From: Polynucleobacter meluiroseus
Lineage (GTDB): Bacteria > Pseudomonadota > Gammaproteobacteria > Burkholderiales > Burkholderiaceae
NCBI GenBank assembly: GCA_945881875.1
Contig: CAMCVH010000005.1
Coordinates: forward strand, 1-64,000
Direction: 5' to 3'
DNA: 64,000 nucleotides
In this document: positions 1-64,000 of the stretch, piece after piece
Position numbering within the stretch: position 1 is the first letter of the stretch
Layout: the number at the start of each line of letters is the position of its first letter
The notes under the pieces: generated by a model
The model's database searches: none
The model's input: the letters and a program-made list of their open reading frames with translations, nothing else
Told to the model about the DNA's origin: nothing
Position numbers and translations under genes: made by a program

Positions 1-438
1 ATTGGTGTGATGTTTGGATCTCCAGAAACAACTACTGGTGGTAATGCGTTGAAATTCTATGCTTCTATGCGTCTAGATATTCGCCGTATTGGTAGTATCA
101 AAAAAGGTGACGATATCGTAGGTAATGAAACTCGTGTGAAGGTTGTGAAAAATAAAGTCTCGCCACCATTCAGAGAGGCTATCTTTGACATCATGTACGG
201 CGAGGGTATTTCACGTCAGGGCGAGATTATTGACCTTGGTGTTGAATGTGACATCGTTGAAAAATCAGGTGCTTGGTACAGTTACAAAGGTGATCGTGTA
301 GGCCAAGGTAAGGACAATGCGCGCGAATTCTTAAAAGAGAATCCAGAGATTGCTAAAGAAATTGAAGCAAGGGTTCGTGAGAAGTTAGGTGTTAAGGGCG
401 GTGACCCTATAACAGCCAAAGAGCCAGCAGATGCCTAA
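1..438 (+). CDS. recA: Recombinase RecA, C-terminal part (5' end outside window)
   Basis: RecA forms ATP-dependent filaments on single-stranded DNA, drives strand exchange and triggers LexA self-cleavage. Only the last 145 residues are present, open at the left edge. The conserved [17 protein letters not shown] segment of the core (DNA-binding loop L2 region) is followed by the C-terminal domain with [17 protein letters not shown] and an alanine-rich tail. The stop overlaps the start of recX by 8 bases, the usual recA-recX coupling. Confidence 0.97.
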
Positions 439-904
439 GCAGTCCGCCCCAAGTTTGATGGGGCGTGCTCTTAGATTCTTATCAAGAAGAGAGCATAGTC
501 TTCAAGAGCTTCGCAAGAAGCTCTTGCCTTTTGCAGAGTCCGAATCAGAGTTGGATGAGTTATTGCTTAAACTTCAAAAACAAGAGTGGTTATCAGATGA
601 GCGATTTGCTGAAGGTCTTGTGAGACGAAAATCTGAGCGTTATGGAAGTCGAAGAATTGTTGATGAGTTAAAGCAAAATGGTATTGATCAAGAAACTGTC
701 AGTCGTCTTAAAGATGATTTAAAAGAAAGTGATGCTCAGCGCGCCCACGATTTATGGCAGAAAAAATTTGATGGTCTCGTACCTATTGATCAGAAAGATA
801 GAGCAAAACAAATGCGCTATTTAGTTTCTAAAGGATTCCCTTTAGATCAAGTTTCAAAAATTATTACTGGGCGTTACTTACCGCCAGATGATCTATTCGA
901 TTAG
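431..904 (+). CDS. recX: Regulatory protein RecX
   Basis: RecX binds RecA filaments and limits their extension. The 157-residue all-helical protein has the family's repeated three-helix layout: an N-terminal [15 protein letters not shown] motif, then [20 protein letters not shown] and a C-terminal repeat ending near [16 protein letters not shown]. The ATG lies inside the 3' end of recA in another frame, so its translation is probably coupled and its level kept below that of RecA. Length is normal for the family. Confidence 0.93.
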
Positions 905-949
905 AAGTTCTTCATGATTTCTGAGGATTAAGTGGTGTAGACTTAAGTC

Positions 950-1522
950 ATGTCAAATTCACCAACATCTGTGTCGCGCAACTTAATACACACAAGAAAA
1001 ATTACCACCCAAGCATTTTTGCGTGAGGACGGACTGTGGGATCTTGAGGCGAATTTGTTGGATACTAAAAGTAAAGACTTTCACCTGTCTTCTGGTGTTC
1101 GCAAAAGTGGTGATGCCATTCATAACATGACACTTTGCATAACTATCGATGCCAGCTTTAATATTTTGGATGCTAAAGCCTTAACTCATGCTGCCCCATA
1201 TGAGCAGTATTGCAACAAAATCGAACCAGAATATAAAAAGTTAGTTGGTCTTAACTTAGTTAAAGGCTTCCGTAACGCTGTAAAAGATCTTTTTTCAGGA
1301 GTATCTGGTTGCTCGCATATGACTGAGCTATGTTCTGTTCTTCCAACTGCGGCCATTCAGAGCTTTGCCGGTGAGGTAATAAAAGTAATTGATCAAGGGG
1401 ATGGCAAGATGCCATTTCAGCTCAATGGCTGTCATGCCCTAAGAACAGATGGTGAGGCCGTTAACAAGTATTATCCAGCATGGTTTGGAACCCCTGTAAT
1501 TGATAAAAATCCCAAAAAATAG
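950..1522 (+). CDS. DUF2889 family protein
   Basis: This 190-residue protein resembles the DUF2889 family common in betaproteobacteria, whose function is not established. Visible landmarks are the N-terminal RNLIHTRKITTQAFLREDGLWDLEA, a central SGCSHMTELC segment with two cysteines and a histidine, and a C-terminal CHALRTDGEAVNKYYP. There is no signal peptide or membrane segment. It stands between recX and sucC with its own 45-base upstream gap and no strong ribosome binding site near the chosen ATG. The family call is from memory of these motifs. Confidence 0.75.
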   Translation: MSNSPTSVSRNLIHTRKITTQAFLREDGLWDLEANLLDTKSKDFHLSSGVRKSGDAIHNMTLCITIDASFNILDAKALTHAAPYEQYCNKIEPEYKKLVGLNLVKGFRNAVKDLFSGVSGCSHMTELCSVLPTAAIQSFAGEVIKVIDQGDGKMPFQLNGCHALRTDGEAVNKYYPAWFGTPVIDKNPKK

Positions 1523-1526
1523 TCCG

Positions 1527-1589
1527 AACACTTAGCGAAAAAGCGATAATAGGTGGCTTAGTTAATAAAAAGCCGTAATAGCTAGTGTT
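1527..1589 (+). other. Possible structured RNA leader of sucCD
   Basis: An imperfect long-range pairing (AACACTTAGC at 1527-1536 with GCTAGTGTT at 1581-1589, one bulged base) encloses a smaller hairpin (GGCTT 1555-1559 with AAGCC 1570-1574). It sits in the 117-base gap upstream of sucC. Structured leaders upstream of suc genes are known in some proteobacteria, but I cannot match this to a defined family. It may be chance. Confidence 0.25.
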
Positions 1590-1639
1590 AAGTAAGTTAC
1601 AAACATTAAAAATTTGCGACTATTAAAGAGGGAGTCTCA

Positions 1640-2800
1640 ATGAAGATCCATGAGTATCAAGGTAAGGAAATCTTACGTCAGTTCAACGTACCAGTACCAA
1701 ACGGTATTCCAGCACACAGTGTTGATGAGGCTGTAGAAGCAGCTAAAAAATTAGGCGGACCGGTCTGGGTCATTAAAGCTCAAATACATGCTGGCGGCCG
1801 TGGTAAGGGTGGCGGCGTTAAAGTAGCTAAGAGCCTTGATGAAGTAAAGACACATGCTTCACAAATCATGGGTATGCAGTTAAAGACTCACCAAACTGGC
1901 CCTGAAGGTCAAAAAGTTCGTCGTTTATTAGTTGAAGACGGCGCCGACATTAAAAAAGAATATTACGTTGGGCTTTTGACTGATCGTGCAACACAATCAG
2001 TGGTTGTGATGGCATCAAGCGAAGGTGGTATGGATATTGAAGAGGTTGCCGCTTCAACTCCAGAGAAAATTATCAAGGTATTTGTTAACCCATTAGTTGG
2101 TTTAACAGATGCAGATGCAGCTAAGTTAGCGCAAGGTATTTGTGTTCCTGAGGCTTCTCAAGCACAGGCTAAGGCAGTGCTGCAAAGCTTGTACAAAGTC
2201 TATATAGATACCGATGCGTCGTTGGTTGAAATCAATCCATTGATTCTTGAAGGTAATGGCGGTATCAAGGCTTTAGATGCTAAATTTAACTTTGACCCTA
2301 ATGCATTATTCCGTCATCCAGAAATCGTTGCATATCGTGACTTAGATGAAGAAGATCCAGCGGAAATTGAAGCCTCTAAATTTGACTTAGCTTACATTTC
2401 TCTTGATGGCAATATTGGTTGTTTAGTCAACGGTGCAGGCTTGGCTATGGCTACCATGGACACTATTAAGTTGTTTGGTGGAGAGCCAGCAAACTTCTTG
2501 GATGTTGGTGGTGGTGCTTCAGCAGAAAAAGTAACTGAAGCTTTCAAAATCATGTTGAAGAACAAAGATGTTAAAGCAATTTTAGTTAACATTTTTGGTG
2601 GCATCATGAAGTGTGATGTGATTGCTGATGGTGTTATCACTGCCTGCAAAGCGGTGAACTTAAATGTACCTTTAGTTGTTCGTATGAAGGGTACTAACGA
2701 AGTTCTGGGTAAGAAAATGTTGGCTGAATCTGGCCTGCCGATTATTAGTGCAGACACGATGGCTGAAGCAGCGACTAAAGCTGTTGCAGCAGTTAAGTAA
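1640..2800 (+). CDS. sucC: Succinyl-CoA synthetase (ADP-forming) beta subunit
   Basis: The beta subunit of the TCA-cycle enzyme that interconverts succinyl-CoA and succinate with substrate-level ATP formation. The 386-residue length is typical. It begins with the signature [15 protein letters not shown] and has an ATP-grasp domain with the glycine-rich [10 protein letters not shown] near residues 53-62. The C-terminal CoA-ligase domain contains the [15 protein letters not shown] motif. A strong GAGGGAG ribosome site precedes the ATG. sucD follows after 25 bases, so the two form an operon encoding the heteromeric enzyme. Confidence 0.98.
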
Positions 2801-2825
2801 GCCTCAGGCCACGAAAGGAAATTAA

Positions 2826-3719
2826 ATGTCTATCCTAATTAATAAAAACACACGAGTAATTACTCAAGGTATCACTGGTAAAACGGGTCAGTTCCATACT
2901 GAAAAGTGTCAAGAGTACGCAAACGGCAAAGAGTGCTTTGTTGCAGGCGTCAACCCTAAAAAAGCTGGCGAAAAAATCTTTAATATTCCTATCTATGCAA
3001 CAGTAAAAGAAGCTGCTGCCGAGACAGGTGCAACGGTTTCAGTTATTTACGTACCACCAGCTGGTGCTGCTGCTGCGATTTGGGAAGCTGTGGAAGCCGA
3101 TCTAGATTTAGCAATCTGTATTACAGAAGGTATCCCTGTCCGCGACATGTTAGAAGTTCGTAACAGAATGGCCGCTAAAGAAGCTAAAGGTGGCAAAAAG
3201 ACTTTGTTGTTAGGCCCAAACTGTCCAGGTTTGATCACTCCTGATGAAATCAAGATCGGTATCATGCCAGGACATATTCACCGTAAAGGTCGTATTGGCG
3301 TAGTAAGCCGCTCTGGTACATTGACTTATGAAGCAGTTGCTCAGTTGACAGAAATCGGTCTTGGTCAATCTTCAGCAGTTGGTATTGGTGGAGATCCAAT
3401 CAATGGCCTTAAGCATATTGACATCATGAGAGCCTTTAATGATGATCCAGATACAGATGCGGTGATTATGATTGGTGAAATCGGCGGACCGGATGAAGCT
3501 GATGCAGCTCGCTGGTGCAAGGCTAATATGAAAAAGCCAGTCGTAGGCTTTATCGCTGGTGTAACGGCCCCTGCAGGTAAGCGTATGGGTCACGCAGGTG
3601 CCTTGATCTCTGGTGGTGCTGATACAGCTGATGCAAAATTAGCTGTCATGGAAGAGTGTGGCTTTACTGTGACACGTAATCCATCAGAAATGGCTAAATT
3701 ACTTAAAGCATTGTTGTAA
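2826..3719 (+). CDS. sucD: Succinyl-CoA synthetase alpha subunit
   Basis: The alpha subunit binds CoA in an N-terminal Rossmann domain (QGITGKTGQFHT near residues 14-25) and carries the phosphorylated histidine, here H256 in GKRMGHAGALISGG. The motif GPNCPGLITP lies near residue 130. Length is 297 residues, normal for the family. It is the second gene of sucCD and is followed by a strong terminator, so the operon probably ends here. Confidence 0.98.
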   Translation: MSILINKNTRVITQGITGKTGQFHTEKCQEYANGKECFVAGVNPKKAGEKIFNIPIYATVKEAAAETGATVSVIYVPPAGAAAAIWEAVEADLDLAICITEGIPVRDMLEVRNRMAAKEAKGGKKTLLLGPNCPGLITPDEIKIGIMPGHIHRKGRIGVVSRSGTLTYEAVAQLTEIGLGQSSAVGIGGDPINGLKHIDIMRAFNDDPDTDAVIMIGEIGGPDEADAARWCKANMKKPVVGFIAGVTAPAGKRMGHAGALISGGADTADAKLAVMEECGFTVTRNPSEMAKLLKALL

Positions 3720-3737
3720 TATTTGCCCTAAGGCAAA

Positions 3738-3768
3738 AATAACGGGAGCCTAGCTCCCGTTATTGTTT
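3738..3768 (+). terminator. Rho-independent terminator of sucCD
   Basis: A perfect 12-bp inverted repeat (AATAACGGGAGC with GCTCCCGTTATT) around a 3-base loop starts 19 bases after the sucD stop and is followed by GTTTCA. The flanking A and T bases give a U-rich 3' arm in the transcript. Confidence 0.85.
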
Positions 3769-3792
3769 CACTTATAAAATATTGAGGATGAC

Positions 3793-4494
3793 ATGGAATT
3801 TCTGGCAACCATTGATTGGACGGTAATCGCCCAAATCATCATGATTGACATTCTTTTGGGCGGTGATAACGCTGTCGTCATTGCATTAGCGTGTCGTAAC
3901 CTTCACCCAAATCAACGTCGCAAGGGCATTATGTGGGGAACGGCAGGAGCAATTATTTTGCGCGTCGTTTTGGTCGCATTCGCTGTAACGCTACTTCAGA
4001 TCCCATTCTTAAAATTCACAGGCGGTATTTTGTTATTGTGGATTGGTTACAAATTAATGGTCCAGTCTGAGGAAGATGGCGGTCATGAACTTGCAGCCTC
4101 AGATAAATTATCTGCTGCTATTAAAACAATCATCGTAGCTGACGTGGCAATGAGCGTGGATAACGTGATTGCGATTGCAGGAGCGGCTGGCCAAGTTGAG
4201 GCTGCTCATCATCAGTTTGGTTACATCGTATTTGGATTATTAGTATCTATTCCGTTAATCGTTGGCGGTAGCCGTATCGTTCTGTACCTCATCGATCGCT
4301 TCCCATGGATCGTGACATTAGGTGCTGGCCTTTTAGGTTGGATCGCCGGCGGTATGATTTTCTCAGACCCAGGTTTAATTAAGTACCTTGGCGCTGGTAT
4401 CGAAAATTATGCGACGGTAGCTGGTATTGTTGCTGCCTTGGCAGTAATGGGTTACGGTGAAGTTATGAAAAGACAAATGAAGCAAAAGAAATAA
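3793..4494 (+). CDS. TerC/YjbE family integral membrane protein
   Basis: A 233-residue protein with about seven hydrophobic helices. Two family motifs with acidic residues inside membrane helices are visible: DILLGGDNAVVIA near residues 19-31 and DVAMSVDNVIAIAG near residues 117-130. TerC-family proteins include tellurite-resistance TerC and manganese exporters related to Alx and MeeF; which metal applies here cannot be told from sequence. The gene starts 25 bases after the sucCD terminator, behind TTATAAAATATTGAGGATGAC, which offers a good GAGG ribosome site. I see no room for a yybP-ykoY manganese riboswitch. Confidence 0.85.
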   Translation: MEFLATIDWTVIAQIIMIDILLGGDNAVVIALACRNLHPNQRRKGIMWGTAGAIILRVVLVAFAVTLLQIPFLKFTGGILLLWIGYKLMVQSEEDGGHELAASDKLSAAIKTIIVADVAMSVDNVIAIAGAAGQVEAAHHQFGYIVFGLLVSIPLIVGGSRIVLYLIDRFPWIVTLGAGLLGWIAGGMIFSDPGLIKYLGAGIENYATVAGIVAALAVMGYGEVMKRQMKQKK

Positions 4495-4504
4495 TTTCTT
4501 ATTA

Positions 4505-4524
4505 GTCTGATTTAAAAATCAGAC
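4505..4524 (+). terminator. Weak hairpin after the TerC gene
   Basis: GTCTGATTT and AAATCAGAC pair perfectly around two bases, starting 11 bases after the stop. The following bases, GTTTCAT, give only a short T run. It may act as a weak terminator or as an RNA 3' end stabiliser. Confidence 0.5.
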
Positions 4525-4552
4525 GTTTCATACAAAATAATCATCCCCTATG

Positions 4553-4582
4553 TAAGCCACCATCTGACATGATGGTGGCTTA
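4553..4582 (+). other. Perfect hairpin just upstream of the pilin gene
   Basis: A 12-bp perfect stem (TAAGCCACCATC with GATGGTGGCTTA) around the loop TGACAT ends 19 bases before the pilin ATG and just upstream of its AAAGGA ribosome site. The following TTAACG is a poor T tract, so it may be a partial terminator of the upstream unit, or a 5' leader hairpin that stabilises pilin mRNA or tunes its translation. Confidence 0.6.
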
Positions 4583-4601
4583 TTAACGAAAGGACTGAAA
4601 G

Positions 4602-5096
4602 ATGGAAAAAACGAAGCAAGTTTTGAAAAATAAAAACGGTTTTACATTAATTGAAATCATGGTGGTGATTGCCATCATTGGCATTCTTGCAGCTTTGGCT
4701 GTGCCCAAGTATCAAGACTACATAGCAAAGACACGCATTGCAGAAGGTTTAAGTTTGGCCGCCGCGGCGAAGTTGGCTGTGACAGAGGTTTACTCGGGCA
4801 AAGGTGCTGCTGATATGAATGATGTTACTCAGGAAACTTTTAAGAGCACCTCGACCAATAGTGTTAAAGAGATAAAGATTGAGAAGACTGGTGCTATCAC
4901 AGTCATTTATCAATCTAGTGTCGCTCCAGATGGTGCCAATGTATTGAACATCATTCCAGTTAATAGCTCGGCTTCCGATTCAGTTGTGGCAGTAGATTTA
5001 AGTAGCGCCCAATCACAGCCATGGGCTGGAATTTGGTCTTGCAAATCACCAGCTACAACTTTACCGAAAAAATTACTGCCAGCGGATTGCAGATAA
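4602..5096 (+). CDS. Type IV pilin-like major pilin (PilA/PilE type)
   Basis: A secreted pilin subunit of type IV pili. A 13-residue basic leader ends in glycine and is followed by [20 protein letters not shown], the class III signal cut by the prepilin peptidase PilD between G13 and F14; E18 is the conserved Glu5 of the mature protein. The hydrophobic N-terminal helix is followed by a variable globular domain. Two cysteines near the C-terminus (WSCKSP and ADCR) would form the disulfide-bound D-region loop. No other pilus gene lies nearby. The gene stands alone between a hairpin leader and a strong terminator, as expected for a highly expressed structural protein. Confidence 0.93.
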
Positions 5097-5129
5097 TTTA
5101 AGCCATTAAACAAAGATAAAACAAAAGAT

Positions 5130-5158
5130 AAAAGGGTATGCAATGCATACCCTTTTTG
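5130..5158. terminator. Terminator between the convergent pilin and moaC genes
   Basis: AAAGGGTATGC and GCATACCCTTT pair perfectly around the loop AAT, with A-rich sequence before and TTTTTG after. It is symmetric enough to stop transcription in both directions, which suits the convergent pilin and moaC genes. Confidence 0.88.
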
Positions 5159-5194
5159 TTTTAAGTAATAAGAATTAACTTACTTATGGATTTA

Positions 5195-5674
5195 TTAAGC
5201 GTTTGCCATCCAAGTACCGGACTTGCCGCCACTCTTCTCAAGCAGCTTCACTTCTTTGATGACCATGCCGCGATCAACGGCTTTGCACATGTCATAAATA
5301 GTGAGTAAGCCTATTTGTACGCCTGTTAAAGCTTCTATTTCAACACCAGTCTGCCCTATAGTTTCTGTAGTAACAGTGCATTGGATGCTGGAGCTTTTTT
5401 CGTCTGTCTGAAAGTCAACTGCGACGCGTGTTAAAGCAATTGGGTGGCACAAAGGGATCAGATCAGGACTTCTTTTGGTGGCCTGTATCGCCGCAATTCT
5501 GGCAATACCAATCACATCCCCTTTTTTATGAGAACCAGAAACAACCATTTCAAATGTACTTTTTTGCATTTGAATCGTTCCGGTAGCAGTTGCGATACGG
5601 TGAGTGTGGGCTTTTTGCCCAACGTCAACCATGTGGGCTTGGCCACTTTCATCAAAATGAGTTAAGTTATTCAT
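5195..5674 (-). CDS. moaC: Cyclic pyranopterin monophosphate synthase MoaC
   Basis: MoaC catalyses the second step of molybdenum cofactor synthesis, converting 3',8-cyclo-GTP made by MoaA into cyclic pyranopterin monophosphate. The 159-residue protein has the family motifs [23 protein letters not shown] near residues 56-78, [23 protein letters not shown] near residues 111-133 and the C-terminal GKSGTW. No other moa gene is nearby. It is divergent from the M48 protease gene, and its start is only 32 bases from that gene's chosen start. Confidence 0.96.
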
Positions 5675-5706
5675 AATTGATTTGTACCATAATTGAGGTC
5701 ATGAGT

Positions 5707-7350
5707 ATGAAAAATCATTCTTTAGCGAAAAAAGTGATGGCGGCATCCCTGGCACTCCTATTTCAGCCGACCTTACTTTGGGCTCAAACGGATAACAGTC
5801 GAATTGCCCAAGATAATATCGATCGAGCTATGCGCTCTAGCCCTAATTCAGCGGGTATTCCTCAAGTTAATCGTCCCATTCAGCAAACTTTAGTTTTACC
5901 TGAGCTAGGAGACTCCTCTAGCATTTCATTATCTCCATCAGATGAGCGTCAACTTGGTGAGAGGATCATGCGTGAAGTTCGAAGAGATCCTGATTATTCA
6001 AATGATTTAGTTTTTTATGACTACCTGAATACCATTGGTCAAGCTTTAGTTCGTGCCGCTAGGAAAGATGGTGTACCTGGTATAGATGGTAGCGGTACTT
6101 TCGCGATTAACTTTGAGCTATTTGGCGTTCGTGACAGAACCATCAATGCGTTTGCATTGCCAGGCGGTTTTATTGGTGTTCACACAGGGTTGATCGTATC
6201 GGCTGAATCAGAGTCTGAGTTAGCTTCTGTTCTTGGTCATGAGATTGGTCACGTTACCCAAAAACATATTGCGCGCATGTATGGGCAGCAGGGTACCAAC
6301 TCAATGATTGCCTTAGCATCACTTTTTTTAGCAGTGATTGCGGCAAGTAAAAATCCTAATGCAGCTCAAGGTATTGCTATGGGTGGTCAAGCTTTGGCTA
6401 TTCAAAATCAATTGTCTTATTCAAGAGATGCCGAGCGAGAGGCAGATCGTGTGGGATTCCAAATACTGCAATCAGGTGGATTTGATGTTCAGGGAATGCC
6501 TGATTTCTTTCAAAGAATGCAAAGAGCTAACAGCATTATGGAGAGCGGTGTGCCAGGTTACGTTAGAAGTCATCCACTAACTACGGATCGTATTGCTGAT
6601 ATGCAAGATCGTGTGAGAGGCTTACCAAGTCAAAAAGTTTTTTCATCAATTGAGTTTTATTTATTAAAAGCTAGATCTCGTTTGATTCAAACAACTAGCT
6701 CCAGCAACTACCCGGAGCTTAAGCAATATTTTGAAAGCCTTGCTAGAAAGCCTGATTTAAGTAAACAGCTTGAGGGTCAATACGGCTTAACTTTATTAAG
6801 TATGAAGCAGGGGCGCCTCAGTGATGCTGAAGGTCAACTGCAAAAAACTAGGGCAACTTTGCAAAGTTTGGTTGCTCAAGGTTCACCGATTCAAAAATAT
6901 AGCCTAGCTATTGAAAGTACTGGAATTGACCTGATGATGGCTAATGGTCAAACTGAAGCTGCTTTAAAGCAGTTAGCTCTGGTTAAATCTATTTATCCAA
7001 GGTCAAGATCTCTAAACGTTGCAACTATTAATGCTCAACTGAAAACTAAACAATACGAGCAAGCAATTACGTGGTTAAAAACTCAATCTAGATCACGCCC
7101 CGACGAAACTTTATGGTGGTCTTTACTAGCTCAGGCTTACTCCCAATCTGGCAAAAGAGCCTTGCAGCATTCAGCGCTGGCTGAGAAATATGTAACGGAG
7201 GGGGCTTGGGTAGGAGCAATTGAGCAAATGAAGCTTGCGAAGATTGCGGGCGATGCTGATTTTTATCAAATATCAGAAATAGATGCGCGGGCTCGTCAAA
7301 TTCAAGAGGCTTATCGCCAAGAGCTTAAAAGTAATCGACAAAATCAATAA
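5707..7350 (+). CDS. BepA-like M48 family periplasmic metalloprotease
   Basis: A 547-residue secreted zinc protease with chaperone-like activity that, in E. coli BepA, helps assemble or degrade the LptD outer-membrane protein. A signal peptide (MKNHSLAKKVMAASLALLFQP, cut near LWAQ) is followed by the M48 domain with HEIGH at about residues 178-182 and a downstream DAEREADRVG carrying the third zinc ligand. The C-terminal half looks like TPR repeats. I chose the second of two close ATGs because GAGG lies 8 bases before it; the ATG at 5701 is only 2 bases from that site. Longer readings need a TTG start overlapping the moaC promoter. Confidence 0.9.
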   Translation: MKNHSLAKKVMAASLALLFQPTLLWAQTDNSRIAQDNIDRAMRSSPNSAGIPQVNRPIQQTLVLPELGDSSSISLSPSDERQLGERIMREVRRDPDYSNDLVFYDYLNTIGQALVRAARKDGVPGIDGSGTFAINFELFGVRDRTINAFALPGGFIGVHTGLIVSAESESELASVLGHEIGHVTQKHIARMYGQQGTNSMIALASLFLAVIAASKNPNAAQGIAMGGQALAIQNQLSYSRDAEREADRVGFQILQSGGFDVQGMPDFFQRMQRANSIMESGVPGYVRSHPLTTDRIADMQDRVRGLPSQKVFSSIEFYLLKARSRLIQTTSSSNYPELKQYFESLARKPDLSKQLEGQYGLTLLSMKQGRLSDAEGQLQKTRATLQSLVAQGSPIQKYSLAIESTGIDLMMANGQTEAALKQLALVKSIYPRSRSLNVATINAQLKTKQYEQAITWLKTQSRSRPDETLWWSLLAQAYSQSGKRALQHSALAEKYVTEGAWVGAIEQMKLAKIAGDADFYQISEIDARARQIQEAYRQELKSNRQNQ

Positions 7351-7379
7351 CAGCTAAAAGCGGTTAATACTCTATCGAT

Positions 7380-7814
7380 TTAATGGAAGCCGTGAATCGT
7401 GCTTGGTAGTTGAATATGTTCTTCTTGAGCAGGGCTGGTATGGATATGAGCGATTCGCCAACCCATAGGCCCTTGAACCAAAATATAAGTAAAGTTTAAA
7501 AAGAACTCTGGTTCGATTTGTTCTGGCTGAAGACGAACGGCTTCTGTTGAGTCAAAAAAAGCGGTACCAATAGCGGTGTGGCCAATCATCTGTATTGGGT
7601 CTAACCATAAAAGATGATCTGCTAATATTTTTTTCAAGCCTTCTCTTAGTTCAGCGTGTCCTGTTAGGCGTTTACCGCCTGGAAGAATGCAAGTAATTGA
7701 GTCTTCATCCATCCATAAATCTATCGAGCCATCTAAATCATTGCGATGCAACGATTCACGCCAAGCATCAATTACTTCATCGGGTAGTTGAAAGAGGCGG
7801 GCTTGACTTGGCAT
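7380..7814 (-). CDS. NTF2-like/SnoaL-fold protein
   Basis: A 144-residue protein with the pattern of the NTF2-like fold: an N-terminal helix pair (VIDAWRESLHRNDLDGSIDLW) followed by curved-sheet strands and a C-terminal strand segment GWRIAHIHTS. Such proteins serve as small enzymes or ligand-binding proteins and the family does not give a specific role. It follows waaF by only 6 bases on the same strand and is probably its co-transcribed partner. No catalytic residue can be assigned with confidence. Confidence 0.75.
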   Translation of the reverse strand: MPSQARLFQLPDEVIDAWRESLHRNDLDGSIDLWMDEDSITCILPGGKRLTGHAELREGLKKILADHLLWLDPIQMIGHTAIGTAFFDSTEAVRLQPEQIEPEFFLNFTYILVQGPMGWRIAHIHTSPAQEEHIQLPSTIHGFH

Positions 7815-7820
7815 GATTTT

Positions 7821-8837
7821 CTATTGAATTGATTGATTAACTGAGTTTAGGACTTCTAATGGGGTAATGTCCACTAAACATTTTGAGTGACCTAATGGAC
7901 AAACCCTTTTAAAACAGGGACTGCATTCCAGATGAAGCCAGTGAACCTTAGCTTTTGGAGACAAAGGAGGTGTATGTCTGGGGTCGCTAGATCCAAATAT
8001 AGCCACCTGGGGGCGTTTAAATGCAGCAGCGATATGCATTAAACCTGAATCATTACTGACAACTGCTGTTGCTAGGCTAATACATGCAATGGCCTCGTCT
8101 AATGAGGTTTCACCACACCAGTTAATAACTTGATGGGGGTGATTACTTAATTTTGATATGGATTCACCTAAATCAAATTCTTTTTTGCTACCTAGGATAA
8201 GAATTAGGCTGTCATTATTGTTAACGGCCAGTTCTTGGGCCAATTTTGCAAAGTGCTCAGTCGGCCATTGTTTCGCTGGCCCAAATTCGGCACCGGGGCA
8301 GATAACAAAAAGCTGAGTGTATTTTTTTAATGCTTGGAGTTTTTCTTGCGCAGCAATTAAAACTTCAGGACGAACTGATAGGGATGGTTCAGGTGTTGTT
8401 TGGCATGCCACTTCTGATAGTGAAAAGTAGTGCGTTGACATAGGCGGGCGATTTAATCTCGATGGATTATCAAGAGCTTGATTTATTAAACCCCATCTAA
8501 ATTCACCACGATAGCCAATTCGTAGAGGAATTTTTGCCATCCAAGGTATTAATGCTGATTTAAAACTATTTGGAAGAATGTAAGCGTGGCTGTAGCTTTT
8601 CTTTTCTAATCGTTTTGCAATAGCTTTCCGCTCTGACCATTGAATAGCACCATGCTTTAAATCAGCGGTTATAACTTCATTGAGAGCCGGTATAGCGCGC
8701 ATGATAGATGCAACCCATGGGGTAGCTAAGACATCAATAGAACAATTAGGATGAATTTCTTTGAGCTTTGTAATCAGTGGCTCGGTCATCACCGCATCAC
8801 CAATCCAATTGGGAGCAATGATGAGAATCTTAATCAT
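7821..8837 (-). CDS. waaF: Lipopolysaccharide heptosyltransferase II
   Basis: A GT9-family enzyme that adds the second heptose to the LPS inner core at the cytoplasmic membrane. From the chosen start (MIKILIIAPNWIGDAVMTEPL) it is 338 residues. The C-terminal domain has NDSGLMHIAAAFKRPQVAIFGSSDPRHTPP, the ADP-heptose binding motif, and a cysteine-containing end (CSPCFKRVCPLGHSKC) typical of WaaF. A longer reading with 23 extra residues exists but overlaps the upstream zinc-finger gene; the chosen ATG begins one base after that gene's stop. Confidence 0.93.
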   Translation of the reverse strand: MIKILIIAPNWIGDAVMTEPLITKLKEIHPNCSIDVLATPWVASIMRAIPALNEVITADLKHGAIQWSERKAIAKRLEKKSYSHAYILPNSFKSALIPWMAKIPLRIGYRGEFRWGLINQALDNPSRLNRPPMSTHYFSLSEVACQTTPEPSLSVRPEVLIAAQEKLQALKKYTQLFVICPGAEFGPAKQWPTEHFAKLAQELAVNNNDSLILILGSKKEFDLGESISKLSNHPHQVINWCGETSLDEAIACISLATAVVSNDSGLMHIAAAFKRPQVAIFGSSDPRHTPPLSPKAKVHWLHLECSPCFKRVCPLGHSKCLVDITPLEVLNSVNQSIQ

Positions 8838-8838
8838 T

Positions 8839-9030
8839 TCAATGACCGTGTGGCGCAGTGCCGGGTATGAGGTGGTATTGAGTGCCGCAGTACGGACACT
8901 TAGCATTGCCAGTGGAAGTTACATCTAAGAAAACACGAGGATGTAAATTCCAACTGGCAACCTTGCCGTTAGGGCAATGCAGAGGCAGATCTTTATGACC
9001 ATCTACTTGAATAATGTTGTTGTCACTCAC
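8839..9030 (-). CDS. Zinc-finger domain protein (zf-CHCC type)
   Basis: A 63-residue protein with the C-X10-H-X14-C-X2-C metal-binding pattern (C19, H30, C45, C48; the last two in CPYCGTQYHL). It resembles the bacterial zf-CHCC proteins related to the NDUFS6 subunit of complex I, found in betaproteobacteria beside ilvE and waaF. The substrate or partner is unknown. It lies between ilvE and waaF on the same strand with very small gaps, so the three are probably one operon. Confidence 0.88.
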   Translation of the reverse strand: MSDNNIIQVDGHKDLPLHCPNGKVASWNLHPRVFLDVTSTGNAKCPYCGTQYHLIPGTAPHGH

Positions 9031-9048
9031 TCAATGGCTCCATGAAAC

Positions 9049-9969
9049 TTAAACAACAGTTAACCATTGACGATATTTATCATTTTTTCCAGAAACGGCA
9101 TCAAAGAATACTTGTTGAATCTTTGTCGTTATTGGGCCACGTGTACCGTCACCAATCATTCGATCATCAAGCTCTCTAATCGGAGTTACTTCTGCTGCTG
9201 TTCCTGTAAAGAATGCTTCATCACAGCAATACATTTCGTCACGAGTGATTCGTTTTTCACGAACTTCAATTCCAAGATCTTTGGCAATCATAAAAATTGC
9301 ATCGCGTGTAATACCGTCTAGGCATGATGCTAGGTCAGGTGTGTAAACAATACCATTCTTAACAATAAATACGTTTTCACCAGATCCTTCAGAGACATAA
9401 CCATCGGTGTCTAAAAGAAGTGCTTCATCGTAGCCCATAGCTGTTACTTCTTGATTAGCAAGAATTGAGTTAATGTAATAACCAGATGCTTTCGCACGCA
9501 CTAATGAAACGTTGACATGGTGTCTTGTAAAAGAAGACACCTTGACGCGGATACCTTTATTTAAACCGTCTTCACCAAGGTAGGCACCCCACTCCCAAGC
9601 AGCAACCGCAATATGAGTGGAGTTACTTCTTGCTGAGATACCTAATTTCTCTGAACCGATCCATACGATTGGACGAATGTAGCAAGAAGCTAAATTATTT
9701 TCTTTAACTACTGACAAGGTAGCATCAATAACTTGTTGCTCTGTGTAGTTCATCTTCATTTGGAAGATTTTGGCTGAATTGAAAAGTCTATGAACGTGAG
9801 CATCAAGACGGAATATTGCAGGACCAGCATCTGTTTTGTAAGCTCTAATACCTTCAAATATGCCCATGCCATAGTGGAGGGTGTGTGTAAGAACGTGGAT
9901 ATTAGCGTCGCGCCACGGCACCATCTTCCCGTCCATCCAAATAAAGCCATCACGATTTGCCATTGACAT
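9049..9969 (-). CDS. ilvE: Branched-chain amino acid aminotransferase
   Basis: A PLP enzyme (fold type IV) carrying out the last step of leucine, isoleucine and valine synthesis. The 306-residue protein has FEGIRAYKT near residue 38, the PLP lysine in VRAKASGYY (K160), and EGSGENVFIVKNG near residue 196. AGGA lies 8 bases before the first ATG, supporting that start. The branched-chain amino acid exporter azlCD is read divergently from the next 130 bases, a functional pairing of synthesis with export. Confidence 0.96.
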   Translation of the reverse strand: MSMANRDGFIWMDGKMVPWRDANIHVLTHTLHYGMGIFEGIRAYKTDAGPAIFRLDAHVHRLFNSAKIFQMKMNYTEQQVIDATLSVVKENNLASCYIRPIVWIGSEKLGISARSNSTHIAVAAWEWGAYLGEDGLNKGIRVKVSSFTRHHVNVSLVRAKASGYYINSILANQEVTAMGYDEALLLDTDGYVSEGSGENVFIVKNGIVYTPDLASCLDGITRDAIFMIAKDLGIEVREKRITRDEMYCCDEAFFTGTAAEVTPIRELDDRMIGDGTRGPITTKIQQVFFDAVSGKNDKYRQWLTVV

Positions 9970-10100
9970 GGTGTATTTCCTAAATTTTGAGAAAAGATTA
10001 TTGATCCTTATTGTAAAACAGCCCAGCCTTCACCGCTATGGCAATGGGGTTATCACTACCTATAATGAAGAACTAATTGTCATTGATGTGAGGATTTGAT

Positions 10101-10820
10101 TTGCGTTGGTCTTTACAACATAGAGCCGCTTTTTTTGAGGGCTCACACAAAATGTCCCGAGCGGGTTTTGCAATCTTTACCTGGGCTTTGGTAACCGGCG
10201 TTGCTATGGCTGAGTCTGGTATTGGTGTGGCTGAGTCTATTGGGATTTCCTTGCTAGTTTATGCAGGCTCAGCTCAGTTAGCCGCCTTACCTTTAATTCT
10301 TGGTAATTTCCCAATTTGGACGATATGGCTTACCGCTGTAGTTGTTAACTTACGGTTTGTAATTTCAAGCGCTGGTCTGCAGCCTCATTTCAAAGAAAAA
10401 ACCCTTTGGCAGCGTTTTGTTATTGGGTATATGAATGGCGACTTGACGTTTGCCTTCTTTATTTCAAAATACCCTGTTGTCATTCAAGACAATAGCCGCC
10501 TACCTTTTTATTTAGGTATGGCCCTTACCAATTGGTTTATTTGGCAAACAGGATCAATGTTTGGCATCCTTCTTTCAGGATTTGTTCCTGAGACCTGGGG
10601 TCTTGGTTTTGCCGGTACATTGGCTTTAATTGGGATTGTTTTACCGATGATTGAATCAAGATCGGCCAGGTACGCTGCGGCAACAGCTGCAGTGGTGGCG
10701 GTTTTAGCGATTTCTTTACCTTACAAGTTAAACCTAATTTTGGCAATTTTAAGTGCAGTTGTGGTTGGAATAACAACAGATAGACTCTTAAAGACTAAAA
10801 AAGCTGGGGTATCTCTATGA
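10101..10820 (+). CDS. azlC: AzlC family branched-chain amino acid exporter, large subunit
   Basis: The large membrane subunit of the two-part AzlCD-type exporter of branched-chain amino acids and analogues. It has 239 residues and several hydrophobic helices, with the family motifs GFAIFTWALVTGVAMAESG near residue 21, LLVYAGSAQLAALPL near residue 50 and NLRFVISSAGLQPHF near residue 90. The start is a TTG placed 7 bases after GAGG; there is no better ATG until residue 18. azlD overlaps its stop by 4 bases. The gene is divergent from ilvE. Confidence 0.88.
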   Translation: MRWSLQHRAAFFEGSHKMSRAGFAIFTWALVTGVAMAESGIGVAESIGISLLVYAGSAQLAALPLILGNFPIWTIWLTAVVVNLRFVISSAGLQPHFKEKTLWQRFVIGYMNGDLTFAFFISKYPVVIQDNSRLPFYLGMALTNWFIWQTGSMFGILLSGFVPETWGLGFAGTLALIGIVLPMIESRSARYAAATAAVVAVLAISLPYKLNLILAILSAVVVGITTDRLLKTKKAGVSL

Positions 10821-11146
10821 CGACTTTTGAGGTTTGGGTAGTGATTGTGGGTCTCATGTTAGTTACTTTTTTGACCAGAAGCTTCTTTTTGATCATGGGT
10901 CAGCGTTTTGAACTTCCTGAGAGTTTTCAGCCAGCGTTGCGCTATGCACCTGCGGCAGCACTGATAGCCATTATTGTTCCAGAGATGTTTGTAAGTCCTG
11001 AGCCCCAATATTTAGAGGGGTTTGATTGGGGTAACCCTCATTTTTGGGGAGGGGTTGCTGGAATATTTGGGTTTTTGATTTCAAAAAGCATGATTTTGAC
11101 GATTGTTTTCGGGATGACGACCTTCACGTTATTGCGTATTTTTTAG
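10817..11146 (+). CDS. azlD: AzlD family branched-chain amino acid exporter, small subunit
   Basis: The small membrane partner of AzlC, 109 residues with about four hydrophobic segments and the family sequence VTFLTRSFFLIMG near residue 16 and RYAPAAALIAIIVPE near residue 42. It starts in an ATGA overlap with the azlC stop, which indicates coupled translation and a fixed ratio of the two subunits. Confidence 0.88.
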   Translation: MTTFEVWVVIVGLMLVTFLTRSFFLIMGQRFELPESFQPALRYAPAAALIAIIVPEMFVSPEPQYLEGFDWGNPHFWGGVAGIFGFLISKSMILTIVFGMTTFTLLRIF

Positions 11147-11221
11147 GTCAAAAACATCTTGTAAGACCTGTAAAAAGGTAAAATTTGGAATTCAAGTCTT
11201 TTGGTCAAAACCCAACTCAAC

Positions 11222-12436
11222 ATGCCCGGCTTAACCCCACTCAAATTTAATCGTCTTTCAGAATTGGCTCAATCAGGGCAGCTGAAAGGTAAACGTGTTT
11301 TTATCCGTGCTGATCTCAACGTTCCTCAAGATGATGTTGGAAATATCACCGAAGATACTCGTATCAGAGCATCGATACCCGCTATTCAATTAGCACTTGA
11401 AGCTGGAGCTGCCGTGATGGTGACTTCTCACCTAGGTAGACCTACTGAAGGTCAGTTCAAGCCAGAAGACACATTAGCTCCGGTAGCGCACAGAATTGCA
11501 GAGTTATTGGGTAGAAAAGTACCATTAATTACAAACTGGGTTGATGGTGGTTTTGAAGTTCCCCCCGGCGACTTAGTTCTTTTAGAAAATTGTCGTTTAA
11601 ATATTGGTGAAAAGAAAAATAATGATGAGCTTGCCAAGAAAATGGCTAAGCTCTGTGATGTTTATGTCAATGATGCATTTGGTTCTGCGCATCGAGCAGA
11701 GGCAACAACGTATGGCATGGCTAAGTACGCAGCAGTTGCTTGTGCCGGTCCTTTGATGGCGGCGGAGCTAGATGCATTAGGTAAAGCGCTTACTGACCCT
11801 AAGCGACCATTAGTTGCAATTGTTGCCGGATCAAAAGTTTCAACGAAATTAACCATCCTAAAATCCTTGGCAGAAAAGGTAGATCAACTTATTGTGGGTG
11901 GCGGTATTGCTAATACTTTTATGTTGGCCGCTGGTCTACCTATTGGACGTTCGCTAGCGGAGCCGGACTTGGTTGATGAAGCGAAAGCAATTATTGAAAT
12001 CATGGCTAAGCGCGGTGCAAGCGTACCTATACCGGTTGATGTCGTAGTAGCTAATGAGCTTTCTCCTTTAGCGCGTGCTAACCGCGTCGCGTCAACAGAT
12101 GTTCAGGCAGATGACATGATCTTGGATGTCGGACCTAAGACTTCTGCGGAATTAACTAACATTGTTGCTCATGCTGGAACGATTGTTTGGAATGGCCCTA
12201 TCGGTGTTTTTGAAATTGACCAGTTTGGTGGCGGTACGAAGATGCTTGCTGCAGCAATTGCCCACTCTCCAGCTTTTTCGATTGCGGGTGGTGGTGACAC
12301 ATTAGCAGCGATTGCTAAATACGGTATTGAAAAGCAGGTTGACTATATCTCAACTGGCGGAGGTGCTTTCTTGGAATTCCTAGAAGGTAAAACTTTGCCA
12401 GCATTCGCAATTTTGGTTGAAAGGGCGGTTCAATAA
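11222..12436 (+). CDS. pgk: Phosphoglycerate kinase
   Basis: Converts 1,3-bisphosphoglycerate and ADP to 3-phosphoglycerate and ATP. From the first ATG it has 404 residues. It shows [13 protein letters not shown] near residue 26, the substrate loop [10 protein letters not shown], the hinge region and the nucleotide-binding GGGDTLAA near the C-terminus. An in-frame TTG 21 bases upstream would add seven residues, but neither start has a clear ribosome binding site, so the ATG is preferred. The stop overlaps the pyk start by one base, joining two consecutive ATP-forming steps of lower glycolysis. Confidence 0.95.
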
Positions 12437-13866
12437 TGCGCGCAACAAAAATAGTTGCCACCTTAGGTCCTGCGTCAAGCAGTGCGGAAATTTTAAAACA
12501 GCTTTTTGACGCTGGAGTGGATGTTGTCCGTTTGAACTTTTCTCATGGCACAGCTGCGGATCACCAAGCAAGAGCTGCACTTGTTAGAAAGGTTTCTAAG
12601 GAGGCTGGTCGTGAAGTAGCCATCATGGCTGATCTTCAGGGGCCGAAAATACGCGTTGGAAAATTTGAAAATAATAAAATTATCTTGAAGGCCGGTGAAA
12701 AATTTACACTTGATGCTAATTGCACTTTAGGCAACCAAGAACGCGTTGGTCTAGACTATAAAAACCTTCCCAATGATGTGCGAGTGGGTGATAAGTTATT
12801 GCTCAATGATGGATTATTGGTTATTCGAGTTGAGGGTGTAGAAGGATGCTGTATTCATACAATTGTTGAATTGGGCGGTGAGTTATCTAATAACAAAGGT
12901 ATTAATCGTGCAGGTGGTGGTTTGACTGCTCCAGCTTTAACTGAAAAAGATAAAGAAGATTTAAAGACCGCAGTTGGCTTGGGCGCTGACTATATTGCTA
13001 TCAGTTTCCCAAAAAATGCTGATGATATGAAGATTGCTCGCGACTTAGCCGACAAAGCGAGTCAAGAGTTAGGTCATAAAACTAAGCTCATTGCCAAAAT
13101 CGAGCGTGCTGAAGCTGTCCTACCAGGCACTCTTGAAGAAATTCTTCAGGTTAGCGACGGCATCATGGTAGCGCGTGGTGACTTGGCAGTTGAAGTCGGT
13201 AATGCGACTGTACCAGCCTTACAAAAGAAAATGATTCGCATGGCCCGTGAGGCCAATAAGGTTGTTATTACAGCTACTCAAATGATGGAGTCCATGATTG
13301 TTAATCCAGTTCCGACGCGTGCTGAAGTGAGCGATGTGGCTAATGCTGTTTTGGATGGTACGGATGCTGTGATGTTGTCAGCTGAAACTGCTTCAGGACA
13401 ATATCCAGTTGAGACTGTGATGCAAATGGCTGCCATTTGTTTGGAAGCTGAAAAAACGGAAAATCATCACTTAGATGCTGATTTTTTTGATCAGAAATTC
13501 ACACGAATTGACCAGTCAATTGCTTTTGGGGCATTATTTACAGCGTATCACTTGGGCGTCAAAGCAATTGCTGCTTTGACCGACTCAGGATCGACTGCGC
13601 TTTGGATGAGTCGTCACAAAATACAAGTACCTATCTTTGCGATGACAACGAAGTTGGCCAGTCAGAGATCTATGGCTTTATATAGGAACGTTCACCCCTT
13701 ACACCTGGACACCAGTAACGATCGCGATACGGCGCTAGAACAGGCTGAAGCGCGTATCAAAAATTTAGGTGTTGTTAATACAGGTGACAAGATTGTTTTG
13801 ACTGTTGGAGAGCCAATGGGTCAAGTTGGGGGCACTAACACGCTAAAAATTGTTGATGTGAAATAA
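12436..13866 (+). CDS. pyk: Pyruvate kinase
   Basis: Converts phosphoenolpyruvate and ADP to pyruvate and ATP. The 476-residue protein starts [16 protein letters not shown] and contains VVRLNFSHGTAADH (substrate arginine), the IMADLQGPKIRVG strand, KLIAKIERAEA with the catalytic lysine near residue 222, and MVARGDLAVEVG. The start codon shares a base with the pgk stop (TAATG), so translation is coupled. The fructose-bisphosphate aldolase gene follows after 23 bases. Confidence 0.97.
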   Translation: MRATKIVATLGPASSSAEILKQLFDAGVDVVRLNFSHGTAADHQARAALVRKVSKEAGREVAIMADLQGPKIRVGKFENNKIILKAGEKFTLDANCTLGNQERVGLDYKNLPNDVRVGDKLLLNDGLLVIRVEGVEGCCIHTIVELGGELSNNKGINRAGGGLTAPALTEKDKEDLKTAVGLGADYIAISFPKNADDMKIARDLADKASQELGHKTKLIAKIERAEAVLPGTLEEILQVSDGIMVARGDLAVEVGNATVPALQKKMIRMAREANKVVITATQMMESMIVNPVPTRAEVSDVANAVLDGTDAVMLSAETASGQYPVETVMQMAAICLEAEKTENHHLDADFFDQKFTRIDQSIAFGALFTAYHLGVKAIAALTDSGSTALWMSRHKIQVPIFAMTTKLASQRSMALYRNVHPLHLDTSNDRDTALEQAEARIKNLGVVNTGDKIVLTVGEPMGQVGGTNTLKIVDVK

Positions 13867-13889
13867 ATTTTTAATTTGAGGAAATAGTT

Positions 13890-14954
13890 ATGGCACTCGT
13901 ATCCTTACGCCAATTGTTAGATCATGCTGCAGAAAATACTTACGGCATACCAGCATTCAATGTGAATAATCTTGAACAAGTTCAAGCGATTATGGCTGCG
14001 GCTGATGAGTTGAATGCACCAGTCATCATGCAGGCCTCAGCGGGCGCCAGAAAATATGCGGGTGAGCCATTTTTGCGTCATTTAATTGATGCCGCTGTTG
14101 AATCTTATCCACACATACCAGTTGTGATGCACCAAGATCATGGGCAAAGTCCTGCTGTATGTATGGCTGCTATTCGTTCTGGCTTTACGTCAGTGATGAT
14201 GGATGGTTCATTGATGGATGATGGTAAATCAGTTGCCTCATACGAATACAACGTCGCTGTATCGCAAGAAGTTGTTAAGTTTGCGCATTCTATTGGCGTG
14301 ACTGTAGAAGCTGAATTAGGTGTTTTAGGCTCTTTAGAAACAATGACGGGTGATAAAGAGGATGGTCACGGTGCTGAAGGTGCTATGACCCGTGAGCAGT
14401 TATTAACTGATGTTGAGCAAGCGGCAGATTTTGTAAAGAGAACACAGTGTGATGCATTAGCCATTGCAATTGGCACAAGTCACGGTGCTTATAAATTTAC
14501 AAAAAGGCCAACTGGTGACATTTTGGCGATTGATCGCATTATTGAAATTAATCAACGTATTCCTAATACTCACTTAGTGATGCATGGCTCATCTAGTGTT
14601 CCTCAAGAGTTATTGGCAATCATTCGCGAGTTTGGCGGTGATATGAAAGAAACTTATGGTGTACCTATTGAAGAGATTCAGCAAGGTATTAAGCACGGCG
14701 TGAGAAAAATTAATATTGATACAGATATTCGTTTAGCGATGACAGCTGCGATTCGTAAATACTTATTTGAGAACCCGAGTAAGTTTGACCCACGTGATTA
14801 TTTAAAACCTGCTCGCGAGGCCGCTAAAGATATATGTAAAGCGCGTTTCACTGCCTTTGGTTGTGAGGGGCAGGCTGGAAAGATTAAAGCTGTACCACTA
14901 GAAAAAATGGCTGAACGATATAAGTCTGGTCAGTTGGCTCAATTAGTTAAGTAA
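13890..14954 (+). CDS. fba: Fructose-bisphosphate aldolase, class II
   Basis: A zinc-dependent aldolase that splits or makes fructose-1,6-bisphosphate. It has 354 residues with the metal-binding VMHQDHGQ near residue 80, EAELGVLGS near residue 142, the [12 protein letters not shown] motif near residue 190, [11 protein letters not shown] and [19 protein letters not shown] lies 7 bases before the ATG. It follows pgk and pyk, and with no gluconeogenic partner nearby this run looks like a glycolysis/Calvin-type unit that has been kept in betaproteobacteria. Confidence 0.97.
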
Positions 14955-14961
14955 GGCACCC

Positions 14962-15855
14962 ATGCAAGCTCTTTACGAATCATCTATTAAATCTTTGCCT
15001 TTAATCTCAAAGGGTAAGGTCAGGGATATCTACGCAGTTGGTAGTGACCAGCTGTTGATGATTACAACAGACCGTTTGTCAGCTTTTGATGTTGTGATGG
15101 GTGAGCCTATACCTGGTAAAGGAGTTGTCCTCAACCAGATGGCTAATTTCTGGTTTGATAAGTTATCTCATGTGATTCCAAATCATTTAACTGGGATCGC
15201 TCCAGAGTCAGTAGTTTCTGAAAGTGAAGTTGATCAAGTTAAAGGTCGAGCGATTGTGACTAAGCGTTTGAAGCCAATCATGGTTGAAGCTGTAGTGAGG
15301 GGCTATTTGTCGGGTAGTGGCTGGAAAGACTATCAAGCAACAGGTTCTGTCTGTGGCATTCAATTACCAGCTGGATTGCAGAATGCTCAAAAATTACCAG
15401 AACCAATATTTACACCAGCAGCCAAAGCCGATGTTGGTGAGCATGATGAAAATATCTCTTACGCTGAAGTAGAGGAGCGCATCGGTAAAGAGTTGGCAGC
15501 AAAAATTAGAGATGTGAGTATTCGTCTTTATCAAGAAGCAGCTAAGTATGCTGCGACAAAAGGCATCATTATTGCCGACACTAAATTTGAATTTGGTTTG
15601 GATGAGGCTAATAACTTGGTATTAATGGATGAAGTATTAACTGCAGACTCTTCTCGCTTTTGGCCTGCTAATTCTTATCAAGTAGGATCTAATCCACCAT
15701 CATTTGACAAGCAATTCGTTCGCGATTGGCTAGAGTCTGCATTAGTTAATGGCCAAGTATGGAATAAAGCAGCGCCTGCACCCAAGTTACCAAGTGATGT
15801 CATTGATAAAACAGCTGCTAAATATCGTGAAGCATTAGAAACGCTAACAGCCTAA
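14962..15855 (+). CDS. purC: SAICAR synthetase
   Basis: Phosphoribosylaminoimidazole-succinocarboxamide synthase of de novo purine synthesis joins aspartate to CAIR. The 297-residue protein has the N-terminal [12 protein letters not shown], the [20 protein letters not shown] motif near residues 33-52 and [13 protein letters not shown] near residue 112; the length matches the longer SAICAR synthetase type. It starts 7 bases after fba and is followed by purE and purK, so three linked purine steps are encoded in a row. Confidence 0.97.
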
Positions 15856-15897
15856 AATTTGAAGTATTAAAACTATCAAAGTTATTAAAGGATTGAT

Positions 15898-16395
15898 ATG
15901 AGCCAAAAACCAATAGTCGGCATTGTGATGGGATCCAATTCAGATTGGGAAGCCATGCAACACGCAGCCACCATTTTTGAAGAATTTGGAGTTGCTTTTG
16001 AAGCACGTGTTGTTTCGGCTCATCGCATGCCTGACGATATGTTTACTTATGCCGAAACTGCCTCTGAACGCGGCCTAAAAGCCATCATTGCTGGTGCAGG
16101 CGGAGCAGCTCATCTGCCAGGCATGTTGGCGTCCAAAACAATCATTCCTATTTTTGGAGTTCCAGTTGCTTCAAAGTATTTGCGCGGCGAAGATTCACTT
16201 TATTCAATTGTTCAAATGCCCAGAGGTGTGCCTGTCGCAACCTTTGCTATTGGTGAAGCGGGTGCTGCTAATGCCGCTTTGCACGTTATAGCAAATCTTG
16301 CAATGAATGATGCAGACTTGGCTCAGAAATTAAAAGTATTCAGAGTTCAGCAAACTGAAAAAGCTCGCGCTATGAATTTACCAGGATATTCGTAA
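15898..16395 (+). CDS. purE: N5-carboxyaminoimidazole ribonucleotide mutase
   Basis: PurE moves the carboxyl group of N5-CAIR to make CAIR. The 165-residue protein has [14 protein letters not shown], the active-site SAHRMPDDM near residue 40, and [17 protein letters not shown] near residue 63. The ribosome site AAGGA lies 6 bases before ATG. It is followed by purK 3 bases later, which makes its substrate. Confidence 0.97.
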
Positions 16396-16398
16396 TTT

Positions 16399-17574
16399 AT
16401 GGCAGATCGTTTAGATCCAATTTTGCCTGGCTCCTATCTGGGTATCTTAGGTGGTGGTCAATTGGGTCGTATGTTTACTCATGCAGCTCAAGCTATTGGT
16501 TACAAAGTGTGTGTTTTGGATCCATATATTAATAGTCCTGCGGGTGCAGTTGCTGAAAAGCATATTCAAGCTGACTACATCGATCCAGTTGCACTGAAAG
16601 AAATGGCTCAACTATGTGCAGCAGTAAGTACAGAGTTCGAGAACGTACCAGCGCAAGCACTTGATCAATTAGAAGCCTTGGGAGTGTATGTTGCCCCTAA
16701 AAGCGGTGGTGTATCCGTTGCACAGAACCGTATTACAGAAAAGAAATTTTTAGCGACTTGGCAAGTGGAGGCCGGCATTGGCCCAGCAAATCATCTTGTG
16801 ATTGAACGTGATGCTGATCTAACGCAAGTCACCGAAGATTTATTGCCCGGAATTTTAAAGACGGCTCGGATGGGTTATGACGGTAAGGGCCAAGTGACAG
16901 TTCATACACGTGCCGAATTAGAAAATGCTTGGGTTACATTTGGCAAAATCGCATGTGTTTTAGAAAAGCGCATGGATTTAGATTTCGAGGTTTCAGCATT
17001 AGTAGCGCGTGGCCATGATGATGAGGTATTGGCTTATCCCGTTGCTCAAAATGTCCATAAGAATGGTATCTTGCACACCACGACTGTACCCGCTCCATCA
17101 TTAAAACCTGAGCAAGAGATCAAAATTATCGAAGCTGCCAAAGCCATCATTCGACGATTAGATTATGTTGGTGTGCTATGTGTTGAATTTTTTGTTTTAA
17201 AGAGCGGTGATATTGTTGCTAACGAAATAGCACCAAGACCTCATAATTCAGGGCATTACACACAAAATGCTTGTGTGACTAGTCAGTTTGAACAACAAGT
17301 GCGGGCAATGGCTCGCGTACCTCTCGGAAGTACAGCACTTGTTCAGCCGAGCATCATGCTCAATATTCTAGGTGATGAATGGCTAAACACAGACTCTCAA
17401 ATTGAACCAAGTTGGAATCTGGTTTTAGCCAATCCTTGCGCTAAGCTTCATTTGTACGGTAAAGCAGAACCACGAGTAGCAAGGAAGATGGGGCATATTA
17501 ATTTTGTGGGGTCAACTGCTGCTGTTGCTGTTGCTTGTGATGAAGCCATCAAAGTTTTACGCATCAAGCGTTAA
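16399..17574 (+). CDS. purK: N5-carboxyaminoimidazole ribonucleotide synthase
   Basis: An ATP-grasp enzyme that carboxylates AIR with bicarbonate and ATP. The 391-residue protein starts with LGILGGGQLGRMF near residue 14, has STEFENVPAQAL near residue 75, the KTARMGYDGKGQ loop near residue 155 and NEIAPRPHNSGHYTQNAC near residue 275. It lies immediately after purE with a 3-base gap. Confidence 0.97.
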   Translation: MADRLDPILPGSYLGILGGGQLGRMFTHAAQAIGYKVCVLDPYINSPAGAVAEKHIQADYIDPVALKEMAQLCAAVSTEFENVPAQALDQLEALGVYVAPKSGGVSVAQNRITEKKFLATWQVEAGIGPANHLVIERDADLTQVTEDLLPGILKTARMGYDGKGQVTVHTRAELENAWVTFGKIACVLEKRMDLDFEVSALVARGHDDEVLAYPVAQNVHKNGILHTTTVPAPSLKPEQEIKIIEAAKAIIRRLDYVGVLCVEFFVLKSGDIVANEIAPRPHNSGHYTQNACVTSQFEQQVRAMARVPLGSTALVQPSIMLNILGDEWLNTDSQIEPSWNLVLANPCAKLHLYGKAEPRVARKMGHINFVGSTAAVAVACDEAIKVLRIKR

Positions 17575-17582
17575 TTAACCTT

Positions 17583-18653
17583 ATGCTAGATTCAATTGAC
17601 GAAGCAGTTAAAGCGTTACGTGATGGCCATTTGGTCGCCATACCTACTGAGACTGTTTATGGACTTGCTGCAGATGCTAACAATCGGAATGCAATTAATC
17701 AAATTTTTAGCACTAAAGGCCGACCTGCAGGACATCCCTTAATTGTCCATATTGCAAAGCCTGCTCAAGCGTTAGATAAGTCAAATAGTCAAAGTCTTGA
17801 TGAGGCTTGGAGAGAAATATTATTACCTTGGGCTAGAGATGTATCGCCCGCAACGCTTGCATTAGCGCAGAGATTTTGGCCGGGCCCCTTAACATTAATA
17901 CTGCCTAAAGCAAAAGGTGTGCTGACAGAGATGACTGGGGGGCAAGATACCGTCGGTATTCGTTGTCCAGATCACATCATTACTCAAACGCTGCTTCAAA
18001 AGTTTGATGGAGGCTTAGCAGCACCATCAGCCAATCGTTTTGGTAGGATTTCACCTACAACAGCCCAGCATGTTCGTGATGAGTTTTCAGACGATTCCTT
18101 ACTTATTTTGGATGGCGGTCCTTGTGAAGTAGGTATTGAGTCAACAATCGTTGATTTAAGTCGCTGGGATACTCATGGTCCAGTGATCTTAAGGCCGGGT
18201 GCCATTAATCAAGCAATGATTCATCAAGCATTACAGAATCGAGACATTGATTTACCCGAAAGTGTTGAGAAGTTAACTATTCAAAATGCTCCAAGAGTAT
18301 CTGGTAGTTTGAGTGCGCATTACGCCCCAAGAACTAAAATGATTTCATACGGCCAGGGTGAGCTTAATCAAAGTCTTGAAATTTTATATAGTCCTGTTGG
18401 CGAAATAAAAAATCTTGCATGGGTTCATTTTTCAGATAACTTAGTTGATATGCCAAGTTCAGAAAGATCAAAAATCACCGAAATTATCATTCCTAATAAT
18501 CCAGAGACTTTTGCTAAACAGTTATATTCTTTATTGCGCAGTTTGGATCAATCTAATTACGATTTAATCGCCTTTCAAAAGCTTCCAGCTGATGAAGGTT
18601 GGGATGCGGTACGAGATAGATTGAGTAGGGCTGAAGTGGGCTCAGGCACCTAA
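17583..18653 (+). CDS. Sua5-type threonylcarbamoyl-AMP synthase
   Basis: Makes threonylcarbamoyl-AMP, the activated intermediate for t6A at position 37 of tRNAs reading ANN codons. The N-terminal YrdC domain has the TETVYGLAADA motif near residue 22, STKGRPAGHPL near residue 43 and SANRFGRISPT near residue 145. A linker with SGSLSAHYAPRT near residue 240 leads to a shorter Sua5 C-terminal domain, so this 356-residue protein is the long Sua5 type rather than short TsaC. It starts 9 bases after purK with no clear ribosome site. Convergent with dacB. Confidence 0.9.
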   Translation: MLDSIDEAVKALRDGHLVAIPTETVYGLAADANNRNAINQIFSTKGRPAGHPLIVHIAKPAQALDKSNSQSLDEAWREILLPWARDVSPATLALAQRFWPGPLTLILPKAKGVLTEMTGGQDTVGIRCPDHIITQTLLQKFDGGLAAPSANRFGRISPTTAQHVRDEFSDDSLLILDGGPCEVGIESTIVDLSRWDTHGPVILRPGAINQAMIHQALQNRDIDLPESVEKLTIQNAPRVSGSLSAHYAPRTKMISYGQGELNQSLEILYSPVGEIKNLAWVHFSDNLVDMPSSERSKITEIIIPNNPETFAKQLYSLLRSLDQSNYDLIAFQKLPADEGWDAVRDRLSRAEVGSGT

Positions 18654-18680
18654 ATTAAGTAATGAAGTTAGAGCTGAAGT

Positions 18681-20276
18681 TCAATGTTTTGATGAGCTTG
18701 GACCATCATCAAGTAACCAACTCAAAATCGCATCGTGAATAACTCCACCATTTCGTGGGTTGGGATCATTAATAAAAGAAGTGACTGCATAAACATTACC
18801 AGAGCGACTCACAACATATCCCGCGATACTTCTTACATCAACTAATGATCCAGTCTTGATATAGGCGCCATATTTTTTTAAACCTACTGGAAAATCGATT
18901 GTATTTTTTTCAAGAGTCGCTATTTCTTTTCTATTAGGAACATATTTTCTAAGCTTATCTAAAAGACGATGTCTCATGGTTCCATCAAAACCAGCGATTG
19001 GAAGTGACTCTAGAAAATAATCTTTACTTGAAGAATTTAGGCCAAGAAGTAATACTTGATTAAGATTTTTGCTGCTAATTCTCTCAATGCGAGACAATCC
19101 AGAACCATTTTCTATAACAAGCTCAGGCATATTTAATTGATTGCTCTGTAACCAATCCTTAAGAACTTTCATGGAATTATTGGCATTACTAGGCTTACCT
19201 GTTTTTTCGAGTGCCATTGTTAGCATCACTTGCCTTGCCATGACATTATTTGAAAGTTTGTTGATGTCTTTAACGGATTCATAAAGTGGAACACCAAAGT
19301 GAGTAACAATCGGCTTAAATTCAGATTTGGGATCATAACTTTTTAGTGTTGGTTTCTTTACCCACGTTCCCCCAACATCTTCCCAGGCGGCGATAAAACT
19401 TTGAGTGAAAAAACTATCACTATCACTAGCAACGACATTCCAAGTAGCATTTTGACAGCCACTGGGATATGCCCCATTAAAAACTGCAGTCCAAGCCCCA
19501 TTTTTAGAATTTGTTAAAGACATGCTGATATCTTTTTTCCAATCAGCACAAGCACCCTCAATAATTTTTAAATTGTTATCAATTTTAAAATTAGCCATAC
19601 GTGGCGATTGTTTAATGAAAACTAAATTATTTTGACTGTTAGGGTAAAACTCAAAGCTAAAGCTATTAAAAGCAAATAACAAAGCATCTGGTGTTGCGTT
19701 GTATGCTCTAGTTGGATCGCTATCTATAAAAGAAGTATCTTTCACTGAATTCTCATAGGCACTTCGATCGATGATTAATTGCCCATCTATTTTTCTAACG
19801 CCTAAACCTTGAAGATTTAAGAGCATCTTATTGATTTCTTCAGGTATTAGTTTTGGATCGCCGCTACCTCTTATAAGGAGGTCACCTTTTAGCAAGCCAT
19901 TCTGAATTTTTCCATTGGTCAGTAAGTCTGTTTTCCATCTGTATTGCGGACCCAAGACCTCCATCGCTGCCAAGCTAGTTAATAGCTTGATGGTTGATGC
20001 CGGATTCATTGGCAAGTTTTCTTGCCAATCGACCAAATTAGATGTTGAAAATGATTTTTCTGGCTGATTTTTATAAGAAATCTTATCTATAGATATAGAT
20101 ACTGACTGACTCGAGATGCCACTTTTTTTTATGGATTTGGCTATCGAGTCAGGTAAGTGGCTTATTTTTTCTGAATGGGGGGCTGTTTTACCGGCTGGTG
20201 GACTGGCCAAGCAGGTTGTGGTTCCGGCACCTAGAAGAGAAAATATTAAAAATGTATTTACTGCAATTAATTTCAT
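18681..20276 (-). CDS. dacB: D-alanyl-D-alanine carboxypeptidase/endopeptidase (PBP4 family)
   Basis: A periplasmic S13-family enzyme that trims or cleaves peptidoglycan peptides. A signal peptide (MKLIAVNTFLIFSLLGAG) is followed by the three active-site motifs: S94-T-I-K97, SNN in KLSNNVMARQ and KTG in YIKTGSLVDV. The 531-residue length fits the PBP4 family, which has an insert between the first two motifs. It lies 48 bases downstream of the hybrid kinase gene on the same strand and may belong to the end of that transcript or stand alone. Confidence 0.93.
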   Translation of the reverse strand: MKLIAVNTFLIFSLLGAGTTTCLASPPAGKTAPHSEKISHLPDSIAKSIKKSGISSQSVSISIDKISYKNQPEKSFSTSNLVDWQENLPMNPASTIKLLTSLAAMEVLGPQYRWKTDLLTNGKIQNGLLKGDLLIRGSGDPKLIPEEINKMLLNLQGLGVRKIDGQLIIDRSAYENSVKDTSFIDSDPTRAYNATPDALLFAFNSFSFEFYPNSQNNLVFIKQSPRMANFKIDNNLKIIEGACADWKKDISMSLTNSKNGAWTAVFNGAYPSGCQNATWNVVASDSDSFFTQSFIAAWEDVGGTWVKKPTLKSYDPKSEFKPIVTHFGVPLYESVKDINKLSNNVMARQVMLTMALEKTGKPSNANNSMKVLKDWLQSNQLNMPELVIENGSGLSRIERISSKNLNQVLLLGLNSSSKDYFLESLPIAGFDGTMRHRLLDKLRKYVPNRKEIATLEKNTIDFPVGLKKYGAYIKTGSLVDVRSIAGYVVSRSGNVYAVTSFINDPNPRNGGVIHDAILSWLLDDGPSSSKH

Positions 20277-20324
20277 AGCTAAATACTATAGCCTAAACCC
20301 AGTATTAGCCAAGAGCTAAAAAGT

Positions 20325-21911
20325 TTATAAATTCTCTAATATCTTTTTGAGTACTTTATTTGATTTTTTTATAGCAATGCAAAGGTCAGCCAAAGAACTC
20401 GGTGTTATGAAATTAGATTTTTTACTCAATCGTTCACAAATTTTAATAAGAATCTCATCATTAGTCAGTTTTGCACCGCCTAATATCTTATGAGCAATTG
20501 CTTGAATGTCTATTTCATTACTGTATGAATTACTTTGAGATAGGTGTGGAAGTAATTGTTCAATTGTTGAGCTTTGATGAACAAAAACTTCTTCAGCAAT
20601 AATTTTATATATCTTTAGGTCGTTAGTGGTTAGTTTTTTTAGACTTTCAATATAAGTCTCTTTAAGATGAATTTCTCTTTGCCAATCCTTAATTGATACT
20701 GGTTTGATTAGGACATTATCAAAGTGACACTTTTCTTTTAGTAATTCTTTAGCGCCATCTGTATGAGCAGTAATACCGTAAATTTGAATATCTTTGCCAT
20801 ATTCAGAATTTCTAACTAATCGAGCAAATTCATATCCATTCATGCCAGGCATTGAAAAATCAGTGATGAGAATATCAAATTGATGATTAATCATCAGTTG
20901 GATGGCCTCAGAGGCGTTAGATAAGCTATGAACGCAATAGCCCATATCTTTGAATTGTGTTTCAGTGATTAATCTACTTGATGTGTGGTCATCAACCACT
21001 AAAACAGTTTGATTAGTAGGGCTTGGATCCATTGGACTTTCAAAAGAGTTTTTAATTACCCCATACCTGGGTTGATCAATGGATCTTTTGAGGGCTAACG
21101 AAAAACTTAAGCTACTGCCTAAGTTTGGTTCTGATTCGATGGTTAAAGAACTTCCCATGAGTATCAACAGATGCTCTGTGATCGGAAGACCAAGACCTGA
21201 TCCCAATTGTGAAAACTGATTGATGTTTTGTAAATTTTGCTCATAAGGCTGCCGCAATCGATGGATATCGTCGGGCGTCATGCCTGAACCAGTATCTGAA
21301 AGCTCAAAATAAATCATTTGTCCATAATGATCATTAGCAAGGACTCGGGTTACCAATGTGATCTGACCCGTATCAGTCTGTTTAATGGCATTACTTAAGA
21401 GATTATGGATAACTTGACCTAACCTGGTGCTGTCGATCATCAAGCTCTCAGCAATTTCTGAGCAAATCGTTACTGAAAATAATAGATTTTTTGAATTAGC
21501 AGACTCTGAAAAAGTCCTCTCTATATGTTTAAGAAGATTTTTAAGATCACAAGGTTCTTCTTTTAATTGAAGCTTACCTTTTGCAATTTTTTCAGCATCT
21601 AATACCTGGTTGAGGATGTCTAGCATTGAGTAGGCCGAGGCATGGGCGCTTGCCAATATCCTTTCCTCATGCACAGGCAAACTTTTACTTCTCAGTATTT
21701 TTTCTTGAACCCCTAATATGGCGCTGATGGGAGTTCTTATCTCGTGACTAATATTAGAAAGAGCCTCTCCTTTGAATTGATTCATATTCTTGAGGTGAGC
21801 CGTTTGCACTTTAAGCTGATTGGTCAGTTTGAGTGCCTGACGATTTTTATAAAACAAATAAAGTCAGGCGATCATTAACAAGGCCGCGACTATTTCGGTT
21901 TGTGTAAACAT
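20325..21911 (-). pseudogene. BvgS/EvgS-like hybrid sensor kinase, interrupted by an in-frame TGA
   Basis: The ATG lies one base after the stop of the response regulator gene (TAATATG). From it the frame runs MFTQTEIVAALLMIA, hits TGA at 21866-21864 and continues LYLFYKNRQA into the kinase. Replacing the stop by one residue gives a perfect single transmembrane helix. Numbered from an in-frame TTG at 21857, later domains are all intact: HisKA with H38 in SNISHEIRTP, HATPase with SDTGSGM and GSGLGL, receiver with D333 in ILITDFSMPGMNG, and HPt with H456 in AHKILGGAKL. There is no periplasmic sensor domain. The stop may be a recent mutation, a sequencing error, or be read through (UGA followed by C is a leaky context). 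Internal ATG 21785 could still give a soluble kinase. Confidence 0.8.
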
Positions 21912-21912
21912 A

Positions 21913-22536
21913 TTAGATATCAACAACCTTATTGTTTCTACAAAAAGCTATTAATTCAGCAATATTATTTACTCCTAATTTTCGATACACTCGATTCTTA
22001 TAGGTTGACACGGTTTTATTGCTAATGTGTAGGAATTCTGAGATATCGCAATTTCCATAACCATCTGCAAGATATTTGAGAACTTGAAACTCTCTTGGTG
22101 AAAATGATGAAATGATTTCTTCGTCCGTACTGAGGGCTTGCCCGCTTTGATTGGTATGGAAGAACGTATACCCCTGCGATACGGCAATACAAGCTGCCAT
22201 GATGATGTCAGAGTTGGCTGTTTTATTGATAAAGCCATGTCCCCCTATAGTCCTAATTCTGCTTCCATAAATTTGTGGATCAAGACTTGAAACAACCAAG
22301 ACTCTCGATTTTGGAGAAATAATTTTTAATCTCTTAATGACATCTAGACCATCTGACTTAGGCATATCAATATCTAAAATAATAAGATCAGCTTTTTCAT
22401 TTCTTGAAAAATCAATGCATTCATCACCATTAGTAGCTTCTCCAATAATTTCAAAATGAACATTGTCAGACAGCATATTTTTTAAAGCCCACAGCATTGC
22501 AGGATGATCATCTACCAATAGGACTTTCTTTTTCAT
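21913..22536 (-). CDS. LuxR/NarL-type response regulator (BvgA/EvgA-like)
   Basis: A 207-residue DNA-binding regulator. The receiver domain has VLLVDDHPAML at residues 5-15 and the phosphorylated D55 in LIILDIDMPKSDG. The C-terminal LuxR helix-turn-helix has FSPREFQVLKYLADGYGNCDIS and NKTVSTYKNRVYRKLGV. Size and order before a hybrid kinase match bvgAS and evgAS. It starts in an ATGA overlap with the upstream EAL-like gene and is followed after one base by the kinase, so all three should be made together. Target genes cannot be told from the sequence. Confidence 0.92.
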   Translation of the reverse strand: MKKKVLLVDDHPAMLWALKNMLSDNVHFEIIGEATNGDECIDFSRNEKADLIILDIDMPKSDGLDVIKRLKIISPKSRVLVVSSLDPQIYGSRIRTIGGHGFINKTANSDIIMAACIAVSQGYTFFHTNQSGQALSTDEEIISSFSPREFQVLKYLADGYGNCDISEFLHISNKTVSTYKNRVYRKLGVNNIAELIAFCRNNKVVDI

Positions 22537-23384
22537 AAGACTTTCTTAATGTTTTTTTTGATCAGACTGTTAGCAATTGTTTTCTGTTGTGCCCTGTTGC
22601 CTAATTTGACAACTTGGTGCAAGGTCATAGGAGGCATGATGTTGGAGCCGTAATAACAATCAATTAGCTGTTTTTTAGCCACAGTTCTGTCGTGGATGAT
22701 TCTGATTGAACCTGCTACTGATTGAGATCCATATTGATGAATAATTTGATTAAGGTGATTTAACTTCTTCTCACAAAGACTTCCCGGAATTGCCTGCCTG
22801 ATCAGCGTTGGTTTTAAGTGAATGTTTGTAAATGAGTGATCGTGGATTAATTGACAATCATCCTCCGAACCCTCAAAGTTGAGAAGGTGTAGAAGGATTC
22901 CCATCCTTTGCAGCTTAATGAGAGCATCTTGTAAAACTAAGATTTGTTGTGTTTCAGATCTATCAGCTAAACCTATTTGGATAAGTCCAATTGGAGGATG
23001 GCAGTTAAATAGCGCATTTTGGATGCCCACCAGCACATGTGGGTTCATTAGCCACTCTGTTTTGAATGGCAGCATGATTGGGGTTGGCTTTGCAAAACTA
23101 TGCCAATAAGCTGCGGCTTGAACCCCTTGATTGAATAATCTAATCACATCTTCTAATTGAGCATCCTGCATAGATTGCATGATGGCCATCTGAATACAGT
23201 CATCTTTTGTTGATAGCACAAGTTCAAATACCAGTTCTTGAGCTTCCGACCACTCAATGAGTTGTTCGCTTTCTGACGCTTCGGAAATCTTATAAGGTTG
23301 ATGAAGGCTTGTATCCCTGACGGATTGCTGAGGCTTTTTGCTCCAATTTCTGACAAGAGAATACAAACGTGATTTTGGGGTCAT
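22533..23384 (-). CDS. Degenerate EAL-domain protein
   Basis: A 283-residue protein whose central and C-terminal parts align by eye with EAL cyclic-di-GMP phosphodiesterases but lack the catalytic residues. The DDFGTG loop is replaced by LNFEGSE, the AEGVE motif by AGSIR and the QGY motif by CYYGS; only the lysine of the lKiD strand (HLKPTLI) is kept. No GGDEF, PAS or membrane segment is seen. The chosen ATG (MTPKSRLYS) has GGA about 7 bases upstream; a TTG four codons earlier is possible. It is the first gene of a coupled operon with the response regulator and hybrid kinase, so I infer a signalling role as ligand sensor or protein partner rather than an enzyme. Confidence 0.6.
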   Translation of the reverse strand: MTPKSRLYSLVRNWSKKPQQSVRDTSLHQPYKISEASESEQLIEWSEAQELVFELVLSTKDDCIQMAIMQSMQDAQLEDVIRLFNQGVQAAAYWHSFAKPTPIMLPFKTEWLMNPHVLVGIQNALFNCHPPIGLIQIGLADRSETQQILVLQDALIKLQRMGILLHLLNFEGSEDDCQLIHDHSFTNIHLKPTLIRQAIPGSLCEKKLNHLNQIIHQYGSQSVAGSIRIIHDRTVAKKQLIDCYYGSNIMPPMTLHQVVKLGNRAQQKTIANSLIKKNIKKVL

Positions 23385-23511
23385 ATATAAATCCAATAAA
23401 AATCAATTAGTTACACTCAATTTGCAAATGTAATTGGGAGTCTTCAACCTTTTAATAGGTTTGGCTACTGCTAGCACCTAAATTTATTAATGAGGAAATA
23501 AGCTGCAACCC

Positions 23512-23540
23512 TTGAAAAGCCAAGGAGGCATCTCTATAAT
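23512..23540 (+). promoter_or_regulatory. Sigma-70-type promoter of groESL
   Basis: TTGAAA at 23512-23517 and TATAAT at 23535-23540 are separated by exactly 17 bases. The upstream half (CTTGAA) also resembles the -35 of heat-shock sigma-32 promoters, but no good CCCCAT -10 follows. The last base of the -10 is the first base of the CIRCE operator, so repressor binding would cover the start point. Confidence 0.85.
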
Positions 23541-23566
23541 TAGCACTCAACCATATAGAGTGCTAA
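23540..23566 (+). promoter_or_regulatory. CIRCE operator for HrcA
   Basis: TTAGCACTC, nine bases, GAGTGCTAA: an exact match to the CIRCE inverted repeat bound by the HrcA repressor. It overlaps the end of the -10 element and the start point of the groESL promoter. hrcA itself is in this window, at 62773-63795. Confidence 0.97.
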
Positions 23567-23608
23567 TAATATTGGGACTACTTATGGAAATTATAATTAA
23601 TTGTTTTT

Positions 23609-23626
23609 GCTAACTATATAGTTAGC
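23609..23626. repeat. 18-bp perfect palindrome in the groES leader
   Basis: GCTAACTATATAGTTAGC is its own reverse complement, 27 bases before the groES ATG and just upstream of the AAGGAG ribosome site. Directly after it, TTAGCGCTC at 23622-23630 differs from a CIRCE half-site by one base. It could form an RNA hairpin in the leader or be a second protein site. Confidence 0.6.
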
Positions 23627-23653
23627 GCTCACTAACCAAAAGAAGGAGTCAAT

Positions 23654-23944
23654 ATGAATCTACGCCCTTTGCATGATCGTGTGATCATCAAGCGTTTGGA
23701 TAACGAAACCAAAACAGCATCAGGTCTTGTTATTCCTGAAACAGCTGCGGAAAAGCCTGATCAAGGTGAAATTCTTGCTGTTGGTACGGGCAAAAAAGAC
23801 GAATCAGGCAAATCAATCCCATTAGACGTTAAGGTCGGTGATCGTGTTTTGTTTGGTAAGTATGCAGGTCAAACAGTCAAAGTTGATGGCAATGAGCTTC
23901 TAGTAATGCGTGAAGAAGACATCATGGCTGTTGTTCAGAAGTAA
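23654..23944 (+). CDS. groS: Co-chaperonin GroES
   Basis: The heptameric lid of the GroEL folding chamber. The 96-residue protein begins [28 protein letters not shown], which includes the mobile loop that contacts GroEL, and has [14 protein letters not shown] and [11 protein letters not shown] motifs. AAGGAG lies 5 bases before the ATG. It is the first gene of groESL, behind a promoter with a CIRCE operator. Confidence 0.98.
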
Positions 23945-23949
23945 TTTAA

Positions 23950-25626
<1,677 letters not shown>

Positions 25627-25643
25627 TTGAGTCCCAACTCATG

Positions 25644-25672
25644 AAAAAGGCACCGCATGCGGTGCCTTTTTT
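25644..25672. terminator. Terminator after groESL
   Basis: AAAAAGGCACCGCA pairs perfectly with TGCGGTGCCTTTTT to form a fully symmetric 28-base palindrome, followed by another T. It begins 18 bases after the groEL stop and can stop transcription in both directions. Confidence 0.95.
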
Positions 25673-25711
25673 GTATCCTTAATTTGAGGAAATTAATTAA
25701 CGTAATCTAAA

Positions 25712-25882
25712 TTAATGTAAATCAATATGTTTGTGTTTTTGCTTTCGACTGACTAGCTTTCTCTTTTTACTCTTAACGACTTGCGTTAATTTCTTGGTGC
25801 CGTAGGAGCTTGGAGCTGTACCTGCATTCATTAAAGCCTGTCTTTTGATCTGTGCAAGAGATAAACGTTTTTTGATATTCAT
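25712..25882 (-). CDS. Small very basic protein of unknown function
   Basis: A 56-residue ORF (from MNIKKRLSLAQ) in which roughly a third of the residues are lysine, arginine or histidine; the C-terminal half reads KKLTQVVKSKKRKLVSRKQKHK. I do not recognise it. It sits alone between the groEL terminator and the pnt terminator, so it would be its own transcript. Three ATGs lie in frame within 12 bases (25894, 25888, 25882) and none has a clear ribosome binding site. A nucleic-acid or ribosome-binding role would fit the composition, but this is inference, and it may not be coding. Confidence 0.42.
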   Translation of the reverse strand: MNIKKRLSLAQIKRQALMNAGTAPSSYGTKKLTQVVKSKKRKLVSRKQKHKHIDLH

Positions 25883-25926
25883 AAACATGATCATACTCAA
25901 AAAATACTATCAAAAAAATAGGCAAT

Positions 25927-25951
25927 AAAAAACCGCCCTAAGGCGGTTTCT
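25927..25951 (-). terminator. Terminator of the pnt operon
   Basis: On the minus strand AAACCGCC and GGCGGTTT form an 8-bp stem with loop TTAG, followed by a T tract. It starts 25 bases after the pntB stop. On the plus strand the hairpin is followed by CTTTT, so it may work in both directions. Confidence 0.9.
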
Positions 25952-25974
25952 TTTAAAGATGAAAAATTTACTCT

Positions 25975-27423
25975 TTACCCAACAGCTTTGACCATATCTT
26001 CAATGACCTTCTTAGCATCACCGAAGACCATCATAGTCTTGTCCATATAGAACAATTCATTATCAAGACCGGCATAACCAGAAGCCATTGAGCGCTTATT
26101 AACGATGACTGTCTTAGCTTTGTAAGCTTCTAGGATTGGCATACCGAAGATTGGGCTACCTGGTGTTCTAGCAGCAGGGTTCACCACGTCGTTAGCACCT
26201 AAGATCAAAACAACATCAGCCTGACCGAATTCAGTGTTGATATCTTCCATTTCAAATACTTGGTCGTATGGAACTTCAGCTTCAGCTAAAAGAACGTTCA
26301 TGTGACCAGGCATACGTCCAGCCACTGGGTGAATTGCATATTTCACCGTTACACCAGCATGCGTTAATTTCTCTGTTAGTTCCTTGAGAGCGTGCTGTGC
26401 GCGAGCAACTGCTAAACCATAACCCGGAACGATAATCACTGTTTCAGCATTGGTCATTAAGAACGCAGCATCATCAGCTGAGCCAGATTTAACATTTCGC
26501 TGTTCTTGTGAGCCAGCAGCAGCTGCACCGCTGGTGTCTCCGCCGAAGCCACCCAAGATCACGTTGAAGAAAGAGCGGTTCATCGCCTTACACATAATGT
26601 AGGACAAGATTGCGCCTGATGATCCAACTAAGGAGCCTGCAACGATCAACATTGAGTTATTCAATGAGAAGCCGATACCAGCTGCCGCCCAACCCGAGTA
26701 GGAGTTCAACATCGATACAACAACGGGCATATCAGCGCCACCGATTGGAATGATGATCAATACGCCAAGGATGAATGCAACGGCAACCATAACAATGAAG
26801 TAGTTCCAAGCAGGTTCTGCGCCGGGTGAAAGAGAAAATAATATGCCACTACCAACCATGACAATAGCTAGTGCTAAGTTCAACATATGTTGACCAGGGA
26901 AAGTAACTGGAGCACCTTGGAATAAACGGAATTTATATTTACCTGATAACTTACCAAAGGCGATCACGGAGCCTGAGAAAGTAATCGCACCAACAAAGGT
27001 ACCGATAAAGAGTTCTAGACGATTGCCAAGAGGAATAGGCTCGCCAAGAGCCACAATACCGAAAGCATGTGGTTCTGCAACAGCGGCTACAGCAATACAA
27101 ACAGCTGCAAGACCAATCATGCTGTGCATGAATGCAACCAGTTCAGGCATCTTAGTCATTTCTACGCGCTTGGCCATAATCGCACCAGCACCACCACCAA
27201 TAACTAAACCACCTAAAACGTAAGCCATACCTGTAGCAGCTGAATGATCAGCAAGCATCATCACTAAGCCAATTGTGGTGACAATAGCAATACCCATACC
27301 GAGCATGCCAAAGAAGTTACCTTTGATGGAAGTGGTTGGGTGAGATAAGCCTTTAAGGGCTTGAATAAAGCAAATAGAGGCTACTAAATAGAGAAGCGTA
27401 ACGAGATCGAGATTCAGACTCAT
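25975..27423 (-). CDS. pntB: NAD(P) transhydrogenase subunit beta
   Basis: The proton-translocating transhydrogenase uses the membrane proton gradient to make NADPH from NADH. This 482-residue subunit has about eight membrane helices followed by the NADP-binding domain III with [18 protein letters not shown] near residue 330 and the [18 protein letters not shown] motif near residue 398. It overlaps pntAB by 4 bases and is the last gene of a three-gene operon. Confidence 0.96.
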
Positions 27424-27734
27424 GCTGTTTCTCCCTTAGCTTTTTTCTCTTTTTTCTTGAACATTTCAAGCATGCGTCTCGTGACTAAGAAACCGCCGAA
27501 TACATTCACAGCTGCAAGTGCTACAGCAATAGTACCCATAGCTTTACCAAGGGCGCCTTCTGTTAAAGCGGCCGCCAACATAGCGCCAACGATAATGATG
27601 GCAGAAATAGCATTCGTCACAGCCATTAAAGGCGTGTGTAGAGCTGGGGTAACGTTCCAAACTACGTGATAACCGACGTAGATAGCCAGTACGAAAATAA
27701 TTAGGTTATAAATTGTTGGGCTAATAGCGTCCAT
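27420..27734 (-). CDS. pntAB: NAD(P) transhydrogenase alpha subunit, membrane part
   Basis: A short subunit with about three membrane helices, corresponding to the C-terminal membrane part of the E. coli alpha subunit. From [10 protein letters not shown] it has 104 residues, with AGGA 6 bases before the ATG. A longer reading of 18 extra residues overlaps pntAA and lacks a good start. The charged C-terminus (KKKEKKAKG) is cytoplasmic. The separation from pntAA gives the three-subunit form known from Rhodospirillum. Confidence 0.92.
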
Positions 27735-27751
27735 GATTTTCCTTTGAGACC

Positions 27752-28885
27752 TTAAGCGTTCTGACGAATAACTTGGCCGCTTTGACACATTAAGCAGGCC
27801 GTTACGATATCGTCATCAGTTGGGATGGCAAGTTTTGCTTCTGGATTAATGATCAGTTTCATAAAATCCATCAAGTTACGAGCATAAAGAGCTGAAGCAT
27901 CTGCAGAGACCATGCTGGCTAAGTTGGTGTAACCAACTAATTTCACACCATGTTTGATGACAACTTTATCAGTCTCGGTCAGTGGGCAGTTGCCTGCACC
28001 ATTCTCACCTTTACCAGCAGCTAAATCGATTACCACAGACCCTGGCTTCATTTGCTGAACTGTTTCAGCATGTAAAAGTGTTGGAGCTTTTCGGCCTGGA
28101 ATAAGGGCTGTTGCAATCACGATATCTGCTTGCTTGGCACGTTCAGCTACCAATGTCGCCTGGCGTTGCATCCAAGATGCTGGCATTGGACGAGCATAAC
28201 CACCAACACCTTTAGCAATTTCACGCTCTTCATCTGTTTCATAAGGAACATCAACAAACTTAGCGCCTAGTGATTCGATTTGTTCTTTAGCGGCAGGGCG
28301 GACATCAGAGGCTTCGATAACAGCACCTAAACGCTTTGCAGTAGCAATCGCTTGAAGACCGGCAACACCGGCACCTAAAATTAATATGCGGGCAGCCTTA
28401 ACCGTACCTGCTGCAGTCATCAACATTGGCATAAAGCGTTGATATTCATTTGCTGCAACCATCACTGCTTTGTAACCAGCGATGTTAGCTTGTGAAGATA
28501 GTACATCAAGACTTTGTGCGCGTGTAGTGCGAGGAGCCGCTTCAAGAGCAAAGGCAGTGATGCCTTTTGCTGCCATAGCAGCATTATTTGCGTTATCAAA
28601 TGGATCTAGCATTCCTAGCAAAACAGCATTGTTTTGCATTTGAGCTAATTCATTACTATTTGGAGCTCTCACTTTTAGAACTAATTCAGCACCCAGTGCG
28701 ACACTTGCTGAACCAATCGTTGCACCAACTGCTTCGTAAGCTGAATCAGGTTGACTGCTAGCAGTTCCTGCACCACTTTGAATAACGACTGTATGACCAC
28801 TACTAATGAATTTCTTCACCGTTTCTGGTGTGGCAGCAACGCGCGTTTCGTAAGCCTGAGTTTCTAATGGCACGCCAATGCGCAT
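27752..28885 (-). CDS. pntAA: NAD(P) transhydrogenase alpha subunit, NAD-binding part
   Basis: The soluble NAD(H)-binding domain I of the transhydrogenase, 377 residues, similar to alanine dehydrogenase. It begins [25 protein letters not shown] and has the dinucleotide fold [22 protein letters not shown] near residue 167 and [17 protein letters not shown] near residue 286. It is the first gene of pntAA-pntAB-pntB, which supplies NADPH. It is divergent from mnmA across about 150 bases. Confidence 0.95.
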
Positions 28886-28908
28886 GGGATTCTCCCTGTT
28901 ATTTTATA

Positions 28909-28960
28909 AAGGGTTAAGATTACTATAATTTGAATCTTTTTCTAACCCCATTTAACCCTT
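28909..28960. promoter_or_regulatory. Inverted repeat in the pntAA-mnmA divergent region
   Basis: AAGGGTTAA at 28909-28917 and TTAACCCTT at 28952-28960 are exact inverse copies 34 bases apart. A TATAAT lies between them on the plus strand (28924-28929). They could be paired operator half-sites or a chance of AT-rich sequence. Confidence 0.35.
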
Positions 28961-29036
28961 ATTTTGAAAATATAGGCGTATTTAAGCTCCTACTTAAGGG
29001 CTTTTCTAAGATGGGTAGTTGATATTAAATACACTT

Positions 29037-30161
29037 ATGACAATTCCGCTAATTGACCTCAGTTTTTTGCAATCTGCCCCTGTACTTCCCCCTGCCACAG
29101 TTGTCATTGGAATGTCCGGCGGTGTCGATTCATCTGTAGCTGCTTGGCTTCTGAAGCAACAGGGGTATAAGGTCATCGGTTTATTTATGAAAAATTGGGA
29201 GGATGACGACAATAGTGAGTATTGCTCATCCCGTCAGGACTGGTTAGACGTTGTTTCTGTGGCTGATTTAATTGGTATTGATGTCGAGGCAGTTAATTTT
29301 GCCAATGAATACAAGGATCGAGTTTTTGCTGAATTTCTAAGAGAATACTCAGCGGGTCGAACACCTAACCCTGATGTTTTATGTAATGCAGAAATTAAGT
29401 TCAAAGCATTCTTAGATTACGCCATGATTTTAGGTGCTGAGGCAATTGCCACAGGCCATTACGCACAAACAGCTCGTGTCAATGATGAGGTGCAACTTCT
29501 AAAAGCGATTGATAACACCAAAGATCAAAGTTATTTCCTTTATCGATTAAGCCAGCAACAGTTAAAACAGCTGATCTTCCCATTGGGTGGCATCAGAAAA
29601 ACTCTTGTGAGAGAAATTGCGCAAAGTATTGGTTTGCCTAATGCTGCTAAAAAAGACTCAACTGGTATTTGTTTTATTGGTGAGAGACCCTTTAGAGATT
29701 TTTTAAATCGCTATTTACCTAATCAACCAGGCCCTATCAAAACTGAAGATGATGAGATAGTAGGTGAACACATCGGTTTGGCTTTTTACACCTTGGGTCA
29801 GCGCAAGGGTATTGGGATTGGTGGTAGCAAGGATGGCACTGGTGATCCTTGGTTTGTAGCCAAAAAAGATATGGCAACTAACACGCTCTACATTGTTCAA
29901 GGACATGAGCATCCTTGGTTATTAAAGCTGGCACTTAAGGCTTCTCAAATTAGTTGGACATCTAATACGCCTCCAACTTTAGGGACTTATACGGCTAAAA
30001 CTAGATACAGACAAGCAGATGGCCCTTGTGTGCTCAGCAGTATCCACGCCGAAGAATTTTCTTTAAGCTTTGAAGAGGCTCAATGGGCGGTCACGCCAGG
30101 TCAATCTGCTGTTTTGTATGATGGCCAACGTTGCTTGGGTGGCGGTATCATCAGCAACTAA
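29037..30161 (+). CDS. mnmA: tRNA-specific 2-thiouridylase MnmA
   Basis: Installs the 2-thio group on U34 of tRNAs for Lys, Glu and Gln. From [10 protein letters not shown] it has 374 residues. It has the ATP pyrophosphatase loop [16 protein letters not shown] near residue 24 and the two catalytic cysteines in [12 protein letters not shown] and [13 protein letters not shown]. The C-terminal domain ends [14 protein letters not shown] six codons upstream is the only longer start and is less likely. Confidence 0.95.
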
Positions 30162-30216
30162 GTATTAAAAAATTTATAGCAAAAGATAAATTGATTAAAT
30201 CTTCACAGATTAAAAG

Positions 30217-30831
30217 TTATTGAGCGGGCGGTGCAGTTTCAATGAAAGCAGGGCGACTCATCATTTTTAAGTGGAAGTGACTGAGATTTTCGTATTTCTG
30301 TTGCCATGCTAAATCTGGAAACCTAAAGACTAAATAGTCCAATGCGCAAGCTACAGAAATATCAGCTAGGCTTAGTTTGCTTGAGAAGCACCACGCATTG
30401 TCTCCAAGTTTTTTTGAGATCGCATCAAGGGCTGTATCAACTTTACCGATTTGGCGGTCATACCAAGCTTGCGACTGGTCTTGCTCGGGACGCCAAGTCT
30501 TTTCTAATCTAGCAAGAATGGCAGCATCTATGATGCCATCTGCCAATGCCTCCCAAGTTTTTACAACGGCACGCTCTTTTCCAGAGTCTGGGATAAGGCG
30601 GTTCACAGGGTTGAGGGTGTCTGCGTATTCAACGATCACTCTTGAGTCAAATATAGGCTCACCGTCATCCAATACCAGGCATGGAATCTTCCCCAATGGG
30701 TTACTGTGCATGATTTGAGTGTCTTGAGCCCAAACATTTTCAAGCGCAAGCGGGAGTTCAATCTTTTTTTCAGAAAAAACAATTCGTACCTTGCGGACGT
30801 AGGGACTAGTGAGGGAGCCGATAAGTTTCAT
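30217..30831 (-). CDS. Glutathione S-transferase family protein
   Basis: A 204-residue protein with an N-terminal thioredoxin-like domain (MKLIGSLTSPYVRKVRIVFSEK; glutathione-contact segment GKIPCLVLDDGEPIFDSRVI near residues 47-66) and a C-terminal helical domain. The pattern resembles YibF-type bacterial GSTs. The substrate is not predictable. It is convergent with mnmA and divergent from purB across about 77 bases. Confidence 0.88.
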   Translation of the reverse strand: MKLIGSLTSPYVRKVRIVFSEKKIELPLALENVWAQDTQIMHSNPLGKIPCLVLDDGEPIFDSRVIVEYADTLNPVNRLIPDSGKERAVVKTWEALADGIIDAAILARLEKTWRPEQDQSQAWYDRQIGKVDTALDAISKKLGDNAWCFSSKLSLADISVACALDYLVFRFPDLAWQQKYENLSHFHLKMMSRPAFIETAPPAQ

Positions 30832-30893
30832 AGATGTAATTATAGCTATTTCGTTTTAAGTCCACAGAAGTATTAAAATCATGTTTTAAGTAA

Positions 30894-33631
<2,738 letters not shown>

Positions 33632-33709
33632 ATTCAGCATATTTGAGACCTATATCAGTTTTGAATGAGTCAAGTAGAATATTGAGTAATTACTCCACAC
33701 TAGGCATCA

Positions 33710-34162
33710 ATGATGAAAACAATTCTTGTGATGAATGGCCCTAATCTAAATTTACTAGGTACCAGAGAACCAGAAAAGTACGGCGATAAAACTTTAGCCG
33801 ACCTCGAGGCATTATGTTCTGAGACTGCTAAAAAACATCAGTATTCAGTTAATTTCTTTCAAAGCAATCATGAGGGTCAATTAATTGAGAAAATTCATGA
33901 GGCTGGAAAATTATTTAAAGCGGGTCAATTAAAGGGCGTTGTTTTTAATCCCGGTGCCTACACGCATACATCAATCGCTTTACATGACGCGATTGCGGGT
34001 GTGGGTGGTTTGCCAGTGATTGAAGTGCACATCTCCAATGTATATGCACGTGAAGCTTTCCGCCATCAGTCTTATGTATCACCTGTAGCTGTTGGTGTAC
34101 TTGCTGGTTTTGGTGTTGCTGGTTACAGCATGGCAATTGAAGCTTTGGTTGCTAGACCTTGA
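33710..34162 (+). CDS. aroQ: 3-dehydroquinate dehydratase, type II
   Basis: Catalyses the third step of the shikimate pathway. The 150-residue protein has ILVMNGPNLNLLGTREPEKYG at the N-terminus with the active-site tyrosine, FFQSNHEGQLIEKIHEA near residue 49, and VFNPGAYTHTSIALHDA near residue 76. Two adjacent ATGs are possible starts. The usual neighbours accB and accC are not found here; a strong terminator follows. It works in the same pathway as aroG at 49601-50725. Confidence 0.96.
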   Translation: MMKTILVMNGPNLNLLGTREPEKYGDKTLADLEALCSETAKKHQYSVNFFQSNHEGQLIEKIHEAGKLFKAGQLKGVVFNPGAYTHTSIALHDAIAGVGGLPVIEVHISNVYAREAFRHQSYVSPVAVGVLAGFGVAGYSMAIEALVARP

Positions 34163-34185
34163 AGCGTTGAGGATCTATTAAGAGC

Positions 34186-34219
34186 AATAAAAAAGGAGAC
34201 CTAGGTCTCCTTTTTTATT
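34186..34219. terminator. Bidirectional terminator between aroQ and secF
   Basis: A 34-base perfect palindrome centred on GGAGACCTAGGTCTCC with A9-like and T9-like flanks (AATAAAAAA and TTTTTTATT). It gives a good hairpin plus T tract in both directions and overlaps the secF stop codon by two bases. It separates convergent transcripts. Confidence 0.95.
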
Positions 34220-35195
34220 AAACCTGAGCTCCAAAATTTGGATCATCAGGCTTTTGATTGTCATTTGTTGTTTTGCCATCCGTTTTGATTAAGTCTTCAC
34301 GTTTAATGCCTAGCCACATTGCCAAAGCTGCAGCTACGAATACAGAAGAATAAATACCAAACAAGATGCCAATGGTGAGAGCTAATGCGAAATAATAAAG
34401 GGTAGGTCCACCAAATAGCAGCATCGCTAAGACCATCATTTGAGTACTGCCGTGAGTAATGATTGTTCTGCTTGTGGTACTTGTAATGGCATTATCAATG
34501 ACAGCCGTCGTGCTCATTTTTCTATACTTACGGAAGTTCTCTCGAATACGGTCAAAAATAACAACAGATTCGTTGACTGAGTAACCTAAAACAGCCAGAA
34601 CAGCCGCTAAAACAGAAAGTGAAAACTCCCATTGGAAGAATGCAAAGAAGCCTAGGATGATCACCACGTCATGTAAATTAGCAATGATGCCCGCAACCGC
34701 AAATTTCCATTCGAAGCGGATAGATAGGTAAATAACAATGCCTAAAACAACAAATAACAATGCTAGTAGACCATCGGTTGCTAATTCTTTACCAACCTGA
34801 GGCCCGATAAATTCAACTCGTTTTAACGTGACGTCAGCCTGTGAGGCTTTGAGAGTCTCTAAAACAATGCCACTTTGTTGTGATGAGGAAATAGTTTCTC
34901 CTGCTGCATTTTTTTGGAGCGGCAAACGGATCAGAACATCTTTAGAGCTGCCGAAGTTTTGTACTTGAACATCTTGGTAGCCTAATTTGACTAAATCACT
35001 TCTGATCGACTCTAAGGGAGCAGCTTGAGAGTAGCTGATCTCCATGACTGTGCCGCCGGTAAATTCAACTGATAAGTGGAGACCCTTGTATGCCAAGAAG
35101 AATACGGCAGCCACAAAAGTTAAGCCAGAAATTAAATTAAGCACCAAAGCATGGCGCATAAACGGGATATCACGACGGATGCGGAAAAATTCCAT
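34218..35195 (-). CDS. secF: Protein translocase subunit SecF
   Basis: With SecD it forms an RND-type membrane complex that uses the proton gradient to pull secreted proteins through SecYEG. The 325-residue protein has six membrane helices, VEFTGGTVMEISY near residue 44 (periplasmic start) and the SecF motif GYSVNESVVIFDRIRENFRK near residue 204. It follows secD by 14 bases and is the last gene of queA-tgt-yajC-secD-secF. Confidence 0.97.
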   Translation of the reverse strand: MEFFRIRRDIPFMRHALVLNLISGLTFVAAVFFLAYKGLHLSVEFTGGTVMEISYSQAAPLESIRSDLVKLGYQDVQVQNFGSSKDVLIRLPLQKNAAGETISSSQQSGIVLETLKASQADVTLKRVEFIGPQVGKELATDGLLALLFVVLGIVIYLSIRFEWKFAVAGIIANLHDVVIILGFFAFFQWEFSLSVLAAVLAVLGYSVNESVVIFDRIRENFRKYRKMSTTAVIDNAITSTTSRTIITHGSTQMMVLAMLLFGGPTLYYFALALTIGILFGIYSSVFVAAALAMWLGIKREDLIKTDGKTTNDNQKPDDPNFGAQV

Positions 35196-35209
35196 GATTT
35201 AAATTCCTT

Positions 35210-37066
35210 TTATTCAGTCGGGCGCCAAACTTGGCCAATTGATATTTTTTGTAATTTCTTTTGACGACCATACCAAAGATTGGCAATGCCTCTTGCAAAG
35301 AAAACCGCAGAGAACATGGAGGTCAGAATGCCTAAACTATGTACCACTGCAAATCCTCTGACTGGTCCTGAACCAAATGCTAGAAGGGCAACACCAGCGA
35401 TCAATGTGGTGATGTTGGAGTCTAGAATGGTTCCCCACGCACGCTCAAAACCAGTTGCGATTGCGGCTTGTGGATTTGCACCAGCCCTTAACTCTTCGCG
35501 GATACGTTCATTAATCAAAACGTTGGAGTCAATTGCCATACCTAAAGCCAGAGCCATCGCTGCAATACCAGGTAGCGTTAAAGTTGCTTGGAGCATTGAA
35601 AGAATTGCAACCAATAAGAAAAGATTGACCGCTAATGCAATGACTGAAAATACGCCAAATAATAAGTAATAGCCAATCATAAAAATTGCGATGGCACAGA
35701 ATCCATAGATGACTGAATTAAAACCTTTAGCAATATTGTCAGCTCCAAGGCTTGGTCCAATAGTGCGTTCTTCAATGATTTCCATTGGTGCTGCCAATGA
35801 GCCTGCTCTGAGAAGAAGGGCTAAGTCATTAGCGCTTTCAGTGCTGGGCTGTCCTGTGATTTGGAACTTTGAACCAAATTCACTTTGAATAGTTGCAACT
35901 GTTAAGACTTCACCGCGTCCTTTTTCGAAAAGAATCATACCCATTGGTTTGCCAATATTCTCGCGAGTGATTTCTTGCATGACTCGACCACCAGCAGAAT
36001 CTAAAGTGATACTTACGGCTGGTCTTTGATTAGAGTCAAAGCCAGCGGAGGCGCTAGTAATACGATCACCACTAAAAATGACAGACCTTTTAAAAACAAC
36101 TTGACGACCATCACCTGTTTTAAAAACATCTACTCCGGGAGGAGCTACTTCACCTGATAGTAAATAAGTTTTTACTGGATCAGCCAAGCGAGACTCTAAG
36201 GTTGCTGTACGACCAATAATATCTTTGGCACGTGCTGTATCTTGTACGCCTGGTAATTGAACAATAATACGATCCTGACCTTGTCGCTGAATCACTGGTT
36301 CTGCCACACCAAGCTCATTGACTCGTTTATTCAAAGTAACAATATTCTGTTTAACAGCATTTTCTTGAACTTCTTTAAGAGCGCTATCTCTGAACTTACC
36401 AATCAATCTAAATCCGTCAGCTGATTTTTCAACGTTGAAATCTAAGTCAGCCAAACCTTTAATAAGATGCAATCTTGCGGCATTCGCATCATCTTGATTC
36501 GGGAAGCGAACGATGATTTGATCATTCTGACGCTCTATGCCGTTGTGGCGAATAGACTTTTCACGCAATTGTGAGCGAGTGTCAGTCGTAAGGCTTTCAA
36601 GCTTTTTCTGAAGGGCCCCGCGCATGTCTACTTGTAATAAGAAGTGGACGCCACCACGAAGGTCAAGACCAAGATACATCGGCATAGCACCCATTGAGGT
36701 CAACCATGCTGGTGTATTAGAGATAAGATTGAGTGCAACGACATAAGTCGGGTCATTGCTATCAGGATTCAAAGATTTTTGTAAAACATCTTTGGCTTTT
36801 AGTTGGTTATCGGTGTTAGCCAAACGGATCTTGATAGTGCCGTTATTGCCAGCACGTTCAAATTGGGTACCTTTTGTTTCGATATTAGCTTGTGAGAGCA
36901 ATTGAGTCACTCTCTCTTGTGTTGCTAAATCTATTTTGACCGTTGCTTTACCCGCTGAGATTTGTACAGCTGGAGCCTCCCCAAAAAAGTTAGGGATGGT
37001 GTAGGTGCCTCCAATCAGCAAGGCAACTACTATGACAATGTATTTCCACAGCGGGTAACGGTTCAT
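35210..37066 (-). CDS. secD: Protein translocase subunit SecD
   Basis: The larger RND-type partner of SecF. The 618-residue protein has an N-terminal membrane helix, a long periplasmic region with GLDLRGGVHFLLQVDM near residue 135, and five C-terminal helices with LALGMAIDSNVLINERIREEL near residue 518. Start and stop agree with the family. It lies 11 bases after yajC. Confidence 0.97.
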   Translation of the reverse strand: MNRYPLWKYIVIVVALLIGGTYTIPNFFGEAPAVQISAGKATVKIDLATQERVTQLLSQANIETKGTQFERAGNNGTIKIRLANTDNQLKAKDVLQKSLNPDSNDPTYVVALNLISNTPAWLTSMGAMPMYLGLDLRGGVHFLLQVDMRGALQKKLESLTTDTRSQLREKSIRHNGIERQNDQIIVRFPNQDDANAARLHLIKGLADLDFNVEKSADGFRLIGKFRDSALKEVQENAVKQNIVTLNKRVNELGVAEPVIQRQGQDRIIVQLPGVQDTARAKDIIGRTATLESRLADPVKTYLLSGEVAPPGVDVFKTGDGRQVVFKRSVIFSGDRITSASAGFDSNQRPAVSITLDSAGGRVMQEITRENIGKPMGMILFEKGRGEVLTVATIQSEFGSKFQITGQPSTESANDLALLLRAGSLAAPMEIIEERTIGPSLGADNIAKGFNSVIYGFCAIAIFMIGYYLLFGVFSVIALAVNLFLLVAILSMLQATLTLPGIAAMALALGMAIDSNVLINERIREELRAGANPQAAIATGFERAWGTILDSNITTLIAGVALLAFGSGPVRGFAVVHSLGILTSMFSAVFFARGIANLWYGRQKKLQKISIGQVWRPTE

Positions 37067-37077
37067 GCTTAGCTTTC

Positions 37078-37398
37078 TTAGATAGCTTTAATGGTGCCTT
37101 TTGGCAATACAGCGGTCACTGAATTTTTCTGCATTTTTACTTCTGTGCCAGGGATCAATTCAACTGTAATGTAGTGATCTTTTTGTTGAGTTACCTTACC
37201 CATCAAACCGCCAACAGTAACTACTTCGTCACCAACAGCTAAAGCTTCGATCATCAATTTAACTTCTTTTTGACGCTTCATTTGTGGACGAATCATTACA
37301 AAGTACAAAACTACAAACATTAAAATTAAAGGCAAGAAACCCATAATGCCGCCAGATTCAGCACCGGCAGTTTGTGCATAAGCGTTACTAATAAACAT
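37078..37398 (-). CDS. yajC: Sec translocase accessory protein YajC
   Basis: A small membrane subunit that associates with SecDF-YidC. The 106-residue protein has one membrane helix (residues about 18-37, GIMGFLPLILMFVVLYFVMI) followed by RPQMKRQKEVKLMIEAL, and GDEVVTVGGLMGKV near residue 58. It is the third gene of the queA-tgt-yajC-secDF run. Confidence 0.96.
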   Translation of the reverse strand: MFISNAYAQTAGAESGGIMGFLPLILMFVVLYFVMIRPQMKRQKEVKLMIEALAVGDEVVTVGGLMGKVTQQKDHYITVELIPGTEVKMQKNSVTAVLPKGTIKAI

Positions 37399-37427
37399 TA
37401 TTAATCCTCCAAGTAGAAAGGTGGATT

Positions 37428-39619
<2,192 letters not shown>

Positions 39620-39651
39620 CGAGATATCGTAGGAACAGTAAGATTCTATAC

Positions 39652-41721
39652 ATGGTTAGTAAATCTAGTTCAAATCCTCTTGAAAAGTTGGGCCTGCATT
39701 CCTCATTGGATTGTGCTTTGCACTTGCCTATTCGTTATGAAGATGAAACTAAATTATCAACCATTGCTTCAGTTATTAATAGTTTTGGTGGTTCCTCAGC
39801 CCAAGTTCAAGGTCATGTGATTCGTCAAGAGGTCATGTATCGCCCTAGGAGACAGTTACTCATTGTTATTCGCGATGAAGAGGGTACTGAATTATTTTTG
39901 AGATGGTTAAATTTTTACCCAAGCCAACAAAAACAAATGGCAGTGGGTCAGCATTTGAGAGTTCGTGGAGATGTGCGAGATGGATATTACGGACCTGAAA
40001 TGGTTCATCCAGTTGTAAAGGCAGTCTCTCCAGATACACCTTTACCTATTAATTTAACCCCCGTGTATTCAACTACTGCAGGGGTGAGTCAGTTAAGTAT
40101 TCGTAAGGCGATTGATAAAGCATTCAAAGATGCTGATTTGGAGTCTTTATTTTCTGAGATATTTCCAAAAAACATCTTGAGCAACTGCTTCCCTGGCTTG
40201 AATTTACCAAGCTTATGGGAGGCCATTCAGACCTTGCATCATCCCAGTCGCCATGACGATATGGAGTCGATTCAGAATCGAACCCACCCCGCTTGGCGAA
40301 GAATTCAGATTGAAGAGTTATTAGCTCAACAGATTTCTTTGCAACAGGCTAGAGCAAAACGTTTGAGTCGTCGATCAGTACAAATGAACCTCAAACCAAA
40401 AAAAGATGGGATCTTAGAAAAGTTCCTACTGCAATTACCTTTCGAGTTAACGGGATCTCAAAAAAGAGTGTGGCAAGATTTAATTTCAGATCTGGCTCAA
40501 CCTTACCCTATGAACAGATTGCTTCAAGGTGATGTGGGTAGCGGTAAAACTATCGTAGCTGCATTGGCAGCTATGCACTGTCTAGACCACGGTTATCAAG
40601 CTGCCATTATGGCGCCAACTGAGATATTGGCTGAGCAGCATTACAGAAAGTTATCTGTCTGGTTGGAGCCGATGGGTATTGAAATAGTTTGGTTAATTGG
40701 TTCACTGAAAGCTAAAGAAAAGAAAGCCGCACAAGCAACTATTGCTAGTGGCGACGGTCGTTTAGTGATTGGAACACATGCATTAATTCAAGAGGGTGTT
40801 GAATTTGCTAGATTGGGTTTGGCAGTCATTGATGAGCAACATCGTTTTGGTGTTAAACAGCGTTTGCAACTTCAGCAAAAGATTGATGATGTTGAAATTG
40901 ATTGTCATCAGCTCATGATGTCAGCAACGCCCATACCAAGAACGCTTGCAATGACTTTTTATGCTGATCTTGAGGTTTCAGTGATTGATGAATTGCCTCC
41001 AGGAAGAACACCAGTGGTTACAAAGTTAATTAAGAGTGATAGACGCGATGAGGTAGTAGCAGGTCTATCAGAGCAATTAAAGTTGGGGCGCCAAATTTAT
41101 TGGGTTTGCCCACTCATTGAAGAGTCGGAGGTTTTGCAATTACAAACTGCGGTTGATACATATGAGTCTTTGCAGCTAGCTTTACCGAATATCAAAGTGG
41201 GCCTCATTCATGGTCGCCTCAAAGCTGATGAAAAAAACGCCGTCATGCAAGCTTTCGTCTCAGGAGAAATTCAGATATTAGTAGCTACAACTGTGATTGA
41301 GGTTGGCGTTGATGTACCTAATGCAACTCTGATGGTGATTGAGCATGCTGAAAGGTTTGGTTATTCACAATTACATCAACTTCGCGGTCGTGTAGGTCGC
41401 GGCTCTGCCCAATCCATTTGTATTCTTTTATACAGCTCACAATTATCAATGGCAGCAAAAGAGCGCTTACAAACTCTAAGAGAAACTCAAGATGGATTCA
41501 TTATTGCTGAGAAAGATTTAGCTTTAAGAGGCCCTGGAGAATTATTGGGTTCTAGACAGTCTGGAGATGGGATGCTGCGTTTTGTTGATTTACAAAATGA
41601 GCATGACTTAATTGAAAAAACAAAAGAGCTCTCAGTCCAATTACTCAATCAATATCCAGAGATGTGTCAAAAGCATTTGGAGCGTTGGTTAGGTCATCGT
41701 GCTGATTTCCTAAAAGCTTGA
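39652..41721 (+). CDS. recG: ATP-dependent DNA helicase RecG
   Basis: Remodels stalled replication forks and Holliday junctions. The 689-residue protein has an N-terminal wedge/OB domain, LLQGDVGSGKTIVAALAA (Walker A) near residue 288, DEQHRFG (motif II) near residue 395, and the C-terminal helicase motifs VATTVIEVGVDVPNAT and QLRGRVGRG. No ribosome site is visible near the ATG; AGGA is 18 bases away. oxyR follows after 12 bases. Confidence 0.96.
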   Translation: MVSKSSSNPLEKLGLHSSLDCALHLPIRYEDETKLSTIASVINSFGGSSAQVQGHVIRQEVMYRPRRQLLIVIRDEEGTELFLRWLNFYPSQQKQMAVGQHLRVRGDVRDGYYGPEMVHPVVKAVSPDTPLPINLTPVYSTTAGVSQLSIRKAIDKAFKDADLESLFSEIFPKNILSNCFPGLNLPSLWEAIQTLHHPSRHDDMESIQNRTHPAWRRIQIEELLAQQISLQQARAKRLSRRSVQMNLKPKKDGILEKFLLQLPFELTGSQKRVWQDLISDLAQPYPMNRLLQGDVGSGKTIVAALAAMHCLDHGYQAAIMAPTEILAEQHYRKLSVWLEPMGIEIVWLIGSLKAKEKKAAQATIASGDGRLVIGTHALIQEGVEFARLGLAVIDEQHRFGVKQRLQLQQKIDDVEIDCHQLMMSATPIPRTLAMTFYADLEVSVIDELPPGRTPVVTKLIKSDRRDEVVAGLSEQLKLGRQIYWVCPLIEESEVLQLQTAVDTYESLQLALPNIKVGLIHGRLKADEKNAVMQAFVSGEIQILVATTVIEVGVDVPNATLMVIEHAERFGYSQLHQLRGRVGRGSAQSICILLYSSQLSMAAKERLQTLRETQDGFIIAEKDLALRGPGELLGSRQSGDGMLRFVDLQNEHDLIEKTKELSVQLLNQYPEMCQKHLERWLGHRADFLKA

Positions 41722-41733
41722 TATCCTCTATCT

Positions 41734-42651
41734 ATGACACTTACTGAATTTAGATATATCGTTGCGGTTGCAAGAGAGCGCCATTTCGGAAGGGCAGCTG
41801 AGGCTTGTTTTGTATCTCAGCCTACCCTTTCTGTTGCTATTAAAAAGCTTGAAGATGAGCTCAGTGTTCAAATTTTCGAGAGATCTGGGGCTGAGCTGAC
41901 TATTACTGATCTGGGGCAAGAGATTGTGCACCAAGCTCAAAAAGTTTTAGAGGAGGCTCAGGTTATTAAGCATCTTGCCCAACATGGTCAAGACCCTCTT
42001 TCTGGGCCCGTGAGATTAGGTACGATCTACACCATTGCCCCTTATTTATTGCCTAAACTTATTTCAAGAAGCCGCCAAGTTCTGCCTAAAATGCCTCTGT
42101 ATCTTCAGGAGAACTTTACGGTGCGCCTACTTGAGCTACTGAAGCAAGGTGACATTGATGCTGCCATCTTGGCCGAACCATTTTCAGAAAGTGGTTTAGA
42201 AGTCATTCCTTTGTATGACGAGAGTTTGGTGGTTGCTGTTCCTGCTGGCCATCCATGGGAGATGATGCCCGTTATTCAGCATGCTGATTTACAGTCTCAA
42301 GCAACACTGCTATTGGGCCAAGGCCATTGTTTCCGTGATCATGTTTTAGATATTTGCCCTGATATGCAGAGATCTCAACGTAATGAAGATCTGAGTGGAT
42401 TTGAGGGTTCCTCGCTGGAGACAATTAGACAAATGGTGGCAGGTGGTATTAGCGTGAGTGTTTTTCCGGTGACTTCAATCAACGATCAAACTAATCCTAA
42501 TAGCTTAATTAAATATGTGCCATTTGCTGAGCCTACACCTAAAAGAAGAGTTGTTTTGGTTTGGCGTAAAAGTTATGCAAGATCAGTTGCTATGCATGCT
42601 TTGGCTGATGCCATTAAGACTTCGGGTTTATTAGGGGTTGATTATTTATGA
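41734..42651 (+). CDS. oxyR: Hydrogen peroxide-sensing LysR-type regulator OxyR
   Basis: A transcription factor that forms an intramolecular disulfide with peroxide and activates antioxidant genes. The 305-residue protein has the N-terminal LysR helix-turn-helix (TLTEFRYIVAVARERHFG to residue 60) and a sensing domain with both redox cysteines, C199 in GHCFRDH and C208 in LDICPDM, at the same numbers as in E. coli. The recG-oxyR-ubiA order is known in betaproteobacteria. It starts 12 bases after recG. Confidence 0.93.
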   Translation: MTLTEFRYIVAVARERHFGRAAEACFVSQPTLSVAIKKLEDELSVQIFERSGAELTITDLGQEIVHQAQKVLEEAQVIKHLAQHGQDPLSGPVRLGTIYTIAPYLLPKLISRSRQVLPKMPLYLQENFTVRLLELLKQGDIDAAILAEPFSESGLEVIPLYDESLVVAVPAGHPWEMMPVIQHADLQSQATLLLGQGHCFRDHVLDICPDMQRSQRNEDLSGFEGSSLETIRQMVAGGISVSVFPVTSINDQTNPNSLIKYVPFAEPTPKRRVVLVWRKSYARSVAMHALADAIKTSGLLGVDYL

Positions 42652-43502
42652 GGTCTGAGAAGTTGACAGACTATCTTGCGTTAATTAGATTTGATAAACC
42701 AATTGGTACTCTGTTGGTTTTATGGCCAACGCTTTGGGCCCTATGGTTAGCTACCAATGGACAGCCTAGCTTTACTTTACTTCTAATTTTCACATTAGGC
42801 ACTTTTCTGATGCGAAGTGCTGGTTGTGCTATCAATGACTATGCAGATAGAAATTTTGATAAGCACGTTGAAAGAACTGAAAATCGACCATTAACTGCTG
42901 GAAGAATTAAATCTTGGGAAGCCTTAATGGTTGCTGGTTTATTAGCATTAGTAGCATTCTTACTGGTCCTGCCATTAAATACTTTCACAAAGATTTTATC
43001 GGTTCCTGCATTGTTAGTTGCAATGATTTATCCATTTACAAAAAGATTCTTTTCAATGCCTCAAGCAGTTTTAGGGATAGCTTTTTCGTTTGGTATTCCG
43101 ATGTCATTTGCTGCAGCTCAAAATAATATACCTTTGTATGCGTGGGTGTTGGTGTTATCAAATATTGCTTGGGCAATTGCTTATGACACTGCTTATGCCA
43201 TGGTTGATAAAAATGATGATTTGAAGCTAGGTATCAAAACTTCAGCAATTACCTTTGGTGCCTATGACGTGATGGCTATTTTGGCTTGCTATGGGGTATT
43301 TTTTGTAGGATTTGCCTACATTGCTATCGCCCAAAACTTCGCCAGTGTTTTTTGGATTTTTTGGTTATCTGGCTTGGGTTTAGTTTTTCACTATTACCAA
43401 TTGATCAATACTCGTGACCGAGCAAAGTGTTTTCAGGCCTTTAAACAGAATAGTTGGCTTGGAGCATTATTCTTTATTGCGATCGCCTGCTCACAAAACT
43501 AA
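42648..43502 (+). CDS. ubiA: 4-hydroxybenzoate polyprenyltransferase
   Basis: A membrane enzyme that joins 4-hydroxybenzoate to the polyprenyl chain in ubiquinone synthesis. The 284-residue protein has seven to nine membrane helices and two aspartate-rich motifs: NDYADRNFDKHVERT near residue 63 and YDTAYAMVDKNDDLK near residue 180. It starts in an ATGA overlap with oxyR. It ends 3 bases from the convergent proC with no terminator between them. Confidence 0.94.
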   Translation: MRSEKLTDYLALIRFDKPIGTLLVLWPTLWALWLATNGQPSFTLLLIFTLGTFLMRSAGCAINDYADRNFDKHVERTENRPLTAGRIKSWEALMVAGLLALVAFLLVLPLNTFTKILSVPALLVAMIYPFTKRFFSMPQAVLGIAFSFGIPMSFAAAQNNIPLYAWVLVLSNIAWAIAYDTAYAMVDKNDDLKLGIKTSAITFGAYDVMAILACYGVFFVGFAYIAIAQNFASVFWIFWLSGLGLVFHYYQLINTRDRAKCFQAFKQNSWLGALFFIAIACSQN

Positions 43503-43505
43503 GAT

Positions 43506-44351
43506 TTATTTTCCGAACTCTTGACCCATTTCAGCACCTCGTGCACTGGCTGCTGCAACTGCTTGAGAGATGATATCTGACCAACCCTTTTGCTCCAACA
43601 CTTGTAATGCGGCGTATGTTGTGCCACCTTTTGATGTGACTCTTTCGCGAAGAGTCCCTGCGGATTCATTGGATTGAGCGGCTAAAGTGGCTGCACCTAA
43701 AACTGTTTGCGTCGCTAATAGATGAGCTTGCTCTTTGCTTAATCCTTGCGCTATGGCTGCTTGCTCAAGGGCCTCAATAAAAGCAAATACATAAGCTGGG
43801 CCGCTTCCTGAAACGGCTGTTATGTCATCAATTTGTTTTTCTTCAGTGACCCAGGTAAATTTTCCAACAGCATGGCAGATACTTTCTGCATTAGCTTGAT
43901 CTTGTTTGGTTGCTTGATTACCTGCAAATAAACCAGTCATACCCTGACCAATCAGTGCCGGCGTGTTCGGCATTGCACGGATGAGACGATCATGTTTTAA
44001 CCACTTGGCCATATCTTCGGTGCGGATGCCGGCAGCTACACTCAGACACAAGGGCTTGTTGGTGCTTTTTTCAAATACCAAAGCCAATTCTGAAGCCGCT
44101 TCTTTAAATTGTTGCGGTTTCATTGCCAAAACTAGTACGTCAGCTTTCTGAATTTTTTCAGAAAGACCCTGAATGTTTTCGTCAGTAGAAATTTTAAAGT
44201 TAGCTTCCAGAGCTTTTCTAGTCGGTTCAAAAGGATCCGCTACAGCGATATGGGATGCTTGAGCTCCCTTTTGGATCAGACCGCTAATCATGGCATTGGC
44301 CATATTGCCGCCACCAACAAATACAATTTTTAAGTTTGATAGAGATGTCAT
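43506..44351 (-). CDS. proC: Pyrroline-5-carboxylate reductase
   Basis: The last step of proline synthesis with NADPH. The 281-residue protein has the Rossmann motif KIVFVGGGNMANAMISGLI, MPNTPALIGQGMTGL near residue 126 and the C-terminal signature SGSGPAYVFAFIEAL near residue 181 to TLRERVTSKGGTTYAAL near residue 238. It overlaps the yggS stop by 4 bases. As often in proteobacteria, it travels with yggS. Confidence 0.96.
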   Translation of the reverse strand: MTSLSNLKIVFVGGGNMANAMISGLIQKGAQASHIAVADPFEPTRKALEANFKISTDENIQGLSEKIQKADVLVLAMKPQQFKEAASELALVFEKSTNKPLCLSVAAGIRTEDMAKWLKHDRLIRAMPNTPALIGQGMTGLFAGNQATKQDQANAESICHAVGKFTWVTEEKQIDDITAVSGSGPAYVFAFIEALEQAAIAQGLSKEQAHLLATQTVLGAATLAAQSNESAGTLRERVTSKGGTTYAALQVLEQKGWSDIISQAVAAASARGAEMGQEFGK

Positions 44352-45061
44352 AAATAAGTTCTTTTGCCAAAAATAGCTGTGCCAACACGTACTATCGTAC
44401 TACCTTCTGCAATAGCTGCAGTCATATCCGAGGACATACCCATTGATAGGGTATCGAAATATGAAGATAAGGATTGAAGTAAAAGATTTTTTTTAAGAGT
44501 CTTGAATAAATCGCAGAGTTGCTTGTGGTCAGCTCTTTGCTGAGCCACATCATCTGTTGGCTCTGGAATGCTCATTAAACCTCTTAGGCGAAGTTTTGGC
44601 ATCGCCATGATAGCAACACATAGTTCACTTAGCTCAGAGGGCTCCACGCCACTTTTACTTGCTTCGCCACTGATGTTAACTTGGATACAGACATTCAAAG
44701 GTTGGAGATGGTCAGGCCTTTGGTCATTGAGTCGTTGTGCAATTTTTAAACGATCAATACTGTGAACCCAGTCAAAGTTTTCTGCTACATCTTTGGACTT
44801 ATTACTTTGGAGTGGGCCAATAAAGTGCCACTCAATTTGATTTCTGATGTCACTTAATTCAGCAATTTTTGACACACCCTCTTGAACATAGTTTTCACCA
44901 AATGCTTTTTGACCAGCTTCAAAGGCTGATCTGACATCACTTGCTGGGAATGTTTTTGAAACGGCTAAGAGTTGGGTGTCTGATGGGGAGCGCCCAGAAG
45001 CATGAGCTGCTTCTGAAAGGCACTCTAAAACATGGGCTAAGTTAGCTTTTATGGAGGTCAT
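44348..45061 (-). CDS. yggS: PLP homeostasis protein YggS
   Basis: A PLP-binding TIM-barrel protein that controls free pyridoxal phosphate; no enzyme activity is established. From MTSIKANLAHVLE it has 237 residues, with LLAVSKTFPASDVRSAF carrying the PLP lysine near residue 36, FGENYVQEGVSKI near residue 54 and LSMGMSSDMTAAI near the C-terminus. The start lies 20 bases inside the end of glcF; ATGs 9 or 30 bases earlier are possible, and the first of these has GGAG 4 bases before it. It is in the same strand run as glcDEF. Confidence 0.92.
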   Translation of the reverse strand: MTSIKANLAHVLECLSEAAHASGRSPSDTQLLAVSKTFPASDVRSAFEAGQKAFGENYVQEGVSKIAELSDIRNQIEWHFIGPLQSNKSKDVAENFDWVHSIDRLKIAQRLNDQRPDHLQPLNVCIQVNISGEASKSGVEPSELSELCVAIMAMPKLRLRGLMSIPEPTDDVAQQRADHKQLCDLFKTLKKNLLLQSLSSYFDTLSMGMSSDMTAAIAEGSTIVRVGTAIFGKRTYL

Positions 45062-46334
45062 ATCCCCCATTTTGCTCCAATATCCCATCAATCAGTTCAA
45101 TCCAGTGTTCGACAGATGTTTCTTGGTTCTGGAGATGGGTGATGCAACCAACGTTGGCAGATACTATTCCGTCAGCCTCATGCTTTTTAACAGCTTGTTG
45201 AAGATTTTCTAATTTTTGCTGTTTTAGCTGCTTGGAGAGGTCTGCTTGAAGAATAGAGTAAGTTCCTGCAGATCCACAGCATAGATGGCTGTCTTCACAC
45301 AAATTTGTTTTGATACCTAGTTGGCCTAAGAAGCTTTCTAGTTGACCTTTGATTTTTTGACCATGTTGAAGAGTACATGGTGGATGGTAAACAACGCCTG
45401 CTTGTGCTTGAGAGCCAAGATATTTCTTAAGCGTGTCGCTATAGCTCGGAAGTATTTCAACTAGATCTTTGCATAGGCTTGAGACTGTTTTGGCTTTTTC
45501 AGCATAAGCTGGATCATCACGCAAAATATGGCCATACTCTTTAACCGTTACACCACAGCCTGAAGCATTCATGATCAAGGCACTTACTTTTTGACCTTGG
45601 CAGTCTGGAGTACTTCCTGTGATGTAAGGCCACCATGCATCAATATTCCGACGCATGTCATCTAAACCGGCCTCTTGCTCATTAAGGTGGTACTTCAATG
45701 CGCCACAGCAACCCGCTTTTGAAGCAGATAAGACTTCAACGCCCACTCGACTCAAGACGCGAACAGTTGCATTATTAATATTGGGAAGCATGCCAGGTTG
45801 AACACAACCTTCAAGCATCAACATTTTATGAGTATGAAGGCCAGGCGCAGGTCTTACTCCTGGCGCTTTACCTTGAGGTATCTTTTGTTGAATGGCGCTT
45901 GGCATAAGTGGTCTAAATAAACGACCTAAGCGCATGCTAGTGTTAAATAAGCTTTTGTTAGTTAAGCCATTAGCTAAAGTCTTACGCAATAACTTTTCAA
46001 GAAATGGTCTATCAGGCGTTTGTTCCTCTACCCATTTACGACCGATATCAATTAGGTGTCCATAGTCGACACCACTAGGGCAGGTAGTTTCACAATTTCT
46101 ACAAGTTAGACAGCGATCTAAATGTTGTCTAGTTTTTTCAGTCGCAAGTTTTCCCTCAGCAATTTGCTTGATCAGGTAAATTCTTCCTCGTGGACCATCT
46201 AACTCATCACCAAGTAATTGATAAGTAGGGCAGGTGGCTGTACAAAAGCCACAATGCACACACTTGCTTAAAATATTTTGAGCCGTTTCTCCATCAGGAG
46301 TACCAATATATCGAGGGGCTAATTCGGTTTGCAT
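45042..46334 (-). CDS. glcF: Glycolate oxidase iron-sulfur subunit GlcF
   Basis: Passes electrons from the flavin subunits to quinone. The 430-residue protein has two ferredoxin-type clusters, CVHCGFCTATCPTY near residue 21 and CLTCRNCETTCPSG near residue 74, then two CCG-type domains (AGCCGALKYHL and HLCCGSAGTYS). It is the third gene of glcDEF, separated from glcE by one base. Confidence 0.95.
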   Translation of the reverse strand: MQTELAPRYIGTPDGETAQNILSKCVHCGFCTATCPTYQLLGDELDGPRGRIYLIKQIAEGKLATEKTRQHLDRCLTCRNCETTCPSGVDYGHLIDIGRKWVEEQTPDRPFLEKLLRKTLANGLTNKSLFNTSMRLGRLFRPLMPSAIQQKIPQGKAPGVRPAPGLHTHKMLMLEGCVQPGMLPNINNATVRVLSRVGVEVLSASKAGCCGALKYHLNEQEAGLDDMRRNIDAWWPYITGSTPDCQGQKVSALIMNASGCGVTVKEYGHILRDDPAYAEKAKTVSSLCKDLVEILPSYSDTLKKYLGSQAQAGVVYHPPCTLQHGQKIKGQLESFLGQLGIKTNLCEDSHLCCGSAGTYSILQADLSKQLKQQKLENLQQAVKKHEADGIVSANVGCITHLQNQETSVEHWIELIDGILEQNGGYDLHKS

Positions 46335-46335
46335 A

Positions 46336-47436
46336 TTAAATTAACCTTCCTGTAGCAAATACCCCTTTAGGGTCAAATGATTTTCTTAAGCGATCTTCTA
46401 CACCTACTAATGCGGCAGTAAGAGGATGATCTTTAAGAGATCCTAACATTTGTTCAGTCTTCTCTTTAGCTCGAAAAACGCTGGCATGACCACCTAATGA
46501 CTGGGCTAAGGCCTTGACCGCTTTGGGATCTAATGATCCTCTGTGCCATCTCTGACCGCCATGCCACTCTATGAGAGTTTCTCCGCCAAGGTCTAAAGCC
46601 TCCGTGGTAGATGGCAAAGCCAGACGCCACAGAGTTGTTTGCTCATCATTTTTAAACCAATCATGAGTTTGTTCACGAAGACTCATCCAAAAAGCTTTAG
46701 CTTCACCGTGATCCATCGTTTGCATACCGTAGGTTTTATAAAATGCACTGGTTGCAGATTGAACAGCGGCTTTAGCACCACTTAATCTTAGATAAAGAGT
46801 GCCAGCGTTTTCACTAACCCAAGCGCTTGCATTTAAGGGCCAAGGTTGGCTAGCAAGTAAGTTCATTAAGTGGATTGCTTTAGATTGCTCCATTGCAACG
46901 CTAACTGTTGCAGTTGCGGCAGCTTTAGGTAAAACCTTAATCGAAACATCTAAGAGTAAAGCTATTGTTCCCATTGAGCTTGGGAGAAGTCTGGAAACGT
47001 CATAGCCGGCTACGTTTTTCATGACGGTGCCACCAAAATTCATGATTTGTCCTTGGCCATTCATAATCTTTGCTCCAAGTACGAAGTCTCTTAAACCTCC
47101 AGCACTTACTCTTCCAGGGCCAGCTAAACCAGAAGCCACCATGCCACCAACGGTGGCACCGCAACCAAAATGTGGAGGTTCAAATGCAAATTGCTGATTT
47201 TTTCCAGCGAGAGCTTCTTCCACTTCTTTTAATGAAGTACCAGATTTAACAGTGATAACTAATTCATCAGGCTGATAACTCAATATGCCTGAATATTCTT
47301 TTGTTGATAAAACTTCACCTTGAAGCTTATTACCAAACCAGTCTTTTGTGCCAGAACCGGTGATTCTGATAACTTGACTTTGTTGATTAGCGTGAGCAAC
47401 TTTCTCTTGAAGATGATTAAGAATTTGCTCGCTCAT
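46336..47436 (-). CDS. glcE: Glycolate oxidase FAD-binding subunit GlcE
   Basis: A flavin-binding subunit of glycolate dehydrogenase, 366 residues. It contains the FAD-binding segment PHFGCGATVGGMVASGLAGPGRVSAG near residue 83, LRDFVLGAKIMNGQG and GGTVMKNVAGYDVSRLLPSSMG. The gene starts at the last base of the glcD stop codon and lies one base before glcF, which supports a GlcDEF complex made in equal amounts. Confidence 0.95.
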   Translation of the reverse strand: MSEQILNHLQEKVAHANQQSQVIRITGSGTKDWFGNKLQGEVLSTKEYSGILSYQPDELVITVKSGTSLKEVEEALAGKNQQFAFEPPHFGCGATVGGMVASGLAGPGRVSAGGLRDFVLGAKIMNGQGQIMNFGGTVMKNVAGYDVSRLLPSSMGTIALLLDVSIKVLPKAAATATVSVAMEQSKAIHLMNLLASQPWPLNASAWVSENAGTLYLRLSGAKAAVQSATSAFYKTYGMQTMDHGEAKAFWMSLREQTHDWFKNDEQTTLWRLALPSTTEALDLGGETLIEWHGGQRWHRGSLDPKAVKALAQSLGGHASVFRAKEKTEQMLGSLKDHPLTAALVGVEDRLRKSFDPKGVFATGRLI

Positions 47437-48929
47437 TAAAAGCGCTCCAACTCTGGATGTGGCAATACCCCGCCTTTAATTTTCATGCGCCCGTATTCTG
47501 CACAACGATTCAAAGTCGGAATCGCTTTATCTGGGTTCAATAGTTTTTTTGGATCAAATGCAGCTTTAATACCCCAAAATAACTCTCTTTCCAAATCACC
47601 AAATTGCACACACATAGAGTTGATCTTTTCAATACCAACACCATGCTCACCAGTAATCGTGCCGCCTAACTCAACACAAGTTTCTAGAATGTCACTACCA
47701 AATTCTTCAGCGCGGTGCCACTCATCTTCATCTGAGCCATTAAACAGAATTAGTGGATGCATATTGCCATCTCCGGCATGGAAAACATTCATACAGCGAA
47801 GTTGGTACTTAGCTTCCATTTCCTGAATGCGTTTTAAAAGCGTAGCGATATGCTGTCTTGGAATCGTGCCATCCATGCAATAGTAATCAGGTGAAATACG
47901 ACCTGCAGCTGGGAAAGCATTTTTACGACCACTCCAAAACTTCAATCTCTCTGATTCGCTTTGCGAAACTTGTATTCGAATCGCGCCACATTGATTAAGA
48001 ACTTGAGTCATACGTTCAATTTCTTCAGCGACTTCCTCTGGAGTTCCATCGGACTCGCACAACAGAATCGATTCGGCGTCCGTGTCATATCCAGCGTGAA
48101 CAAATTCTTCAACAGCTCTTATTGCCGCTTTATCCATCATTTCTAAACCTGCTGGAATAATGCCTGCTGCGATGATGGCAGCAACAGCATTTCCACCCTT
48201 ACTGACGTCATTAAAGCTAGCCATAATGACTTGGGCTAACTGTGGCTTTGGTACTAACTTAACTGTTACCTCTGTAATCACAGCCAACATGCCTTCGCTT
48301 CCGACCACAATAGGTAAAAGATCGAGGCCGGGCGCATCGGGTGCAAGGCTACCAAACTCAACTACTTCACCATTCATCAAAATAGCCCTTACTTTGAGAA
48401 TATTATGAAGCGTTAAACCATACTTTAGGCAATGAACGCCCCCTGAGTTTTCACTGACGTTGCCGCCAATAGAGCAAGCGATTTGTGAGGATGGATCGGG
48501 TGCGTAATAAAGACCATGTTGAGCAACCGCTTCCGAAATAGCTAAATTACGAACGCCTGGTTGAACAACCGCAATTCTGGCAATAGGATCAACTTTGACG
48601 ATTTTTTTAAATTTAGCCAGTGATAAAACCAAACCCTGAGCAATAGGTGTAGCACCACCTGACAAGCCAGTACCTGCGCCACGTGGAACAATCGGAATCT
48701 CAAGTCTTTGACATACTTTAATAACAGCAATAGCCTGCGCTTCTGTTTCAGGAAGAGCAACAGCTAAAGGCATCTGTCTATAAGCTGCTAAACCATCACA
48801 TTCATAAGGGATGGTGTCTTCTGGTTCCCAGAGTAAAGCGTGCGCCGGAAGAAGTGGTTTAAGAGCTTTTACAAGCTCTTCCTGTCGAATCAATATGGCC
48901 TGTTCAGGCGAGTCTATGGTCGTAGTCAT
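47436..48929 (-). CDS. glcD: Glycolate oxidase subunit GlcD
   Basis: The FAD-linked catalytic subunit that oxidises glycolate to glyoxylate. From MTTTIDSPEQAIL it has 497 residues, with VPRGAGTGLSGGATPIAQG near residue 77, DPSSQIACSIGGNVSENSGG near residue 135 and the C-terminal GGTITGEHGVGIEK near residue 431. A TTG three codons earlier is the only longer start. It begins a five-gene run, glcD-glcE-glcF-yggS-proC. Glycolate is released by algae, so this run suggests use of phytoplankton exudate as energy. Confidence 0.95.
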   Translation of the reverse strand: MTTTIDSPEQAILIRQEELVKALKPLLPAHALLWEPEDTIPYECDGLAAYRQMPLAVALPETEAQAIAVIKVCQRLEIPIVPRGAGTGLSGGATPIAQGLVLSLAKFKKIVKVDPIARIAVVQPGVRNLAISEAVAQHGLYYAPDPSSQIACSIGGNVSENSGGVHCLKYGLTLHNILKVRAILMNGEVVEFGSLAPDAPGLDLLPIVVGSEGMLAVITEVTVKLVPKPQLAQVIMASFNDVSKGGNAVAAIIAAGIIPAGLEMMDKAAIRAVEEFVHAGYDTDAESILLCESDGTPEEVAEEIERMTQVLNQCGAIRIQVSQSESERLKFWSGRKNAFPAAGRISPDYYCMDGTIPRQHIATLLKRIQEMEAKYQLRCMNVFHAGDGNMHPLILFNGSDEDEWHRAEEFGSDILETCVELGGTITGEHGVGIEKINSMCVQFGDLERELFWGIKAAFDPKKLLNPDKAIPTLNRCAEYGRMKIKGGVLPHPELERF

Positions 48930-48950
48930 TTGTCTCAATTTCTTAGTGAA

Positions 48951-48980
48951 TTAACTCTATTCTAGCCATTTCTATATAAT
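48951..48980 (+). promoter_or_regulatory. Promoter of the cobalamin adenosyltransferase gene, giving a nearly leaderless mRNA
   Basis: TTAACT at 48951-48956 and TATAAT at 48975-48980 are 18 bases apart. The -10 ends 7 bases before the ATG at 48988, so the transcript should begin at or near the start codon. A first ATG at 48979 is inside the -10 itself and could not be translated from this promoter. Confidence 0.6.
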
Positions 48981-48987
48981 GAGTCAT

Positions 48988-49554
48988 ATGGCTAATAGAT
49001 TGACTCAAATTGCGACCCGAACGGGTGATGCTGGAACGACCGGTTTAGGGGATGGACAGCGGGTAGATAAGGACCATTTGCGTATTTGCGCTATGGGGGA
49101 CGTTGATGAGCTCAATTCAGAAATCGGCGTTTTAATTACCGAGGGTTTACCCGAAAGCGTAGCTGAAGAGTTAAAAGAGCTTTTTTCGCAAGTTCAACAT
49201 GACTTGTTTGATTTGGGTGGAGAGTTATGTATTCCCAACTACACGCTTCTTAAAGATGAACAAGTCCTACGCTTAGATACTTGGTTAGATAAGTACAACG
49301 TAACATTGCCTCGTTTGGCTGAGTTTATCCTTCCTGGTGGTACTCGAGCAGCAGCTCAAGCGCACGTTTGTAGAACTGTATGTCGTCGTGCCGAACGATC
49401 TATTGTTAAGTTAGGACGCCATGAAGCCATTCATGACACACCTAGACAGTACGTGAATCGCTTATCAGATTTACTATTTGTTTTAGCTAGAGTTCTCAAT
49501 AAAGAGGCTGGCGGATCAGATACACTCTGGCGTCATGAAAAAGGCCCCAAGTAA
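48988..49554 (+). CDS. PduO-type cob(I)alamin adenosyltransferase
   Basis: Attaches adenosine from ATP to cob(I)alamin to form adenosylcobalamin. From MANRLTQIATRTGDAGTTGLGDGQRV it has 188 residues, with the ATP-binding RTGDAGTTGLGDG near residue 9, and RTVCRRAERSIVKL and RQYVNRLSDLLFVLARVLN in the C-terminal half. I chose the second ATG because the first is within the -10 of the likely promoter. There is no ribosome site, consistent with a leaderless message. Divergent from glcD. Confidence 0.92.
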   Translation: MANRLTQIATRTGDAGTTGLGDGQRVDKDHLRICAMGDVDELNSEIGVLITEGLPESVAEELKELFSQVQHDLFDLGGELCIPNYTLLKDEQVLRLDTWLDKYNVTLPRLAEFILPGGTRAAAQAHVCRTVCRRAERSIVKLGRHEAIHDTPRQYVNRLSDLLFVLARVLNKEAGGSDTLWRHEKGPK

Positions 49555-49567
49555 GGGGTCTTTTTTT
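49538..49567 (+). terminator. Terminator overlapping the stop codon of the adenosyltransferase gene
   Basis: AAAGGCCCC and GGGGTCTTT pair (one G-T wobble) around AAGTAA, followed by TTTT. The TAA stop at 49552-49554 lies in the loop, so the last codons form part of the terminator. Confidence 0.88.
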
Positions 49568-49600
49568 ACATTCATTATTTTGGATAACAATCTTTAGCTT

Positions 49601-50725
49601 TTATTTTTTATTGCGGCGTTGCCTTACACCGTTGGCCAAAATTTCTAAGGTGTTCAATGAATCATCCCAGCCAATACACGCATCAGTAATACTTGTTGCA
49701 TATTTCAGGGCTTTAGGATCATCCTTGCCTGGCGTGAACTTTTGCGCGCCGCCATTGATATGACTCTCAACCATCACGCCAAAAATTTGTTTTGAGCCCG
49801 CAGATAACTGACCAGCAATATCTTTTGCCACTTCAATTTGACGCTCATGTTGTTTGCTAGAGTTGGCATGGGAACAATCAACCATTAAAGAGCCGGGTAA
49901 TTTAGATGCTTCTAACTCGGCACATGATTTTGCAACACTCTCTGCATCGTAATTGGTTGTTTTTCCGCCACGCAAAATAACGTGACAATCACTGTTACCC
50001 TTAGTTTCAACAATCGCCACTTGTCCATTTTTATGAACAGATAAGAAATGGTGAGGTCTACTTGCAGATTGAATAGCATCAGTAGCTATCTTAATGTTGC
50101 CATCTGTGCCATTTTTAAATCCGATTGGAGCAGAAATTCCTGATGCAAGTTCACGGTGAATTTGACTTTCTGTTGTTCTAGCACCAATTGCACCCCAAGA
50201 GATCAAATCGCCAATGTATTGAGGAGAGATGACATCTAAGAACTCACTACCAGCTGGCATACCCAAACGATTGATCTCTATTAAGAGTTGACGAGCCATA
50301 CGCAGACCTTCATCAATACGGTAGCTTTCATCTAGGTAAGGGTCATTGATTAAACCTTTCCAGCCAACAGTTGTGCGAGGTTTTTCAAAATAGACTCGCA
50401 TGACGATTTCAAGATCATCAGCATATTGAGCTCTTAGCGCTAATAATTTGTGAGCGTACTCAAGCGCAGCTTTAGGGTCATGAATTGAGCAAGGTCCAAT
50501 AATGACCAAAAGACGATCATCCTTGCCATGCATGATGTCACGAATCTTTTTACGAGTATCGCCAATCAGCGTTTCAACAGCTGTACCTTGAATTGGAAAG
50601 AAGCGAATGAGATGCTCAGGCGGTGGCAATACCGTGATATTTTGAATACGCGCATCATCTGTTTCAGATGTCTTATCAATGCTGACGTACCAGTTGTCTC
50701 TGTTACTGAGTGCTTTATCAACCAT
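49601..50725 (-). CDS. aroG: 3-deoxy-7-phosphoheptulonate synthase (DAHP synthase, class I)
   Basis: Joins phosphoenolpyruvate and erythrose-4-phosphate as the first step to aromatic amino acids. The 374-residue protein has IGPCSIHDPKAALEYAHKLLAL near residue 91, the KPRTTVGWKG motif near residue 128 and RGGKTTNYDAESV near residue 252. It resembles E. coli AroG/AroF/AroH; which amino acid inhibits it cannot be told by eye. AAGGAG lies 7 bases before the ATG. Upstream on the same strand is an attenuator with an aromatic leader peptide, so expression is likely set by ribosome stalling at aromatic codons. Confidence 0.97.
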   Translation of the reverse strand: MVDKALSNRDNWYVSIDKTSETDDARIQNITVLPPPEHLIRFFPIQGTAVETLIGDTRKKIRDIMHGKDDRLLVIIGPCSIHDPKAALEYAHKLLALRAQYADDLEIVMRVYFEKPRTTVGWKGLINDPYLDESYRIDEGLRMARQLLIEINRLGMPAGSEFLDVISPQYIGDLISWGAIGARTTESQIHRELASGISAPIGFKNGTDGNIKIATDAIQSASRPHHFLSVHKNGQVAIVETKGNSDCHVILRGGKTTNYDAESVAKSCAELEASKLPGSLMVDCSHANSSKQHERQIEVAKDIAGQLSAGSKQIFGVMVESHINGGAQKFTPGKDDPKALKYATSITDACIGWDDSLNTLEILANGVRQRRNKK

Positions 50726-50761
50726 TTCATTAACTCCTTATTACTAGATACCTAAATATGT

Positions 50762-50791
50762 AAAAAAAAACCGCCGTTTGTGTCGGCGGTT
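50762..50791 (-). terminator. Attenuator terminator upstream of aroG
   Basis: On the minus strand AACCGCCG, loop ACACAAA and CGGCGGTT form an 8-bp GC-rich stem directly followed by nine Ts. It sits 36 bases before the aroG start and 19 bases after the leader ORF stop. It is an intrinsic terminator in front of a gene, not behind one, which marks it as an attenuator. Confidence 0.95.
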
Positions 50792-50809
50792 AATTTGAGT
50801 GCAGGAAAC

Positions 50810-50887
50810 TTATGCTTGAATTTCTGCCTCTCGACCGCCTGGGGTTGAGAACCAAAAGTAAAAGAAATATGAGTTATTTGCAGACAT
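50810..50887 (-). CDS. Aromatic leader peptide of the aroG attenuator
   Basis: A 25-residue ORF: MSANNS, then YFFYFWF (residues 7-13, codons TAT TTC TTT TAC TTT TGG TTC), then STPGGREAEIQA and TAA. Seven consecutive aromatic residues are far from chance and are the mark of an attenuation leader sensing Phe, Tyr and Trp together. GGCGGT in the Gly17-Gly18 codons (50834-50839) complements ACCGCC in the 5' arm of the terminator (50785-50790) and so can form the antiterminator. GGTT and AACC at 50843-50853 could form the pause hairpin. There is no ribosome site; the likely -10 places the start point at or beside the ATG. The peptide has no predicted function of its own. Confidence 0.88.
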   Translation of the reverse strand: MSANNSYFFYFWFSTPGGREAEIQA

Positions 50888-50893
50888 GTGATT

Positions 50894-50924
50894 AATGTAG
50901 CACAGTTTTATGGTGATTGATCAA
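50894..50924 (-). promoter_or_regulatory. Putative promoter of the aroG leader
   Basis: On the minus strand TGCTACATT gives an extended -10 (TACATT at 50899-50894), with TTGATC at 50924-50919 as a poor -35 because the spacing is 19. Transcription would start about 6-7 bases downstream, at the leader ATG. The -35 lies inside the end of tldD. Confidence 0.5.
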
Positions 50925-52402
50925 GCTGTGCCACCAACAGTCATATTATTAATTCTAAGTGTTGGTTGACCAACCCCTACAGGCACACTCTGACCATCCT
51001 TGCCGCAAACTCCAATGCCACTGTCTAGACTCATGTCGTTCCCTATCATGCTGATATCTTTAAGGGATTCTGGACCATTACCAATAATGGTTGCACCTTT
51101 AACGGGATATTGAATTTTTCCATTTTCAACCCAATACGCTTCGCTAGCTGAGAAAACAAATTTACCGCTGGTGATATCAACCTGACCACCACCAAAGTTA
51201 ACTGCATAAAGACCTTTTTTAATACTGCTGATGATTTCTTGAGGATCATCTTTACCATTAAGCATATAAGTATTAGTCATTCTCGGCATTGGTAATGATG
51301 CATAGCTTTCACGTCTTGCATTGCCGGTAACTGGCATATTCATTAAGCGTGCATTCAAGCTATCTTGAATATAGCCTTTCAGAATGCCATCTTCAATCAA
51401 AGTGGTGCATTGCGTTGGATTACCTTCGTCATCAATGGACAGCGAACCTCTTCTACCTGCAATAGTGCCATCGTCAACAACTGTTACACCTTTAGCGGCA
51501 ACTCTTTGACCAATTTTTCCTGTAAAGGCAGAGGAGCCCTTGCGGTTGAAGTCACCTTCCAGACCATGTCCAATTGCCTCATGTAAAAGTACTCCCGGCC
51601 AACCAGGACCCAAAACAACTGTCATCGAACCCGCGGGGGCTGGTCTTGAATCTAGATTTACTAAAGCTGATCGAACGGCCTCATCAATCCAGTGATCAAT
51701 TTTCTCTTGAACAAAAAAGTGATAGTCAAAGCGACCACCGCCACCCGATGATCCAACTTCGCGTCGACTGTTTTGCTCTGCAATAACGGTAATTGAAACT
51801 CGAACTAAAGGTCTTATGTCAGCAGCCAATACGCCGTCAGCTCTGGCGACTAAGACAATATCGTGTTCTGCAGCGAGACCTGCCATGACCTGAACAATCC
51901 GTGGATCTTTAGCTTTAGCTTTTCTTTCAATATCCTCTAACAGAGCAATTTTTGCTTTTGCATTAAGGCTATCAAGCGGATTGGCTGATTGATAAAGAGC
52001 ATGTGTTTTAGTAGTAGACCAAGCAGGGCTTATATAAGTTTTATTGTTACTTGCCCCAATTACGCGAGTGGCTTCAGCTGCTTTTTTTAGAGCTGCCGCA
52101 CTGATCTCATCAGAATATGCAAAAGCAGTTTTGTCATGACTTACTGCTCGAACTCCAACACCTTGATCAATGCTGAAGGTGCCAGATTTAACAATACCCT
52201 CTTCTAAGCTCCAAGACTCGTTATAGGTTCTTTGAAAATATAAATCAGCATCATCTAAGTGATGCGTATGCATCAACGCTAAAGTACTTTGTAGATCATT
52301 TTCAGAAATGCCTGCTGGCGCCAGCAAGATATCTTTTGCGATTTTGAGAGTGTCAGCTCTACTTAGGTTGATTGAATTTTCTAAAGCTAAATGTGAATTC
52401 AT
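50921..52402 (-). CDS. tldD: Metalloprotease TldD
   Basis: TldD works with TldE/PmbA in peptide maturation and in degrading unfolded peptides. From MNSHLALENSINL it has 493 residues and contains the zinc motif HEAIGH in VLLHEAIGHGLEGDFNRKGS, preceded by GSMTVVLGPGWPG. A longer reading adds 24 residues but overlaps the upstream nitrilase gene; the chosen ATG begins 7 bases after that gene's stop. The partner tldE/pmbA is not in this window. Confidence 0.93.
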   Translation of the reverse strand: MNSHLALENSINLSRADTLKIAKDILLAPAGISENDLQSTLALMHTHHLDDADLYFQRTYNESWSLEEGIVKSGTFSIDQGVGVRAVSHDKTAFAYSDEISAAALKKAAEATRVIGASNNKTYISPAWSTTKTHALYQSANPLDSLNAKAKIALLEDIERKAKAKDPRIVQVMAGLAAEHDIVLVARADGVLAADIRPLVRVSITVIAEQNSRREVGSSGGGGRFDYHFFVQEKIDHWIDEAVRSALVNLDSRPAPAGSMTVVLGPGWPGVLLHEAIGHGLEGDFNRKGSSAFTGKIGQRVAAKGVTVVDDGTIAGRRGSLSIDDEGNPTQCTTLIEDGILKGYIQDSLNARLMNMPVTGNARRESYASLPMPRMTNTYMLNGKDDPQEIISSIKKGLYAVNFGGGQVDITSGKFVFSASEAYWVENGKIQYPVKGATIIGNGPESLKDISMIGNDMSLDSGIGVCGKDGQSVPVGVGQPTLRINNMTVGGTA

Positions 52403-52409
52403 AGGATTC

Positions 52410-53231
52410 TTATAAAGTGCGGTGTAAAAGAGCGGGTAATTGAGTTCTAACTTGCTGAGTGATGCTTTTGTCAAGAACCCCCATTACAACGCCTGGCCCT
52501 TGAGTTATTTGGGATTTAATTTCACCCCATGGATCTACAAGCATACTCTGTCCCCAAGTAGATCGACCGTTTTCATGTTGTCCACCTTGAGCGCTAGCTA
52601 AAACATAGCATTGATTTTCAATAGCTCGAGCTCTTAATAAGATTTCCCAGTGAGCTTCACCCGTTGTACGAGTAAAAGCTGCTGGAATAATATGGCAGTC
52701 CACTTCGCCCATAGCGCGATAGAGTTCAGGAAAACGAATGTCATAACAAACTGATAAACCAAATTTCCAACTGATGCCATTTTTATTGATAACAAATGAT
52801 TGCGGAATATCGCCTGCTTCAATCGTTCTTGACTCCTGATATTCCTCCTCATCTTTTTTGAATCCAAATAGATGAATCTTGTCATATCTCGAAATAATTT
52901 CACCGCTGGGTGAAAAAACTAGGGTTGAGTTTTTAACTTTATTTTCGACAGTAGCTTTAAGTGGGATAGTTCCTGCTATCAAGTAAATAGCATGTGATTT
53001 TGCAATTGAACTCAAATAGCTCTGAATCGGTCCATGATTAAAATCCTCTTTGATTAAGTTTTTATCAGACTCATGGTGAGCCATTAAGCAAAAATACTCT
53101 GGTAATACGACTAATTCTGCTCCAAGTGCTTTAGCTTCTTGGATAAGTTGCTCTGCATTAGCTAAATTCTTATCAACAGATGGCGTTGAAACCATCTGAA
53201 TGCTAGCAACTCTCAATTGATTAGGCGTCAT
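52410..53231 (-). CDS. Nitrilase-superfamily amidohydrolase (Nit type)
   Basis: A 273-residue C-N hydrolase with the catalytic triad E45 in VLPEYFCL, K118 in RYDKIHLF and C162 in VCYDIRFPELYR. It resembles bacterial Nit1/YbeM-type enzymes that remove deaminated glutathione, which is inference from overall similarity. It is between yhdP and tldD on the same strand with short gaps and is probably co-transcribed with both. Confidence 0.85.
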   Translation of the reverse strand: MTPNQLRVASIQMVSTPSVDKNLANAEQLIQEAKALGAELVVLPEYFCLMAHHESDKNLIKEDFNHGPIQSYLSSIAKSHAIYLIAGTIPLKATVENKVKNSTLVFSPSGEIISRYDKIHLFGFKKDEEEYQESRTIEAGDIPQSFVINKNGISWKFGLSVCYDIRFPELYRAMGEVDCHIIPAAFTRTTGEAHWEILLRARAIENQCYVLASAQGGQHENGRSTWGQSMLVDPWGEIKSQITQGPGVVMGVLDKSITQQVRTQLPALLHRTL

Positions 53232-53240
53232 GCCCTTATT

Positions 53241-56200
53241 CTATTTCTTATTCGGGTTTTGTTGTTGCCGCAGAAGTGACTTATCCCTAATATCTTTAAG
53301 TATATTTTCATCTAAAGGGCGACCCTTGATATCAAGCGCAATGACTTGAGGTGTTGCCCAGGTACCCTGAACTAGATAATCTAACTGAAATAGCTTGCTT
53401 ACTTCATCAGCAATCAAGTATTGCCCAATCAATGTGCTCAATCCAATAATCGGATTAACAAATGTGTAAGCAACGGATGCTGATCCAGCGTTTAAATTAG
53501 GAACTACAGTAATTCGGATATCTTGAGTTTCATTAACTAAGTTAGCGTTGCCTGTTAAGCGGACATTCCCTTGTGGACCTCTAATACTTAAATTCTGGAT
53601 ATTAGCAATGCCATTTGTAACTTTACCTTGTGATGTGATTCTGTCAAAAGGAGTTCCTTGACTGACTATTGGTTTAAGAACTCCGCCAATATCAAGCGTT
53701 GCTAGGCGAGTCAAACCTTGATAGCTCAGCACCCCGAGAAGACGAGCCGCTCCAGGATCAACTTGCAAAATTGTGCCCTTGGCAAGATCTAGTGAAACAT
53801 CTGACTGAAGAGATTTAACCTCGAATTGATGTGGCGCACCATTCCAATTGAGTGAACCAATTAACTTACCAGATCCGCCATCGATTGTTTTTGGGAAGCC
53901 TAACTTATCTAACAATTTGCCACCATCATCAATATCTAAATCAAAGTTGATAAAGGTATTGCCGAGATTATTTTTACCTACTTTGGGTAACTCCCAGCGA
54001 CCGGAGGCAAGAACTGAAGCATTATCATTTTTTAGTGCTAACTTTTCGATTACCCAATCACTTATATTGTTTTTAGCAATCAGTTGCAATGATCCATAGT
54101 CATGATTGTTATAAGTTAGCTTGTCGGCTGTAATGTCGACAGTTGGAATTCTTTGGGCCTTGGTATTTGGAGTCTTAGGACTACCCCCTGTTTCTGGATA
54201 TTTCTCCAGTGTTAACTGTTTTAGTCGAGCGGTTAACTTGCCATAAGGAGTATCAATTTGAGCAGGTTGCCAAGTAAGTTGCCCGCTGGCTAAAGGTGAT
54301 TCAATTCTAGCAACCCAGAGACTATTGATGAAATTTGCCGAAAGATTAATGTTACTGAATTCTTTATCGGAAACTTTCACTTTCTTTATATCTGCTTTGA
54401 AAGCTGTCAATGCAGGAGTAACAGATTTAATTTTTTTATCTTTAGAATTATCTGGTAAAAATTTCTCAACCCATTTATCCCACTCAACAAGATCTAATTG
54501 ATCAAGATTAATATTTGCAGAGATACCTTCATCAGGAACTTTGCCTGAGGTATTTATGCCAAGATTCGCTCGCAAATTATTGTTTGCATCTATTGCAAAT
54601 GGAGCATTGATTAATTTAGCAATCTTAAGTGAGCCATTATGTTTGATATTGGTATCTTTATTGAAATTTGCTAAATTAAATTCCCCATTTAAAGGTACTC
54701 CATTTTTCTTGTTGAAAGGAGCCGGCAATAAAGAGCTTAACTGCTTGAGCTGAAGGCCTAAATTAATTTTGTAGCCATTCGCTGATATCAGCAGATCGCC
54801 ATCGTAATCAATAGAGCCATTAACCTGACTGTAAATATCTTTAAGTGATTGATATGTACCTTGTGGCGCTAGCGCAGCTAGAAGTTGGCTGACTTGAAGA
54901 TCTCCTTTAACTTTCATAGAAGGATTTGCCGACGAGAGTAGGTTGCTAGAATTATTAATGAGAAGATTGCCACCAAGAGCTTTAGCTTTTAAGTTACGCG
55001 CGCTAATATTTTCTTCTGAAAAAAGAATGCCTCCATTTATGTCAGTGATATCAATTTTCTTATCATAATTGGCGCTATTGTTTTGTAGAGTCAGCTCACC
55101 TTTGATAGCGGTCTTATTTGTATCAGCTAAAGGTAGCGCAATATCAATCTTTAAATCTGATTTACCTGAAATGACTATGTCATTAAAGGTGGCTTTTAAG
55201 TTTTGGCCTGAAGGGCTGAACAAATAGTAGTTAAGCAAATCCTGCGTAAGGCCCGTTGCATTTCCACTAATCTTTAAAACTGCTTGCTTGTTGGTTATAT
55301 CAGTTACTTTGCCCTGAACATTGCTTAGCTGAACACTCTCAAACAAAGCATTTTTAAAATCGACGCTTAATTGTGGCCCTTCCAGCTTAATCGTACCGTT
55401 CACCTTTGAAAATGGTGACCATTGTCCTTTTCCGAAAATATTCGCAGAAGCAGGGTGGAATTCAATATCGCTTACTGGTAGATTTAAACTAAAAGTACCA
55501 GGATGTTTGGAGTTAAATGGAATGTGATCAGTATCGCCAGCAATAACAAGAGTTCCGTTCTTAACATATCCAGACTTGAGCGCGCCGCGTATGTAATTAC
55601 GAGCATCTTTAGACATGACAGCGGGAAAGTAGCGCGTTATGTTTAATACTTTTGCACTATCAATTTTGGCTTTTACACTAATATTTTCTGAACGTTTAGC
55701 TGTCTTTGGTTTATATGTTGCATCGAACTGAAGAGATACGTCATCATTTTCGATGGCTATATTTTTGAGTTCATAGTCAAAAGCATCCCCATTCTTTACC
55801 CATTTAATTAAACCTTTCGCTTTATTAAACTCAAGTTGATCATTCTCAAGAATTTGAGGTAGAACAGCAGAACTTTTTTGATTGTTGAGGCTAACTTCGC
55901 CGCCAAGTTCTGTTGCGAATATTTTTCCTGAAAAGTTAGAGATTGATAAATTCTTATTTTCAATTGGTTTTAAAAATAAGTTGTCAAAATCAAATGAAAC
56001 TTTGTAATTAGATTTACTAAACCCAGGGATAAAGATTCCGAATGGTAAGCGGCTCGCTTGTGCGTGCCAATTCGCGTCGAGATTTTCTAGGTTGCCTGAG
56101 GGTTGGTAATCAGTAATAAATTTTTGAATATCTTTTGGTAAAGGGAATTGCTTGGCCATTTGCTTTACTAGTTCGATATTGATGTGAGCAGCTTTAATGC

Positions 56201-57314
56201 CGGCATGTTCTACGGATTTAATACTTGGCGCAGATTTCCAGTAAAAGCTGAGACCATTCAATTCTTGCTTTGCTGATTTTGCGTCGATCTGCCAATTTAG
56301 CTCTGGTGCTGTCATGGAGATTTTTTTACCAGAGGTTTCTTGCACAATTTGTGCCTCTAGGCTCATTATTTTTAATGGTTGTCCAATACGCTCCCAGTCA
56401 AAATGTAAATTTTTAAACTGGAGTCGGGTTTCTCCGCCATTTAGCATCCCACTTTTAAGATAAGTATTTCCGGTGCTATTTAAAAAACCATCAACGATTT
56501 TTATATCACCACCAATAGCGCCGTTAATTTTTTTAAGATCTAGGTTAAATGCCTCCCAATTGATTGAGCCATTCCAATCTTTCCAGTTGCCAGCATCACC
56601 AAAGAAATTATGTCTAAATTGAGCATCTATCTTTGCAACGCCTTGGTTCCATGGGGTGCGAAGACTAAGGTTAATTTGATGCTTAAACCATGAGTTCTTT
56701 AGATTAAGGCTCTCTATTTGGATATGATGTTCAGTAGATTGATTTTTTTGATCTACCCAAATAATTTCTGCATTATTAGCCTGCATACTGTCTTGATCAA
56801 AGACCCAGTTGCCGATCGCAAATCCCGCAGAATCTTTTTGTAACTTAATCCCTGCTATATCCCAATCACCATGAACATCTCGTTTTGCGTGAATTTTGGC
56901 ATTTTCAAACCTTACATCATGAAAATGAGGCTGCAGTTCCCATAATGTCTCCCAAGAAATATTGCCTGTAATCTCAGGAATACTTAGTAAAGGTCGTTCA
57001 TTTAAGCCATTTAGGGGTTGAATTGTGATATTTTTAATTTTGAACGCAGGCCAGAGAAACTCCCAATCGGTCTTAATTTCTTCAATTCTTAGTTCCGCCC
57101 CAAGTCCTTGGCTTAGTATTTTTTCAAATTGGGATTTATTTTTTTCAACTAAAGGCCAAAAATAGAATCGAACAGCTAGATGGATGCAGATAACAGTAAC
57201 ACTTGCTATTGCCAATAACCAAAAGATTCTTTTTTTCCAAATAGCTTGTTTTTCCCCGCTTATTTTAAATTGGCGAAGCTTATCTAACGAAGTGGTGAGG
57301 AATAACCATGACAT
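53241..57314 (-). CDS. yhdP: AsmA-like YhdP family membrane protein
   Basis: A very large protein (1357 residues from MSWLFLTTSLDKL) with one N-terminal membrane helix (FWLLAIASVTVICIHLAVRF) and a long beta-rich periplasmic part. YhdP-type proteins form bridges that move phospholipids to the outer membrane in Gram-negative bacteria. The C-terminal part has the conserved GGSGKLIGSLNWNGAPH and RLTGNANLVNETQDIRITVVPNL segments. An earlier ATG (57359) would overlap the start codon of glnE; the later one leaves room for promoters. It is followed by nitrilase and tldD genes. Confidence 0.88.
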   Translation of the reverse strand: MSWLFLTTSLDKLRQFKISGEKQAIWKKRIFWLLAIASVTVICIHLAVRFYFWPLVEKNKSQFEKILSQGLGAELRIEEIKTDWEFLWPAFKIKNITIQPLNGLNERPLLSIPEITGNISWETLWELQPHFHDVRFENAKIHAKRDVHGDWDIAGIKLQKDSAGFAIGNWVFDQDSMQANNAEIIWVDQKNQSTEHHIQIESLNLKNSWFKHQINLSLRTPWNQGVAKIDAQFRHNFFGDAGNWKDWNGSINWEAFNLDLKKINGAIGGDIKIVDGFLNSTGNTYLKSGMLNGGETRLQFKNLHFDWERIGQPLKIMSLEAQIVQETSGKKISMTAPELNWQIDAKSAKQELNGLSFYWKSAPSIKSVEHAGIKAAHINIELVKQMAKQFPLPKDIQKFITDYQPSGNLENLDANWHAQASRLPFGIFIPGFSKSNYKVSFDFDNLFLKPIENKNLSISNFSGKIFATELGGEVSLNNQKSSAVLPQILENDQLEFNKAKGLIKWVKNGDAFDYELKNIAIENDDVSLQFDATYKPKTAKRSENISVKAKIDSAKVLNITRYFPAVMSKDARNYIRGALKSGYVKNGTLVIAGDTDHIPFNSKHPGTFSLNLPVSDIEFHPASANIFGKGQWSPFSKVNGTIKLEGPQLSVDFKNALFESVQLSNVQGKVTDITNKQAVLKISGNATGLTQDLLNYYLFSPSGQNLKATFNDIVISGKSDLKIDIALPLADTNKTAIKGELTLQNNSANYDKKIDITDINGGILFSEENISARNLKAKALGGNLLINNSSNLLSSANPSMKVKGDLQVSQLLAALAPQGTYQSLKDIYSQVNGSIDYDGDLLISANGYKINLGLQLKQLSSLLPAPFNKKNGVPLNGEFNLANFNKDTNIKHNGSLKIAKLINAPFAIDANNNLRANLGINTSGKVPDEGISANINLDQLDLVEWDKWVEKFLPDNSKDKKIKSVTPALTAFKADIKKVKVSDKEFSNINLSANFINSLWVARIESPLASGQLTWQPAQIDTPYGKLTARLKQLTLEKYPETGGSPKTPNTKAQRIPTVDITADKLTYNNHDYGSLQLIAKNNISDWVIEKLALKNDNASVLASGRWELPKVGKNNLGNTFINFDLDIDDGGKLLDKLGFPKTIDGGSGKLIGSLNWNGAPHQFEVKSLQSDVSLDLAKGTILQVDPGAARLLGVLSYQGLTRLATLDIGGVLKPIVSQGTPFDRITSQGKVTNGIANIQNLSIRGPQGNVRLTGNANLVNETQDIRITVVPNLNAGSASVAYTFVNPIIGLSTLIGQYLIADEVSKLFQLDYLVQGTWATPQVIALDIKGRPLDENILKDIRDKSLLRQQQNPNKK

Positions 57315-57357
57315 TTTGTAATTATGCTGTAGCCGAAGGGGTATTGATAGCGATAAC

Positions 57358-60162
57358 ATGATACCTATGAGCCTAAATAATAAAAAAATTTCAGTTCTTT
57401 TGGAGAATTCAGCCTACGCGGCACGCTGGCTCAATGCTCAGCCGCAATGGGTAGATTTGTTGACTGATTTAGAGGGGCAGCCGGTTGACGGTTCTGTTAT
57501 TGATAGAGTTCTTAGTTCAAGCGCCCTTTTGATAAATGCCCCAGTTGTTGATTTGACGGTTTTGGGTGCGCAATTACGTTTAGCAAGGCAGCAACTCATG
57601 CTGTTACTTGCCCTAAAAGATCTAAATCATGAGGCACCTGTTGCTGAGGTAACTCAGGCTATGACTTTATTTGCTGAAAAAGTTATTGCAATTGGTCTTG
57701 AAGCTCTTCGAAAAGATATGAGAGAGTTGGTGGGCGAGCCCTTAGATGTCAGCGGTCAATATTTACCCCTTATGGTTGTTGGGATGGGTAAGCTGGGTGG
57801 ACGTGAATTAAATGTCTCATCAGATATTGATCTAGTTTTTTTATATGAGGAAGATGGTGATACTCAGGGTGGTATTAAAAGTATTTCAAACCACGAGTGG
57901 TATGGAAGGATTGGTAAAAAATTAATAGCCCTTCTAAGTGAACTAAGACCTGAGGGGTTTGTATTCCGAGTGGATATGAGGCTCAGACCCAATGGCGATT
58001 CAGGCCCGCTAGTTTGTAGTTTGGCAATGTTGGAGGAATACTTTAGTGTTCAGGGGCGTGAGTGGGAGCGTTATGCTTGGATTAAAGGAAGAATGGTTTC
58101 GCCCATAGAGACCGACCCAATTTACGCAAGGTTCCAAAAAGGCTTGCAGGATTTAGTCAAGCCGTTTGTTTATCGAAGATATTTGGACTTTGGAGTTATA
58201 GCGGCAATTCGTCAGCTGCACGCCCAAATCCAGCAAGAGGCAGAAAAAAGAACCTTATCTCATCCAGAGAAGGCAGCCGATATAAAGTTAGGGCGAGGTG
58301 GCATTAGAGAAATTGAGTTCATGGCTCAAATGTTCCAGTTAGTTCGCGGCGGTCAGGATCCTGGTTTACGTATTAGGCCTACTTTAGAAGTACTTACGGC
58401 TGTTCATGACAGACAGTTGATCTCATCGGCTGACCTCAAATGTCTAACAGATGCTTATTTATATTTAAGAAAGCTTGAGCATCGTTTGCAGTACTGGGAA
58501 GACGCTCAAACACACCACCTACCTGTAGACGACCATTCTCAAGAGCGGATTGGAAAATCAATGGGGCATCAGAGCTTGGAGGATTTCAGGGCTACTTTAG
58601 CGAATCATCGAACTAACGTAGCCAATCTGTTTAGTAATGCTTTTGTTCTAAAAAAACACAGTGCTGAGACTGAGAGTGAAGATGAGCTAGTTGCTACTTG
58701 GTTACCGCCAGTAGATTTTCCTTTATTGAATGAAATGTGGGATACGTGGTGTGGCAGCGCTCGTCAAAGATCTCTGAGTGACACATCAAGGCGTAGATTT
58801 ATCCAGTTAATGGCAAGCGCTGCAAGCCATGTCAAAGCGCGTCAATGGGAAATTGAAAAATCTGATTCAGTGATGGTCAGGATGATGAACCTGTTAGATT
58901 CAATTTCTAGGCGTTCATCCTATTTGGCTTTGTTATCAGAGTATCCACATATTTTGAACAACCTGATTGCACTAATATCAGCATCAAAATGGGGATCTGA
59001 CTACTTAATTAAGCACCCTCGTTTACTAGATGACTTATTAACTGGGCCAGGACAATATTCCCCTGAAGATCATCCATCTATTTATTGGACAAAATTAAGA
59101 GTTGAGATAAATGTTTTATTAGATGATGCCGCAGAGCAGGGTGATCCATCTGAGTTATCAATGGATATATTACGGGAAGTTCACCATACAGAGACTTTCT
59201 TAACGTTGTTAGCAGAGTTAGGGATTGGGCGCGAGCAACCTTTATCTATTGAGAAAGTGAGCGACCGTCTATCGGCTCTAGCTGATTTAATTTTAAGTCT
59301 AACTATAGAGCGGGTTTGGCCAATCATTGCGAAAAAATTTGAAATAAATGCATTGGTACCCCCATCGTTTGCGATCATCGCCTATGGTAAGTTAGGTGGC
59401 AAAGAGCTTGGATATGCTTCGGATTTAGATATTGTTTTTCTGCACGATGCACCAGACTCGGACCAAAGTGCCACTGAGAGATATGCCATGTTTGCTAGGC
59501 GTTTAATTGCTTGGTTAACAACCGCTACATCGGCAGGTGTCTTATTTGAAATTGATACACGATTACGACCTAATGGCACTGCAGGATTATTGGTTACTAG
59601 TATCGACTCTTTTGAGCGTTATCAAATGCGTCAGGGCGATAATGTAGCTTGGTTATGGGAGCATCAAGCATTGACCAGAGCTCGTTTTTGCGCGGGTGAT
59701 CCAAAAATTGGTCAACAATTTGAAGAAATAAGAGCGGCAGTTCTTACCCAAGAGCGTCATGAACAAGAGCTGAAGCAAGAAATTATTTCGATGAGAGCCA
59801 AGGTTAGCGAGGGTCATCCTAATGATTCTGGTCATTTCGATATTAAGCATGACACTGGAGGAATGGTTGATATTGAATTTATCGTTCAGTATTTAGTATT
59901 AAGATTTAGTTACCAACATAGAAATTTATTAGGTAACTTAGGCAATATTGCCCTGCTAGGGATTGCGGCTAATGCGGGCCTTATAGATCAAGACGAGGCA
60001 GATGAGGTAGCGCAAGCTTATCGGATTTATCGAGAGTATCAACACCGAATTAGATTAGATGGGGCAGATAAGACAAGGGTCAAACCTGAAGAGATGGATC
60101 TTGTTCTATTAGCTGCAAAGGATGCGGTTACTAAACTTTGGCAAAAAGTTTTATGTATCTAG
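57358..60162 (+). CDS. glnE: Bifunctional glutamine synthetase adenylyltransferase/deadenylylase
   Basis: Adds and removes AMP on glutamine synthetase in response to PII. The 934-residue protein has two nucleotidyltransferase-like domains, each with a GKLGG and paired aspartates: MGKLGGRELNVSSDIDLVFLY near residue 142 and YGKLGGKELGYASDLDIVFLH near residue 676. A linker with GRGGIREIEF lies between them. An ATG 9 bases downstream (MSLNNKK) is an equal candidate; neither has a clear ribosome site. Its 3' end overlaps the convergent recN by 12 bases. Confidence 0.95.
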   Translation: MIPMSLNNKKISVLLENSAYAARWLNAQPQWVDLLTDLEGQPVDGSVIDRVLSSSALLINAPVVDLTVLGAQLRLARQQLMLLLALKDLNHEAPVAEVTQAMTLFAEKVIAIGLEALRKDMRELVGEPLDVSGQYLPLMVVGMGKLGGRELNVSSDIDLVFLYEEDGDTQGGIKSISNHEWYGRIGKKLIALLSELRPEGFVFRVDMRLRPNGDSGPLVCSLAMLEEYFSVQGREWERYAWIKGRMVSPIETDPIYARFQKGLQDLVKPFVYRRYLDFGVIAAIRQLHAQIQQEAEKRTLSHPEKAADIKLGRGGIREIEFMAQMFQLVRGGQDPGLRIRPTLEVLTAVHDRQLISSADLKCLTDAYLYLRKLEHRLQYWEDAQTHHLPVDDHSQERIGKSMGHQSLEDFRATLANHRTNVANLFSNAFVLKKHSAETESEDELVATWLPPVDFPLLNEMWDTWCGSARQRSLSDTSRRRFIQLMASAASHVKARQWEIEKSDSVMVRMMNLLDSISRRSSYLALLSEYPHILNNLIALISASKWGSDYLIKHPRLLDDLLTGPGQYSPEDHPSIYWTKLRVEINVLLDDAAEQGDPSELSMDILREVHHTETFLTLLAELGIGREQPLSIEKVSDRLSALADLILSLTIERVWPIIAKKFEINALVPPSFAIIAYGKLGGKELGYASDLDIVFLHDAPDSDQSATERYAMFARRLIAWLTTATSAGVLFEIDTRLRPNGTAGLLVTSIDSFERYQMRQGDNVAWLWEHQALTRARFCAGDPKIGQQFEEIRAAVLTQERHEQELKQEIISMRAKVSEGHPNDSGHFDIKHDTGGMVDIEFIVQYLVLRFSYQHRNLLGNLGNIALLGIAANAGLIDQDEADEVAQAYRIYREYQHRIRLDGADKTRVKPEEMDLVLLAAKDAVTKLWQKVLCI

Positions 60163-61818
60163 TAATTCACGAGCATGACGGCGGGTGGTTTCAGTAATCT
60201 CAGCGCCACCTAACATGCGGGCTACTTCTTCAACTTTTTCTTGTCTATTAAGACTAGTAATTTGAGAGACAGTTTGATTAGAAGCGCTATGTTTAGAAAC
60301 TTTCCAGTGTTGGTGACCTTGAGCAGCAACCTGAGCTAAATGAGTCACACATAAAACTTGGTGAGCTTGACCAAGCTCTTTCATACGCTTGCCAACTGTT
60401 TCTGCCACAGCACCACCAATTCCCGCATCTACTTCATCAAAAATTAAGGTTGGTATTTGACTTGCTTCCGAGGTAATCACACTTATGGCTAGGCTGATAC
60501 GAGCTAATTCACCACCAGAGGCAACTTTTGATAAAGGTTTTGGGGTAACTCCAGGATGGCCAGCTACAAGAAATTCAATTTGCTCAAGACCGTACATACT
60601 GCCATCAGCTAAATCTTCAATTCGAATATTAAATAAACCACCTGCCATAGATAAGTCTTGCATGGCATCTGTAACGGATTTCTCAAGTACTTTTGCGGCT
60701 TTTGCTCGCGCTTGGCTAAGTAGCTTAGCTTCTTTACGATAACTGGTTTCTGCAAGTTTAAGATTTGCCTCAAGTGCGGCTAAGTCTTGTGAGTCTTTAA
60801 TTGCAGTTACTTTCTCTTGAATTTCTTCCCAAACTTGAGGAAGGTTTTCAGGGAGACATTTAAACTTTTTAGAGGCACTGTGTAGATCTGTTAGGCGCTC
60901 TTCAATTTCTTTTAGGCGATCAGGATCAACATCGATTTTTTGGAGATAACGATTGAGGCTATGGCTGGCTTCTGCCAGTTGGATTTGCGCAGATTCAATA
61001 GCAACCTTGGCATCATCTAGATGAGCATCTAGCTTTGCTAAATCAGTTAATTCATTAAATGCTTTTGATAGCAACTCTTCGGCATGACCTTCTTGTTCTT
61101 GCAAAAGATTTAAAGCTTTCTGAGAGCCTTCTATTAAACGTGATGCGTTAGCTAGTCGTGAGTATTCAATTTCAACTTCGGCCCACTCGCCAACTTTAGG
61201 AGATAAATTATCAAGTTCTTCCAATTGCCAAGATAGGCGTTCATGTTCTTTTTGTAAATTTTCACCAGCATGAACTGCAAGCTCTAATTGCTTTTTAGTG
61301 CTCTGCCAGTTTTGATAAAGCTTTTTAACTTCAGCAACCAATGGTTGAAGTTTGGCTTGGTTATCAAGAAGGTCACGTTGTGCACCTGTTTTGAGAAGTA
61401 ATTGATGTGCATGTTGACCATGTATATCAACTAATAAGCCACCTAATTCTTTTGCTTGATTAAGCGTAGCAGCACTTCCATTAATAAAAGCTCTACTTCT
61501 ACCGGATGTTTCAATGATTCTTTTTAAAATGAGCGTGGCACCGTCATCCTCATTAGAGAAACCTTGTTCATCTAACCAATGATTAATGATGTTTTGTAAA
61601 TTTCCGCTGAGAGAAAAAATAGCAGAAATTTCCGCTTTGGTTTTACCTTCTCTAATTTGGCTAGCATCGGCCCTTTCGCCTAAAACTAAAGCAAGAGCAT
61701 CCAATAGAATGGACTTACCTGCACCAGTTTCACCAGTGAGAACGGTGAAGCCTTTTTCAAGATCAATGTCGAGAGTATCAACGATGACAAAGTCACGGAT
61801 GTTTAGACTTCGCAGCAT
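60151..61818 (-). CDS. recN: DNA repair protein RecN
   Basis: An SMC-like ATPase that handles double-strand breaks with RecA. The 555-residue protein has Walker A GETGAGKSILLDA near residue 29, a long coiled-coil middle part (about residues 150-370), the ABC signature KVASGGELARISLAI near residue 430 and LIFDEVDAGIGG. It starts 2 bases after nadK, forming a nadK-recN operon divergent from hrcA. Confidence 0.96.
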   Translation of the reverse strand: MLRSLNIRDFVIVDTLDIDLEKGFTVLTGETGAGKSILLDALALVLGERADASQIREGKTKAEISAIFSLSGNLQNIINHWLDEQGFSNEDDGATLILKRIIETSGRSRAFINGSAATLNQAKELGGLLVDIHGQHAHQLLLKTGAQRDLLDNQAKLQPLVAEVKKLYQNWQSTKKQLELAVHAGENLQKEHERLSWQLEELDNLSPKVGEWAEVEIEYSRLANASRLIEGSQKALNLLQEQEGHAEELLSKAFNELTDLAKLDAHLDDAKVAIESAQIQLAEASHSLNRYLQKIDVDPDRLKEIEERLTDLHSASKKFKCLPENLPQVWEEIQEKVTAIKDSQDLAALEANLKLAETSYRKEAKLLSQARAKAAKVLEKSVTDAMQDLSMAGGLFNIRIEDLADGSMYGLEQIEFLVAGHPGVTPKPLSKVASGGELARISLAISVITSEASQIPTLIFDEVDAGIGGAVAETVGKRMKELGQAHQVLCVTHLAQVAAQGHQHWKVSKHSASNQTVSQITSLNRQEKVEEVARMLGGAEITETTRRHARELLDT

Positions 61819-61820
61819 AT

Positions 61821-62726
61821 TTAAAACGAAGAAGGATGTTCATTCCAATGAAGCTTTTGTCTTAGTGCCTTATATTCACTATGATCAATTGGATGAAGTA
61901 GGGTAATTGTTTTTTGTGAGCGAATGATCTTAACTTTATCGCCAATTTTTAAGTGAGTCAGAGATTGCATATCAAAATTAACACTGACATCTTTGCCACC
62001 GATTAATTCAATGAATATCGCACTGTCATTTGGCAATACGATAGGGCGATTTGAAAGAGAGTGTGGGGCGATTGGGGCCAATACGACGCCAGCAACTGAT
62101 GGATGCAAAATAGGACCGCCTGCAGACATTGAGTAAGCAGTTGAACCTGTTGGCGTGGCTACGATCAAACCATCTGAGCGTTGGTCGTACATAAATTGAT
62201 CATTAACATGTACGGTTAACTCAAGCATTCCAGAAAAGCCTGAACGATTAACAACGACATCATTTAAGGCTAAACCATTACCAATAACTTCTTTTCCTCT
62301 AATGACCTCGGCCTCAAGTAAATATCTGATGTCTTCAGTAAAGTGGCCGTTGAGCATTTCTTCCAAGACTGATTGCGCATCTTTTAATGGGATATCGGTC
62401 ATATAACCCAAGGTACCCATATTGATACCTATGAGCGGAACTTCCTTACCAGCGATTTGCCGTGCCACCCCAAGCATGGTTCCGTCGCCACCTAATACAA
62501 TAACTAAGTCAATTTGCCCCTGAAAATCAGAAGTTTTGATTATTGGAAGGCTCGTTATTACTGAATTTTCAGCTGTATCTGATTCTAAATAAACATCACA
62601 GCCTAATGCTTGAAGGGTCTTTGCAAGCTCGTTTAACATGAGCGCAAAGCCATCAGCTTGGTATTTTCCAACCAAGGCTATTTTCTTAAAATGGCAATTT
62701 GAGTGATTTGTCTTAAGATTTGACAT
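61821..62726 (-). CDS. nadK: NAD kinase
   Basis: Phosphorylates NAD to NADP with ATP or polyphosphate. The 301-residue protein has the GGDGT motif (residues 79-83) in VLGGDGTMLGVAR, LNDVVVNRSGFSGML near residue 154 and STAYSMSAGGPILHPS near residue 196. It is the first gene of nadK-recN and divergent from hrcA across 46 bases. Confidence 0.96.
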   Translation of the reverse strand: MSNLKTNHSNCHFKKIALVGKYQADGFALMLNELAKTLQALGCDVYLESDTAENSVITSLPIIKTSDFQGQIDLVIVLGGDGTMLGVARQIAGKEVPLIGINMGTLGYMTDIPLKDAQSVLEEMLNGHFTEDIRYLLEAEVIRGKEVIGNGLALNDVVVNRSGFSGMLELTVHVNDQFMYDQRSDGLIVATPTGSTAYSMSAGGPILHPSVAGVVLAPIAPHSLSNRPIVLPNDSAIFIELIGGKDVSVNFDMQSLTHLKIGDKVKIIRSQKTITLLHPIDHSEYKALRQKLHWNEHPSSF

Positions 62727-62772
62727 GATGTTGATTAAACCATAGCCCTAATAGCCCTACAATTACTAAATC

Positions 62773-63795
62773 ATGGATGAACGTTCAAAAAGCCTCTTAA
62801 AAACTCTGATTGAGCACTATATTGCTGACGGGCAGCCGGTCGGCTCGCGAGCTCTCTCTAAGTTCTCTGGCTTGGATTTATCCGCAGCTACTATTCGTAA
62901 CGTCATGGCTGATCTTGAGGAAATGGGGTTTGTTGCCAGTCCTCACACATCCTCTGGCAGAGTCCCAACTCCCAAAGGTTATCGATTATTTGTCGACACC
63001 ATGTTGACAGTAAGACCTATTGAAGAAATTATAGCCAATGAGGCGCAAGATGCGATTCAGGCAGATGCACCCCAGCGAGTCGTTGCTGCGGCTGCTCAGG
63101 TTTTATCAAACTTATCTAATTTTGCGGGTGTTGTATTAACCCCAAGACGCTCAGAATTGTTTAAGCAAATTGAATTTTTAAGACTTTCTGAAAAACGTAT
63201 TTTGTTGATTTTGGTAACCCCCGACGGTGATGTTCAGAACCGAATCATTCTTACGGATCGTGATTACAGTTCTTCAGAGCTAGTAGAAGCATCTAACTAT
63301 CTAAATAGCCAATTCGCTGGCCTTAGCTTCTTTGAGGTTAAGGAGCGACTTCGTCATGAGTTAGAGGGCTTACGCGCCGGTATTACTTCTTTGATGGAAG
63401 CTGCGCTGAAGGCTAGTGCTGATCATGCCGATGCTGATTCAGGAATGGTTATTTCTGGAGAGCGCCGTTTATTAAATGTAGGTGATCTTTCCTCTGACAT
63501 GGTTAAGCTCAAACAGTTATTTGGTATGTTTGAGGAAAAAACAGGCTTACTCCAATTATTGGATGTGTCATCTAGAGCAGAGGGGATTCAGGTTTTTATT
63601 GGCGGCGAAAGCGCTTTGGTTCCAATGGAAGATATGGCTGTTATTACTGCACCCTATAACGTTGATGGTCGTATTGTTGGAACCTTGGGGGTGATTGGTC
63701 CTACGCGCATGGCTTACGAGCGAGTTATTCCTATCGTTGACATTACCGCTAAGCTACTTTCAGGTGCTCTTAGCAGTGGGATTTATAACAAATAA
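62773..63795 (+). CDS. hrcA: Heat-inducible transcription repressor HrcA
   Basis: Binds CIRCE operators to repress groESL and related genes; GroEL stabilises it, giving feedback. The 340-residue protein has the N-terminal winged helix with [34 protein letters not shown] near residues 19-52 and a C-terminal dimer/GAF-like domain ending [17 protein letters not shown]. The gene precedes hemH, a common betaproteobacterial order. The CIRCE site at 23540-23566 is its likely main target. Confidence 0.95.
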
Positions 63796-63895
63796 CTTAA
63801 TAGACAATTAGTAAACAACAAGTAAACAATCGATGCTATACGTAACAAGTATCATCAAATTAACCACAACATTTTAAAAATACTGAGAGACTTTT

Positions 63896-64000
63896 ATGGC
63901 CCTTCAACGCCAAGCCCTACGAACAGCTATTTTAGTTGTTAACTTAGGTACGCCAGATGCCCCTACAGCAAAAGCTGTAAAGCCCTATCTAAAGCAATTT
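63896..64000 (+). CDS. hemH: Ferrochelatase, N-terminal part (runs off window)
   Basis: The last step of heme synthesis inserts iron into protoporphyrin IX. Only the first 35 codons are present, in frame to the right edge, with the family signature [24 protein letters not shown]. It follows hrcA by 100 bases. The upstream gap has two copies of AGTAAACAA. Confidence 0.93.

Follow-up and report, generated by a model that had tools for sequence, protein, structure and literature searches.

What controls entry into aromatic amino acid synthesis in Polynucleobacter meluiroseus? The gate of this synthesis is DAHP synthase, and its gene, aroG, lies here behind a short open reading frame with a run of aromatic codons. 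Control of the E. coli DAHP synthases is the textbook case of repression by TyrR and TrpR. Both repressors are reported (PMC5343134) to be absent from proteobacterial classes other than the gammaproteobacteria, and TrpR (PF01371) was not found in the 97% complete, 1.53 Mb genome studied here by a search that was positive in two of 14 control genomes, including E. coli. The original prediction held that a leader peptide ahead of aroG reads the supply of aromatic amino acids and decides between a terminator and an antiterminator. We followed this up in the window, by which we mean the whole stretch of 64,000 nt that was analysed, and in related genomes.

The leader region of aroG

The gene order on the minus strand is tldD, leader, aroG, and the nearest named relatives by aroG are two Polynucleobacter MAGs, L101 (91%) and L102 (89%). 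The parts of the locus that the argument needs are these:

50921-52429, minus strand: tldD, the upstream neighbour (NCBIfam NF008006)
50894-50902, minus strand: extended -10-like element TGCTACATT, 6 nt upstream of the leader ATG (sequence)
50810-50887, minus strand: leader ORF of 25 codons, MSANNSYFFYFWFSTPGGREAEIQA (ORF list and orthologous leaders)
50849-50869, minus strand: run of seven aromatic codons, Tyr Phe Phe Tyr Phe Trp Phe, the predicted sensor
50847-50850, minus strand: segment 1, UCUC, partner of GAGA in the predicted protector
50822-50857, minus strand: predicted protector hairpin, full extent (fold)
50834-50839, minus strand: core of segment 2, GGCGGU, the outer antiterminator strand
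50829-50832, minus strand: GAGA, either the protector partner of UCUC or part of the inner antiterminator helix
50785-50839, minus strand: extended antiterminator hairpin, GGCGGU...ACCGCC with an inner helix (predicted, -20.4 kcal/mol)
50785-50790, minus strand: ACCGCC (sequence)
50769-50791, minus strand: intrinsic-terminator-like hairpin AACCGCC...GGCGGTT (fold)
50762-50770, minus strand: T tract of the terminator, nine T (sequence)
50734-50739, minus strand: Shine-Dalgarno-like AAGGAG of aroG (sequence)
49601-50725, minus strand: aroG, encoding DAHP synthase, the first enzyme of the shikimate pathway (NCBIfam TIGR00034, Pfam PF00793)

The two visible elements of the original prediction are in place: a 25-codon ORF with seven consecutive aromatic codons lies on the minus strand between tldD and aroG, and a hairpin (50791-50769) with nine T (50770-50762) stands ahead of the aroG start at 50725. 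Both sequence and fold identify this hairpin, between the leader ORF and aroG, as intrinsic terminator-like, and the leader folds better than its shuffles (z -4.06, with one of 200 shuffles as good).

Nowhere else in the 64 kb, on either strand, is there a run of at least five aromatic codons. A first-order Markov simulation gives 1.2 runs of at least five and 0.1 of at least six per 64 kb, and no run of at least seven occurred in 40 simulated windows; the aromatic leader arrangement of the window is not due to chance. This bears on one alternative, namely that the hairpin is an ordinary terminator of tldD, the ORF a chance frame, and nothing is regulated, to which we return with the comparison of relatives.

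In the window no Rfam family scores up to its cut-off, not even one of the leader families, and a permissive scan of the leader stretch gives none at half of that value (Leu_leader scored 16.9 bits vs a cut-off of 50). Compact conserved hairpins followed by a terminator would also suit a metabolite riboswitch or a T-box on the same leader, but the lack of any Rfam family at cut-off in the window and the fact that the aromatic run is coding, with third-position exchange between TTT and TTC and between TAT and TAC among relatives, make such a sensor barely credible. Eight relatives scanned at E<=1 gave three matches, all below their cut-offs. One candidate, NsiR1 on L026, was a sub-threshold match overlapping the leader terminator and was rejected.

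Occurrence of the leader in relatives

The original prediction had proposed comparing aroG upstream regions, and the comparison came out in its favour: ORF and hairpin are kept in relatives, and the GGCGGT and ACCGCC halves coevolve, as described below. At the level of sequence, this conservation is what decides that the observation is real. A search for aroG in 60 genomes of the family supplied 30 loci, of which 26, the window included, carried an aromatic leader; it was missing at three loci of the same genus (L002, L003, L004) and at L005. A covariance model, R1, was built from 21 relatives with the window excluded and includes the protector hairpin and the terminator. It recovers the window element at E 8.9e-10 and matches 118 of 300 genomes of the order at E<=0.1, a few of which had supplied training sequences. 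aroG follows directly downstream of the match in 65 of 70 loci (L031-L100, which include the window itself as L047 and a few repeats of the 30 family loci); the other five matches (L091, L093, L096, L099, L100) lie away from aroG and were left uncounted. Loci verified beside aroG span 14 family labels of the order (f1, f3, f4, f8, f10, f11, f12, f13, f20, f23, f30, f39, f43 and f49), in an order search whose labels run to f51. With a wider model, R2, made from 78 sequences, 77 of the 300 order genomes match at E<=0.001, the window included and at least one (G072) away from aroG, and about three quarters of the sampled order genomes are without a match at this threshold.

Among 369 genomes of the class, 14 match at E<=0.01, 11 of these outside the order. 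Nine of the 11 (G592 and G620 lie outside the nine) were judged except L189, whose flank is truncated: in four (L181, L184, L185 and L186; three from f63, one from f68) the leader stands beside aroG, and the matches in L187, L188, L190 and L191 are away from aroG and were left out of the counts. The presence of the leader outside the order of the window may reflect transfer or an older origin.

Of the best 80 of 591 named aroG loci, from Comamonas, Acidovorax, Polaromonas, Variovorax, Hydrogenophaga, Limnohabitans, Rhodoferax and other genera, 71 match at E<=0.1. The nine unmatched loci are five from Polynucleobacter, two from Cupriavidus, L165, which contains no DNA upstream of aroG, and L115 (Ramlibacter MAG, 857-1010), where the leader ORF MRPVPAFFFGYFWFSCAPGGREI is present and the terminator incomplete, which may be due to a deletion or an assembly fault.

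An unregulated tldD terminator would fit the position of tldD upstream in 52 of the 71 element-bearing named loci, and also the five of 70 loci in which the model matches away from aroG. However, no tldD was found upstream in the other 19 named loci, and neither the seven-codon run, nor the fixed distance of aromatic codons in 143 leaders, nor the coevolution of the antiterminator halves is what a chance frame behind tldD would give, and we regard that explanation as very improbable.

Aromatic codons and their placement

Phe, Tyr and Trp are all present in 101 of the 143 leaders that we could parse; 35 have Phe and Tyr, two Phe and Trp, and five Phe alone, with Trp absent from 40. The 143 come from 156 leaders, 13 having been dropped because the terminator (three) or the leader GGCGG motif (ten) was not parsed. 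Several of the dropped leaders (e.g. L051, L055, L136) have CCGGCG instead of GGCGG, and CGCCGG in the terminator arm, which looks like a shifted antiterminator outside the counts.

Measured as distance before GGCGG, the aromatic fraction of the 143 leaders is 60% at 33-35 nt, lies between 71 and 96% in each codon slot from 30-32 to 12-14 nt, and falls to 12% at 9-11 nt and about 1% closer to GGCGG. The last aromatic codon is at least 12 nt from GGCGG in 125 of the 143, 11 nt in 14 and closer in four. The leader frame was picked by aromatic content, a choice that favours no particular end point. Because a ribosome covers about 12 nt past the first base of its A-site codon, the aromatic run stops about where a stalled ribosome would start to cover GGCGG. 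With this footprint assumed, the control codons appear to be so placed that a stalled ribosome would free segment 2.

Among 85 leaders, a taxonomically wider set, we counted 382 Phe, 170 Tyr and 55 Trp residues, in an order that differs between leaders. The Phe codons are 253 TTT and 129 TTC, a preference for TTT that is opposite to that of the longest downstream frames (153 TTT, 531 TTC). This TTT bias was seen in the leaders of L006-L098; it may slow ribosomes or simply leave the RNA unpaired.

The dominance of Phe codons and the lack of Trp in 40 of the 143 leaders raise a narrower form of attenuation, in which the unit responds in practice to Phe, or to Phe plus Tyr, instead of to the three together; the Phe-Tyr-Phe leader of Corynebacterium glutamicum aroR is likewise described as answering to Phe and not to Tyr (PMC11802643). 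On the other side, the window and 101 of the 143 leaders contain all three, and the stall codons in the window that would free GGCGGT and cover UCUC are, judged from their coordinates, Tyr, Phe and Trp. Supposing attenuation, we consider the narrower response possible, if rather doubtful.

The stretch after the aromatic run reads L-x-P-L-A-D-R-E in many members of the family. In the window and in relatives such as L043, L073 and L084 it reads W-F-S-x-P-G-G-R-E, in a frame different from PLADRE and with GGCGG and GAGAGG retained, and in L021 and L029 the leader ORF ends within this stretch, again with GAGAGG retained. Behind the run, then, RNA is conserved more than peptide. Seven leader peptides gave no NCBIfam or Pfam match at E<=1. 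Arrest peptides of the kind named after TnaC offer another way for such an ORF to act, in that the nascent peptide would bind a free aromatic amino acid and stall the ribosome. Near-end residues that are common within lineages (PLADREG, PGGREA) would suit such a peptide, but between lineages the frame and the length behind the run change and the RNA stays, two leaders (L021, L029) end inside that stretch, and the order of Phe, Tyr and Trp varies; we think an arrest peptide highly unlikely here.

Alternative RNA structures

The antiterminator shares a strand with the terminator, as both sequence and coevolution indicate, and in the window it is larger than the six GGCGGU/ACCGCC pairs, an inner helix bringing it to -20.4 kcal/mol while the last terminator arm has yet to be made. 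At that stage its predicted probability is 0.99 with a stalled ribosome, 0.82 with the ribosome stalled at the last aromatic codon and 0.99 without a ribosome. A ribosome at the stop codon was mimicked by blocking nt 60-88; the inner helix is then gone, and the outer antiterminator stands at -11.6 kcal/mol with a probability of 0.84. Since the antiterminator wins in every state before the last arm, folding alone cannot separate the on and off states. The complete RNA at equilibrium always prefers the terminator, even with a stalled ribosome (probability 0.98), and antitermination must therefore be kinetic. The ample-tRNA state of the original prediction needs revision on this point: covering of GGCGGT by a ribosome at the stop codon does not hold under the assumed footprint, and it is the inner helix that would be blocked instead, leaving a weaker antiterminator.

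A protector of at least four pairs is foreseen in 139 of the 143 leaders, but also in 1154 of 1430 dinucleotide shuffles (81%). Its mean energy is -13.1 in leaders vs -10.8 in shuffles, and the UCUC/GAGA pairs are invariant in 21 of 21 family sequences. In these fold models, a protector hairpin that would compete for the GAGA strand is weakly supported.

Pair counts in the close-family alignment, A2, were uninformative because its arms hardly vary, and coevolution was tested on a wider set; the antiterminator pairs had no part in the model used to collect the sequences. Pairing at the base next to GGCGG occurs in 107 of 142 sequences, vs 84.9 +/- 3.0 after shuffling (0 of 2000 shuffles as high). 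At the second base 103 pair, vs 97.8 (26 of 2000), and at the third 60, vs 43.7 (0 of 2000). Cognate antiterminator halves fold at -15.47 kcal/mol vs -13.59 for permuted ones (138 sequences, 0 of 5000 permutations). Because the sequences are related, the significance from shuffles is overstated; with one representative for each of 13 families, drawn from 77 labelled sequences (the named loci, being unlabelled, were left out), cognate halves were better in 1000 of 1000 draws, with a mean difference of -1.98, and 898 draws gave p<=0.05. At the median, 27% of foreign partner halves fold better than the cognate one, and the effect is therefore clear but moderate. At the base beside GGCGG, U-A is common in f1, f4, f11 and f13 and C-G in f49, f3 and f10; this base is unpaired in the window (A opposite G) and in all five parsed f8 sequences, and exceptions occur in other families too. 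Conservation, coevolution and geometry thus all back the pairing of GGCGGT with ACCGCC and the aromatic-codon sensor that the original prediction had put forward.

The start of the leader

Not one of the 143 leaders reaches -6 kcal/mol with the anti-Shine-Dalgarno sequence. The same holds in the 85-leader set, where the first ATG of the downstream gene does so in 55% of 77 cases; 8.7% of random positions reach this value. TANNNT stands 6-9 nt upstream of the leader ATG in 95 of the 143 leaders, and its extended form, TGNTANNNT, in 85, when ten other windows of equal width hold TANNNT in one to seven leaders. The 143-leader set is rich in Comamonadaceae; without the named loci (85 leaders) the numbers are 36 for TANNNT and 24 for the extended form. 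The lack of a Shine-Dalgarno sequence and the closeness of a -10 box to the ATG thus predict a leaderless mRNA, and where this -10 is present the first transcribed base would lie at the ATG or next to it. For the leader promoter of the window, no convincing -35 was seen and a generic promoter scan made no call; the end of tldD overlaps the stretch expected to hold the -35. In part of f1 (L016, L031, L033 and similar loci), TATAAAG-like stretches about 40 nt before the leader ATG take the place of the adjacent -10, likewise without a Shine-Dalgarno sequence.

Proposed mechanism

In its sequence the element is built like a classical leader-peptide attenuator and has most of the features of one: an ORF with control codons, a terminator, an antiterminator that shares a strand with it, and the placement of the codons. 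What the DNA itself shows is the ORF, hairpins that can fold, the conservation of these parts, coevolution between the antiterminator halves, the geometry of the codons and the spacing of the promoter. We consider it very probable that the unit is a ribosome-mediated transcription attenuator, with aroG likely on when charged Phe-, Tyr- or Trp-tRNA is scarce. For the cell, we infer the following course of transcription start, translation, stalling and termination. RNA polymerase would begin at the leader ATG or next to it, and a ribosome would load on the 5' end of this leaderless RNA. Under shortage of an aromatic tRNA, the ribosome would halt in the run and cover the UCUC of the protector, leaving GGCGGU and the stretch that follows free to pair with the ACCGCC strand; with this antiterminator formed, the terminator would come too late and aroG would be transcribed. 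When the tRNAs are plentiful, the ribosome would pass GGCGGU and reach the stop codon, hindering the antiterminator, and the terminator would form.

If it works as predicted, the unit governs DAHP synthase in many families of betaproteobacteria and lets up to three end products act together at the step they share.

Relation to known attenuators

One leader that carries codons for several end products is known from the ilvGMEDA and thr operons of gammaproteobacteria, which resemble the window in this respect and serve the branched-chain amino acids or Thr and Ile. The closest precedent, as described in PMC11802643, is aroR-aroF of C. glutamicum, in which a Phe-Tyr-Phe leader attenuates on Phe limitation (Neshat et al., 2014, cited there); an attenuator in the aroF leader of this species has also been predicted (PMC4046766). 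As in the window, a leader peptide with aromatic codons precedes a DAHP synthase gene under ribosome-mediated attenuation, whereas the host is an actinobacterium and no Trp is mentioned in its description; the likeness is one of described arrangement. The pheA, pheST and trpE attenuators of E. coli, as listed in PMC11802643, share the order of control-codon ORF, terminator and regulated gene, but each reads one amino acid and lies outside the pathway entry.

For Acholeplasma aroF, the uORFC-13-1 motif (24 sequences, from Acholeplasma and environmental DNA only; PMC8632094) is a proposed uORF with Phe codon(s) and a terminator before a DAHP synthase gene, and it has at least one Phe codon, in contrast to the seven-codon run of the window. 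A leaderless attenuator ORF, such as we predict here, is described for rnTrpL/peTrpL of Sinorhizobium meliloti, where the 5' end of the attenuator RNA is the ATG of the leader ORF (PMC7298713); that system, unlike the window, is a trpE(G) attenuator with a 14-residue leader peptide, in an alphaproteobacterium. A Tyr attenuator is also listed for Shewanella aroF with a 1980 E. coli reference (PMC2659441). Neither aroG nor aroF is named in the available part of the main text of Naville and Gautheret (2010; PMC2965389). The original prediction had contrasted attenuation at a DAHP synthase gene with the repressor control of E. coli; the C. glutamicum case gives such attenuation a precedent, and for betaproteobacterial aroG there was no report among the open-literature matches listed, which leaves priority uncertain.

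Loss within Polynucleobacter

By coordinates, 18 of 101 genomes of the genus have the element beside aroG, 11 with the AroG type of the window and seven of a second group, in which two of the seven leaders were read (for example MNSGKLYFFSFWISDLAVER in L206). The majority of the genomes sampled from the genus do without the element, which is therefore dispensable. A scripted analysis of leader-less loci covered 19 of the 83 genomes without the element beside aroG, namely the three loci of the family search and the sixteen with the best AroG scores (L002-L004, L202-L205, L207-L210, L212-L219). In every one of the 19, a -10-like TANNNT stands exactly 6 nt upstream of the aroG ATG; pairing with the anti-Shine-Dalgarno sequence falls short of -6 kcal/mol in each, and the gap between tldD and aroG is 18-31 nt. 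Among 13 leader-bearing loci, none has such a -10 within 20 nt of the aroG ATG, and eight reach -6 kcal/mol. In the leader-less clade, which has lost the terminator too, aroG is predicted to be a leaderless biosynthetic gene, and the simplest reading is that one deletion joined the leader promoter, or its successor, to aroG.

Put at its widest, our proposal is that a pan-aromatic RNA switch, read by ribosomes on a leaderless mRNA, replaces TyrR and TrpR at the entry of the shikimate pathway across much of the Betaproteobacteria, and that Polynucleobacter lost it a single time through a deletion fusing promoter and aroG, leaving aroG leaderless and without this control; we are evenly divided on whether this holds as a whole. 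With its predicted leaderless start, the sharp codon boundary at about 12 nt and a natural clade of loss within Polynucleobacter, the mechanism lends itself to direct tests.

In an AroG tree of 51 rows, rooted at midpoint only, the 24 Polynucleobacter rows without a leader group in a single clade (100/100, branch 0.25). The second Polynucleobacter group with leaders falls outside this clade, and the clade of the window is its sister (94/84). The leader label takes two changes on the tree, the other being at a distant Cupriavidus copy.
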